From positions 1 to 47,377 of the forward strand of contig VGZY01000015.1 in assembly GCA_016872355.1 (NCBI GenBank): DNA of 47,377 nt. The letters are read 5' to 3'. The stretch is from SAR202 cluster bacterium (lineage in GTDB: Bacteria > Chloroflexota > Dehalococcoidia > Lucifugimonadales > VGZY01). The notes below the pieces were generated by a model, which did no database searches, was not told the origin of the DNA, and was given only the letters and a program-made list of their open reading frames with translations. Each line of letters opens with the position of its first letter. Within the stretch, counting starts at the first letter, position 1. This document shows positions 1 to 47,377 of the stretch, piece after piece. Both the position numbers and the translations under genes were made by a program.

Positions 1-2
1 CG

Positions 3-128
3 GACTATGTGACCCTGTACTTCGAAGACGGGACGGACAACCTCTACCACCCTGGCAACAAGTCCAAGAAGTACCGCAGCGTCAGCTTCATAGACCCTGC
101 CTACTGGAACGCTGTAATGGGCCAGTAA
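3..128 (+). CDS. C-terminal fragment of an unidentified protein
   Basis: The window opens inside an open frame that reads 41 residues and stops at TAA (126-128). The visible end is polar and aromatic, with FEDGTDNLYHPG near the start and FIDPAYWNAVMGQ at the C-terminus. I do not recognise the family. A strong inverted repeat starts 21 bases after the stop, which is what one expects at the end of a real transcription unit, so I take this as a genuine gene end rather than a chance frame. It converges with the ribosomal superoperon. Confidence 0.5.
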   Translation, partial: DYVTLYFEDGTDNLYHPGNKSKKYRSVSFIDPAYWNAVMGQ

Positions 129-149
129 GACCGGTTAACGGTGGAATAT

Positions 150-185
150 AACAGGGGCCGCGACTCGCGAGTCGCGGCCCCTGTT
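150..185. terminator. Perfect 36-bp palindrome, probable bidirectional terminator
   Basis: Two 18-base arms, AACAGGGGCCGCGACTCG and its exact complement, meet with no spacer. The element lies between two convergent transcription units: the partial plus-strand gene ending at 128 and the ribosomal operon ending at 340. Only a short GCTTT follows on the plus strand, so the U-tract is weak. A terminator role is inferred from position and stem strength. Confidence 0.6.
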
Positions 186-262
186 GCTTTCCTACGCCAG
201 CGGCACCACGGCAGAGGACCAGAAAAAGGGAACGCTATTGTCCCGGTTTTGTGGGTCCCTGG

Positions 263-300
263 ATAAGAGAAAGGCCCCTTGCACTTTGGTCAAGGGGCCT
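263..300 (-). terminator. Rho-independent terminator of the ribosomal superoperon
   Basis: Read on the minus strand, AGGCCCCTTG (300-291) pairs perfectly with CAAGGGGCCT (281-272) across a 9-base loop, followed at once by TTTCTCTTAT. The hairpin begins 40 bases after the rpsI stop codon, as expected for the intrinsic terminator of the rpsL-to-rpsI run. Confidence 0.85.
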
Positions 301-339
301 CAAAATCAGATCAACAAGCAACTGCCTGCTAAGGCCACA

Positions 340-735
340 TCATCGCTTGCTGTACTGCTTGGCCTTGCGGGCGCGCTTCAGACCGTACTTCTTGCTCTCC
401 TTCTCACGAGAATCGCGGGTGATGAAGCCCGCCTTCTTGAGAGATGCGCGGAGGTTGGGGTCTGCCGTCTCGAGAGCGCGGGCGATGCCGTGCCGCAGGG
501 CCCCGGCCTGGCTGACGACGCCGCCGCCGTCTACCTTGGCAACGACCCTGAACTGCCCGACCGTGTCTGTGACTTTGAAAGGGGATGTAATCACGGTCTG
601 CCACTGCTCCCAGGGGAAGGCCTCTTCAAACGGCTTGCCGTTCACAACGATGGGGCCGCGCTCCATATATACCCTAACGCGGGCTACAGCTGTCTTGCGC
701 CGGCCGGTCCCATAATAGTAGCTCTGCTGGTTCAC
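340..735 (-). CDS. rpsI: 30S ribosomal protein S9
   Basis: S9 belongs to the head of the small subunit, and its C-terminal tail reaches toward P-site tRNA. The 131-residue protein has the family opening YYYGTGRRKTAVARVR near residues 6-21, the GGG-QAGALRHGIARAL core, and the basic end KKYGLKRARKAKQYSKR whose last Lys-Arg contacts tRNA. The start is GTG at 735, preceded by AGGAGG at good spacing. It follows rplM by 9 bases, the usual rplM-rpsI pair, and is the last gene before the operon terminator. Confidence 0.97.
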   Translation of the reverse strand: MNQQSYYYGTGRRKTAVARVRVYMERGPIVVNGKPFEEAFPWEQWQTVITSPFKVTDTVGQFRVVAKVDGGGVVSQAGALRHGIARALETADPNLRASLKKAGFITRDSREKESKKYGLKRARKAKQYSKR

Positions 736-744
736 CTGGGCCTC

Positions 745-1224
745 CTAGGATGCCGAAGCCGTGGCAGGCGTCTCGGACGGCTGCGCGGCCTTGTTTGATG
801 CGTTGACCTGGGCGGCGTGCGGGTGCTCGCTGCCGGTGTAGATCTTGACACGTGAGAGCATGTTCTTCCCGACTGCGTTCTTGGGAAGCATTCCCTTGAT
901 GGAGTGCTTAAGTACGCGAGCAGGGTACTTGGTATGCAGCTCGGCCAGTGTCTGCGTCTTCAGACCGCCGTGGAAGCCGCTGTGCCGGTAGTAGACCTTC
1001 TTGTCCAGCTTGGCGCCGGTGACCTGTATCTTCTCCGCGTTGATCACCACCACGAAGTCGCCGGTGTTCAGGTACGGCACATAGCTTGGCTTGTTCTTGC
1101 CCGTGAGCAGCGTTGCGATCTCGGTCGAGAGCCGTCCGAGGTTCTTGCCTGACGCATCCACAACGTGCCACGCAGCCTTAACGTCCGAGACCCGTGTCCA
1201 GTGCGGATGTATGTTCGTTGCCAT
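745..1224 (-). CDS. rplM: 50S ribosomal protein L13
   Basis: L13 is an early-assembly large-subunit protein. The core WHVVDASGKNLGRLSTEIA, GKNKPSYVPYLNTGDFVVV and the GMLPKN-GK motif are all present. I choose ATG at 1224 because GGTGAG sits at proper spacing before it; a TTG four codons upstream is possible. The 159-residue product is slightly long because of an Ala/Ser/Thr-rich C-terminal tail. The first 47 bases overlap the 3' end of truA, which suggests translational coupling. Confidence 0.95.
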   Translation of the reverse strand: MATNIHPHWTRVSDVKAAWHVVDASGKNLGRLSTEIATLLTGKNKPSYVPYLNTGDFVVVINAEKIQVTGAKLDKKVYYRHSGFHGGLKTQTLAELHTKYPARVLKHSIKGMLPKNAVGKNMLSRVKIYTGSEHPHAAQVNASNKAAQPSETPATASAS

Positions 1225-1987
1225 CTGTCTCACCAACCTTTAAGCGGAAATCGTCGTAATTTACCCTGATTAGACAGAGGCCTTCCGGAGGAAGCGCTCG
1301 CGCCACGCAATCTACCGGCGTCCTGTCTATCATCGCTTTTAACTGGACCGGGGTGATTTTCCCCAGTCCCACATCCACCAGCGCGCCGGCCATACGGCGC
1401 ACCTGGTGCGGCAGGAAGGCGTTCCCTTCGACCTCAAAGGTCAGCAGGGGAGGCTGCGTAACCACGCCGGCCTCAAACACTTCCCTGACGGTGCTTGCGT
1501 CCCTGCGCGCCAAAGGGGCCGCAAAACCTGCAAAGTCGTGCACACCTTCGAACATCGCCGCCCCAGTCCGCATAGCCCCCACATCCAGCCGGGCTGATAC
1601 GTGATGCGTGATTCGCCTGAGGAGGGGCGATCTGGCCGCAGCGCAGTATATCACATACCTGTACCTGCGGCTTCGGGCATGCCGCCGCGGATCGAAATCA
1701 TCCGGAGCGGCGCCCACCCATTTCACTGATATGTCGGCTGGCAGGTAGTGATTAAGCGCCTTTTGGAACGTCGCCAGCCCATGCCGCGACGAGGTGTCGA
1801 ACGCTACGACCTGGCCCAGGGCGTGTACCCCGGCGTCAGTTCTCCCCGCCCCTTTAACTCTTACAAATTCCCCGGTGAGGTTGTTAATTGCCCTCTCGAG
1901 TTGCTGTTGGACCGAGGGGGCTTTCGCCTGGTGCTGGAAACCGCTGTAGGCGGTGCCGTCGTACTCGACTACCAGCGCGAGCCTCAT
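1178..1987 (-). CDS. truA: tRNA pseudouridine(38-40) synthase TruA
   Basis: TruA isomerises uridines 38-40 in the anticodon arm of tRNAs. The N-terminus MRLALVVEYDGTAYSGFQ and the catalytic motif GAGRTDAGVHALGQV, with nucleophile Asp51, are diagnostic, as is the later FLPHQVRRMAGALVDVG block. Family members normally end close to the RVNYDDF position. Here about 20 more residues of uncharacteristic sequence follow, and these are the ones overlapping rplM. Presence between rplQ and rplM matches the common order rplQ-truA-rplM-rpsI. Confidence 0.95.
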   Translation of the reverse strand: MRLALVVEYDGTAYSGFQHQAKAPSVQQQLERAINNLTGEFVRVKGAGRTDAGVHALGQVVAFDTSSRHGLATFQKALNHYLPADISVKWVGAAPDDFDPRRHARSRRYRYVIYCAAARSPLLRRITHHVSARLDVGAMRTGAAMFEGVHDFAGFAAPLARRDASTVREVFEAGVVTQPPLLTFEVEGNAFLPHQVRRMAGALVDVGLGKITPVQLKAMIDRTPVDCVARALPPEGLCLIRVNYDDFRLKVGETDGNEHTSALDTGLGR

Positions 1988-2004
1988 CTCATTAGCCTTG
2001 ATTT

Positions 2005-2367
2005 CTACTTGCCTTCCGGCACCAGCTCAAGAATGGCCATCGGCGCGGCATCGCCCTTGCGCGGCTCGGTCTTCATGATGCGGGTGTACCCACCCGGCCG
2101 CGTCTTGTAGCGCGGGCCGATCACTTCGAACAGCTTCGTCACTACCTTCTCGTCGGTGATGACCGCAGCGACCATGCGGCGATCGTGCAGCGTGCCACCC
2201 TTGCTGCGGGTTATGAGCTTCTCCGCCATGCGGCGGATCTCTTTGGCCTTGGGCTCGGTGGTCTGTATTGACTCGTGCTGAATGAGGGAGGCTACCCCCA
2301 GCTTCAGTATTGCAATTCTTTCGTTGGTTGGGCGTCCCAGCTTTCGCCCTGAAAGACCGTGTCTCAC
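2005..2367 (-). CDS. rplQ: 50S ribosomal protein L17
   Basis: L17 sits on the solvent side of the large subunit near the exit tunnel. The 120-residue protein shows the hallmark start MRHGLSGRKLGRPTNERIAIL, then LIQHESIQTTEPKAKEIRR and the C-terminal GGYTRI-K-EPRKGDAAPMAILEL. Translation begins at GTG 2367. It lies 55 bases after rpoA, as in most bacterial alpha operons, and is followed 17 bases later by truA. Confidence 0.96.
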   Translation of the reverse strand: MRHGLSGRKLGRPTNERIAILKLGVASLIQHESIQTTEPKAKEIRRMAEKLITRSKGGTLHDRRMVAAVITDEKVVTKLFEVIGPRYKTRPGGYTRIMKTEPRKGDAAPMAILELVPEGK

Positions 2368-2422
2368 GTCTAGTCTCCTGGTTCTACGCCTTGGTTGTCT
2401 CTGCGCCGAGCTCCGCCGCGTC

Positions 2423-3430
2423 TTATTTCTCTTCCTGCTGGTTCTCCGGGTCTATCTCCGCGGGCAGCAGGTTCATCTCGCGCAGCCTGTCATAGAGTTC
2501 GTTCAGTGACTTCTCGCCGAAGTTCCTGATCTGGAGGAGCGCTGACCGCTTCATCTCCAGCACCTGCCCCACCTTGTCTATACCTGCGCGCTTCAGGCAG
2601 TTCAGAGTCCTGGACGAAAGGTCAAGCCTCTCCACAGGGACGTTGTACTGCTCCGGTGAGATCTTGAGGCGAATGGGTGTGCCCTCTTCGCTGCTTTCGG
2701 ACGCCTTCTGCGCATTCGCGAACAGGAAGAACTGGTCGACCAGAATCTTACCGGCCTGGCGCAGAGCGTCCACGGGCGCGATCGATCCGTCGGTCCAGAT
2801 TTCAAGCGTCAGCCGCTCGAAATCAGTGCGATGGCCCACGCGCACCGGCTCAACCTTGTAGTTGACCTTGCGAACGGGGCTGAAGATAGCATCCACCGGC
2901 AGGACGCCAATCGGCAGGCCGTCGCCGCGCGAGGCCTCGGAATAGCCTTTGCCGCGCTCTACGTTGAACTCAACGGAGAGATTTGCATCGTCCGAGTCCA
3001 GCGTTGCCAGATGAAGCTCCGGGTTAACGATCTCGAACTCGGAGGAGGCCATGATGTCCCCGGCGCTGACCTCGCCTTGCCCCGCAACTTCAAGGCGGAG
3101 CTTGCCCCTCCGGTCCACTTCGGACTTCAGGCGAATGCCCTTAACGTTCAGGAGAAAATCGGAGACCTGCTCCTTGACGTGGGGAATGGTGGCGTACTCG
3201 TGAAGGACGCTGTCTATCTTCACCCAGGTGATAGCGGTTCCGGGGAGCGAGCTGAACAGCACGCGCCTCAGCGGGGCGCCCAACGTGTTGCCGTAGCCCT
3301 GGGGAAGGGGCTCCGCGACAAATTTCCCATACCGGTCGTCGGCATCGACGACCTTGATCTGGGAAACAGGATCGCGTCCCTGTTCCTCGGCCGAAGCATC
3401 CTTAAAGGCAAAAGACTGGAAATTTACCAT
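2423..3430 (-). CDS. rpoA: DNA-directed RNA polymerase subunit alpha
   Basis: Alpha dimerises to nucleate polymerase assembly, and its C-terminal domain binds UP elements and activators. At 335 residues it is full length. The N-terminal domain has GNTLGAPLRRVLFSSLPGTAI (about 47-67) and the VDAIFSPVRKVNYKVEPVRVG dimer region. A linker near 240-255 precedes the alpha-CTD, whose SSRTLNCLKRAGI and NFGEKSLNEL helices keep the Arg, Asn and Cys positions used for DNA contact. GGAG lies 11 bases before the ATG. The gene follows rpsD, the typical alpha-operon order. Confidence 0.97.
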   Translation of the reverse strand: MVNFQSFAFKDASAEEQGRDPVSQIKVVDADDRYGKFVAEPLPQGYGNTLGAPLRRVLFSSLPGTAITWVKIDSVLHEYATIPHVKEQVSDFLLNVKGIRLKSEVDRRGKLRLEVAGQGEVSAGDIMASSEFEIVNPELHLATLDSDDANLSVEFNVERGKGYSEASRGDGLPIGVLPVDAIFSPVRKVNYKVEPVRVGHRTDFERLTLEIWTDGSIAPVDALRQAGKILVDQFFLFANAQKASESSEEGTPIRLKISPEQYNVPVERLDLSSRTLNCLKRAGIDKVGQVLEMKRSALLQIRNFGEKSLNELYDRLREMNLLPAEIDPENQQEEK

Positions 3431-3483
3431 ATCGTTAGGAACTCCTGTCAGTCAAAGCCGCGGAGTTGGAGATAAGTTCAAGA

Positions 3484-4116
3484 CTACCGGTTATAGGACT
3501 CTACGATCAGGCGCGGCTCAATGCCGGTGTCGTTCTCCGAAACGTCCGGGAGGGAAAGCACTTCACCCTTGAGTGCCGCGGCATCTATCTTGAGCCAGCG
3601 GGGAACGGAATGCTTTGCCGTGCCGTCCGTCAACTGCTGGATAAACGCCGGAACGACGCCTTCTTCCACTTCCGCCCAGGCGATAACGTCGCCGGGCCGG
3701 ACCAGGTAGGACGGGATATCCACCCTGCGACCGTTTACGGTGAAGTGGCCGTGGTTTACCAGCTCCCTCGCCTGCTTGCGGGAGTCCGCGAATGAAAGGC
3801 GATAGATGGTGTTGTCCAGCCGTCGCTCCAGGATCTGCAGGAGAATCTCGCCGGTGATACCCGTGTTCTCCCTGGCGTTCTCAAAGTACCGGCGGAACTG
3901 CCGCTCAAGAATGCCGTAGGTGAACTTTGCCTTCTGCTTCTCGCGGAGCTGGACGGCCCAGTCGGACGTCCGCCTTCGCTTGGGCTGGTGAGGGCCGGGG
4001 GTGCGCTTGCGGCGCTCTACAGCGCACTTGGGCGTGTAGCACCGGGTGCCCTTCAGGAAGAGCTTCTCGCCTATTCGGCGGCACTGACGGCAGGATGGAT
4101 CAATGTATCGTGCCAT
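3484..4116 (-). CDS. rpsD: 30S ribosomal protein S4
   Basis: S4 nucleates 16S rRNA folding and forms part of the mRNA entry channel. The chosen start is ATG at 4116 (MARYIDPSCRQCRRIGEKLFLKG), giving 210 residues; an open frame extends 16 codons upstream but is not S4-like. The N-terminal part has a zinc-type Cys cluster (C9, C12, then C26 and C31). The S4 RNA-binding domain LDNTIYRLSFADSRKQARELVNHGHFTVNGRRVDIPSYLV follows in pieces. The only good Shine-Dalgarno, GGAGGT, is an unusually long 17 bases from the ATG, with CCTGTAAACAGG between them. Confidence 0.95.
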   Translation of the reverse strand: MARYIDPSCRQCRRIGEKLFLKGTRCYTPKCAVERRKRTPGPHQPKRRRTSDWAVQLREKQKAKFTYGILERQFRRYFENARENTGITGEILLQILERRLDNTIYRLSFADSRKQARELVNHGHFTVNGRRVDIPSYLVRPGDVIAWAEVEEGVVPAFIQQLTDGTAKHSVPRWLKIDAAALKGEVLSLPDVSENDTGIEPRLIVESYNR

Positions 4117-4124
4117 ATGAGCCT

Positions 4125-4139
4125 GTTTACAGGACCTCC
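4125..4139 (-). promoter_or_regulatory. Ribosome-binding region of rpsD, 15-nt motif shared with rplX
   Basis: On the minus strand this reads GGAGGTCCTGTAAAC, identical over 15 bases to the sequence directly before rplX (13310-13296). In rplX the ATG follows immediately. Here AGGCTCAT intervenes, so the Shine-Dalgarno lies 17 bases from the start and CCTGT/ACAGG can pair. That small stem may shorten the effective spacing or regulate S4 synthesis; the role is inferred. Confidence 0.45.
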
Positions 4140-4211
4140 TCAAAACTCCGGACAGCGGATTCACCGCTTTACGCGCGCTGGCTCGAATGCTCAGGCGCTC
4201 TGCTCTCCCGT

Positions 4212-5057
4212 TTACGTAGAGAGCATTTCGTAATCAAACCCCTCTTTACGCACCCTCAGGTCGTAGTAAACCAGGCTGAGCCCGATCCCGACGACAGGAG
4301 GCGCCAACGCAGCGTTCGCCGCCGCCACCACCAGCTCAACCGGCAACGGAAACCCGCCGCCGACGGCGTCTACTCCAACAATCGCCATTGCGGCCATCAC
4401 CGGAAGCATCAGAACGATGCCTACGCCGATTGCCGCCGCCAGCAGGACAAGTGATGCGGCAAGCAGCCTGAATGCGTTCCCACCGACAAGATGCACGCTG
4501 CGCCCGATGGCTGCCGGCGCGGGCAACCCTTCGATGGTCGCTGCCTGGACCGCCGTGACCATGTGTACCGCCAGGACCACAAAGGTCGGAAACAGTACAG
4601 CAGCGACAGCGACGGTTGCAGGGAGGGACATCGACGTGCCACCGGCCCTATCGGCCACCAGCAGCGCGCCCTGCACCCCCATCCACAGCAACCAGAATGC
4701 CAGAGCCACAAGGACCAGCGGCACCGAATGCCTTACTGCCCGCCGGTAGCTCCAACCGACACTAATGTTGTTAATTGAGTAGCTCTGCCCTACGGCCACC
4801 GTCATCGCGGCAAGCGCGAAGACCAGAGCTGCTATCATCCCAAAATTCGCTGCCGCCCCGATTACCGGCCCCCAACCCACGGTGGCGCTCACCACCGTCT
4901 GGATGGCTGTAGCCGGGACGAGCACAACGGCGGAAATCCCGAGGAAGGCCCCAAATGACCTGCCATACAGCCTGAACGACTCGTTCAAGATGGCGCTTAG
5001 ACCCATCGGTCTGACAGCCGTCTTCCCGGCCTCGGCTCCGCCTTCATAGATGCTCAA
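4212..5057 (-). CDS. Multi-pass membrane protein, GPDP-membrane-domain-like
   Basis: This 281-residue protein is mostly hydrophobic, with about six membrane segments, for example AFLGISAVVLVPATAIQTVV, ANFGMIAALVFALAAMTV, VPLVLVALAFWLLWMGVQGA, AVLFPTFVVLAVHMVTAV, AFRLLAASLVLLAAAIGVGI and VGIGLSLVYYDLRVR. The opening RPMGLSAILNESFRLYGRSF and the closing YYDLRVRKEGFDYEML resemble the glycerophosphodiester phosphodiesterase membrane-domain/DUF-type family often seen in Actinobacteria and Chloroflexota; this is from memory. The start is TTG at 5057, 6 bases after rpsK; ATG 5006 is an alternative. It sits inside the alpha operon between rpsK and rpsD, so it should be transcribed with them. No enzymatic residues are evident, and the function is unknown. 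Confidence 0.8.
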   Translation of the reverse strand: MSIYEGGAEAGKTAVRPMGLSAILNESFRLYGRSFGAFLGISAVVLVPATAIQTVVSATVGWGPVIGAAANFGMIAALVFALAAMTVAVGQSYSINNISVGWSYRRAVRHSVPLVLVALAFWLLWMGVQGALLVADRAGGTSMSLPATVAVAAVLFPTFVVLAVHMVTAVQAATIEGLPAPAAIGRSVHLVGGNAFRLLAASLVLLAAAIGVGIVLMLPVMAAMAIVGVDAVGGGFPLPVELVVAAANAALAPPVVGIGLSLVYYDLRVRKEGFDYEMLST

Positions 5058-5063
5058 ACCGGT

Positions 5064-5450
5064 CTAGACGCGGCGGCGCTTGCGGGGCCTGCAGCCGTTG
5101 TGCGGCACCGGCGTAAGGTCGCGGATGCTGGTCACGTGGATACCGGATGCCTGGAGCGAGCGGATGGCCGACTCGCGCCCGGCGCCCGGGCCCCTGACGA
5201 AGACCTCGACCTGCCGGAGACCCTGCTCCATGCCCTTCTTGGCCGTGGCCTCGGCGGCGCGCTGCGCAGCGAACGCCGTGGACTTCCTGGAGCCCTTGAA
5301 CCCTACACCGCCGGCACTGCCCCATGCGAGCACATTGCCCTGCGGGTCGGTGAGTGTGATCATTGTGTTGTTAAATGTGGACTGCACGTACGCGCGTCCA
5401 ACCGGAATCGACTTGCGCTCTTTGCGTCGCGTCCTGGGTGCCCTTGGCAT
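5064..5450 (-). CDS. rpsK: 30S ribosomal protein S11
   Basis: S11 lines the platform near the mRNA exit and E site. The 128-residue sequence contains the family motifs [40 protein letters not shown] (in two adjoining blocks), [18 protein letters not shown] and the end [14 protein letters not shown]. Start ATG 5450 has AGAGG six bases upstream. Nineteen bases separate it from rpsM. The next gene is not rpsD as usual but a membrane protein. Confidence 0.97.
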
Positions 5451-5469
5451 CGTTCGCCTCTTTCAAAAA

Positions 5470-5850
5470 CTACTTGCGAGTTACCTGCTTCTTGCCCGCT
5501 ACAGGTATGCGGCGGCCGCGCTTGGCCCTGGCGTTCGTCTTGGTCCTCTGCCCACGAACGGGCAGCCCGCGGCGGTGGCGAATACCCCTGTATGCGCCGA
5601 CCTCGATAAGGCGGCGGATATTCAGGTTGACCTCCCTGCGAAGATCGCCCTCTACCTTCTTGCCGTGGTCGACGATGTCCCTGATGCGGGTGAGCTCAGT
5701 CTCCGTCAGGTCCTTGACCCTCGGGTTGTTCTGGATCCCCGCCTTGGAGAGAATATCCAGGGCCTGGTACTCGCCAATGCCGTAGATACTCTGCAAGGCC
5801 ACATGGACACGCTTGCCGTCAGGTATGTTAACGCCGGATACAATCGCCAT
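5470..5850 (-). CDS. rpsM: 30S ribosomal protein S13
   Basis: S13 in the small-subunit head bridges to the large subunit and touches P-site tRNA through its basic tail. The 126-residue product has [22 protein letters not shown], the helix-hairpin-helix-like segment, [24 protein letters not shown] and the lysine-rich end KKQVTRK. ATG 5850 is preceded by GGGAG at six bases. Its position after rpmJ and before rpsK is canonical. Confidence 0.97.
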
Positions 5851-5879
5851 TATTTACTCCCAAAGGAAAGCCGGTGAGG

Positions 5880-5993
5880 CTAACCCTGCCTCTGCTTGTG
5901 CTTCAGATTCGTGCAAATAATCATGACGCGGCCGTGCCTCCGGATAACCCGGCACTTGGCGCAACGCGTCTTTACCGAAGCCGAAATCTTCAT
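5880..5993 (-). CDS. rpmJ: 50S ribosomal protein L36, zinc type
   Basis: This 37-residue gene encodes [19 protein letters not shown] followed by [18 protein letters not shown]. It carries the CxxC...C...H zinc ligands of type-I L36 (C11, C14, C27, H32), the smallest large-subunit protein. I choose ATG 5993 because GGAG lies seven bases upstream and the MKI opening matches the family; ATG 5999 is in frame. It stands between infA and rpsM as in most bacteria and ends with TAG at 5882-5880. Confidence 0.95.
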
Positions 5994-6072
5994 CGTCATT
6001 CTCCATCGGTACCAGTTTCAATAAGCCGGCCTGCGTTCAGGCCCAACTTGTGCGGCAACCCTCGGTATCGGC

Positions 6073-6291
6073 CTATCGGAATCTATAAGTAATCCTGCCA
6101 CGGCTGAGGTCGTAAGGCGAGAGCTCAACGAGAACCCTGTCGCCGGGCAGCACCCTTATGTAGTTCATTCGAATCTTGCCAGAGACGTAAGCCAACACTT
6201 CGTGGCCATTCGCCAGCTCTACCTTGAAGGTCGCGTCTCGCAGGGACTCCGTTACCCTGCCCTCTACTTCTATCGCTTCCTTCTTTGACAT
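6073..6291 (-). CDS. infA: Translation initiation factor IF-1
   Basis: IF-1 is an S1/OB-fold factor that occupies the ribosomal A site during initiation. From ATG 6291 ([17 protein letters not shown]) the protein is 72 residues, the standard size, with [46 protein letters not shown] spread over the fold. GGGAGTGAT precedes the start, and the map stop codon lies one base upstream (TGATATG), so initiation is coupled to the end of map. A longer frame reading from 6312 lies inside map and is not needed. Confidence 0.96.
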
Positions 6292-6292
6292 A

Positions 6293-7129
6293 TCACTCCC
6301 TGCCGACGACACCCTGCAGGGCCGTCAGCACTTCGACTCCATTCTCTGTAATGGCGACCGTGTCCTCAAAGTGCGCCGAGATGGTCCCGTCGGCGGTCAC
6401 CACCGTCCAGCCGTCCTTGAGAACTTTTGTCTGCCAACCGCCTATGTTAAGCATCGGCTCGATAGCGAGGACCATCCCGACCTTCAGCAGCGGCCCCCGT
6501 CCGGCAATGCCGTAGTTGGGGACCTGCGGGTCCTCGTGCAGGGCGCGGCCGATCCCATGCCCGACGTACTCCCTGACTACTCCGTACCCGCGTGTCTCTG
6601 CGTATTCCTGTACCGCGGCGGCGATATCCCCGATGCGGTTCCCGGGCTGCACCTGCGCGATCCCCGCCAGGAGCGAGTCTCTCGTCACGTCCATCAGGCG
6701 CTGCGCTTCGGGCGAGACTTTCCCGACCCCTACAGTTACAGCGCTGTCCGAGTGGAACCCACCGACCACGGCGCCGAAGTCCAGGCTGACGACGTCGCCT
6801 TCCTTCAGCACCCTGCCGGACGGGATCCCGTGAACGATCTCTTCATTGAAAGATACACAGATCGTGGCAGGAAAACCCCTGTACCCTTTGAACGAGGGTA
6901 CGGCCCCCATTCGCCGGATCTCTTTCTCCGCGATCTGGTCGAGCTCACGTGACGTGACGCCCGGTCTGACCGCCTGGAGCACCTTCGCCTTCGTTTGGGC
7001 GACGACCTTGCCGGCCGCCCGCATCAACTCTATCTCTTTTGGAGACTTTAGCGTGATGCCGTCCGGCTTGGATGCCCCGATTCGTGCTGCGTAATTAATG
7101 ACACTCTCCCGGACCTGGCCCTTTGACAT
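6293..7129 (-). CDS. map: Methionine aminopeptidase, type I
   Basis: The enzyme removes the initiator methionine from nascent proteins using a dinuclear metal site. All five metal ligands and the substrate His are visible: [20 protein letters not shown] (two Asp), [10 protein letters not shown] (His), LAIEPM (Glu) and FEDTVAI (Glu). With ATG 7129 the product is 278 residues, about 30 longer at the N-terminus than typical, since the family usually begins near [13 protein letters not shown]. An in-frame GTG at 7162 would add 11 residues; neither start has a strong Shine-Dalgarno. It lies between adk and infA, as in many spc-alpha junctions. Confidence 0.93.
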
Positions 7130-7233
7130 GAACACGTGCAAAGGCGCCTTCAAAAAAGGCACCGCTATCGATCATAGCACACGCTATCTTCAAAGTCGCG
7201 TCTAACTTGCCCGGTACCGCAGCCGGAAACAAA

Positions 7234-7261
7234 AGTATACATCCTCGGCGCAGGAATGCAA
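7234..7261 (-). promoter_or_regulatory. Possible internal sigma-70 promoter upstream of map
   Basis: In the 120-150 base gap between adk and map, one of the widest inside the superoperon, the minus strand has TTGCAT (7261-7256), a 16-base spacer and TATACT (7239-7234). The -10 element matches five of six consensus bases; the -35 is weak. It could supply extra transcription of map-infA and the alpha genes. Inferred only. Confidence 0.3.
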
Positions 7262-7281
7262 CATCTTTGCCGCCGGGGATG

Positions 7282-7926
7282 TTATCTCTTGACTGCCCCG
7301 ATGAGGTCCTGTCCGACCTCTTCGATAGACCTTTCGCCGTTGATCTCCCGCAGAACCCCGGCCTTCTTGTAGTACGCCACAAGAGGCGCCGTGTCCTGGA
7401 GGTACACCACTTTAATCCGGTGCTTTACCGCCTCGGGCTTATCGTCCTCGCGCTGGTAAAGCTCACCACCGCAGGCATCGCACACTCCCGCCTTCTTAGG
7501 CGGGGCCGTGTTAACGTTATAGACTGCCTGACAGGACCTGCATACCCTGCGACCGGACAGGCGACGAACGAGTTCGTCTTCGCTCACCTTTATGTAAAGC
7601 ACCCGGTTAATCCCGCCCTTGCCCTTGAGTGCCGCATCGAGCGCCTGCGCCTGGGGGAGAGTCCGCGGAAAGCCGTCCAGCAGAAAACCGCCGTTCTTCG
7701 CGTTCTTCTCAATCCAGTCCATCACCATCTTGATGGTGACCTCATCCGGGACCAGAGCGCCTTTGTCCATGTAGGACTTCGCGAGCTGGCCCAGTTCAGT
7801 GTTCTTTGCCCGATGCTCGCGAAACAGGTCGCCGGAGGCAACCTTCGGAATCTTCAGATGCTCGGCGATTCTTGACGCCTGGGTGCCTTTTCCCGCGCCC
7901 GGGGGTCCAACAAGGATGACTTTCAA
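7282..7926 (-). CDS. adk: Adenylate kinase with zinc-binding lid
   Basis: Adenylate kinase interconverts ATP plus AMP with two ADP in the cytoplasm. The P-loop GPPGAGKGTQ is at residues 7-16, the AMP-binding ASGDLFR at 30-36, DGFPRTLPQA near 84-93 and the LID at about 120-160. The LID carries four cysteines (C129, C132, C149, C152) that bind structural zinc, as in many Gram-positive and Chloroflexota enzymes. Length 214 is standard for the long-lid form. TTG 7926 is the start. It follows secY by 35 bases, the classical secY-adk linkage. Confidence 0.96.
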   Translation of the reverse strand: MKVILVGPPGAGKGTQASRIAEHLKIPKVASGDLFREHRAKNTELGQLAKSYMDKGALVPDEVTIKMVMDWIEKNAKNGGFLLDGFPRTLPQAQALDAALKGKGGINRVLYIKVSEDELVRRLSGRRVCRSCQAVYNVNTAPPKKAGVCDACGGELYQREDDKPEAVKHRIKVVYLQDTAPLVAYYKKAGVLREINGERSIEEVGQDLIGAVKR

Positions 7927-7961
7927 CTGTCCTGTCTCTAATTGGTGTTTGGCTACGGGAA

Positions 7962-9308
7962 CTACTTGATGAACCCTTCGTAGTTCCTCATCAAAAGCTG
8001 AGCCTCAAGCTGCCGCATCGTGTCCAGCGCAACTCCCACCATAATGAGCAGGCTCGTGCTGCTCAAGGTGAGCGCGCGAATGTCGGTAATAAGCGTCACA
8101 AAGAACGGCATCACCGCGATGATTCCCAGGAACAGCGCGCCTCCCCAGGTGATGCGGAGAATGACCTTATTGAGATAGTCCTGCGTGGGCTCGCCAGGCC
8201 GAATGCCCGGTATGAAGCCGCCGTTGCGCTGGAGCGTCTCCGCCAGGTTCTGCTGCTGGAAGATGATTAGCGTGTAGAAGAAGGTAAAGACCACCACCAG
8301 GATAAAGACGGCGATCCAGTACACCCCGCCTTGAGGATCGAAGGTGGTCGTAAAGAAGCCCGCCAGCCTCTCGAAGATCGACGGGTTGGCTTCCCCGGGA
8401 GCGGCCCTGAAGTAGCTTGCGACCGTCACCGGGAGGATGATGATCGAGAAGGCGAAGATCAGAGGGATCATGCCGGCGGAGTTGACCTTCAATGGGAGGA
8501 ACGTCGCGCCGCTCTGCCTCTGCATCCTGCCGCCGCGGAAAATGCTGCGCCCGTACTGGACGGGGATGCGCCTGACCGCCTCGGTAAACCATACAATCAC
8601 AAAGATGAGTGCGAAACCGAACACCGCGAGCATAATGAGACCGCGAGTTTGGCCCGGCTCGAGGAAGCTCTGGCCGATGAGCTGGGGGAACTGCGCGACG
8701 ATGCCACCGAAGATGATGATCGAGACGCCGTTGCCGAGGCCGCGCTCCGTAATGAGCTCGCCCAGCCATACCAGGAACATTGTGCCCGCAACCAGGGAGG
8801 CCATAATCGCCGCCGTCTGCAGGTTAAGTCCGAAGTCCACGCCGGGGAGAACGTTTGACTGCCGCAGGATTGTGAGCTGGCCCCACCCCTGGAACAGCGC
8901 GACAGGAACGGCCAGGTAGTGCGTGATCTGGTTTATCCGCTGGCGACCGTATTCGCCCTCCTGGGATATCGCCTTTAGCCTGGGAACAATCGGTATCATA
9001 ATCTGCACCACGATAGACGCAGTAATATAGGGATAAACGCCAAGCGCGGCGATGCTCAGATTAGAGAGAGCGCCGCCGCTGAACAGGTCCAGGAAGCCCA
9101 GTAGCGCCTGCTGCTCAAAGGCCTGGTTGAGCGCCTGAACGTCCACTCCGGGCACAGGAACGTGCGCAACGAAGCGGAAGACCACGAGCATCGCGAGCGT
9201 GAACAAAATCTTCGCCCTGAGGTCGGGTATGCGCCACGCGGCCAATACCGACTGCAGGAGCTGCGGCTTTGTTATATCTGACCTGGCAGCCTGGCTCTGG
9301 CGTACCAC
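7962..9308 (-). CDS. secY: Preprotein translocase channel subunit SecY
   Basis: SecY forms the protein-conducting channel in the inner membrane. At 448 residues it has ten predicted membrane helices. The plug/first-helix region FVAHVPVPGVDVQALNQAF is clear, as are YITASIVVQIMIPIVPRLK, GERGLGNGVSIIIF-like ITERGLGNGVSIIIFGGI, and cytosolic loop 5 with RGGRMQRQSG. The final GVALDTMRQLEAQLLMRNYEGF is a SecY signature. Translation begins at GTG 9308, whose first base is shared with the rplO stop codon (TAGTG), so the two are coupled. Confidence 0.97.
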   Translation of the reverse strand: MVRQSQAARSDITKPQLLQSVLAAWRIPDLRAKILFTLAMLVVFRFVAHVPVPGVDVQALNQAFEQQALLGFLDLFSGGALSNLSIAALGVYPYITASIVVQIMIPIVPRLKAISQEGEYGRQRINQITHYLAVPVALFQGWGQLTILRQSNVLPGVDFGLNLQTAAIMASLVAGTMFLVWLGELITERGLGNGVSIIIFGGIVAQFPQLIGQSFLEPGQTRGLIMLAVFGFALIFVIVWFTEAVRRIPVQYGRSIFRGGRMQRQSGATFLPLKVNSAGMIPLIFAFSIIILPVTVASYFRAAPGEANPSIFERLAGFFTTTFDPQGGVYWIAVFILVVVFTFFYTLIIFQQQNLAETLQRNGGFIPGIRPGEPTQDYLNKVILRITWGGALFLGIIAVMPFFVTLITDIRALTLSSTSLLIMVGVALDTMRQLEAQLLMRNYEGFIK

Positions 9309-9754
9309 TAGCTGATCTCCCTGACGCTGCCGCCGGCAGCTTCAATCTTCTGTCGTGCGGACCCGGTGAATTTCTGGGCCTCCACCACCAGAGGAACGCT
9401 CAACTCCCCACGGCCCAGGACCTTCACCGGCTTTTTGGCATCCTTCAGGATGCCGGCTTCAGCCAGGATCTTCGCGGTAACCTCGACATTGGCGGCAAAC
9501 CCGCCAAGCTGGTCCACGTTAATCTCGCTGTACTCCACGCGAAACTTGTTTGTAAAGCCGCGCAGGCGGGGCATTGCCTTGATTATGGGGAGCTGGCCGC
9601 CCTCGAAGCCGGGCCTCATCTGCCCACCGCTCCGGGCCTTCTGTCCCTTCATGCCGCGGCCGGAGTAGCTGCCGCTACCGCTGCCGTCGCCGCGACCTAC
9701 GCGCTTTCGGTCTTTCTTTGCGCCCTCTGCGGGCTTGAGATCGTGCAATCGCAT
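9308..9754 (-). CDS. rplO: 50S ribosomal protein L15
   Basis: L15 threads a long glycine-rich N-terminal extension into the large subunit. The 148-residue sequence has MRLHDLKPAEGAKKDRKRVGRGDGSGSG, then YSGRGMKGQKARSGGQMRPGFEGGQLPI and the C-terminal globular domain ending in EAAGGSVREIS. It follows rpmD by 25 bases, and its stop codon overlaps the secY start. Confidence 0.97.
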   Translation of the reverse strand: MRLHDLKPAEGAKKDRKRVGRGDGSGSGSYSGRGMKGQKARSGGQMRPGFEGGQLPIIKAMPRLRGFTNKFRVEYSEINVDQLGGFAANVEVTAKILAEAGILKDAKKPVKVLGRGELSVPLVVEAQKFTGSARQKIEAAGGSVREIS

Positions 9755-9779
9755 CTTGTGTTATTCCAGGGTAGATTGT

Positions 9780-9962
9780 CTACTCGATCGGCTTGATGTT
9801 GACCAGGTGAGCGACCTTTGAGATCGCTCCGCGGATGGCCGGGGTGTCCTCGTGCTCCACCGTCTGGTGAAGCTTTCGAAGGCCCAGGCTCTCCACAGTC
9901 CTTCTCTGACCGGCATCGTAGCCGGTCGCGCTTTTGACGTACGTTACAGCGATCTTAGCCAT
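9780..9962 (-). CDS. rpmD: 50S ribosomal protein L30
   Basis: The 60-residue protein is the standard bacterial L30: [53 protein letters not shown] matches the family throughout, with the IGY..-Q..TL.aLGL.k motif in the form [18 protein letters not shown]. The ATG at 9962 overlaps the last eight bases of rpsE, so translation is coupled. Confidence 0.95.
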
Positions 9963-10560
9963 TCTGAGCTGCCACCTGTTGCTGTTGCTGCTGAGGGGGC
10001 TGGGCCTGGGGCGGCCTCGGCTTCCTCTGCCCCTGCTTGGGCTGGCGTCGCACCGGCGGGTTCTCCACGAGCTGCCTGCGCTTCGCGAGCACCTCCTGGG
10101 GGTCCTTGAGCATCGCCAGCCCGTTGAAAGCGGCCTTGACCGCGTTGACCGGGTTGGTGCTGCCGCGGGCCTTGGTAAGAATGTCCTTCACACCGGCAAG
10201 CTCAACCACCGCGCGGACCGCGCCGCCGGCGATAACGCCGGTGCCCGGGCCGGCCGGCTTGAGCATTACCTGGGAGGCGTCCGCGTAAGCTACGACCTCA
10301 TGCGGAATTGTGCTGCCCTTGAGCGGCACGCGTATCATGTTCTTCTTTGCCTCGACCACGCCCTTGCGCACGGCATCGGGTACGGCGTCTGCCTTGCCCA
10401 TGCCTACGCCAACGTGGCCGGCGCCGTCGCCGATGACCACCACAGCGCTGAAGCTAAGGTGGCGACCGCCCTTCACAACCTTGGCGACGCGGGAAATCTT
10501 CACTACACGCTCTGAGAGGGCCAGTGCCTCCGGATTGATTCTCTCTTGCTGGGTCACCAT
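9955..10560 (-). CDS. rpsE: 30S ribosomal protein S5 with glutamine-rich tail
   Basis: S5 forms part of the mRNA entry channel helicase region and influences decoding fidelity. The conserved domain runs from [28 protein letters not shown] through the [17 protein letters not shown] loop to [21 protein letters not shown]. At 201 residues it exceeds the usual 160-175 because of about 35 extra C-terminal residues. This tail is rich in Pro, Arg and Gln ([15 protein letters not shown]) and is probably disordered. ATG 10560 overlaps the rplR stop (TAATG). Confidence 0.96.
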
Positions 10561-10928
10561 TAGAAGGAAAGACCTCCCTTGCGCGCCGCGTCCGCGACGG
10601 CCTTGATACGGCCATGGTACAGGTACCCGCCGCGGTCGAACACCACCGCCGACACGCCCTGGGCCTTCGCCCTCACGGCGACCAGCTTGCCCACCATCTC
10701 AGAGACCTTGACCTTCTTCTGGCCATCGGCCTTGGACTTGACGTCGCCTTCCATGCTGGAAGCTGCTGCCAGCGTCACACCCTTCGTATCGTCGATGACC
10801 TGGGCATAGATGTGGTTCAGGCTTCGGAAGACCGCGAGCCTTGGCCTATCGGCCGTGCCCTTTACTTTGCGGCGCACCCTCTGGTGGCGTGCCACCCGTC
10901 GCGCCGTGCTGGAACCTTCCCTGGACAT
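10560..10928 (-). CDS. rplR: 50S ribosomal protein L18
   Basis: L18 binds 5S rRNA in the central protuberance. The 122-residue protein has the motif [32 protein letters not shown], then ASS near 53 and the close [28 protein letters not shown]. It starts two bases after the rplF stop, and its own stop overlaps the rpsE start, so three spc-operon genes are tightly coupled here. Confidence 0.97.
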
Positions 10929-10930
10929 TG

Positions 10931-11476
10931 CTACGCAGCCCTCCTGGCGCTCTTGCCCGGCTTCAGCCGGACCTGCTCGCCAACATATCGGATGCCCTTG
11001 CCTGTGTAGGCATTGGGCGGCTTAACTCCACGTATCTTCGCGGCCAGCTGGCCGACTACCTGCCTGTCGATGCCCTTCACGTGCACCTTGGTAGTGCCCT
11101 CAACCTCGAGGGTAACGCCGGCGACCGGTTGGACATCAACGGTGTGGCTGTACATCAGGCTCAGGCTGACGCCCTTGCCGGATGGCTGCACTCGATAGCC
11201 GACGCCGACAAGCTCCAGCGACTTGGTGTAACCCTGGCTCGCGCCGGTCACCATGTTGGCTATCAGTGCGCGTGTCAGTCCGTGCACCGCCTTGTGGCCT
11301 CGCTCATCGGACGGCCGCTGCACTTTGATGGATGCCTTGTCGGCCGTGATCTTCATCTCGGGGTTGAATGACTGGGTGAGAGTGCCCTTCGGCCCCTTCA
11401 CGGTCACTTCACTGCCCTTCACTGTGGCCTCAACACCCTTTGGGAGTGCGATGGCCAGATTACCTATCCTGGACAT
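10931..11476 (-). CDS. rplF: 50S ribosomal protein L6
   Basis: L6 lies near the factor-binding site at the base of the L7/L12 stalk. The 181-residue protein contains both repeats of the L6 fold, with [33 protein letters not shown] at the start. The signature [15 protein letters not shown] lies near the end, before the basic tail [14 protein letters not shown] is placed about six bases before ATG 11476. The neighbours are rpsH and rplR, as expected. Confidence 0.97.
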
Positions 11477-11486
11477 TATCGGCTCC

Positions 11487-11891
11487 TTACCAAACGTAGC
11501 AGAGCAGCTCTCCGCCGACGCCTTCGCGCCACGCGGACTTGCCCGTCATCACGCCCTTGGACGTGGAGAGTACGGCTACACCCATGCCGCCGTAGTACCT
11601 GGGAATCTCGCCCTTGCGCACGTACACCCGCAGGCCGGGGCGGCTGACCCTTTTGATACCTGTGATTGCGGACTCTTCTTTGCCGCGATAGTGGAGGTAC
11701 ACTTTGATGGCGCCCTGGACGTTCTGGCCCTGGCTCACCTCGAAGTCCTCGATAAAGCCCTCTTCCTTGAGGATCTTGGCCAAAGACGAGTTCATATTGG
11801 ACGCAGGCACCGTGACCGATTCGTGGCGCACGGCCACGGCGTTACGAATGCGCGTCAGCATATCTGCGATGGGGTCTGTAGCTACTGCCAT
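11487..11891 (-). CDS. rpsH: 30S ribosomal protein S8
   Basis: S8 binds the central domain of 16S rRNA and in several bacteria represses the spc operon. The 134-residue sequence has [36 protein letters not shown] near the start, the central [37 protein letters not shown] motif and a C-terminal [14 protein letters not shown] stands five bases before the ATG. It follows the zinc-type rpsN. Confidence 0.97.
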
Positions 11892-11947
11892 TGCGTCTCC
11901 CTGATCCGCCTGTCACTGTTCGCCGGGCCACGGCCCGGCAGGATTCA

Positions 11948-12133
11948 TTACCAGCTGGCCTTGCGCACTCCAGGAAGCATCCCGGTGAGCGCCATTTCCC
12001 TGAAGCATATGCGGCAGAGGCCGGCGTGCCTGATGTAGGCGCGAGGCCTGCCACACCGGTTGCAGCGGTTATGGTACCTTACGGCGAACCGCTGTGGCTT
12101 CTTCCACCGTGCTATCTTGGATTCCTTAGCCAA
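11948..12133 (-). CDS. rpsN: 30S ribosomal protein S14, zinc type Z
   Basis: At 61 residues this is the short zinc-binding form of S14, located in the 30S head. The two CxxC pairs CNRCGRP and CRICFRE are intact, with RAYIRHAGL between them. The start is TTG at 12133 with GGGAG eight bases upstream. Its place between rplE and rpsH is typical of Gram-positive and Chloroflexota spc operons. Confidence 0.97.
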
Positions 12134-12174
12134 AGTGCGTGCTCCCTGCTAACTTCTCTTGATTGTCAAAATTA

Positions 12175-12987
12175 CTACGCGGCGCGCTTCCCGGAGCCCA
12201 CGGACTTCTCGAAAGGCATTCCCAGAAGCTCCATGAGCCTGAAGCCTTCGCGGTCCGACGCGGCTGTAGTTACGATCACGATCTGAAGGCCGCGCATCCT
12301 GTCGATCGAGTTGTACTCGATCTCCGGGAACATAACCTGCTCCTTGAGTCCGAGGGCGTAATTGCCGCGCCCGTCGAAGGCGTTCCGCGGGACGCCGCGG
12401 AAGTCGCGGATTCTCGGCAGCGCGGAGCTGACGAGCCTGTCGTAAAACTCGTACATCCTGCGACCGCGGAGGGTAACGGTGATGCCCATGGGCATCCCCT
12501 GCCTGATCTTGAAGGTCGCGATTGACTTGCGGGCGCGAGTCGTTATCGGCTTCTGCCCGGTGATAGTGGTGATGTCCTTCGTCGCAGCCTCAACGGCCTT
12601 GGCGTTCGTGATTGCTTCCGCGCCGATGCCAACGTTCACGATGATCTTCTCAAGCCTGGGAATCTGCATCGTGCTGGAGTAGCCGAATTCCTTGAAGAGG
12701 GTTGCGGCTACCTCGTCCTTGTACCTGACCGCCAGCCTGGCGGGAGGAAGAGGACCCTTGCGCTCGGGAATGGGCGCCGATTCAGGCTTGGCAGCCCTGG
12801 GGGTCTTTGCGCCACCCTTGGCCTGCTCACCCTTCTGCTGGCCCTTCGCGGGGGCCTCTGACTTGGCAGCCTCAGCCTTGGGAGAGTCGGCAGCAGCCTC
12901 AGAACGCTTTGCAGCGCCGCCCTTGGCGCCGTCGGACTTTGGAGCCTTCTTGCTCTTGGTGTTATCTGCGTTCTGTTCAGTAGTCAC
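12175..12987 (-). CDS. rplE: 50S ribosomal protein L5 with a long lysine/alanine-rich N-terminal extension
   Basis: L5 binds 5S rRNA and contacts P-site tRNA. The conserved domain begins near residue 91 ([20 protein letters not shown]) and continues with [42 protein letters not shown] and [29 protein letters not shown]. Ahead of it lie about 90 residues rich in Ala, Lys, Pro, Glu and Gly, of low complexity. I choose GTG 12987 because AAGGA precedes it and it overlaps the rplX stop (GTGA). No Met lies between this start and the conserved domain, so the extension seems to be translated. The total is 270 residues against the usual 180. Confidence 0.94.
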
Positions 12988-13295
12988 TCGATCACTTCCT
13001 TGCACTGTTTGCAGACCCTGGCCTTGGTGCCGTCCGCAAGCTTGCGATGACCAACCCTGGTCGGCTTGCTGCAGTGTGTGCAAACAAGCATAACGTTGGC
13101 GGCCAGGAGGGGCATCTCCTTCTGGATGATGCCGGCCTGGCGGACCGTGGCAGACGCCTTGGCGTGCCGGGAAACCATGTTAACGCCCTCAACGAGCACC
13201 TTGCCGTGCTTCGGAAGGACCTGCTGCACCTTGCCCTGCTTGCCGCGATCTCGTCCGCGCAGCACCAGGACGGTATCTTCTTTCCTGACGTTCAT
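12984..13295 (-). CDS. rplX: 50S ribosomal protein L24
   Basis: L24 is an assembly-initiator protein near the exit tunnel. The KOW motif is visible as [34 protein letters not shown], followed by a zinc-type end with CTHCSKP and CKQC pairs. The 103-residue length is normal. ATG 13295 follows the rplN stop by two bases and has GGAGGT at nine bases. Its own stop overlaps the rplE start. Confidence 0.96.
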
Positions 13296-13310
13296 GTTTA
13301 CAGGACCTCC
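13296..13310 (-). promoter_or_regulatory. Ribosome-binding site of rplX, 15-nt motif shared with rpsD
   Basis: GGAGGTCCTGTAAAC on the minus strand contains the rplX Shine-Dalgarno at ideal spacing, and its TAA is the rplN stop codon. The same 15 bases recur before rpsD at 4139-4125, where they are not part of a ribosomal gene end. Confidence 0.5.
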
Positions 13311-13666
13311 GGAGCGAGGGAGACGATCCTCATGAAGTTCTTGTCGCGCAGCTCCCTGGCCACCGGCCCGAAGATGCGCGTGCCGCGAGGCATCAGCTCA
13401 TCGTTGATGAGCACAGCGGCGTTGTCATCGAACTTGATGTAGGACCCGTCCGGCCTGCGGTATTCCTTGGTGGTCCTCACAATGACGGCCTTCACCACGT
13501 CGCCCTCCTTGACGGCGGCGGCGGGCACGGCCTCGCGGACGGAGGCAACGATCACGTCACCAAGGGTGGCGTACACGCGGCCTGAGCCGCCCGGCACGCC
13601 GATACACCTGATGACCTTTGCGCCGGAATTATCGGCGACCTTCAATCGGCTATACTGCTGAATCAC
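13298..13666 (-). CDS. rplN: 50S ribosomal protein L14
   Basis: L14 forms an intersubunit bridge and is highly conserved. The 122-residue protein has [22 protein letters not shown] at the start, the [53 protein letters not shown] core and ends [12 protein letters not shown]. Translation starts at GTG 13666 with GGAG upstream. It opens the spc-type block after rpsQ. Confidence 0.97.
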
Positions 13667-13693
13667 TTTCGTAGCTCCTGGTGCGCCGTGCCG

Positions 13694-14038
13694 TTAGGCC
13701 TTGGCGGCGCCTTCCGGCGTGGTAGTCGTTGCCTCGACCGGCTGCTCTTGGGGCACTCCGAGCTCGTCCGGCTGTATCTCCGCGATATCGCCCGCGGTCA
13801 CAACCTCGACGACGCTCCAGCGCTTCGTCTTGGAGAGCGGCCGGGTCTCGCGAATGCGGACGACGTCGCCTGTCTTGGATATCTTGGCCTCATCGTGCGC
13901 CTTGAACCGCGTCCTGCGCCGGACGGCCTTCTTGTAGACCGGGTGGACCCTGCGCCACTCGACCTCTACAACGACCGTCTTCTCCATCTTGTCGCTGACG
14001 ACTGTGCCGACCCTGACTTTGCGTCTTTCAAAGCTCAT
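13694..14038 (-). CDS. rpsQ: 30S ribosomal protein S17 with C-terminal tail
   Basis: S17 is an OB-fold primary binder of 16S rRNA. The family core is [45 protein letters not shown] and [18 protein letters not shown], ending by about residue 85. Some 30 further residues rich in Pro, Thr, Glu and Ala ([20 protein letters not shown]) make it 114 residues. ATG 14038 overlaps the rpmC stop by four bases (ATGA). Confidence 0.95.
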
Positions 14039-14238
14039 CTTGCGGTCCTCGCCAGCTCCCTTTCTCGGATCACGGTGTTGATGCGCGCAATCCTCTTGCG
14101 GATCTTGCTGATTTCGTGCACGTTGGCCAGCTGCATGGTGGCGGCGCGGAAGCGCAGGTTCATCTGATCCTTGCGCGACTCCACCAGCTCCGTGGCCAGA
14201 TCGGCATCACCCAATGCTCTGATATCGTCGATTTCCAT
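14035..14238 (-). CDS. rpmC: 50S ribosomal protein L29
   Basis: L29 is a small helical-hairpin protein at the tunnel exit, part of the docking site for trigger factor and SRP. The 67-residue product has [58 protein letters not shown], a full-length match. GGAGGAAGAG precedes the ATG. A 79-base gap separates it from rplP. Confidence 0.95.
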
Positions 14239-14317
14239 CTGTATCTCTTCCTCCTCCCCCTGAGGGAGAGGCCTTCGGGGCCTGTGCCGGCCCCGGCATG
14301 GTGAGGTCTAGTAAATG

Positions 14318-14728
14318 CTACTCGTGCGCCGAGACTACCCGGCAGTCCATTGGTAGCTTGTTTGAAGCCAGTTTCAGGGCCTCGCGGGCATCGCTCTCAG
14401 GAATGCCGGACACCTCGAACAGCATCCTGCCCGGTAGGACTACTGCAACCCAGTGGTCAACGGCGCCTTTACCGCCGCCCATGCGTGTTTCGGCAGGGCG
14501 AGCGGAGACGGACTTGTCCGGAAAGATCCTGATCCAGATCTTGCCGCCCTTGCGGGCGTAGCGGGTGATGACGCGGCGGGCCGCCTCAATCTGCCTGGAG
14601 GAAACCCAGGCAGACTCCGTGGCCTTGAGTCCAAACGCACCGAAGTTCATCCCGCTTCCGGCTACCGCGATGCCCTTGCGGCGCCCGCGGTGCTTATTGC
14701 GGTATTTAACTCTCTTTGGCTGCAGCAT
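14318..14728 (-). CDS. rplP: 50S ribosomal protein L16
   Basis: L16 helps position A-site tRNA and is needed for peptidyl-transferase centre assembly. I start at ATG 14728 ([19 protein letters not shown]), which has GAGGGT upstream and gives 136 residues; the frame extends 15 codons further but inside rps[65 protein letters not shown] covers the rest. It overlaps the rpsC 3' end by 23 bases. Confidence 0.96.
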
Positions 14729-15440
14729 TTGCTGTACCCTCTTGCTCGGTCTTCGCAGGAGCGGAGGTCGCATCGAGCGCCGCGGTGACAGCGTCCACCT
14801 GCTTGCGCTGCGGCAGGACCTCTCCCTTGAAAATCCATACTTTCACGCCGATGCGACCGAAACCGGTATGCGCCTCGGCGATCGCGAAATCGATGTCTGC
14901 GCGGAGGGTGTGCAGAGGAACCCTGCCCTCCATGGCCTTCTCAGTGCGCGCAATCTCCCCGCCACCGAGGCGGCCGCCCGCGACGACCTTGATGCCCTTC
15001 GCCCCGGACTGCATAGTCCTCGTTACGGCCTGCTTGATGGCCCTGCGGAACGCCACGCGCCGCTCGAGCTGGTCTGCGATGTTCCTGGCCACCAGGTAAG
15101 CATCCAACTCGGCCTGGCGGATATCCTGAATGTTCAGGCGGATACGCCGGCTGGTGAGCTTTTCGAGCTCCTTGCGCAGCTCTTCAACCTTTTGGCCGCC
15201 GCGGCCGATCACGATGCCCGGGCGGGCCGTGTGGATGGTAATCACCACATCGTTCGAGCCCCGCTCGATATCGACCCTGGAAATGCCGGCGTCGTCCTTG
15301 TTGGACGTTACGGCCTTCCGGATGGCCATGTCTTCTTTGACAAGCCCGCGGTACTCTTTCTGCTTGTCAGCGAACCACTTGGCCTTCCAATCGGAAGTGA
15401 TCCCGAGCCGGAACCCTACTGGATGAGTCTTATTTCCCAA
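14706..15440 (-). CDS. rpsC: 30S ribosomal protein S3
   Basis: S3 at the mRNA entry site combines a KH domain with a C-terminal domain. I choose TTG 15440, which gives the family opening [23 protein letters not shown] and has GGAGG at nine bases; it lies one base after the rplV stop. Upstream in-frame codons lie inside rplV and are not S3-like. The KH GxxG appears as [17 protein letters not shown], and [26 protein letters not shown] follows. The product is 244 residues with a short charged tail. Confidence 0.96.
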
Positions 15441-15441
15441 G

Positions 15442-15780
15442 CTACTTGGCCTCCTGGTCAACCACGACCGTGACGTGGCTATTCCTGCGGTGAATTCGGG
15501 TGCCGCGGCCGCGGGCGCGAGCACGGAAGCGCACCGTGCGGGGGCCTTCGTTGGCATAGATCTCCACGATCTTCAGGTCTGCCGTCCGAGTGACCATTTC
15601 GTTCTCGGCGTTCGCCGTCGCGGACTTCACAACCTTGGCGATCTGGGCGGCGGCGGGAGAGGGGTTGAACGCCAGAATGTTCATGGCGTCCTGGACCTTC
15701 TTGCCCCTGACCATGTCGATGATCAGCCCCATCTTGCGGGCCGAAATACCTGTGTTTTTAGCTGTCGCTGTTGCAGCCAC
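15442..15780 (-). CDS. rplV: 50S ribosomal protein L22
   Basis: L22 extends a beta-hairpin into the exit tunnel, where macrolide resistance changes map. The 112-residue sequence has ARKMGLIIDMVRGKKVQDAMNILAFNPSPAAAQIAKVVKSATANAEN and the hairpin region EGPRTVRFRARARGRGTRIHRRNSHVTVVV. Start is GTG 15780. It lies between rpsS and rpsC as in S10 operons generally. Confidence 0.96.
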   Translation of the reverse strand: MAATATAKNTGISARKMGLIIDMVRGKKVQDAMNILAFNPSPAAAQIAKVVKSATANAENEMVTRTADLKIVEIYANEGPRTVRFRARARGRGTRIHRRNSHVTVVVDQEAK

Positions 15781-15803
15781 TGTCCCTGACCTCTGCCACT
15801 TTC

Positions 15804-16088
15804 CTAGGACGGCGAAGTGGTCTTCTCTGATTTCGAGGAATGCCCGCGGAACGTCCTGGTGGGGGCGAACTCGCCGAGGCGATGGCCAACCATGTTCTCC
15901 GTGATGAACAGGGGAACATGGCGGCGGCCGTCATGAATAGCTATCGTAAGGCCAAGCATATCGGGGACGATCATAGATGCCCGGGACCAGGTGCGGATCA
16001 CAGCCTTGCTGTTCGCGCGCCGGGTGCTCTCCACCTTCTTGGCGAGATTTGCGTCTACGTATGGCCCCTTCTTAACTGACCTGGACAT
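15804..16088 (-). CDS. rpsS: 30S ribosomal protein S19
   Basis: S19 partners S13 in the 30S head. The 94-residue protein reads [21 protein letters not shown] and continues with [53 protein letters not shown], a full match. It follows rplB by 24 bases. Confidence 0.97.
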
Positions 16089-16112
16089 GTAAGTCTCTAG
16101 CCTCCAGCTATT

Positions 16113-16952
16113 CTACCGATTGTGAGTTCTGCGGCTCAATATGTACTTGCTCGTGGACTTGTTCCGGCGCGTCTTCTTGCCGAGAGTAGGCTTGCCCCAC
16201 GGGCTCTTCGGGCTTGACATGCCTATGGGTGAGCGGCCCTCACCACCGCCGTGCGGGTGAGCATTAGGCGCCATGGCCACACCGCGTACCGACGGCCGGA
16301 TACCCAGGTGGCGCTTGCGGCCGGCCTTGCCGAGCTTGATGTTCTTGTGGTCCACCGCGCCTACCTGGCCGACGGTGGCGTTGCAGTCCGCCAGGACCCG
16401 GCGTACCTCGCCGGAGGGAAGGCGGAGGAGAGCGTAGCCGCCCTCTTTCGCCAGCACCTGGACGCCTGCGCCAGCGCTGCGAGCGAGTTGAGCGCCCTTG
16501 CCGGGCTTCAGCTCCACGCTGTGAACGATCGTGCCGGTGGGGATTGCCCTGAGCGGCAACGTGTTACCTGTCTTGATGTCCGCGCCCTCGCCGGTCTCAA
16601 TCTTGTCGCCGACATTCATGCCGACAGCAGCAACAATGTACCGCCAATCGCCATCGACATACTTGATAAGAGCGAGCCTGGCAGACCGGTTCGGGTCGTA
16701 CTCGATCGCGTCCACCTGCCCGACTACGCCCGGCTTGTCGCGCCGGTAGTCGACAATGCGGACCTGCCTCTTGTGGCCGCCGCCGCGATGGCGCACAGTC
16801 ACCCGCCCGGTGTCCGTCGCCCTGCCCGCCCGCTTGGCGTTATTGGCGATGAGCGACTTCTTCTTGGGCTTCGACCGGGTCAGCTCCTCAAACGTCTGGA
16901 GGACCGCGCCGCGGCGTCCCGGAGATGTTGGCTTGAATGTCTTTAGTGGCAT
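16113..16952 (-). CDS. rplB: 50S ribosomal protein L2
   Basis: L2 is required for subunit joining and peptidyl transfer. The 279-residue protein has [18 protein letters not shown] at the start, the [20 protein letters not shown] block, [22 protein letters not shown] and the C-terminal [31 protein letters not shown]. The normally invariant MNPVDHPHGG is [10 protein letters not shown] here, though the functionally important His-Pro-His is kept. ATG 16952 directly follows the rplW TAA. Confidence 0.97.
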
Positions 16953-17237
16953 TTACACACCCTCGAACAGCGTGATCTTATCGCCCTGCTTCAGGGTGAC
17001 GATCGCCTTTTTCCAAGACTTCGCGTAGCGGATCTTCGGGCCGAACCGCTTGGCCTTGCCGCGCATCGTCACGGTGTTGACCTTGACGACCTTTACGTTG
17101 AAGGCCTTCTCCACGGCGGACTCAATATCCAGCTTGGTCGCATGAGAGGCGACCTCAAAGGCATACCGGCCCTGCTCCTGGAGAAGAGTGGACTTCTCAG
17201 TAATGATCGGCCTCTTCAGAATCTCAAAGCTCTGCAT
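16953..17237 (-). CDS. rplW: 50S ribosomal protein L23
   Basis: L23 at the tunnel exit is the main docking site for trigger factor and SRP. The 94-residue sequence includes ILKRPIITEKSTLLQEQGRYAFEVASHATKLDIESAVEKAFNVKVVKVNT and GKAKRFGPKIRYAKSWKKAIVTLKQGDKI. AGGA precedes ATG 17237. It lies 6 bases after rplD and abuts rplB. Confidence 0.96.
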   Translation of the reverse strand: MQSFEILKRPIITEKSTLLQEQGRYAFEVASHATKLDIESAVEKAFNVKVVKVNTVTMRGKAKRFGPKIRYAKSWKKAIVTLKQGDKITLFEGV

Positions 17238-17243
17238 ATGTTC

Positions 17244-17918
17244 CTATGCCTGTGCGTCCGCAGCGGCGGACTTTTTCTTGCCGCGCACCAGCGGGCCGCC
17301 CCATAGCGACTCCACCTTGCGGACAGCGTCAACCGTCATGACAAGCTTCTCGTGCTTCATCAGGTCCAGCGAGTTAAGCTGGGCGGCCGGCAGAAGCTTC
17401 ACGCCCGCAATATTGTGGGCGGAGCGGATTACCTGTTCGCTGGCACCGTCCCCGACGAAGAGCGTCCTGGAAGACGCGACGCCCAGGGCGCCCAGCACCT
17501 TGGCGACCTCTTTGGTCTTGGGCTGCTCGATGGCGAGCGCCTCAACGACGACCAGGTTGCCTTCCTTGACCTTATCGGACAGAGTCATCGTTAAGGCAGC
17601 GCGCCTTACCCTCTTGGGAGTGTACTGGCGGTAGCTCCGAGGCGTGGGTCCGAAGACCACTCCGCCGTGCCTCCACTGGGGAGCGCGGATGGAGCCCTGG
17701 CGGGCGCCGCCGGTATGCTTCTGCGGGCGCGGCTTCTTGCCGCCGCCGGATACTTCCACCCGGTTCTTGGTCTTGTGCGTCCCCTGGCGTGCGTTGGCCT
17801 GGTAGCCGACGATTACCTGGTGAACGAGGTAGGCGTTCATCGGGACCGCGAAAACGTCGTCGCGGACCTCGATCGTCCCTACTTCATTGCCTTCGATATT
17901 CTTCAGATTGATTTCCAC
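17244..17918 (-). CDS. rplD: 50S ribosomal protein L4
   Basis: L4 lines the exit tunnel constriction and in enterobacteria also represses the S10 operon. The 224-residue sequence has NAYLVHQVIVGYQANARQGTHKTKNRVEVSGGGKKPRPQKHTGGARQGSIRAPQWRHGGVVFGPTPRSYRQ, containing the tunnel loop, then a Rossmann-like half ending near DAVRKVESLW. The short tail RGKKKSAAADAQA is Lys/Ala rich. Start is GTG 17918, seven bases after the rplC stop. Confidence 0.96.
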   Translation of the reverse strand: MEINLKNIEGNEVGTIEVRDDVFAVPMNAYLVHQVIVGYQANARQGTHKTKNRVEVSGGGKKPRPQKHTGGARQGSIRAPQWRHGGVVFGPTPRSYRQYTPKRVRRAALTMTLSDKVKEGNLVVVEALAIEQPKTKEVAKVLGALGVASSRTLFVGDGASEQVIRSAHNIAGVKLLPAAQLNSLDLMKHEKLVMTVDAVRKVESLWGGPLVRGKKKSAAADAQA

Positions 17919-17924
17919 GCCTGC

Positions 17925-18566
17925 CTACCCCTTCTTCCGGGTCTTGCGGATGGACTTCCTGATCCTGACGATGCTATTGGTCGCACCAGGAACGCCGCCC
18001 CTGACGAAGAGCAGGTTGCGCTCGTTGTCCACGCTGATGACGTACATGTTCTTTACAGTGTGCTTGGAGTCACCCATGTGGCCGGCCATGCGAAGGCCCT
18101 TGATGACGTGGCCGGGCCACGTGCCGGAGCCGATCGAACCCGGATGGCGCTGGCGGTCGGACTGACCGTGCGTCCGCGGGCCGCCGTGGAAGCCGTGCCT
18201 GCGAACGACGCCCTGGTAGCCGCGGCCCTTGATAAGGCCGATGGCGTCCACCTGGTCGCCCGCCTCGAAGATGTCGACCTTGATCTCCTGCCCAACCTGG
18301 TACTGCGACGGGTCTTCCGTGCGCAGCTCGCCAAGGTGGCGGAAGTTCTTGCCGACGGGCTTGAGGTGGCCCTTGGCCGGCTTGCTCAGCTTCTTGGCCT
18401 CGTCGAAGCCAATCTGTACCGCCCCGTACCCATCCTTGTCAGGAGTCTTTACCTGGGTGACGGTGCACGGCCCAATCTGGATAGCGGTGACCGCCACAAC
18501 GGCCCCGTCTTCCAGGAACATCTGGGTCATTCCGATTTTCTTGCCGATCAGTTCTGTTACAGGCAT
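17925..18566 (-). CDS. rplC: 50S ribosomal protein L3
   Basis: L3 reaches the peptidyl-transferase centre with a long loop. The 213-residue sequence shows ELIGKKIGMTQMFLEDGAVVAVTAI at the start. The loop region RRHGFHGGPRTHGQSDRQRHPGSIGSGTWPGHVIKGLRMAGHMG lies near 125-170, followed by LLFVRGGVPGATNSIVRIRKS. The start ATG 18566 has only a weak purine-rich upstream region. It follows rpsJ by 11 bases. Confidence 0.96.
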   Translation of the reverse strand: MPVTELIGKKIGMTQMFLEDGAVVAVTAIQIGPCTVTQVKTPDKDGYGAVQIGFDEAKKLSKPAKGHLKPVGKNFRHLGELRTEDPSQYQVGQEIKVDIFEAGDQVDAIGLIKGRGYQGVVRRHGFHGGPRTHGQSDRQRHPGSIGSGTWPGHVIKGLRMAGHMGDSKHTVKNMYVISVDNERNLLFVRGGVPGATNSIVRIRKSIRKTRKKG

Positions 18567-18577
18567 GTTCTTTGCTT

Positions 18578-18889
18578 CTACAGCTTGATTGAGATATCAA
18601 CGCCCGCGGGGACGTTGAGCCTGGTCAACGAGTCGATCGTCTTCGACGTCGGGTCCAGGATGTCTATGAGCCGGTTGTGGGTCCTGAGCTCGAAGTGCTC
18701 CCGGGAGTCCTTGTCGATGTGCGGCGAGCGGATAACGCAGAACCGCTTGATCGTCGTGGGGAGGGGCACTGGACCCGCAACCCGCGCGCCGGTCCTCTCG
18801 GCGGCCTCAACGATGTGGGCCGCGGACAGGTCCAGGATTCTGTGATCGAACGCCTTCAGGATGATGCGGATCTTCTGCTTATTGACCAT
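18578..18889 (-). CDS. rpsJ: 30S ribosomal protein S10
   Basis: S10 is a head protein and also the NusE partner in antitermination complexes. The 103-residue product reads [74 protein letters not shown], complete. GGTGG precedes the ATG. It follows fusA directly with 29 bases between, so no tuf gene is present at the usual fusA-tuf-rpsJ position. Confidence 0.97.
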
Positions 18890-18918
18890 TTTCCACCATT
18901 AGTAGACTGACGACGCCA

Positions 18919-20988
18919 CTATGCCGTCTTCGCGGCGATCACGGAGGCAGGCGCCTCTTCGTAGCTTTCGAACTCCATCGTGTAAGAGGCCCGGCCCTGG
19001 GTCAGCGACCGGATCGTGTTCGCATAGCCGAACGCCTCGCCGAGGGGCACGTTGGCGCGAACGACCTGGGTGTCGCCCAGACCCTCGATACCGCGGATGT
19101 TGGCGCGCCTGCGGCTAAGGTCGCCGAGAATGTCACCCAGGAAGTCCCCGGGCGTGGTAACCTCGAGCTTCATCACCGGCTCCAGGATCACAGGCTTGGC
19201 CTTTGAAAGGGCCGCCTTCGCGCCTATCTGCGCCGCAGCGCGGAATGCCATTTCAGACGAGTCAACGTCGTGGTAGCTGCCGTCAACCAGGCGGAACAGC
19301 ACGTCCACGACAGGGTAGCCACCGAGCGGGCCGGCGGTAAGAGCATCGACGACGCCCTTCTGCACGGCCGGGAAGAACTCTTTGGGAACGGAGCCGCCCT
19401 TGACGGCCTCGACGAACTTGTAGCCCTCGCCGCGAGGCAGGGGCTCGACCTCAAGCCACACGTGGCCGTACTGGCCGTGACCGCCGGACTGCTTGACCAG
19501 CCGGCCCTCGGCCCTCGCCGCCTGGCGAATGGCCTCGCGGTACGCGACCCTGGGCCGGCCGACGTTGGCCTCAACCTTGAACTCGCGCTTCATGCGGTCG
19601 ACAATGATCTCCAGGTGAAGCTCACCCATGCCGGACATGACAGTCTGGCCGGTCTCATCGTCGTAGCGGATCTTGAGCGTCGGGTCCTCGGACGCCAGCT
19701 TGTTCAGCGCCTCGCCGAGCTTCTCCTGGTCCACCCTGCTCTTCGGCTCGATGGCCACGGAGATGACGGGCTCAGGGAAATTGATAGACTCGAGCTGGAT
19801 GATTGAATTCTCGTCGCACAGCGTGTCGCCGGTGCCGGTATCCTTCGCGCCCACGCAGGCCGCGATCTGGCCCGTGCCGATCTCGCTGATATCCTCGCGC
19901 CGGTCGGCGTGCATCTTGACCAGGCGGCCAAGGCGCTCGCGCTTGCCGGTCGTGGCGTTGTAGACGGAGGAGCCGGACTTGATAGTGCCGGAGTACACAC
20001 GAATGTAAACGAGGCGACCGATGAACGGATCGGAGACGACCTTGAAAGCAAGGGCGGAGAAAGGCTCGCTGTCGGCGGCCTTTCGCACCAGGTCCGCTCC
20101 GGAGCGAGGGTCCTTGCCCTCGGCAGCGGGAACGTCGAGCGGAGACGGCAGGTAAGAAACCACTGCGTCAAGTATTGCCTGCACCCCGCGATGGCGCAGC
20201 GCGCTGCCGCACATTACCGGGACGATCTTGTTGTGGCAGACTGCCTTGCGGAGAGCAGCTTTCAGCTCGTCCTCAGAGATCTGCTCACCTTCAAGGAACT
20301 TCACTATCAGAGCATCGTCCGTCTCCGCAATCTTCTCAATCATGCGATCGCGGTACAACTTGATCTGCGCCTTCATATCCTCCGGGACCTGGGTCTCAAT
20401 GGGAGGAGTGGGGTTGTCGTCAATGAATAGCCATGCCTTCTGCTCTATCAGGTCCACATATCCTTCGAACTTGTCTTCGGAGCCGATGGGTAGCTGAATG
20501 GCTACCGGGTTGGCGCGGAGCCTGTGGATGATGCTGTCGATGGCCTTCTGGTAGTTGGCGCCCACCCTGTCCATCTTGTTGATGAAACAGATCCTTGGGA
20601 CCTTGTACTTGTCGGCCTGGCGCCACACAGTCTCGGACTGGGGCTGCACGCCAGCGACTGCGTCGAAGATAACGACGCCGCCGTCGAGGACGCGGAGGGA
20701 CCGCTCCACCTCGGCCGTGAAGTCCACGTGGCCCGGGGTGTCGATAACGTTGATGTCGTAGCCCTTCCACTCGGCGTTCGTCGCGGCGGACATAATCGTG
20801 ATGCCGCGCTCGCGCTCCTGCGCCATGAAGTCGGTCGTCGTGGTGCCCTCATCAACGTTGCCCACCTTGTGGATGCGGCCCGTGAAGAACAGCACGCGCT
20901 CTGTGACGGTCGTCTTGCCGGCGTCGATATGCGCGATAAAGCCGATGTTTCGTATCCTGCTAAGCTTCGTTGTCGTGTTAGTGGTCAT
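18919..20988 (-). CDS. fusA: Elongation factor G
   Basis: EF-G is the GTPase that drives translocation. The 689-residue protein has the P-loop AHIDAGKTTVTER at 19-31, DTPGHVDF as the G3 motif, and NKMD as G4. Domain III contains MSGMGELHLEIIVDRMKREF, domain IV includes KQSGGHGQYGHVWLEVEPL, and domain V ends in LTQGRASYTMEFESYEEAP. All five domains are present at normal length. AGGAAC precedes ATG 20988. It lies 63 bases after rpsG. Confidence 0.98.
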   Translation of the reverse strand: MTTNTTTKLSRIRNIGFIAHIDAGKTTVTERVLFFTGRIHKVGNVDEGTTTTDFMAQERERGITIMSAATNAEWKGYDINVIDTPGHVDFTAEVERSLRVLDGGVVIFDAVAGVQPQSETVWRQADKYKVPRICFINKMDRVGANYQKAIDSIIHRLRANPVAIQLPIGSEDKFEGYVDLIEQKAWLFIDDNPTPPIETQVPEDMKAQIKLYRDRMIEKIAETDDALIVKFLEGEQISEDELKAALRKAVCHNKIVPVMCGSALRHRGVQAILDAVVSYLPSPLDVPAAEGKDPRSGADLVRKAADSEPFSALAFKVVSDPFIGRLVYIRVYSGTIKSGSSVYNATTGKRERLGRLVKMHADRREDISEIGTGQIAACVGAKDTGTGDTLCDENSIIQLESINFPEPVISVAIEPKSRVDQEKLGEALNKLASEDPTLKIRYDDETGQTVMSGMGELHLEIIVDRMKREFKVEANVGRPRVAYREAIRQAARAEGRLVKQSGGHGQYGHVWLEVEPLPRGEGYKFVEAVKGGSVPKEFFPAVQKGVVDALTAGPLGGYPVVDVLFRLVDGSYHDVDSSEMAFRAAAQIGAKAALSKAKPVILEPVMKLEVTTPGDFLGDILGDLSRRRANIRGIEGLGDTQVVRANVPLGEAFGYANTIRSLTQGRASYTMEFESYEEAPASVIAAKTA

Positions 20989-21051
20989 GTTCCTACTTCA
21001 ACTTACAAGGGCAGCATCGGACCCGGACGGGCTGTCGCCCCGCATCCTCTC

Positions 21052-21522
21052 CTACCACCGATAGTGCACGAACGCGCGGTTGGCCTCTGCCATCCTGTGC
21101 ACATCTTCCTTCCGCTTCACAGCCTCGCCCTGCCCCCTGGAGGCGTCCATCAGCTCGGCAGCCAGGCGCTCCGCCATGGGCTTGCCCTTGCGGGACTTCG
21201 CCGCGTTGATGATCCACCTGTAGGAGAGGGCCATCTGCCTCTCCGGGCGCACTTCCCTGGGAACCTGGTAAGTCGCGCCGCCTACGCGGCGGGACCGTAC
21301 CTCGAGCGCGGGCATGGCGTTTCTGATCGCCTGCCGGAATACCTCGATGCCGGGCCGGTGTGCCTGCTTCTCAACCTCGTTGAGGGCCCCGTACACGATC
21401 CGCTGGGCCGTGGTGCGCTTGCCGTCCTGCATCACCCTGTTGATGAATCTGGTCAGCTCAACGCTTCCGAACTTCGGATCAGCGAGTACTTCCCTGCGCT
21501 CTGCTCTTCTACGCCTTGCCAT
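21052..21522 (-). CDS. rpsG: 30S ribosomal protein S7
   Basis: S7 initiates assembly of the 30S head and contacts E-site tRNA. I start at ATG 21522 ([40 protein letters not shown]), with GAGG five bases ahead, giving 156 residues. [35 protein letters not shown] and the end [13 protein letters not shown] are characteristic. It lies 106 bases after rpsL. Confidence 0.97.
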
Positions 21523-21628
21523 GCTTTCCTCAGTGTCCCACACCGGAAGCTTCCTTCCGGCAGATTAAATAACAAAATTCGTCGCCGTCGTTCCTGGAAT
21601 AAGGGTCCGAATCCGTGAGGGGAGGGCC

Positions 21629-22054
21629 TTACTCTTGCTTCGCCTGCGGCTTCTTGCTGCCGTACTTGCTGCGGCCCTGCTTGCGCTCGTTTACACCGGC
21701 GGTGTCCAGAGCGCCGCGAACGATGTGGTAGCGGACTCCGGGGAGGTCAGGCACCCTGCCCCCGCGGATCAAGACAACGGAGTGCTCCTGGAGGTTGTGT
21801 CCTTCGCCGGGAATGTACGCCGTCACTTCCATGCCGTTGGTGAGGCGCACCCTGGCGACCTTGCGGAGAGCGGAGTTCGGCTTCTTCGGGGTCTGCGTCC
21901 TTACGATAGTGCAGACGCCTCGCTTCTGCGGGGAGCCCGTGTCTCTTCGGGTCCTGTTTTTCAGTGAGTTGAAAGCGAAGCGGAGCGCAGGGGACTTTTG
22001 CCGCCTGCTCTTGGAGCCCCGTCCCTTTCGTACCAGCTGATTTACCGTTGGCAT
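21629..22054 (-). CDS. rpsL: 30S ribosomal protein S12 with internal insertion
   Basis: S12 shapes the decoding centre. The 141-residue protein keeps [17 protein letters not shown] (the two lysines at 57-58 correspond to the streptomycin-sensitive residues) and [32 protein letters not shown]. Compared with E. coli, about 14 residues are added between PAL and PQKRGVC (positions 25-41). I recall similar insertions in Chloroflexota but cannot verify this. AAGGA stands seven bases ahead of ATG 22054. It is the first gene of the superoperon. Confidence 0.97.
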
Positions 22055-22138
22055 GACACTTCCTTCTTCAATTTCACATCGTGCCGGCGGCGCCTTTTCG
22101 CAAGGCGCAATTTATCTTTCATGTCCCGAAGGACACAA
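22055..22138 (-). other. 5' leader of the str operon with two hairpins
   Basis: Between the inferred transcription start and rpsL lie two stable stem-loops. One is TGTCC-TTCG-GGACA (22135-22122), capped by a UUCG tetraloop right at the 5' end. The other is GCGCCTT-GCGAA-AAGGCGC (22108-22090). The first would stabilise the transcript end. The second could be an autoregulatory site for S12 or S7, though the sequence alone does not show this. Confidence 0.55.
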
Positions 22139-22144
22139 AGAGAG

Positions 22145-22173
22145 ATTATACAAAGTTCCTACCTGCATGTCAA
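22145..22173 (-). promoter_or_regulatory. Consensus sigma-70 promoter of the ribosomal superoperon
   Basis: The minus strand reads TTGACA (22173-22168), a 17-base spacer, then TATAAT (22150-22145). Both hexamers are perfect matches with ideal spacing, 91 bases upstream of the rpsL start codon. It is the strongest promoter I see in the window, fitting the most expressed operon. Confidence 0.93.
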
Positions 22174-22243
22174 CCGTGCAGGGGGGCCATAAATCGGCGT
22201 TCCCCAGTCATCAGGCCAAGCGGACACGCCTCGCCCGGAACGG

Positions 22244-23624
22244 CTATACGATGCGACGCCCGCTCGCCCTTCTCCCATATCGCAGAACAAGTGTCCCGAC
22301 TGCCACTAGCCCTGAGCCGGCGGCCATCAAAGCTGTCGGCGTCCAACCGAACGCCCACCATCCCCCCGTCTGAGGAGGCGCTATCTGCGCCTGAGGCGCC
22401 ACGGTAAAGGACGCGATCTGCCGGTCCAGCCGCACCTGGTGGTCCCCGGGCGGCCTGACAGTCTCAAAGCTAATGATGACGCTCTGTCCGGGCTAAACGT
22501 CCACGTTCTGCGTTGATTCGATCTCGCTGTCGATCCAGAGTGTCGCGGAGTACGTCCCCGCGGCCTGCCCGGTGTTGCTGACGCGCGCCGACACCGTGAC
22601 CCGCTCGCCGATCAGCGGCGCCGAAGGGGCCACCGCCAGGTCAGTCACTTCGAATGTCTGCTCTTGGATCTCCCTGGACCCCGTAACGGCAAACGTTGAG
22701 AACCCGGGCACCACTACCGTGTAGTAGACCCTCTCCTGGTCCTCTCGAATGCGCTTTGACGGGTACGGTGTCGACGTGCGCTTTTGCTCGTCGAACCTGT
22801 TCAGTTCGACTGACCACTTGTGGACCTGGTTGGAATCCAGCCAGGTCTATTCTACGAAGAACATTGCGGCCGCTGCATTCACGTCAGCCGGCTGGGCGTT
22901 CTGCAGGTTGATGCTGAAAAAAGAGCTTGCGACTTTGCCTGCCGGAAGGTCAGGCAGCGCGGCCGGCTTCACACTGAGGCTATCCACTAGCACTTTCAAG
23001 TCGGGGGTGGACCGGTTGAACCGCGCCAGCACCCTGTCGATCGGCGCTGGGCTTCCCACAAGCGCGGACCATTGCCCCTGGAGCGCGGCCGTCGAGTATA
23101 GCGTCGTGTCGGCAGTCAGGGCCTGTGCCTGCGGCCTGTCCAGCGCCGGCAGCACGGTTGGCCGTATCCAGGTGGCCAGGTGCATCGAAGGCACGCTCGG
23201 CAGCTTGTCCAGCAGCGTCGGCAGCGGCATCTCCCAGAGCTTCTGGGGAGTAATCTCGGGCAGCCGCTACAATGAGGCTATCCTCTTCCAGAAGCTCTAC
23301 GATGTTAATGGCCTTCGATGTGGTGATGTTCTCCATCACGGCGCCGGCTTTCACCGGCTCCATTTCAGCCCACACCGGCGCGGACGCCGCTGAGAACATT
23401 GCCTCTACGATCGCGGCGGCCTTGTCCATGGTGACGGTTTCTAACACGCGGACCGCTTCCCCGAACGAGAGGGACTCCATAATCTTGACCGCATCCGCGA
23501 CTGTTGCGGCCTGCACTCTTTCCGCAGGGTCCGACGGAGCGGGCGCCTGGGCGCGTGCGACGGGACCCGTAGATACGGCAGGGAGAAGCGCCGCGCCGAC
23601 CGCCAATGTCTTCAAGATTCTCAA
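22244..23624 (-). pseudogene. Decayed surface protein gene: signal peptide, PGF-pre-PGF and CARDB-like domains, C-terminal anchor
   Basis: A coherent protein of about 460 residues can be read only by crossing three lesions. It begins at TTG 23624 (AGAGG six bases ahead) with a signal peptide (RILKTLAVGAALLPAVSTGPVARAQA). Helical repeats of the form AVKIMESLSFGEAVRVLETV follow. Near 23255-23265 the frame shifts by one and continues at RLPEITPQKLWEMPLPTLLDKLP. At 22847 an in-frame TAG interrupts FFVE/TWLDSNQVHKWSVELNRF; that part plus PGFSTFAVTG matches my memory of the PGF-pre-PGF domain. A CARDB-like domain (VSARVSNTGQAAGTYSATLWID) is cut by a second TAG at 22493, then resumes. The C-terminus has a membrane anchor (TALMAAGSGLVAVGTLVLRY) and a basic tail. 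Likely a surface adhesin, inactive unless these are sequence errors. Confidence 0.8.
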
Positions 23625-23793
23625 ACTCGCGCCTCTTGCGAACGAACGGCCGGTGGATACCACCGAAATATGGTAGCCAACCCGGGACGCTCTTACAATA
23701 CGGCAGCTTTTCGTCGACCGCCGCGCGGGGTGTTGCCTGCCCCCACTCCGACAGCTATCGTTGTGGCAAATGGCGATTTGAAACGGAGGGCGA

Positions 23794-24699
23794 ATGGAGA
23801 AGAGAGTCCTGGGAAAGACCGGCCTCGAAGTCAGCCTCCTCGGAATCGGACTGTTCGAGATCGGCCTCCTCGACAGGCGCGATGGGGTGCGGCAGGTCAC
23901 CGGCCTCCTTAATGCGGCCCTGGACATGGGAATCAATTTCCTGGACACCGGCGAATGCTATTACAGCTCAGAGGATCTGATCGGCAAAGCGGTGTCCGGC
24001 AGGCGGCGCGAGTTTGTCCTCGCCACAAAGTTCGGCCACGCGGTGGAGAGTGTCGATAGTCCGGAATGGTCGAAGGTCACCCTCGCGGCGAGCCTCGACC
24101 GCAGCCTGAGGCGGTTGCAGACCGACCACGTGGACATCATCCAGCTCCACTCCTGCACGAAGGATATCCTTGAGGCAGGAGAGGTTATCGAAGCGCTCTT
24201 TCGCGCCAGGGAGGCCGGCAAGGCGAGGTATATCGGATATAGCGGCGACAATGACGCCGCGCTATGGGCCGCCCGGAGCGGCGCGTTCGACACTCTCCAG
24301 ACCAGCTTCAACCTCGTGGACCAGCTCGCCAGGAAAGAGCTTCTGGGTATCGCCGAGGCGAACCACCTCGGCATAATCATCAAACGGCCTATCGGAAACA
24401 CTGTCTGGGGCGCGGCCGCGAGGCCTGGCCTTTCCCGCGGTAACTACTACGAGCGGGCGGTAGCTATGTCCGCCCTCGGGCCCCTGCCCGACGCCCCGGA
24501 GGATGCCGTGGAAATGGCACTTGGGTTCATCTTCTCGCATCCCCAGGTTGACACCGCTATAGTGGGCACTACAAGCTTGAAGCATCTCAAGGCAAACGTG
24601 GAGACTATCGAGAAGAGGCTTCCGATTTCCCCCTCGACAGTAGCGGAATTGCGCCGGCGATTTGACATCCTTGGGAAGGACTGGCCGCAGCAGAAATAG
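23794..24699 (+). CDS. Aldo/keto reductase
   Basis: This is a 301-residue NADPH-dependent TIM-barrel oxidoreductase. The catalytic tetrad is present: Asp51 and Tyr56 in FLDTGECYYSSEDLIGKA, Lys79 in LATKFG and His119 in IIQLHS. Cofactor-binding features near the C-terminus include VDTAIVGTTSLKHLKANVE. GGAGGG precedes the ATG. It is transcribed divergently from the decayed surface-protein gene and convergently with the antiporter gene, only 6 bases away, so it appears to be a single-gene unit. The substrate cannot be inferred. Confidence 0.92.
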   Translation: MEKRVLGKTGLEVSLLGIGLFEIGLLDRRDGVRQVTGLLNAALDMGINFLDTGECYYSSEDLIGKAVSGRRREFVLATKFGHAVESVDSPEWSKVTLAASLDRSLRRLQTDHVDIIQLHSCTKDILEAGEVIEALFRAREAGKARYIGYSGDNDAALWAARSGAFDTLQTSFNLVDQLARKELLGIAEANHLGIIIKRPIGNTVWGAAARPGLSRGNYYERAVAMSALGPLPDAPEDAVEMALGFIFSHPQVDTAIVGTTSLKHLKANVETIEKRLPISPSTVAELRRRFDILGKDWPQQK

Positions 24700-24705
24700 G
24701 CGTGA

Positions 24706-26787
24706 TTACCTTCTCCGCGTCTCACCCGATTCCGGCACCCATCCTCGAGCCTGCGCCGGGTCTTCCGGCCGCCGCTGCAGGTCTTCGAACGACATCTGGG
24801 CGCCACCCGGAGCTCGAGGCGCCCGATGGGCCTGCCGGGCAGTCCTGTGAGAAGTGGCCACCTCCGCCGACGCACGCGGCCTCACGGGCATTACCGGCCT
24901 GGCGATAACAAACGGCGGCAGCGGGGGCTGAGAGCCGGCGGGCTTCGCCGGAGATGCCGTCGCCCGCGGGGCGGGTACCACCGCACTCGGCGGCTTTGCT
25001 ATCCACGTCGACACGTTCGGCCGCATGGGAGGGTTGTATATTCCGCGCGAAGGAGGGGGCGCCTTCTCCTCGCGAACGTACGGGTCAGCTCCGCAGCTCA
25101 GGTTAACGCGCAGGCGCTCGATCAGGTGCTCAACATCGTTCTTGTCGCGGTTGTACTTGTGCAGCGAAGACCGGAGCACCTCCAGGCTGGCCTCCGTCTC
25201 GGGCAGCACCACAAGCCGCACGCCCATCTTCTGCAGCCTGTCCGCTTCCTGCTTCCAGTCCACCTTGGCGATGATGTCCACCGTCGGCTTGATCCCCTGC
25301 ACCTTCTTGACAGTGCGGACCGTCGCCTCCGGGTCGCTGATAGTGATTATGACGAGCCTCGCGAAACGGACATTGGCGGCCATGAGAACGTTCTCGTTGG
25401 TGCTTACACCGTACACGCCGTAGTGGCCCCTCGCGCGCCACCTGTCTATCACGCCAGGGTCGATATCTATCACGGCCAACGGCACCTTTTGCTGCTCCAG
25501 GGCCTGTGCGACCGCCGAGCCTACCCTGCCCAGCCCGCAAACGACAACATGGTTGTGCATCAGTGGGTCGATATCGGCCTCGTCATCGGCCCGCGACTTG
25601 TATGGGCGCAGCCACTTGTAACGCTTCCCCAGCCGGGCCACGCCCCAGTCCCCTGCCGCCATCACGCCGGGTGTAAGCGCCATCGTGAGCACCGTGATCG
25701 TCACGGCGAACGACACGAAGTTAGAGTCCACAAGCCCAAGGGCGGCGGCCGCACCGCATATGATGAAGCTAAACTCTCCCACCTGGAACATTCCTATGCC
25801 CGTCAGGATGGATGTCACAGGCAGGTAACCGAACCACAGCATAAAGACTGTGGTGAAGACCACCTTTAGCACCGAAGACAGCACTATGACCCAAACGACA
25901 AGCATCCAGTTGTCCAGGATGTATGAGGGGTCCGTCAGCATGCCGAGCGAAACGAAGAACAGAGCGGCAAACGTGTCCTTGAGCGGCAGTACCTCGGAAA
26001 GGGCGCGGTGCCCGAAATCCGACTCAGCGAGGATCATGCCCGCGAGAAACGCTCCCATGGCAGCGGAGAGTCCCGTCATTGATGTCACTGCGGCAGTGCC
26101 GAATATTACCGCGACTACCGCCAGAAGGAACAACTCCCTGGAACCGAGCAGGGTGATGCGTTTGAGGACCCATGGGATGACTTTGCCGCCCAGGATCCAG
26201 GTAACGGCCAGCATCGCCCCCGCCTGCAACAGGCCCAACCCCACGTTTTGCACCACCGAGCCCGCCTCGCCGTCCAGGACCGGTATGAGTGCGACCATCG
26301 GAATGAATGCAACGTCCTGCAGTACGTGGAGACCGGTCATCAGCCTGCCGTGCACTGTCCTCAGCTCGTTGCGGTCAGCGAGCACCTTCAGCACAACCAT
26401 CGTGCTGCTCAGCGAGACGATCATCCCCATGATCACCGCTTCCTTGGGGAGCCACCCGGCAAGAAGGGCGAAGGGAAAGAACCCCGCCATAGTCAGGATG
26501 ATCTGGGCCGTACCCCCGAGCACCACCGCCTTGCCTGCTTTGCGAAGCTCCCTGAGGGAAACTTCCGCGCCCACGGCGAACATCAGCAGGACGACGCCAA
26601 ACTCGGCGAGAGTGTGCACTATGTCCTGGTCGTGCACCAGTTTTAACACATAGGGGCCGATCACAACGCCGGCGACCAGGTAACCGAAAATCACCGGGAG
26701 CCGCAAAAAACGGGCGATGGTGGCGCCGGCAAAGGCGCCCACCATGATTATGATTATCTCTACAAAAAGCGTGCCGTCTGCATGCAT
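24706..26787 (-). CDS. CPA2-family monovalent cation/proton antiporter with TrkA-N domain
   Basis: The protein resembles KefB/RosB-type K+ efflux systems in the inner membrane. The N-terminal 380 residues have about 12 membrane helices with the family motifs LRLPVIFGYLVAGVVIGP, EFGVVLLMFAVGAEVSL, SSTMVVLKVLADR and GLSAAMGAFLAGMILAESDF. A Rossmann NAD-binding RCK_N domain follows at about 408-530, opening HVVVCGLGRVGSAVAQALEQ, with the acidic cofactor-binding stretch AVIDIDPGVIDRW. The last 120 residues (from about 575) are a Pro/Ala/Arg-rich, low-complexity tail without recognisable domain, making it 693 residues rather than about 570. Start ATG 26787 has little Shine-Dalgarno. Confidence 0.93.
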   Translation of the reverse strand: MHADGTLFVEIIIIMVGAFAGATIARFLRLPVIFGYLVAGVVIGPYVLKLVHDQDIVHTLAEFGVVLLMFAVGAEVSLRELRKAGKAVVLGGTAQIILTMAGFFPFALLAGWLPKEAVIMGMIVSLSSTMVVLKVLADRNELRTVHGRLMTGLHVLQDVAFIPMVALIPVLDGEAGSVVQNVGLGLLQAGAMLAVTWILGGKVIPWVLKRITLLGSRELFLLAVVAVIFGTAAVTSMTGLSAAMGAFLAGMILAESDFGHRALSEVLPLKDTFAALFFVSLGMLTDPSYILDNWMLVVWVIVLSSVLKVVFTTVFMLWFGYLPVTSILTGIGMFQVGEFSFIICGAAAALGLVDSNFVSFAVTITVLTMALTPGVMAAGDWGVARLGKRYKWLRPYKSRADDEADIDPLMHNHVVVCGLGRVGSAVAQALEQQKVPLAVIDIDPGVIDRWRARGHYGVYGVSTNENVLMAANVRFARLVIITISDPEATVRTVKKVQGIKPTVDIIAKVDWKQEADRLQKMGVRLVVLPETEASLEVLRSSLHKYNRDKNDVEHLIERLRVNLSCGADPYVREEKAPPPSRGIYNPPMRPNVSTWIAKPPSAVVPAPRATASPAKPAGSQPPLPPFVIARPVMPVRPRASAEVATSHRTARQAHRAPRAPGGAQMSFEDLQRRPEDPAQARGWVPESGETRRR

Positions 26788-26871
26788 AGTAGATGAATGC
26801 TAAACAGAGTCTTAGATTCTTACAAGGAGAATTTGAGCCCCGTTTGCGAGGAACAAATCGCTGCGCCCGGC

Positions 26872-26899
26872 TTGACACCCGCACCCATCCCGTTAGAAT
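26872..26899 (+). promoter_or_regulatory. Sigma-70-like promoter for the nucleotidyltransferase gene
   Basis: TTGACA (26872-26877), a 16-base spacer and TAGAAT (26894-26899) lie about 62 bases upstream of the TTG start at 26961. The -35 is perfect and the -10 matches five of six bases. It would drive the nucleotidyltransferase and probably the MetE-like gene behind it. Confidence 0.75.
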
Positions 26900-26960
26900 T
26901 GTCCATGGTTACACGCCAGCCGTAGTGGTACCCAGGGTGCTACCCCCAAGGAGATGTGAC

Positions 26961-27728
26961 TTGAAAGTAATCCTTATAGGCGCGGGGCGCGGTCGGAGGC
27001 TCATGCCGCTCACGGCGTCGGAGCCGAAAAGCTTCACTAGCGTCACGGGCAGGCGGATCCTCGACTGGTCGATGGACGCGTTCATAGAGAACGGGCTGAG
27101 CAACTTTGTCTTCATTGGCGGGTACCTTATCGACGTTGTGCGCAAGGCATACCCGTCCTTTACGTTCGTAGAGAACAGGGACTGGGCCAATAACAACATA
27201 CTGTTCTCGCTGATGTGCGCCCGTGACCAAATGTCGGATGGATTCTACGCAACCTACACAGACACGCTCTATCTCGGCAACGCCGTAAAGGCGCTAAAGG
27301 AGTCCCCGCACGATATCACCGTCGTTATGGACACGAGGTGGCGCGAGCGGTACAGGTTCCGGAGCCAGCACCCCGAGTCCGACGGTGAGAAGATGATTGC
27401 TAACGGCGACAAGGTCCTAAGGATGTCTCGCAAGATCCCTTCAGAAGAGGCTTCTGGGGAGTACACCGGGGTCATCAAGATGACGCCCAGGGGGGCGGCC
27501 CAATTCGTGGACTGCTTCGACAAGCTGCTCAGGGAACTTGGCCAGGACAGGATCATCGCCGAGAACCGCACTTTCAAGATGGCGTATGTGATCCACCAGA
27601 TGGACCGCATGATAGACGCAGGAATAGACATCCACTGCGTCCGCATTCCCGGGGACTACCATGAGATAGATACACTGGAAGACCACGCACTGGCCACGAA
27701 GGACTGGGACAGCCGCTTCGCGAAATGA
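26961..27728 (+). CDS. NTP-dependent nucleotidyltransferase (sugar or choline-phosphate type)
   Basis: The protein transfers a nucleotidyl group to a phosphorylated substrate. The opening KVILIGAGRGRRLMPLTASEPKSF is the GxGxRLxPLTxxxPK signature of the glucose-1-phosphate thymidylyl/choline-phosphate cytidylyltransferase superfamily. NNNILFSLMCARDQM near 73-88 resembles the LicC group, which is why choline-phosphate-like is suggested, but the substrate is not proven. I choose TTG 26961 because AAGGAG lies seven bases upstream and the motif starts at residue 3; a longer frame to 26793 crosses the promoter. The product is 255 residues. Followed 27 bases later by the MetE-like gene. Confidence 0.85.
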   Translation: MKVILIGAGRGRRLMPLTASEPKSFTSVTGRRILDWSMDAFIENGLSNFVFIGGYLIDVVRKAYPSFTFVENRDWANNNILFSLMCARDQMSDGFYATYTDTLYLGNAVKALKESPHDITVVMDTRWRERYRFRSQHPESDGEKMIANGDKVLRMSRKIPSEEASGEYTGVIKMTPRGAAQFVDCFDKLLRELGQDRIIAENRTFKMAYVIHQMDRMIDAGIDIHCVRIPGDYHEIDTLEDHALATKDWDSRFAK

Positions 27729-27755
27729 TAGACCAACCGATCAAACGAGAGGACC

Positions 27756-28826
27756 ATGCCCACCAAGCTCTTCCCCACCACCGTGGTCGGCTCCATGCCG
27801 CGGCCGCAGTACATCAAGGACCTCGTTGAGGCGCAGGCCGCCTCCGGCCAGAGCCTCGGCGCGGACTTCCAGCGCATGATGGACTCCGCCGTCCCGTATG
27901 TAGCCCAGATGCAGGAGATGGCTGGAATAGACATCATCTCCGACGGCGAATGGCGGCGGAAATCGTACATTGGCGTCATCGCAGACATATGCTCAGGCTT
28001 TGAGCTCTCGATCAGGGAGGTGAACGGCCAGCGCCAATCGTGGCACATAGTCACGGGGGAGATCAGGCCAAACAACCCGGGGCAGATCGCGCGGGAGGCG
28101 AGATTTCTGAGGGAGCATACGTCAAGGGACGTCAAAGTTGCGCTCCCCTCCCCTTACCTGCTGGGACAGCGGATGTGGGACCCGGAGCTTTCCCGGGGGG
28201 CGTACCCTTCGCGTCGCGACTTCACTGAGGCGCTGGTGCCTGTGCTTCGCGATGAGCTGATTGCCCTGCGCAATGAAGGCGTGGCGATAGCGCAGTTCGA
28301 CGACCCTCAGCTCTGCCTGTTCGTGGACCCCGCGGCGCGGGCCGACTACGCGGACCCCGATGCGGAGATGATGTACTGCGTGGATATGCTTAACCGGATT
28401 GTCGACGGCGTGGACGGCATCAAGCTGGCGCTGCACCTCTGCCGCCGCAACAAGGGGCGCAGCGGATGGCTGGGACAGGGAGGCTACGTGGCGATATTGC
28501 CCGCCTTGAAGGAGCTTGAGCTCCACATGCTGATGATGGAGTTCGCCATGCCGGCAGCCGGCGACAAAAAGGTGCTGGCCGATCTCCCCGAGAGGTTCGA
28601 GATCGGCCTTGGCTGCATCGACTGCCGCAGCCAGCACATAGACACGCCGGAGGAGATCGTCGCGCGGGTGAAGCAGGCGCTCGAATACGTCGCGCCTCAC
28701 CGCATCACCCTGCACCCCGATTGCGGCTTCGCCCCCGGCAGCGCGGCTGACATCCCTATAGACGAGGCCTACCTCAAGCTCAAGAACGAGGCGATCGCCG
28801 CGCAGATGCTGCGGGACTCGGTTTGA
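27756..28826 (+). CDS. MetE C-terminal-like (core MetE) cobalamin-independent methyltransferase
   Basis: The 356-residue protein corresponds to only the catalytic half of cobalamin-independent methionine synthase. The start TTVVGSMPRPQYIKDLV and DIISDGEWRRKSYIG are typical. Zinc ligands can be placed as His227 and Cys229 in LALHLCRRN, Cys323 in LHPDCGFAP, and possibly Glu262. Such short core-MetE proteins methylate homocysteine or other thiols from varied donors. AGAGGACC precedes ATG 27756. It is probably co-transcribed with the nucleotidyltransferase. The substrate is unknown; methionine synthesis is possible but not shown. Confidence 0.88.
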   Translation: MPTKLFPTTVVGSMPRPQYIKDLVEAQAASGQSLGADFQRMMDSAVPYVAQMQEMAGIDIISDGEWRRKSYIGVIADICSGFELSIREVNGQRQSWHIVTGEIRPNNPGQIAREARFLREHTSRDVKVALPSPYLLGQRMWDPELSRGAYPSRRDFTEALVPVLRDELIALRNEGVAIAQFDDPQLCLFVDPAARADYADPDAEMMYCVDMLNRIVDGVDGIKLALHLCRRNKGRSGWLGQGGYVAILPALKELELHMLMMEFAMPAAGDKKVLADLPERFEIGLGCIDCRSQHIDTPEEIVARVKQALEYVAPHRITLHPDCGFAPGSAADIPIDEAYLKLKNEAIAAQMLRDSV

Positions 28827-28831
28827 TAGAA

Positions 28832-29044
28832 CTACCCGGCTTCCTGCATCAGGAACGCGCGTTGCGCCCGTGCCTTCATTCGCTCGTACTCGTCCGCGTG
28901 GGCGTCGCCTCCCGGGTCATCAGAGACCCCACTCGCCGCGTACCTTGTCGCTGTAAAGCCGCACTGGAAACAGTGTTTCTGGTCATCCTCGTCCAGGTAC
29001 ATGTCACCGGTACTACACCTCGGACAGGACTTGAGCCACATCAT
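28832..29044 (-). CDS. Small zinc-ribbon protein
   Basis: This 70-residue cytosolic protein has a CxxC...CxxC zinc ribbon near the N-terminus (SCPRCSTGDMYLD, then KHCFQCGF; Cys7, Cys10, Cys25, Cys28) and a charged, helical C-terminal part (DEYERMKARAQRAFLM). The ribbon layout resembles TFIIB/Zn-ribbon-like modules, but I do not recognise the specific family. GGAGGGGG precedes the first of two adjacent ATG codons. It converges with the MetE-like gene, with five bases between the stops. Confidence 0.7.
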   Translation of the reverse strand: MMWLKSCPRCSTGDMYLDEDDQKHCFQCGFTATRYAASGVSDDPGGDAHADEYERMKARAQRAFLMQEAG

Positions 29045-29294
29045 ACCCCCGCCCCCTCCCCTGCCTCTTGCCGACGTCTGCGCGGTGCGCTGGTGTCGAT
29101 TAAAGCAATATTACCGGCCCGCAGAACGTCGTCCATCGGCAATTGCCATAACACCGCATAAGCCCTATTGACGATGCTTTCCGGGACCAACAGCCACGGA
29201 GGGGCACCGTCCCCTTGGACTATGCGCTGGTAACACGCGCCGCGCTGTTGGTACAGTTCATATCAGCCGGGCCTCGCCTTCTCTGGAGGGGCAT

Positions 29295-32265
29295 ATGCAG
29301 AAACTTTTCGGCATTCCCATGGGTGACCTGCTCGTGGCGCTCGCCGCGCTGTTTGCGATTGCCACGGCCGTCACCGTCTTTGTGGCGGTCCGGAACCGGG
29401 TTGCCCTCCGCATGGCCCTCCGCAACGTGCCGCGCCGCCGCGCCCAGTCCGTCCTCATCGTCCTCGGGCTAATGCTCGCGACGGCGCTTTTCGCCGCTTC
29501 CTTCACCACCGGCGACACGCTCACCCACTCGATCCGCGTCCAGGTGGTCCGCGACCTTGGCAACGTGGATATCCTTGTCAACTCGCGTGCTACGGAGGTG
29601 AGCGGCCGCCCGGCCTATTTCGACATGGCCTACTTCGATACCGTGCGCAACGCGCTATCCGGCGACCCGAACGTGGACGGCGTTGCGCCGTTGATCAGGG
29701 AGAGCTTGCCCGTTGTCGCTCCGTCCACAAGGCAGAGCGAGCCATCCGTGGCCGTGCTGGGCGTGGACCCGCAATGGATGGCTGGATTCGACCCGGTCGT
29801 GGACACGGACGGGAGACCCCTCCGCGTTGACGATCTGGCCCTCGAAGAGGCCTTCGTCAGCGCACGGCTTGCCGAAGTGCTGGAAATATCGCCGGGCGAC
29901 ACTATTGAGGTCTACGCCGGGCAGGTCGCGATTCCCATCAAGGTCGCAGGCGTTTACGAGAGGGGCGGCAACCCCGCGGGGCCACTGTCGATCATTGTGC
30001 CGCTCAGCACAATGCAGTCCGTCCCCGGGCTGGCCGGACGGATAACCGACGTCGTCATTTCCAACACCGGTGACTCCGTGTCCGGCGCGGGCAGGTCGGA
30101 TGCCGTGGAAGCCAGGCTCAAGCCCGTCCTGGAGGGCAGCGATCTCAGAATCGTCAAGCGCAAGCAGATGGCCCTGGAGAACGCGGAGGCGAACGGCAGC
30201 GAGATCACAACGGTCTTCTTCGTATTCGCTCAGTTCTCCGTCGCCGCTGGTATCCTGCTGATATTCCTGATATTCGTGATGCTCGCCGCCGAGCGGAAGA
30301 AGGAGCTGGGCATGGCCCGCGCCGTGGGCACCCAGCGCGGACATGTGATCCGCATGTTCACGTTTGAGGGCGCGGCGTACTCGCTCATGGCGGCCGCAAT
30401 CGGCAGCGCGCTGGGGGTGCTGGTCGGCCTCGGGATGGTGCGGATCATGGGTATCGCCTTTGCAGACGAGAACTTCCAGTTCGCATTCTCGTTTAACTGG
30501 CGCAGTGTGATCATCGCCTACACACTCGGTATGGGCCTGACGTTCGGCGTGGTCCTGCTCTCCTCGTGGCGGGTCAGCCGCCTGAATATAGTGCGCGCGG
30601 TTAGAGACCTGCCCGAGCCGCCGCAGGGACGCAAAACGCTGGTGGGTACCATACTGGCAATGCTCGTCCCCATTGCCGGAGCGGCGTTCATCTACTATGG
30701 CCTCGAGTCCGAAGGGATGGGCGCGTTCATGCTCGGGGTATCCCTGGTCATAATCGGCCTCGCCCTGATCGCCCGGCGCTTCGGGTTGAGTGACCGCATC
30801 GCCTTCACCGTGGCGGGGCTCGGAGTCCTTGCCTGGTGGCTGCTGCCGCTCGATGCCGTGCGCGAACTCGTCCCGGACCTCAACCAGGGTATCGAGATGT
30901 TCTTTCTGTCCGGCCTGATGGTCGTAATCGGCGCGGTCTGGACGGTGATATACAACTCGGACATCATTCTGAACGTGACGATGGCCCTGTTCGGCCGCTT
31001 AAGGACTCTTTCTCCGGTGATGAAAGCAGCTGTTTCGTACCCGATGCAGGACAGGCTCCGCACCGGCATGACGCTCGCAATGTTCTCGCTGGTAGTGTTC
31101 ACGCTGACCGTTATGGGATTTGTCATCGCCTCGAATAGCGCCGTCTATGCGGACCCGCTCAAGCTCTCCGGCGGCTACGCCGTTCGCACGGTAACGAACG
31201 CCGCCAACCCGGTGAGCGATATGCGCTCCGAGCTCGGCGGCGTCGATGGCCTTGACCTTTCCGGGGTTGGAGCGATAGGCAGCCTGAGCGGCGCAACGGC
31301 GCCCATGAAGCAGGACGGAACCGACAAAAAGATGGTGGACGACTGGTTCGTCCGCGGAGTCGATCAGGGATATGCGGAGAGCGTCACGTTCGGCTTCCTC
31401 CTCATGGACAGCGAGTTCTCGACTCCGCGCGAAGTGTGGCAAGCGCTGATGAGCCGGCCCAATACCGCGATCGTGGACGACTTCATGGTGCGTGCGCGAA
31501 CGGACTTCAGCGTCGGCGAGTCCGGCCCAGACCTGCAGCTGGAGGGGTTCTACAGGGAGGACAGGACTCTGCCGGAAACCTACCTGCTCGTCCGTGACCC
31601 GCGTACGGGAACCGAGACGAGGCTCCGGGTGCTGGCTGTGGCTTGCCCAGGACTCATGGTACTCCGCGCCTGTGACCGTGTCCCAGGCCACGCTGGAGTC
31701 AGTGATGGGCGGCCCTGTGCCGGCGCGCCAGCACGTGTTCAGGCTCGCAGAAGGGACGGACCCGGAGCGGTTCGCCCGGGCTATCGAAGCCGGCCTGATC
31801 GAGAACGGCGTGCAGGCCATATCTGTCCCGCAAGAAGTCAGGGAGGACGCCGGATCTTCAAGAATGATGGACACGTTGCTCCAGGGGTTCATGGGGCTGG
31901 GCCTCATTGTCGGAATTGCGGCGCTGGGGGTAATCGCCGCCCGCTCCGTTGTGGAGCGCCGCCAGCAAATCGGCGTCCTGCGCGCCATAGGCTTTCAGAA
32001 GGGCATGGTGCAGCTTACGTTCCTGCTGGAGGCATCGTTTGTCGCGCTCATGGGCGTGGCCATGGGCGTAACCCTGGGAGTGCTGCTGGCGTTCAACATG
32101 ATCAGCGAGCTATCTAAGGAAATCGCAGGCCTTACGTTTCAGATGCCCTGGAGCACCATCGCTGTACTAGTGGTGATCACCTTCGGAGCGTCGCTGCTGA
32201 CCACGTTTCTTCCGGCGCGCCAGGCGGCCAGGGTGTACCCAGCCGAGGCACTCCGGTCCGAATAA
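29295..32265 (+). pseudogene. FtsX/MacB-type ABC transporter permease, frameshifted
   Basis: A roughly 990-residue permease with two FtsX domains can be followed from ATG 29295 (GGAGG upstream) to the stop at 32265, but one frame change is needed near 31636-31655. Before it the reading frame gives ETRLRVLAV. After it the good frame is one register over: WLAQDSWYSAPVTVSQATLESV and on. Visible segments are an N-terminal anchor (LLVALAALFAIATAVTVFVAV), MacB-like periplasmic region, helices such as FSVAAGILLIFLIFVMLAAERKKELGMARAVGTQRGHV, and a mirrored second domain ending ERRQQIGVLRAIGFQKG and ARQAARVYPAEALRSE. No ABC ATPase gene is adjacent. It is either a recent pseudogene or one sequence error. 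Confidence 0.8.
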
Positions 32266-32323
32266 CGGCGCCGTCCCCTTTTCCCGGTCCCCCCTTGCGC
32301 TCAATGCTAGAATAGCTTTCGGC

Positions 32324-33421
32324 ATGGAAGAAAAAGAACTAAAGTACTGGATCTCTTTCAATCGCATACCGCACATCGGCCGCGTCCGGGTCAGGCTGCT
32401 GGAGAGCCACTTCGGATCGCTGTCCGATGCGTGGCGCGCCGGAATTGCTGAGCTGAAGCGCGCGGGTCTCGACGAGCGGTCAGCGCAGTCGATCGTTTCG
32501 GAACGGGACGGCATCAAACCGGACGACGAGGTTGGGCTGCTCACCCGGAACGGCATTAAGGCCTACACCTGGCACGACAGGGAGTACCCTCCCCGCCTCA
32601 AAGAGATCGAGGACCTGCCGCCGGTACTCTATGTCCGGGGCGAAATGACCACGCAGGACGAACGGTCAATTGCAATCGTGGGGACGCGGAAGGCGACGCC
32701 CTACGGCCGGCAGGTGGCGCACCAGCTCTCTTTCGACCTTGCGCAGGCCGGCATGACAATAGTGAGCGGCCTGGCGCTCGGCATCGACGGCGTTGCGCAT
32801 CGAGCGGCTATCGAAGCCGGCAAGCGGACAATCGCCGTGGTGGCGAGCGGTCTGGACATCGTCTACCCCAGAGAGCATACGCGACTAGCCTCGGAGGTCG
32901 CGCAGCACGGCGCCGTGGTCTCCGAGCACCCGGTGGGCACACAGCCGAAGGCGGAGTACTTCCCGCGCCGGAACCGCATCATAAGTGGCATGACACTCGG
33001 CACGGTGGTTGTGGAGGCGGGCGAGGAGAGCGGCGCCCTTATCACCGCGCGGCACGCAATAGACCAGAATCGAGAGGTTTTCGCAGTCCCCGGCAGTATC
33101 ATGTCCCTGAACAGCAAGGGCGCGAACAGGATTATCCAGCGGTCGGAGGCCAAGCTGGTCTGCGACTACAAGGACGTCCTGGATGAGCTCAACCTGAGCG
33201 GCAACAGCGGCAAGCAGCTGCAATTGGCGATGGAGGCCTTCTTCCCAGCCAGCGACCAGGAGTCGCAGATCATGTACTATCTAACACATGAGCCCATTCA
33301 CATCGACGAGATTATCAGGGGCTCAGGACTTAACATATCGACCGTCAGCAGCGTCCTTGCTATGATGGAGCTACGCGGCATGGTCCGCCAGGTTGGCGGA
33401 ATGAACTACGTCCGCGTTTAA
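32324..33421 (+). CDS. dprA: DNA processing protein DprA
   Basis: DprA loads RecA on incoming single-stranded DNA during natural transformation. The 365-residue protein has an N-terminal SAM-like helical domain. The Rossmann-like DprA domain follows: IAIVGTRKATPYGRQ (117-130), SGLALGIDGVAHRAA (148-162), YFPRRNRIISG (212-222) and VVVEAGEESGALITARHA. A C-terminal winged helix (PIHIDEIIRGSGLNISTVSSVLAMMELRGMV) completes the full-length form. It precedes topA, as in many bacteria. There is no strong promoter or Shine-Dalgarno ahead of the ATG. Confidence 0.95.
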   Translation: MEEKELKYWISFNRIPHIGRVRVRLLESHFGSLSDAWRAGIAELKRAGLDERSAQSIVSERDGIKPDDEVGLLTRNGIKAYTWHDREYPPRLKEIEDLPPVLYVRGEMTTQDERSIAIVGTRKATPYGRQVAHQLSFDLAQAGMTIVSGLALGIDGVAHRAAIEAGKRTIAVVASGLDIVYPREHTRLASEVAQHGAVVSEHPVGTQPKAEYFPRRNRIISGMTLGTVVVEAGEESGALITARHAIDQNREVFAVPGSIMSLNSKGANRIIQRSEAKLVCDYKDVLDELNLSGNSGKQLQLAMEAFFPASDQESQIMYYLTHEPIHIDEIIRGSGLNISTVSSVLAMMELRGMVRQVGGMNYVRV

Positions 33422-33426
33422 TCCCC

Positions 33427-33460
33427 AACTCGTAACTCGGAACTCGTAACTCGTAATTCG
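33427..33460 (+). repeat. Heptanucleotide tandem repeat between dprA and topA
   Basis: Four full 7-base units (AACTCGT, AACTCGG, AACTCGT, AACTCGT) and a partial AATTCG lie head to tail in the 58-base gap before topA, ending 19 bases before its ATG. They form a short tandem repeat of the type whose copy number can vary. Any effect on topA expression is inference. Confidence 0.85.
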
Positions 33461-33479
33461 CCTTCACGCGTGAGGAACA

Positions 33480-35636
33480 ATGGCTAAAGACCTAGTGATC
33501 GTTGAATCGCCGGCCAAGGCGAAGACCATCGGCCGGTTTCTTGGCAGCAAGTACGTCGCCAAGGCGTCCATGGGACACGTTCGCGATATACCCCGCAGCA
33601 CGATGGGTGTTGCCGTCGATGACCTCAGCTTCACACCGACATACGAAGTGATGGCGGAGAAGCAAAAGGTCGTGGCCGAACTGGCGAAGGCGTCGAAGGA
33701 AGCGGAGACCGTTTACCTTGCGACCGACCCGGACCGAGAGGGCGAGGCCATATCCTGGCATCTGGTGAAGGCCGCGAAGATAGACGAAGCGAAAATCAAG
33801 CGCGTAGTTTTCCACGAGATTACCGCCGGCGCGGTCAAGGAAGCCTTCGATCACCCGCGCGCCATCGACCTCAACCTGGTGAACGCCCAGCAGGCCCGCC
33901 GCATCCTGGACCGTCTTGTGGGTTACGAGCTGAGCCCGGTGCTCTGGCGCAAAGTCCGCCGTGGGCTGTCAGCCGGGCGCGTGCAGTCAGTGGCGCTCCG
34001 GCTCGTCGTCGACCGCGAGCGAGAGATCATGGCCTTCACGGCCGAAGAGTACTGGAGCATCGAGGCGGAGCTGACGAAACGCCCGAAGAGCTCTCCCGAA
34101 GCAATCCCCTTCATGGCGGAGCTGCGGGGCCTGAAGGGCACGGACGAAAAGATCAAGATAGGCAACCAGGCTGAAGCCACCCGGATTCTGGCGGACATTG
34201 AAGGCGCTATGTACGTGGTTTCGGCTGTGACGAAACGCGAGCGCAAGGCCAAGCCCGCCGCGCCTTTTATCACGAGCACGCTCCAGCAGGAGGCGTACCG
34301 CAAGCTCCGGTTCGGCGCGCGCAAGACGATGCGGATCGCCCAGCAGCTGTACGAGGGCGTGGACCTGGGCCCCCAGGGCGCAACGGCGCTTATCACCTAC
34401 ATGAGGACGGACTCCACCAACCTGGCGGAGTCCGCCGTCCGGGAAGCGGCCTCGTACATCAGGTGGAAGTACGGCAAGGAGTACATGCCGGACTCCCCCA
34501 GGGTCTACGCGAAGAAGGTGAAGGGCGCGCAGGAGGCGCACGAAGCCATTCGCCCCATCTCGATCGGCACCGAGCCGGAGGCCGTCCGGCAATTCCTCAA
34601 TCGCGACCAGTACCGACTGTACGACCTGATCTGGAAGAGAATGCTCGCCAGCCAGATGTCGGACGCCGTCTTCGATTCAACACGCGTGGACATCGATGCG
34701 GCTACAAAGTCGAAGAAGGTGTATGAGTTCCGCGCCACAGGCTCGGTCCTGAAGTTCGCAGGCTTCCGCGCTGTGTACATGGAAGACGCGGATGACGCGG
34801 CCAAGAGCGAGGACGACGCGACCGGGACGCTGCCGGAGCTTTCGGCGCGCGACCTCCTTGACATGCTTGGCATCACGCCCGAGCAGCACTTCACGCAGCC
34901 GCCGCCGCGTTACACGGAGGCGACCCTAATCAAGGCGCTGGAAGAGGACGGCATCGGACGCCCCAGCACATACGCGCCGACGATCGCGACGGTGGTGGAC
35001 CGCGACTACGTGCGCAAAGACCAGGGGCGCTACTACCCCACGAAGCTGGGCTTCGCCGTCACTGGGCTTCTGACGCAGCACTTCCCGGACATCATCGAAG
35101 TGGGCTTCACGGCGCGGGTTGAAGAAGAGCTGGACGAGATTGCCCGCGGCGAGCGCCAGTGGAAGCCGGTGCTCAAGGACTTCTACAAGCCCTTCAACAA
35201 AAAGGTCTCCGAGGCCATGGAGAACGCCAAGCGCGTCCCCAGCTCCGAGATCGACGAAGAGTCCAGCGAGGTCTGCGACGTGTGCGGCCGCCCAATGGTC
35301 ATCAAGAGCGGGCGGTTCGGCCGCTTCCTCTCGTGCTCCGGTTTCCCGGACTGCAAGAACTCCGCGCCTCTGCTACAGCGCATCGGCGTGGACTGCCCGG
35401 AGTGCGGCAACGGACAGATGGTGGAGCGCAAGAAGAAGGGCAAGGACGGCAAAAAGTTCTACGGCTGCTCCAACTACCCGACGTGCACATTCACCGTGAA
35501 CCAGCGCCCGCTGCCGCAACCCTGCCCGGACTGCGGCAAGCTGCTGGTCGCCTCCGGAAAGACCAATGCCCGCTGCACGGCGTGCGCCTACAAGGGTCCT
35601 ATCCCCGAGGACGAGCTGGTTGAGATGGCGTCGTAG
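33480..35636 (+). CDS. topA: DNA topoisomerase I
   Basis: A type IA topoisomerase that relaxes negative supercoils. The 718-residue protein has the TOPRIM domain at the start (DLVIVESPAKAKTIGRFLG, ATDPDREGEAISWHL). The nucleophile Tyr307 is in LITYMRTDSTNLAESAV, and the RRILDRLVGYELSPVLWRKVRRGLSAGRVQSVALRLV block lies near 140-176. Three C-terminal zinc ribbons are intact: CDVCGRPMVIKSGRFGRFLSC, CPECGNGQM...CSNYPTC and CPDCGKLL...CTAC. Length and order are normal. Confidence 0.98.
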   Translation: MAKDLVIVESPAKAKTIGRFLGSKYVAKASMGHVRDIPRSTMGVAVDDLSFTPTYEVMAEKQKVVAELAKASKEAETVYLATDPDREGEAISWHLVKAAKIDEAKIKRVVFHEITAGAVKEAFDHPRAIDLNLVNAQQARRILDRLVGYELSPVLWRKVRRGLSAGRVQSVALRLVVDREREIMAFTAEEYWSIEAELTKRPKSSPEAIPFMAELRGLKGTDEKIKIGNQAEATRILADIEGAMYVVSAVTKRERKAKPAAPFITSTLQQEAYRKLRFGARKTMRIAQQLYEGVDLGPQGATALITYMRTDSTNLAESAVREAASYIRWKYGKEYMPDSPRVYAKKVKGAQEAHEAIRPISIGTEPEAVRQFLNRDQYRLYDLIWKRMLASQMSDAVFDSTRVDIDAATKSKKVYEFRATGSVLKFAGFRAVYMEDADDAAKSEDDATGTLPELSARDLLDMLGITPEQHFTQPPPRYTEATLIKALEEDGIGRPSTYAPTIATVVDRDYVRKDQGRYYPTKLGFAVTGLLTQHFPDIIEVGFTARVEEELDEIARGERQWKPVLKDFYKPFNKKVSEAMENAKRVPSSEIDEESSEVCDVCGRPMVIKSGRFGRFLSCSGFPDCKNSAPLLQRIGVDCPECGNGQMVERKKKGKDGKKFYGCSNYPTCTFTVNQRPLPQPCPDCGKLLVASGKTNARCTACAYKGPIPEDELVEMAS

Positions 35637-35651
35637 GAAGGTACTGCCGAC

Positions 35652-36092
35652 ATGGCGATCAAGAGAATGGACCATGTTACCGTCGTCGTTACCGACCTGC
35701 CGGTCGCCATTAGCTTCTTCACGGCACTCGGCATGACGTTGGAAGGCGAGGCATCGGTTGAAGGCAAATGGGTGGACCGCCTGTGCGGCCTCAGTGGCGT
35801 CCAGGCCGACATTGCCATGATGAAGACCCCGGACGGCAACGGGCGGATTGAGCTAACGAGGTACCGGAACCCGGCCCTGTCAGGGGCCGGGCCGGAATTC
35901 GCCCCGCCGAATACACTTGGAATCCGGCAGATGATGTTCGAGGTCGATGACATCTACGCCACAGTGTCCCTCCTCCGGACTCACGGGGCTGAAATGATCG
36001 GCGAAGTGGTCCAATACGATGACCTTTACAGGCTCTGCTACATGCGAGGCCCGGCGGGAATCATCGTCGCACTGGCCGAAAGCCTCTCATAA
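35652..36092 (+). CDS. VOC-fold (glyoxalase/bleomycin-resistance superfamily) protein
   Basis: The 146-residue protein has the paired beta-alpha-beta-beta-beta units of the vicinal oxygen chelate fold: KRMDHVTVVVTDLPVAISFFTALGM in the first half and IRQMMFEVDDIYATVSLLRTHGAEMIG in the second. Possible metal ligands are His8, Glu65 (RIELTRY), a position in the second half, and Glu143 near the end, as in the family, but the reaction is not predictable. It lies 15 bases after topA, where many genomes have trmFO, and is likely co-transcribed with topA. Confidence 0.85.
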   Translation: MAIKRMDHVTVVVTDLPVAISFFTALGMTLEGEASVEGKWVDRLCGLSGVQADIAMMKTPDGNGRIELTRYRNPALSGAGPEFAPPNTLGIRQMMFEVDDIYATVSLLRTHGAEMIGEVVQYDDLYRLCYMRGPAGIIVALAESLS

Positions 36093-36194
36093 ATCGTTCG
36101 TCCTGTGCAGAAGCCACCGTCTCAAATTGGTGGTCGGTCGAACGTCACCTGATTTCCCCTTCCCTCGCGCACTCTGCGATCGCATAATGTCCCC

Positions 36195-37223
36195 ATGCAA
36201 GAACATGAATGGCGCACCCTCATAGCCGCCTACTCAGACCACCTCAAGGCCGAGAAGGGACTGTCGCCGTACACGGTACGCAACTACGACACGGATATCG
36301 AGCCCCTGCACCAGTTCATGCTCAAGCGCAAGATCGAAAGCCTCAAGTCTCTGGACCGTTACTTGCTGCGCGGCTACCTGGCATGGTTGATAGAGCTCGG
36401 CTACGCAAAGGCCAGCATCGTCCGCAAGCTCAGCGCCCTGCGCACCTTTCTGGCATGGCTGCTCAGGGAGGGCATCATCTCCTCTGACCCACTGCCCGGC
36501 AAGCGCATGATGAAGCGCGAGCGGCGGCTCCCACGGTTCCTCTCCCAGGAGGATGCGGCAAAGCTAGTCGACTCGCCGGTCACATCCGAGAAGCTGGGCA
36601 TGCGCGACCACGCCCTGCTCGAGTTGGTCTACGCCGGCGGGCTGCGCGTCAGCGAGGCGCAGGGGCTGGACGTGCAGAATGTGAACCTGCACACCAAGGA
36701 GATCCGCGTCCGCGGCAAGGGCTCGAAGGAGCGCGTGGTGCTGATAGGCGATTCTGCCCGCGACGCCCTGTACGCCTACCTTCAGCACGAGCGGCCGAGG
36801 CTGGTGAATGGGAGGAGCCAGCAGTGGGCAGTGAGCAGTGGGCAGTCGGCCCGATCAGAGACACCGTCGGAGGGAAACGCCGCGGGTGAGCAGTCGGCCA
36901 GGGCAAAGAAGAGGAACCCGGCGTTCAGGGACGACCGGGACGCCCTGTTCTTGAACTACGCAGGAGGCCGGTTGAGCCAGCGGAGCATACAGGAGAAGGT
37001 TCGCGAATACGCCAAACGCGCCGGCCTTCCCCCGGACGTCCACACGCACACCTTGCGCCACTCCTTCGCCACCCATCTCCTGGACGGCGGCATGGACCTC
37101 CGCGTGGTGCAGGAGCTGATGGGACATTCAAGCCCGGCCACGACCCAGATCTACACCCACGTCACCCAGGCGAAGGCCCGCCAGGTCTACCTGGGCGCGC
37201 ACCCCAGGGCAAAGGCGGAATAG
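36195..37223 (+). CDS. xerC: Tyrosine recombinase XerC-like with internal insertion
   Basis: The protein resolves chromosome dimers at dif sites. The SAM-like N-terminal core-binding domain (residues 4-95) is followed by the catalytic domain with Arg151 (GLRVSEAQGL), His285 and Arg288 (HTHTLRHSFATHLLDGGMDLR), His311 (LMGHSS) and nucleophile Tyr320 (TTQIYTHVT). At 342 residues it is about 40 longer than usual: residues 204-246 are a polar insertion between LVNGRS and DDRDALFLNYAGG, encoded partly by 7-base repeats. The active-site residues are all outside it. Position after topA fits the dprA-topA-xerC cluster. Confidence 0.9.
   Translation: MQEHEWRTLIAAYSDHLKAEKGLSPYTVRNYDTDIEPLHQFMLKRKIESLKSLDRYLLRGYLAWLIELGYAKASIVRKLSALRTFLAWLLREGIISSDPLPGKRMMKRERRLPRFLSQEDAAKLVDSPVTSEKLGMRDHALLELVYAGGLRVSEAQGLDVQNVNLHTKEIRVRGKGSKERVVLIGDSARDALYAYLQHERPRLVNGRSQQWAVSSGQSARSETPSEGNAAGEQSARAKKRNPAFRDDRDALFLNYAGGRLSQRSIQEKVREYAKRAGLPPDVHTHTLRHSFATHLLDGGMDLRVVQELMGHSSPATTQIYTHVTQAKARQVYLGAHPRAKAE
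36821..36848 (+). repeat. Heptanucleotide tandem repeat inside xerC
   Basis: Four consecutive 7-base units read GCAGTGG, GCAGTGA, GCAGTGG, GCAGTCG. They encode part of the extra segment at about residues 208-218 of XerC. Because seven is not a multiple of three, a change of one copy would shift the frame, while a change of three would not. The unit differs from the repeat before topA but has the same length. Confidence 0.85.
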
Positions 37224-37272
37224 CGCCAGTGCCGGGTCCCATCCTCCCTTCGTGTCGCGAAGCCAGCGGTAA

Positions 37273-37536
37273 CCGTACCCTTCCACCTTCATCTCATACC
37301 TCGCCAGCGGCAGGCCCGTCGTAACGCAAGATACGGGCTTCTCCGCTAACCTGCCCACAGGTGATGGCCTCCTCGCTTTTTCCACGCCGGACGAGGCGGC
37401 GCTGTGTATCGAGGCGCTGAACGACGGATACGAACGCCGCTGCTCCGCTGCCCGCGAGCTGGCCGTGGAGCATTTCGACGCGCGGAAAGTACTCGCCCGC
37501 CTGCTTGAGGCAGCGCTCAATCCCGCTCCAGCGTGA
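37273..37536 (+). pseudogene. 3' remnant of a glycosyltransferase gene
   Basis: Between an in-frame TAA (37270-37272) and the TGA at 37534-37536 lies an 87-codon frame with no start codon at its head. It reads YLASGRPVVTQDTGFSANLP, GDGLLAFSTPDEAALCIEALNDGYERRCSAARELAVEHFDARKVLARLL. This strongly resembles the C-terminal end of family 1/4-like glycosyltransferases as I remember them. The first 300 or so residues are absent, so it is a truncated relic. The other strand can also be read open but is less protein-like. Confidence 0.65.
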
Positions 37537-37548
37537 TACCGTTCCCGG

Positions 37549-38499
37549 CTACCCCTCCTTGTCGAAGCGGCCTATCTCCTGGGCGTACTTCTCCGCCCCA
37601 AAGACTTCCTTCTTGTTAAGCCAGCGACTTACGTGCGGGTAAATCGCCAGGCTCCGGTCTTCAAGCGGCACCCTCACAGGGGCCTGGTTGCGCCTGGCGG
37701 ACTCCCGCATGGCAAGCGTAATCTCCAGCACCTTGCGCATATTCCCGCCGCTGCAGCGCAGCTCAATGCCCTTCTCAATGGCGTCCACAATGGACTGTAT
37801 GTCGTCCATCTGGCGCTTGCCCGGGATCATGCGTCCCTGCGAGTCGCGCTTGCGCTCTGCAGCTATTCCAGGCGCAAAATACCCCGGCGCCTCCTCAAGC
37901 TCGTCAAAGCGGTTTGTCTCCTTGCCGGTCTTCGATTTCCATACACGGAACGTGTACCAGTCCGTAAAGAAGAAGCCCTTGGTGCAGATGACCTCGATGC
38001 CTTTTTTGCTGCTGGAGTAGTAGTCCACGTAGGCTTCGATTCCGTTCCTGAAACGGATGAGCCCGCCCATGCCCTGGTCATAGTTACTGTAGGGATCGTC
38101 GCGCACCCAGCCGGTAAGCCAGTCCACGTCCGAGTCCCACGCGAACATGCGGGTGACGCTGAGGCCCTGGCACCCGCCGCCCGAGATCTCATCCGTCGCC
38201 TGATACAGGTGAATGGAGCGCACTTCGCCAAGGTCGAACGGCTGAGGGGTGTGGGAGGCGTCCTGCCCTGCGGGAGGCCGCATCATCGCCCTGGCCTGCC
38301 ACACCTGCTCGAAGTTGCGGTAGGCATCCCCGGCTGAGAAGTGGATGCCGCGGCTACGGCACTCGTCCACCATCGCATCTGCATCGGAGAGCCTCGCGGC
38401 CATGGGCTTCTCACAGAAGATCGCCTTCATTCCGCCGATGCGCGCGCTCTCGATGACCACTTCCGGGTTGGGCTTCACCGGCAGTAAGGCTGACGACAT
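37549..38499 (-). pseudogene. Gfo/Idh/MocA-family oxidoreductase lacking its N-terminal NAD-binding half
   Basis: The readable homology starts at VKPNPEVVIESARIGGMKAIFCEKPMAARLSDADAMVDE, with the catalytic CEKP lysine, and continues through VRSIHLYQATDEISGGGCQGL and SRWLNKKEVFGAEKY to the stop at 37549. Family members are normally 330-390 residues with a GxGxxG Rossmann fold at the front. Here the first 80-100 residues are missing, and instead the sequence runs into the start of a plus-strand gene at 38498. An ATG at 38499 exists but would give an enzyme unable to bind its cofactor. I infer truncation by insertion of the neighbouring cassette. Confidence 0.75.
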
Positions 38500-38842
38500 G
38501 CATGACGTGCGACTCTCCCGGCGTAGATTTCTCATAACCAGCGTGGTGGTAGGGACGGGAGCCGTGCTCACGCGTTTAGTACCTCCTCTCGTGTTTGGGA
38601 AGGTTCCAGTCGCGGAAGCAACATGGTGTGGTAGATTTCACGAATGTGACTTCTGGTGCGACGCTCCATATTTCGTATCTTCGGGCTGCGCCAACCTCTG
38701 TAGCGCAGCATGCCCACCAAATGACGAAGCCTACTATGAGATATATTCCGTTTGGCGGACGATACCCCCGACAACAACCTGTAATGAGGACTTGTGGTGC
38801 GGGAACATGACATGCAAATGGTGCGGTCTCTGTCCCTGTTGA
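38498..38842 (+). CDS. Tat-exported 12-cysteine protein, resembling a shortened methylamine dehydrogenase light chain
   Basis: The 114-residue product begins with a twin-arginine signal (SRRRFLITSVVV at 7-18, hydrophobic stretch to about 34, likely cleavage after AEA at 41). The mature 73 residues hold exactly 12 cysteines (44, 50, 54, 64, 68, 72, 95, 101, 106, 109, 112, 114) and five tryptophans, ending CGLCPC. Methylamine dehydrogenase light chains (MauA) are Tat-exported with six disulfides. The local motifs CDFW and CPP...W (Trp86) here recall CDYW and CPPG...SW there, from memory. The part of MauA that carries the second cofactor tryptophan is absent. Followed 34 bases later by a DUF4367-like gene and then a MauE-like gene, supporting a disulfide-rich exported protein. 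The function is unknown. Confidence 0.75.
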   Translation: MHDVRLSRRRFLITSVVVGTGAVLTRLVPPLVFGKVPVAEATWCGRFHECDFWCDAPYFVSSGCANLCSAACPPNDEAYYEIYSVWRTIPPTTTCNEDLWCGNMTCKWCGLCPC

Positions 38843-38876
38843 TTGATTAGCCGGAAGTCAAGTGTATGGAGGCCAT

Positions 38877-39413
38877 ATGACCAACGAGAGAGTACTCATC
38901 AATCCTGTAGATACTTTCGCAACCAACCACAGTCACGGGAAATCGAACCGGCCGATGCCCAAGGCTACAGCGGTGCCCCGCCGTGAATATAGAGAGGTAT
39001 CTCTAAGTGACGCTAGAACTCGTCTGCCGAGTCTTTCATCTCCAGGCTATGTTCCGGATGGATATGTCCTTTCGAGAGTCAGCATTGGTCCAAGCTCAGC
39101 GCAAGTTGTTATGCTCACATACACAAAGCCTGGTTCTGGCACATTGCAGATACAACTAAATCTCCCCATAAAGCCTCAAGGAGTTGATATTAAGAACGGC
39201 TACTTCGAGGCGGTTTCGTTTGGTAGAGTGGCAAACGCCTTCATGGTCCGCGGCATATGGGCCAGAGGCTCCAGCGGCCCGGATCTGGAATGGGAAACAG
39301 GCAACCATCTCCAGCTTATCTTTGAGCGGGATGGGGAAGTCGGGGTTATATTGGCTTTCCCGGCCACCGAGTGGCCAGAAGACGAAATCCTGAAAGTTGC
39401 AGCATCACTTTAG
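38877..39413 (+). CDS. DUF4367-like domain protein
   Basis: From ATG 38877 (GGAGG four bases ahead) this encodes 178 residues. The first 60 are polar and probably disordered. The rest reads like a compact beta domain: PGYVPDGYVLSRVSIGPSSAQVVMLTYTKPGSGTLQIQL, then GYFEAVSFGRVANAFMVRGIWARG, and W-ETGNHLQLIFERDGEVGVILAFPATEW, ending EDEILKVAASL. The overall pattern (a P-GY-L opening and a closing helix of the type EELLKIAESL) is that of DUF4367/RsgI- or MucB-like sensor domains. No signal or membrane segment is evident. It is the middle gene of the cassette, so perhaps a regulatory or accessory factor; this is an inference. Confidence 0.65.
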   Translation: MTNERVLINPVDTFATNHSHGKSNRPMPKATAVPRREYREVSLSDARTRLPSLSSPGYVPDGYVLSRVSIGPSSAQVVMLTYTKPGSGTLQIQLNLPIKPQGVDIKNGYFEAVSFGRVANAFMVRGIWARGSSGPDLEWETGNHLQLIFERDGEVGVILAFPATEWPEDEILKVAASL

Positions 39414-39435
39414 GTACATAACGGAGTGCGCAGTC

Positions 39436-40005
39436 ATGATAATGGGGGTCAGACTCCTGTTAGCAGTTGTGTTCCTTTCTTCTGGCGTGACCAAACTAGT
39501 CGCGCCGCGTCAGTTTGCGCGGGACGTACAGCAATATCGTATCTTACCGCCTCGGGCTTCAAAGGGCTTCGGGCTCATGTTGCCATTCGTTGAGATCGCA
39601 GTGGCGGTGAGCTTCTTGACGGGCTACTTTACTTCCTGGGCCGAGATGGTCGCAGCCTTCCTAATTGTTTGCTTCATCACGGCAGTCGCGACGGCGATGC
39701 GCAAAGGTCTTAACCTATCGTGCAGTTGTTTCGGTTTGCTCTACCGAGAACGCGTAGGCTGGATAACACAGGTAAGAGATTTCTTCCTTCTGTTATTAGT
39801 GGCCAGCGTGTACTTCTTTGAAAAGGAGCCTAGGACACTCTTTGGTATGTTTAGAACTTTGGATGAGCCGCTTTCAATTGCAGGAATGGGCCTAAGTCTT
39901 GCGGCCGTTGTCTTTGTTGGATATGTTTTTCGCATCTCAGTTAAGGGAACCCGTCGGCGGCTCGAACGCGCGCGCGAGCATGGCTTTTCGTTAGCCTCAG
40001 ACTAG
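39436..40005 (+). CDS. MauE/DoxX-family redox-associated membrane protein
   Basis: This 189-residue inner-membrane protein has four or five helices, for example GVRLLLAVVFLSSGVTKL, GFGLMLPFVEIAVAVSFLTGYF, AEMVAAFLIVCFITAVATAM, FFLLLLVASVYFF and GMGLSLAAVVFVGYVF. The opening LLLAVVFLSSGVTKLVAPRQFARDVQQYRILP and the cysteine motif LSCSCFGLL between helices match the MauE family, which is required for methylamine dehydrogenase light-chain maturation and probably works in disulfide chemistry. ATG 39436 has GGAG nine bases upstream. It is the third gene after the Tat-exported cysteine-rich protein, an obvious functional match. Confidence 0.8.
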   Translation: MIMGVRLLLAVVFLSSGVTKLVAPRQFARDVQQYRILPPRASKGFGLMLPFVEIAVAVSFLTGYFTSWAEMVAAFLIVCFITAVATAMRKGLNLSCSCFGLLYRERVGWITQVRDFFLLLLVASVYFFEKEPRTLFGMFRTLDEPLSIAGMGLSLAAVVFVGYVFRISVKGTRRRLERAREHGFSLASD

Positions 40006-40074
40006 AGAGACATCCGAAGGGAGTCCCTTCTAGCGCCCTCGGGTGCAAGACAAGGGAGGCGTCCTTGCCAGTGC

Positions 40075-40102
40075 CACGGTGTTTAATGCTGGGAACACCG
40101 TG
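40075..40102 (+). terminator. Hairpin downstream of the MauE-like gene
   Basis: CACGGTGTT and AACACCGTG pair perfectly over nine bases with a 10-base loop, followed by TTACTCTC. It is 70 bases past the MauE-like stop and may end cassette transcription. A weaker GAAGG/CCTTC stem lies at 40016-40030. The rest of 40006-40159 shows no gene. Confidence 0.5.
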
Positions 40103-40159
40103 TTACTCTCAGCGTACTGTTTTCGCATGAATTGACAGCCTTGAACATCCTGCTCTATA

Positions 40160-40354
40160 TCAACGATCCCAGCCTCTACCGCGTAACCCAAGCTTCGCTT
40201 TGATGTGCTTCACATGTGTTTCGGCGGTCAATAGGCTGATTCCCAAGTGTAGGGCGACCTGCCTGCCGGTGAGGCCTTGTCGAAGCAGACCAAGAACTTC
40301 TTGCTCCCGCGGCGTAAGGTTTTCGTGACCTGGAGAGCGGCCATCCTCGTCCAT
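40160..40354 (-). CDS. Solo LuxR/GerE-type helix-turn-helix protein
   Basis: The 64-residue protein is almost entirely one DNA-binding domain: LTPREQEVLGLLRQGLTGRQVALHLGIS, then TAETHVKHIKAKLGLRGR, the classic LuxR C-terminal four-helix fold. No receiver or autoinducer domain precedes it. AAGGA lies seven bases before ATG 40354. It faces the cassette tail to tail and is the last gene of the less GC-rich segment. A role in controlling the cassette is suggested only by proximity. Confidence 0.8.
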   Translation of the reverse strand: MDEDGRSPGHENLTPREQEVLGLLRQGLTGRQVALHLGISLLTAETHVKHIKAKLGLRGRGWDR

Positions 40355-40595
40355 GATGTAGTCCTTTCGGCCTAGTACTTATATACCAATTACGCTAAAC
40401 CCCTCGAAATGGTTTCTCTTATACGTCTTTCGTCCCTTCTTCGGCCAATTGGCAAGCTATTTCGTATCTGTGCTGGAATTACCGGCATACGCCGTGTGAC
40501 CGCCGAGCGGCATTTGCCCTGCGCTGCCTTCCTGCCATACACTACTCGTTGCGTTTATCCGCGTGTCGTCGAAACACGTCGCAACGGGTGCTGCA

Positions 40596-41039
40596 ATGAA
40601 AATCCTCGTCATCAACGGCCCGAACCTCAATAACTTGGGCAAGCGCGATCCTGCGCAATACGGCAAGGACACGCTGGCCGACATCGAAAAGCGCATCCGC
40701 GACCGGGCGGCCGCCCTCAAGGTGGAGGTCGATTGCTTCCAGTCGAACCACGAGGGTGCGATAATCGACTTCTTGCAGGCGACCGCGCCGTCCGCCTCCG
40801 GCATCATCATCAACGCCGGCGGGCTCACGCACTACAGCATTGCCATCCGCGACGCGCTGGCGGACTCCCGCCTGCCGTTCATCGAGGTGCACCTGTCCAA
40901 CATCCACGCGCGCGAGGAGTTCCGGCGCCATTCGGTTATGGCGTCGATCGCCGTAGGCCAAATAGCCGGCCTTGGGTGGCGCGGGTACGTGTACGCGCTG
41001 GAGCACCTGGTGTCGAGATTGACCGAGGCTAAGACCTAG
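40596..41039 (+). CDS. aroQ: 3-Dehydroquinate dehydratase, type II
   Basis: The enzyme catalyses the third step of the shikimate pathway. The 147-residue protein has the diagnostic ILVINGPNLNNLGKRDPAQYG start (catalytic Tyr22), QSNHEGAIIDFLQ, GIIINAGGLTHYSIAIRDAL and EVHLSNIHAREEFRRHS with the active-site His. ATG 40596 fits the normal N-terminus; the frame is open 11 codons further. It leads a housekeeping cluster (aroQ, peptidase, efp, xseAB) common in Firmicutes and Chloroflexota. Confidence 0.96.
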   Translation: MKILVINGPNLNNLGKRDPAQYGKDTLADIEKRIRDRAAALKVEVDCFQSNHEGAIIDFLQATAPSASGIIINAGGLTHYSIAIRDALADSRLPFIEVHLSNIHAREEFRRHSVMASIAVGQIAGLGWRGYVYALEHLVSRLTEAKT

Positions 41040-41083
41040 GAAGCGTTCGAGGCGGGCCGGCGTGACGGGACATAGCAACGACC

Positions 41084-41106
41084 GAGACGCCCCAGCAGGG
41101 CGTCTC
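41084..41106. repeat. Inverted repeat between aroQ and the peptidase gene
   Basis: GAGACGCCC and GGGCGTCTC form a perfect 9-bp stem with loop CAGCA. Short palindromes of this sort (GAGACGCC...GGCGTCTC) are often dispersed REP-like elements; that is from memory. No U-tract follows, so it is a poor terminator. Confidence 0.6.
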
Positions 41107-41141
41107 TACGATGGGACAGAGGCAAGAGGAACCAGCACAAC

Positions 41142-42224
41142 ATGTCAATTCCCGCGAGACTCAAGAAGCTTCGCAAGGCCATCCAGGACAAAGAGCTGGA
41201 CGCCATTCTCATCTCCAGCCAGGAGAACCGGCGCTGGCTCTCCGGCTTCACCGGCTCTGCCGGATACCTGCTCATCACGCAGGGGGCCGCCATCCTGGGC
41301 ACGGACTTCCGTTACACGGACCAGGCAGCGAAGCAGGCGCCGCAGTTCCGCGTGGACCGCATCACGCGCGGGACCGAGTGGTTCGTCAAGCAGGTGGCCG
41401 AGCTGAAGGTGAAGAAGGTGGGCTTCGAAGGCGGGCATATGACATTCGATACCCACGCCGCATTTCTGAAGGCGATCGCCGACGCGCCGGAGTCCGACCG
41501 CTGGGAGCTGGTCCCGACGTCCGACATGGTGGACAAGCTGCGGGCCGTAAAGGATAAGGAAGAGCTCAAGCTCCTCACCCGCGCCATCGAGATTTCAGAC
41601 GAGGCGCTGGTGGAGGTGTCGAAGGGCCTCAAGCCGGGCATCACGGAGGCGGAGGTCGCCTGGGAGCTGGAGAAGGCGATGCGCGCGCGCGGCGCTGAGG
41701 GGCTGGCGTTCGACACGATCGTGGGCGCGGGCGTGAACGCAGCGATGGCCCACCACCGCGCGGACGAGACGGTCATCCAGGCCGGCGTGCCGATCGTCAT
41801 CGACATGGGGGCCAAGTACAAGGGCTACTGCGCCGACCTGACGCGCACCGTCATCATCGGCGAGCCGGACGAGCAGTTCCGAAAGATATACGGGATTGTG
41901 CTGAAGGCGCAGGTAGAGGCCGAAGAGCGCGTCCGCACGGGCATGACCGGGGCGGATACGGACAAGATTGCGCGCGATATAATAGCTGATGCCGGCTTCG
42001 GCGACTTCTTCGGCCACAGCCTGGGCCACGGCGTGGGGCTGGCCGTCCACGAGTACCCGCGCGTGGGCGCGAAGAGCCCGGACGTGCTGGAGGACGGCAT
42101 GCTGCTCACGATCGAGCCGGGCATCTACCTCTCGGAGTGGGGCGGCGTGCGCATCGAGGACGTGGTGGTAATGGAGAAGGGCCGCGCCCGCGTAATCAGC
42201 AAAGCGCCCAAGATAAGCGTCTAA
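41142..42224 (+). CDS. Xaa-Pro peptidase, M24B family
   Basis: A dinuclear-metal aminopeptidase that cleaves peptides next to proline. The creatinase-like N-terminal domain (residues 1-125, with RWLSGFTGSAGYLLIT) is followed by the pita-bread domain. Metal ligands are visible in VIDMGAKYKGYCADLTRTV (two Asp), GHSLGHGVGLAVHEYPRV (His), LTIEPGIY (Glu) and RIEDVVV (Glu). At 360 residues it fits the PepP/PepQ short class. Followed 28 bases later by efp, the usual pepP-efp link. Confidence 0.94.
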   Translation: MSIPARLKKLRKAIQDKELDAILISSQENRRWLSGFTGSAGYLLITQGAAILGTDFRYTDQAAKQAPQFRVDRITRGTEWFVKQVAELKVKKVGFEGGHMTFDTHAAFLKAIADAPESDRWELVPTSDMVDKLRAVKDKEELKLLTRAIEISDEALVEVSKGLKPGITEAEVAWELEKAMRARGAEGLAFDTIVGAGVNAAMAHHRADETVIQAGVPIVIDMGAKYKGYCADLTRTVIIGEPDEQFRKIYGIVLKAQVEAEERVRTGMTGADTDKIARDIIADAGFGDFFGHSLGHGVGLAVHEYPRVGAKSPDVLEDGMLLTIEPGIYLSEWGGVRIEDVVVMEKGRARVISKAPKISV

Positions 42225-42252
42225 ACAAGGAACGTATTCAGGAGAATCTCAG

Positions 42253-42816
42253 ATGACCATCGGTTTTGGCGATCTCAAGAAGGGCCTGTCCATCGAGATG
42301 GATGGCGACCCGTTTGTGATCGTCGATTTTGAGCGGCAGAAGATGCAGCAGCGCGCGCCGGTGACGCGTATAAGGTTCCGCAACCTGCGGACCGGCAAGG
42401 TGCTGGACAAGACCTACTCAGGCTTCGACGTGAAGCTGAGCCCGGCCCAGATTGAGCGCCGCAAGGCTTCGTATATCTACGAGGACGGCGGCATCCACTA
42501 CTTCATGGACTCAGGCACCTTTGAGCAGTTCCCGCTCAACGAGGACCAGATATCGGACGCCCTGCCCTACATGAAGGAGCAGACCGAGGTGGACGTGGTC
42601 CTCTTCGGCGGCGACCCGATCAACATTGAGCTTCCGATCACCGTCGACCTCCGCGTCGAGGAGACGGAGCCCGGTTTCAAGGGCGACACGGCCACCGGCG
42701 GCAACAAGCCCGCCAGGATGGAGACCGGCCTCATGGTGCCGGTCCCCCTGTTTGTGAACACAGGCGACACGATCAGGATCGACACGCGGACGAATACCTA
42801 CCTCGCAAGGCTATAG
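42253..42816 (+). CDS. efp: Elongation factor P with atypical tip loop
   Basis: EF-P relieves stalling at polyproline motifs. The 187-residue length and three domains are standard, with the ending MVPVPLFVNTGDTIRIDTRTNTYLARL. The domain I loop, where E. coli has KPGKG with modifiable Lys34, reads RQKMQQRAPVTRIRF here. No Lys sits at the tip; Gln or Arg does, depending on alignment. GGAGAA precedes ATG 42253. It directly follows the peptidase and precedes xseA by one base. Confidence 0.95.
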   Translation: MTIGFGDLKKGLSIEMDGDPFVIVDFERQKMQQRAPVTRIRFRNLRTGKVLDKTYSGFDVKLSPAQIERRKASYIYEDGGIHYFMDSGTFEQFPLNEDQISDALPYMKEQTEVDVVLFGGDPINIELPITVDLRVEETEPGFKGDTATGGNKPARMETGLMVPVPLFVNTGDTIRIDTRTNTYLARL

Positions 42817-42817
42817 C

Positions 42818-44023
42818 ATGGCCGTCTACTCCGTCGCGCAGGTAACCTCTTACCTGCGCGACCTCCTGGCAATGGACTCCGTCCTACGGGACGTGTGGGT
42901 CCGGGGAGAGGTGGGCAACCTCTCCCGGCCAGGCTCGGGCCACTGCTACTTCAATCTCCGCGACTCCGGCACGATGATGCGCTGCGCCATGTTCAAGCGC
43001 GCAGGCCCGCAGGGCAGCACTGCGGCGCTCCTCAAGGAGGGGGCCGCCGTCATTGTGCACGGCAAGGTGACGATGTACGAGGCCCGCGGCGAGGTCCAGA
43101 TCGTTGTGGACATCGTCCAGCCGGAGGGCGTGGGCGAGCTGCAGCTCAAGCTGGAGCAGCTAAAGCTCAAGCTCCAGACGGAAGGGCTCTTCGAGGAGTC
43201 CCGCAAGAGGCCGTTCCCCCAGTTCCCACGGCGCATCGGCGTTATCACCTCGCCCAGCGGCGCAGTATGGCACGACATACAGACCGTCATCGGCCGTCGC
43301 TACCCCCTCGTCGAGCTCGTCCTCGCGCCCAGCCCCGTCCAGGGCGACGGCTGCTGCCCGGGGGTTGTGGACGCCTTTGAGCGCCTCAACGAGATCGACG
43401 ACATCGACCTCGTTATCCTCGCGCGCGGAGGCGGGTCGCTGGAAGACCTGTGGGGCTTCAACGAGGAAGAGGTTGCGAGGGCGATCTTTTCCAGCCGCGC
43501 GCCCGTCATCAGCGCCATCGGCCACGAGACGGACTACACGATCGCCGACCTGGTGGCGGACCGCCGCGCACCGACGCCGTCCGCGGCAGCGGAGATGGCG
43601 GTGCCGAACCGCATCGAGCTTGCGCAGCGCGTCGTAGCCTACCGCAACGCGATGACCGAATACATGACCGAGCGCGTGCAATCCGGCCGGGACGAGATCG
43701 ACGCGATGGTCCCGCGGATGGAGCGTTTCCTGCCGGACTTCGACGCGCTGCGAATCCAGATCGACGACAGGCTGCGGCTGGCGGCGAAAACGCTCCACCG
43801 CGACGTGGCGATGAAGATGGACCGCGTCTACAACACGAAGCTGCGGCTGGAGTCGCTCAGCCCGAAGGACACCCTCCGCCGGGGGTATGCTATAGTACAG
43901 AAAGAGCCCGGCAGCGAGGTAGTGAGCGACGCCTCGCAGGTTGCCGCAGGCGACTCCGTGCGGGTTACGGTGGCCGCCGGGGGCTTTGGCGCAACAGTGG
44001 CCGCAATTAGCCAGGAAGGGTAA
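42818..44023 (+). CDS. xseA: Exodeoxyribonuclease VII large subunit
   Basis: The protein degrades single-stranded DNA together with XseB. The 401-residue chain has an N-terminal OB-fold (SVAQVTSYLRDLLAMDSVLRDVWVRGEVGNLSRPGSGHCYFNLRD). The catalytic core reads PFPQFPRRIGVITSPSGAVWHDIQ, ILARGGGSLEDLWGFNEEEVARAIFSSRAPVISAIGHETDYTIADLVADRRAPTPSAAAE. A coiled C-terminal half follows. The family ending RRGYAIVQ is present. The stop abuts xseB. Confidence 0.96.
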   Translation: MAVYSVAQVTSYLRDLLAMDSVLRDVWVRGEVGNLSRPGSGHCYFNLRDSGTMMRCAMFKRAGPQGSTAALLKEGAAVIVHGKVTMYEARGEVQIVVDIVQPEGVGELQLKLEQLKLKLQTEGLFEESRKRPFPQFPRRIGVITSPSGAVWHDIQTVIGRRYPLVELVLAPSPVQGDGCCPGVVDAFERLNEIDDIDLVILARGGGSLEDLWGFNEEEVARAIFSSRAPVISAIGHETDYTIADLVADRRAPTPSAAAEMAVPNRIELAQRVVAYRNAMTEYMTERVQSGRDEIDAMVPRMERFLPDFDALRIQIDDRLRLAAKTLHRDVAMKMDRVYNTKLRLESLSPKDTLRRGYAIVQKEPGSEVVSDASQVAAGDSVRVTVAAGGFGATVAAISQEG

Positions 44024-44293
44024 ATGGCACGAGCAAGAAAGAGCGTCGACATGCCGGAGAGCACAAACGGCCAGGTGACCTTTGAGTCGGCGCTTGCCGA
44101 GCTTGACCAGGTGGTTACCGCCCTGGAGGCGGGGGCGCTGCCGCTCTCGGAGGCTACACGCCTCTACGAGCGAGGCATGAAGCTGGCGCGGATCTGCAAC
44201 GAGATGCTCGTCGCCGCCGAGCTGCGCATCACGCAGATACAGACGGCATACGGCGAGCAGATGCGGCTTCCTCCGCAGGAGACCGAGGCCTGA
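44024..44293 (+). CDS. xseB: Exodeoxyribonuclease VII small subunit
   Basis: The 89-residue helical protein packs against XseA. TFESALAELDQVVTALEAGALPLSEATRLYERGMKLARICNEMLVAAELRI is the complete domain. ATG 44024 has AAGG four bases ahead and starts directly after the xseA stop; ATG 44051 is possible. Its TGA overlaps the next ATG (ATGA-type), so three genes are coupled. Confidence 0.95.
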   Translation: MARARKSVDMPESTNGQVTFESALAELDQVVTALEAGALPLSEATRLYERGMKLARICNEMLVAAELRITQIQTAYGEQMRLPPQETEA

Positions 44294-44973
44294 TGCTCCT
44301 GCGCGCCGATTTCCACATGCACTCGCACTTCTCACCGGATTCGGTGCTATCGCCCAGGCGCATGGCGGAGCGGTGCCGGGCCGTGGGCCTAACCTGCGTC
44401 GCCGTGACGGACCACAACTCCATCCAGGGCGCGATGGCGATACGCGAGTTCGCAGTCGACATCAAGGTGATCATCGGAGAAGAGGTCACAACGGCGGACG
44501 GCGAGGTGACCGGACTGTTCCTGGAGAAGGAGATACCGAAGGGCCTGTCCGCCGTGGAGACGTGCAAGCGCATCAAGGACCAGGGCGGCGTCGTCTCCGT
44601 TCCCCACCCGTTCGACCGCTATCGCACCAAGGTCATCTCCCGGAGCGCGCTGGAAGACATCCGCCCGTTCATCGACATCGTCGAGGCCTTTAACGCGCGC
44701 AACAACCGGCGCGTGGACAACGAGAAGGCGCGGGCGTTTGCCGTCGAGCACGGGTACCTGATGACAGGCGTCACCGACTCCCACACGGCGATGGAGCTTG
44801 GGCGCACGTACACGGAGATGCCGGACTTCGACGGCACGCCGGACGGCTTCAAGGAGGCGCTCCGCGAGGCGCGCATCGTCGGCCGCCCCATGACCCCCCT
44901 CATCCACGGCGTCACCACCGTAACCAAGGTCCGCAAGAAGTACTTCATGCGCGGGAAGGTCAGCGGCGTCTGA
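44293..44973 (+). CDS. PHP-domain metal-dependent hydrolase
   Basis: PHP proteins are phosphoesterases using a trinuclear metal site. The 226-residue chain shows the four motifs: DFHMHSHFSPDS (His8, His10), VAVTDHNSI, VVSVPHPFDRYR and TGVTDSHTAMELG, with Glu in IIGEEVTT. It resembles the small stand-alone family that hydrolyses nucleoside 3',5'-bisphosphates or histidinol-phosphate-type substrates, but the substrate is uncertain. Translationally coupled to xseB. Confidence 0.9.
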   Translation: MLLRADFHMHSHFSPDSVLSPRRMAERCRAVGLTCVAVTDHNSIQGAMAIREFAVDIKVIIGEEVTTADGEVTGLFLEKEIPKGLSAVETCKRIKDQGGVVSVPHPFDRYRTKVISRSALEDIRPFIDIVEAFNARNNRRVDNEKARAFAVEHGYLMTGVTDSHTAMELGRTYTEMPDFDGTPDGFKEALREARIVGRPMTPLIHGVTTVTKVRKKYFMRGKVSGV

Positions 44974-45111
44974 GCCGCCGCACCGATACTTTCTTGTGCC
45001 GTCCACCACGCTGGTGTAACCTAGAGACATCCCTCTCGCCGCAAGGACGCCACGCTGGAAGAGCAACGCCCCATTAACCCCGAATCCGAGCCGCAAGCTC
45101 AGTCGAGTTCG

Positions 45112-46101
45112 ATGGCACTCCCATCCATTGTGGACAAGCCCCGGGTCACGTGGGCGCTGCTGGCCATAAACATTGTGGTATGGCTCGGTATGGAGATCTG
45201 GGGGGACAGCACAAACGGCGAGACGCTGATCGATTTCGGCGCTATGTTCAGCCCGCTCATCGCCAACGGTGAGTACTGGCGCCTCTTCACCGCGATGTTC
45301 CTCCACGTAGGAATGTACCACCTGTTCACCAACGGCCTGGGGCTGTTTATCTTCGGGCCGCTCGTTGAACGCTCTTTTGGTAGCGCACGGTACCTGGCAA
45401 TTTACGTCCTCGCCGGCCTCTTCGGCAGCGTGCTGAGCTACAACCTGAACGACCTCTCGGTCGGCGCAGGGGCGAGCGGCGCGCTGTTCGGAATAATGGG
45501 CGCGTTCGCCGCGTTCTTCGTCATGCAGCGCAAGACCTTCGGCGCAGTGGCCCAGCGCAGCCTGACCGGCATTGCGGTTCTTGCCGTGATCAACTTCGCG
45601 TTCGGGCTCTCGACCCCCGGAATCGATAACTGGGCGCACCTGGGCGGCCTGGCCGGCGGCTTCTTCCTGGGCCTTGCGTTCGCGCCGCAGTATGAGGTCG
45701 TTAACTCGATCTTCGGCCTACCTATCGCGTTGAAGGACAACAATTCAATAACCCGCCGCTGGTGGGTGCTGCCGGCTGCCGCGATCGTGCTCGCAGGCGG
45801 GGGGGCTCTGGGCACGACGAGCGCGCCGGAGACTCCCTTCACGCGCTATTACGTTGCCGAGCGCAACTTCAACCAGGGCGACTACTCGCGGGCCCTCACC
45901 GAAGTGAACAGGGCCATGGAGATTAACAGCGACATGCCGGAGGCCCACCTCCTGCGAGGCAAGATCCGCATGGAGACAGGCGACTATATCGGCGCGCAGA
46001 CGGACCTGGCCAGGGCAGTGGTGCTCGCCCGCGCGCACGGGTTCCGCAGGATGGAGAGCGAGGCGATCCGCCTCCTCCTCGAGGTCCGGGCGCGCAATTA
46101 G
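45112..46101 (+). CDS. Rhomboid-family intramembrane serine protease with TPR tail
   Basis: Rhomboids cleave membrane proteins within the bilayer. This 329-residue protein has six or seven helices. Ser122 lies in GAGASGALFGIMGAFAAF, His176 in NWAHLGGLAGGFFLG, and the HVGMYHLFTNGL oxyanion region supplies His70 and Asn74. After a final helix (WVLPAAAIVLAGGGALG) the C-terminus has two TPR-like repeats (YYVAERNFNQGDYSRALTEVNRAMEINS, AHLLRGKIRMETGDYIGAQTDLARAV), probably outside the membrane for substrate or partner binding. The ATG 45112 lacks a clear Shine-Dalgarno; no in-frame start lies upstream. Confidence 0.92.
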   Translation: MALPSIVDKPRVTWALLAINIVVWLGMEIWGDSTNGETLIDFGAMFSPLIANGEYWRLFTAMFLHVGMYHLFTNGLGLFIFGPLVERSFGSARYLAIYVLAGLFGSVLSYNLNDLSVGAGASGALFGIMGAFAAFFVMQRKTFGAVAQRSLTGIAVLAVINFAFGLSTPGIDNWAHLGGLAGGFFLGLAFAPQYEVVNSIFGLPIALKDNNSITRRWWVLPAAAIVLAGGGALGTTSAPETPFTRYYVAERNFNQGDYSRALTEVNRAMEINSDMPEAHLLRGKIRMETGDYIGAQTDLARAVVLARAHGFRRMESEAIRLLLEVRARN

Positions 46102-46119
46102 GGTCTACCAGGAGCTAGC

Positions 46120-46914
46120 GTGTTACGAATTGGGTGGATGTCTACCGGCCGCGGGGAGGGCTCGCGCGGCTTCCTTGAGTACGTTCAGCGGCACATTGCC
46201 GCCGGGGAGCTCGACGCCCGGGTCGAGTTCGTCTTCAGCAACCGGGAGCGCGGCGAGGCAGAAGGCAGCGACCAGTTTTTCCGCATGGTCGAAGGCTTCG
46301 GCATACCGCTGGTGACCCTGTCCTTCGAGCGGTACCGCGCCGACCGCGGCGGTGGCTTCAACAAGCACCGCTTGCCCTTCCATCGCGAGGTGATGGCCGC
46401 CATCGCCGGGTACGAGGTGGACTTCATCGTCCTGGCCGGTTACATGCTCTTCACCGGCGCTGAGATGCCGCAGAAATACCCCATGCTCAACCTCCACCCC
46501 GCCCTGCCCGGCTACCACGCCGGCACCTGGCAAGAGGTGATCTGGAAGCTGATCGAGGAGCGCGCCCGGGTCCACGGGGTGTTCGCCCATGTCGCAACCG
46601 AGGTGCTGGACGCCGGGCCCGCCTTGGCCTACTGCAGCTTCCGTATCACCGGCCCGGCGTTCGACCACCTCTGGTCGGAGGTATCGGACCGCTCGGTCCT
46701 GGAGCTACAGGTGTTAGGAGAGGAGCAGCCGCTGTTCAAGGCGATCCGCCAGGCCGGACTGAAGCGGGAAAGGCCGTTCCTGCTGGAGTGCCTTCGCCTG
46801 ATCTCCAGCGAAGGGATCACCATTCGAGAAGGGCACCTCGTGGACCGCGCCGGAAACGAAATCGAGGCCAGGGACATCACGGAGGCAGTGGAGCGCCGGC
46901 TTGCTCTTTATTAG
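46120..46914 (+). CDS. Formyltransferase-family protein, PurN-like
   Basis: The fold is that of 10-formyltetrahydrofolate-dependent formyltransferases. The catalytic triad can be placed as Asn124 and His126 in LNLHPALPGYHAG and Asp164 in TEVLDAGPALA, as in GAR transformylase PurN. However, the 264 residues exceed PurN (about 200), with an extra C-terminal domain (LLECLRLISSEGITIREGHLVDRAG). The N-terminal opening GWMSTGRGEGSRGFLEYV differs from the usual VLASGNGSN. It may act on another substrate. GTG 46120 has AGGAG five bases upstream; the gap to the rhomboid gene is 18 bases. Confidence 0.85.
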   Translation: MLRIGWMSTGRGEGSRGFLEYVQRHIAAGELDARVEFVFSNRERGEAEGSDQFFRMVEGFGIPLVTLSFERYRADRGGGFNKHRLPFHREVMAAIAGYEVDFIVLAGYMLFTGAEMPQKYPMLNLHPALPGYHAGTWQEVIWKLIEERARVHGVFAHVATEVLDAGPALAYCSFRITGPAFDHLWSEVSDRSVLELQVLGEEQPLFKAIRQAGLKRERPFLLECLRLISSEGITIREGHLVDRAGNEIEARDITEAVERRLALY

Positions 46915-47040
46915 GGACATTGCGCGCCAATGGGGCGGGACGGGAGCCCCGATAGAATCGGGCCGGGCAAGCAACCATTTGGTGCCTCGTCCGAGCCCAT
47001 TCCACGTGCCATTGCACGCCCATGGGGAGTGGCAAGATTT

Positions 47041-47195
47041 GGGAAGCGCTGAAGGCGCGGGATAACTAAGCCCAGGGTGGAGTGCCGAAGGCTCTGCGAA
47101 GGCACGCAGCCCTGGGAAGGGGATTCAGTATTTCACCCAGCCCTGAAGGGGCGAGATAATCTCATGTCGTACCAGAGATTGTTTCGCCCCTTCAG
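47041..47195. repeat. REP-like inverted-repeat element
   Basis: The segment holds nested inverted repeats. CCCAGGG (47071-47077) pairs with CCCTGGG (47110-47116), with an inner GTGCC/GGCAC stem. Then CTGAAGGGGCGA (47143-47154) pairs with TCGCCCCTTCAG (47184-47195), with flanking AATCTC/GAGATT also complementary. A related GCTGAAGGCGCGGGATAA lies at 47049. The layout is like that of REP elements of RAYT transposases. Bases 46915-47040 show only a small CCCGAT/ATCGGG hairpin. Confidence 0.6.
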
Positions 47196-47270
47196 CAACT
47201 GTCTTGGAAGTCAATAGAGATTCTGGCTCTTTCAGCGTTTTGTCGTCGGATTTTTTGGACAGTGCTCCGC

Positions 47271-47314
47271 CTTGCTGCCAATGGGCAGCGCCGGCGCTGC
47301 CCATTGGCAGCAAG
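47271..47314. repeat. Perfect 44-bp palindrome
   Basis: The 22-base arm CTTGCTGCCAATGGGCAGCG+CC is followed, with no spacer, by its exact reverse complement. It can form a long hairpin or cruciform. No T-tract follows on either strand within ten bases, though TTTTTTG lies 20 bases away at 47251. It sits 27 bases beyond a possible minus-strand gene end. The origin is unknown. Confidence 0.85.
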
Positions 47315-47341
47315 ATATCTCACCAGGAGAGCGTCTGTGGA

Positions 47342-47377
47342 TCAGGCCGCTTTGGCCATGGCCTTGTTCAGGTGCTC
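47342..47377 (-). CDS. Possible C-terminal end of a protein entering from the right
   Basis: The minus strand from the window edge reads EHLNKAMAKAA then TGA (47344-47342). Eleven residues are too few to identify a family. It is listed because a palindrome follows, as for the partial gene at the left edge. Confidence 0.25.
   Translation of the reverse strand, partial: EHLNKAMAKAA

Follow-up and report, generated by a model that had tools for sequence, protein, structure and literature searches.

A putatively acquired gene cassette encoding a predicted Tat-exported, cysteine-rich peptide beside a MauE-family protein in a SAR202 cluster bacterium

What does a gene for a MauE-family membrane protein serve in a stretch of Chloroflexota DNA that chiefly carries ribosomal and housekeeping genes? 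We addressed this question in a SAR202 cluster bacterium, for which 47,377 nucleotides of contig VGZY01000015.1 (hereafter the window) were analysed. Three neighbouring genes on the forward strand, P0001 (38498–38842), P0002 (38877–39413), and P0003 (39436–40005), are separated by gaps of 34 and 22 bp, in agreement with the coordinates, strand, and tight spacing given in an earlier, sequence-only reading of the locus. That reading regarded the cassette as a stand-alone relative of the methylamine dehydrogenase (MADH) light-chain system. We consider it somewhat more probable than an even chance that the cassette was acquired and makes one exported disulfide-rich peptide (P0001), together with MauE as its oxidation partner and P0002 as its binding partner.

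The first gene encodes a predicted Tat preprotein of 114 aa, P0001, with the putative twin-arginine motif RLSRRRFLI at its N-terminus followed by a hydrophobic stretch, and with exactly 12 Cys in residues 42–114, the 73 aa of the presumed mature part; leader and cleavage were assigned by inspection of the sequence. Both features had been recognised before and are plain in the translation, and the chance of 12 Cys in 73 residues is about 2e-12 (binomial, background Cys of 0.87% from seven neighbouring proteins). P0001 belongs to no family in Pfam or NCBIfam. Among 250 genomes of the order it has one good homologue, P0006 of genome G249, which is also its closest (E = 2.8e-6 over residues 6–112), and a scan of the genome contig collection with P0001 alone returned zero matches. 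Further matches in genomes G183 and G196 contain internal stops, and two were rejected as chance, one on contig C54 of G000 (sialidase-like region, wrong frame, stop) and one in G147, where other genes occupy the site. The AlphaFold2 model of P0001, built from three sequences, has a pLDDT of 38.5.

The third gene encodes a membrane protein of 189 aa, P0003, that contains the sequence LSCSCFG, including the CSCFG motif. Its earlier assignment to MauE was confirmed by the Pfam profile PF07291, which it matches with 96.2 bits (E = 2.5e-27) against a curated cut-off of 27. The pairing of an exported Cys-rich peptide with a membrane protein of the DoxX superfamily is shared with the copper-binding bufferins, whose clusters couple exported Cys-rich precursors with DoxX (PMC12452194), and P0003 also weakly matches HvfX, a maturation family (E = 0.02). 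P0001 could accordingly be imagined as an exported, metal-sequestering peptide. However, bufferins have Sec rather than Tat leaders, no MNIO/DUF692 or DUF2063 gene was seen by eye in or beside the cassette, and P0003 contains a CxCFG motif and is matched much better by PF07291, so that metal sequestration is unlikely.

MauE has been proposed as a thiol-oxidoreductase partner of the MADH light chain, MauA, which itself has a Tat leader and 12 Cys. P0001 was accordingly suggested to be a stand-alone, light-chain-like redox protein whose quinone cofactor would derive from Trp or Cys, Trp86 and a nearby Cys being named as candidate crosslinked residues. Its linkage to a MauE-family gene, its MauA-like combination of leader and Cys number, and the order mauE-mauD-Cys of related cassettes elsewhere, comparable to mauEDA, would all agree with this identity. 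The sequence comparisons argue against it: at E ≤ 1, the light-chain profile PF02975 matched neither P0001 nor P0013 nor any of nine further MauE-linked Cys proteins, its best match across the genome (E of 1.15) was unconvincing, and a sequence profile search of the PDB at E ≤ 10 returned no MADH chain. Trp86 aligns to a Ser in P0006, the mature part of which has a single Trp, and the Trp pair of the MADH light chain is not conserved in the shorter core of the cassette protein. Nor was a heavy-chain (mauB), mauD, or mauG gene seen when the window gene list was inspected by eye, as had been stated before. By profile and by Trp pair, P0001 falls outside the light-chain family, and its identity as a recognisable MADH subunit is not supported; we give a light-chain-like redox protein a very slim chance. 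What holds of the earlier proposal is an exported multi-Cys protein tied to MauE and to disulfide maturation, while the light-chain and cofactor identities are not supported. Our best inference is that P0001 acts like MauA as a client of MauE.

The middle gene product, P0002, has no evident signal peptide and is therefore predicted to be cytosolic. It had been described as DUF4367-like, for which its own match to PF14285 is weak (E = 0.029, 15.3 bits, below the cut-off of 22.1), whereas P0012, an extra gene of the P0002 type in a sister cassette, exceeds the cut-off (E = 2.6e-05, 25.1 bits). The AlphaFold2 model of P0002 has a mean pLDDT of 74.5 and is well modelled from residue 36. A Foldseek search with this model gave no match at E ≤ 0.001. 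The top structural neighbour is the C-terminal domain of RseB (Z = 10.6, 2.7 Å over 89 residues), and MucB is also among the best. The type VI secretion system immunity protein Tsi3 aligns with Z = 8.7 (3.5 Å over 101 of 120 residues) and is followed in the ranking by human Mog1 and PsbP, and the Mog1-like effector chaperones EagT6 and SciW score Z of about 6. From the model, we read P0002 as probably having a fold of the Mog1/PsbP/RseB-C type that is used for partner binding; the fold itself gives no function. The P0002 family occurs in four of 247 genomes of the order and is strong only in the three genomes with a cassette (G000, G052, and G249); the weak match in G062 lies beside a TlpA-like thioredoxin. 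At another locus (L085, 1237–2759), a distant P0002-like lipoprotein adjoins a TlpA/ResA-like thioredoxin and a cytochrome c-like gene.

The first rank of RseB raises the possibility of an envelope-stress or signalling module in which P0002 is an RseB-like regulatory sensor and P0001 a redox-sensing ligand. Such a module would be in keeping with the surroundings of a second cassette copy on contig C38 of the same genome, upstream of which inspection by eye showed what look like an anti-sigma factor and the end of a sigma factor. Yet RseB is periplasmic, whereas P0002 has no visible leader, the fold match spans only 89–92 residues, and no sigma or anti-sigma gene was seen at the window copy, in G249, or at locus L018. 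The chance that the cassette is a signalling module is slim.

A gene-neighbourhood survey showed that all three genes recur in two other assemblies and two of them in a third. The string in G249 (locus L013) consists of P0006 (putative Tat leader, 12 Cys), the P0002-like P0009, the above-mentioned P0012, which is a lipoprotein with two related domains, and the MauE protein P0007. When the MauE alignment was used to scan 11.3 million genome contigs, the G249 contig was found again, together with loci L018 and L019. L018 is a contig of 4.6 kb, labelled Desulfobacterales by its metagenome bin, with the order MauE, Tat protein (16 Cys in the mature part), and P0002-like protein; because the three genes stay together there in a different order, their linkage outlasts rearrangement. 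L019, from genome G052, carries two P0002-like genes and MauE, and no Cys gene was seen on this contig, at the end of which MauE sits. Within the order, specific MauE matches were found in three of 250 genomes, again G000, G052, and G249. The mature core of P0001 is 36% identical to P0006 and 28% to P0013, the latter value being indistinguishable from that of shuffled composition, and MauE identities are 37–47%. A variable mature core next to a conserved MauE is the pattern to be expected if a constant maturase serves a changing effector.

The position of the cassette points to acquisition. It lies within an insert of 3.37 kb (37224–40595) between xerC and aroQ, which are neighbours at a distance of 15 to about 520 bp in 14 of the 29 aroQ loci of relatives, in most cases preceded by topA and followed by pepP-efp. 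The GC content at third codon positions (GC3) is 0.51–0.57 in the cassette genes and 0.85–0.89 in the flanking core genes. At the left edge of the cassette, a gene for a Gfo/Idh/MocA oxidoreductase (37549–38490, reverse strand; GC3 0.81) is truncated at its 5' end: paralogues, of which the genome has many, and homologues mostly align from about residue 25–27 on, within longer open frames, and the Pfam match starts only at position 86 of the 120-position profile. On its right side, the insert contains an open reading frame of 64 aa (40160–40354, reverse strand) that comprises only a LuxR/GerE helix-turn-helix domain (GerE, E = 2.8e-12) and has a cassette-like GC3 of 0.57; a tie between this frame and the cassette is unproven. 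A contig misjoin behind the broken oxidoreductase gene was considered and is disfavoured, because the flanks topA-xerC and aroQ-pepP-efp match the gene order of relatives. There are no convincing terminal repeats at the cassette edges and we therefore claim no transposon. Given the foreign composition and the insertion into a conserved gene string, horizontal acquisition appears to be the best reading.

An acquired cassette might also be a degenerate remnant that is no longer expressed. The truncated oxidoreductase gene at its left edge is compatible with decay, as is the copy on contig C38 (L007, 5000–6624, minus strand), in which the Cys-rich gene is frameshifted mid-gene, the P0002-like gene is interrupted by an in-frame TAA, and MauE has no in-frame start upstream; this copy is apparently decayed, or affected by assembly errors. 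In the window, the start codon of P0001 falls just within the junction with the truncated oxidoreductase gene and its leader is shorter than those of homologues, for which reason a promoter or part of the N-terminus may have been lost and this copy may be silent. Against degeneration, all three window genes are intact and a good ribosome-binding site (GGAGG) precedes P0002, which makes a mere remnant quite unlikely.

We thus return to an exported peptide with two dedicated partners. P0001 would leave the cell through the Tat pathway, and its Cys residues would be oxidised to up to six disulfides, either at the membrane or outside it; MauE would be the thiol-oxidoreductase partner in the membrane, in this case without MauD. 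Oxidation after export does not fit easily with the usual preference of the Tat pathway for folded cargo. P0002, probably cytosolic, would be the dedicated binding partner of P0001. The weakest step, to which we assign somewhat less than an even chance, is that the released peptide acts outward in a bacteriocin-like manner and that P0002 is its chaperone or immunity protein. The resemblance of the P0002 model to Tsi3 and to the Mog1-like Eag/SciW chaperones, in addition to RseB, is consistent with this role. Against it, RseB (Z = 10.6) outranks Tsi3 (Z = 8.7), and among the cassette genes there is neither an exporter nor a protease nor a member of any known bacteriocin family.

A pairing of MauE with Cys-rich precursors is not wholly new, because the decRiPPter study placed mauE, in one case together with mauD, beside precursors with at least eight Cys in three candidate families of Streptomyces, which have no other mau genes and for which modification of the precursors by MauE/MauD was proposed (PMC7794033). 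The locus described here agrees with that pattern in having a 12-Cys precursor beside mauE and no other mau genes at the locus. It differs in its occurrence in Chloroflexota, the twin-arginine leader, the DUF4367-like third gene, and the lack of mauD, and this Chloroflexota version with Tat leader and DUF4367-like gene is new. Apart from the decRiPPter and bufferin papers, no relevant literature was found that connects MauE to the Tat pathway, disulfides, or halocins.

To place the cassette in a wider context, 57 MauE-like loci, drawn from genomes of the class (393) and of the phylum (400), were inspected up to 1.5 kb to each side for small open reading frames with RR or RK, a hydrophobic stretch, and then at least nine Cys in 100 residues, with 30 DoxX loci as control. 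Such Cys-rich frames with an RR signal were present at 15 of the 57 MauE loci and at one of the 30 DoxX loci, where the lone frame looks like a chance frame; these counts show an enrichment but do not amount to a clean test, as the rule was set after some MauE matches had been seen and related genomes were counted separately. Several MauE loci have the order mauE, MauD-like redoxin, and Cys protein. Ten MauE-linked Cys proteins had only weak or Tat-signal matches in Pfam. No viral contig with MauE was found, and the one plasmid that carries it, from Opitutaceae TAV5, has an annotated neighbour gene that is not Cys-rich. That Tat-exported, MauE-oxidised, disulfide-only effector peptides move throughout the phylum in cassettes, together with a chaperone or immunity protein of the Mog1 fold, is a tentative proposal that we regard as doubtful rather than probable. 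The role of MauE has so far been argued mainly from the MADH cluster, and the many small, mutually independent candidate substrates next to MauE, whether or not MauD is present, make a role as dedicated disulfide catalyst directly testable. They also point to a reservoir of exported multi-disulfide peptides, as yet unexplored, in a phylum with few cultivated members.

Beside MauE at L069 (2041–2847, minus strand), L072 (525–1331, plus strand), and L077 (1973–2752, plus strand) lie genes for longer proteins that have an RR signal and, at the C-terminus, a Cys-rich domain; an ABC transporter ATPase is also present at L069 and L072. These proteins are reminiscent of halocin C8; a profile search for halocin C8 membership of the L069 protein gave no match. 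A Tat-exported Cys-rich effector is the feature that the cassette would share with halocin C8-type peptides, and P0001 itself is unlike halocin C8. Loci L027, L028, L036, and L037 contain mauE-mauD-Cys-rich strings with a Tat protein of 300 aa in front, which in three of the four lies beside a small acyl-carrier-like open reading frame, and L027 and L036 each have two tandem Cys-rich paralogues.
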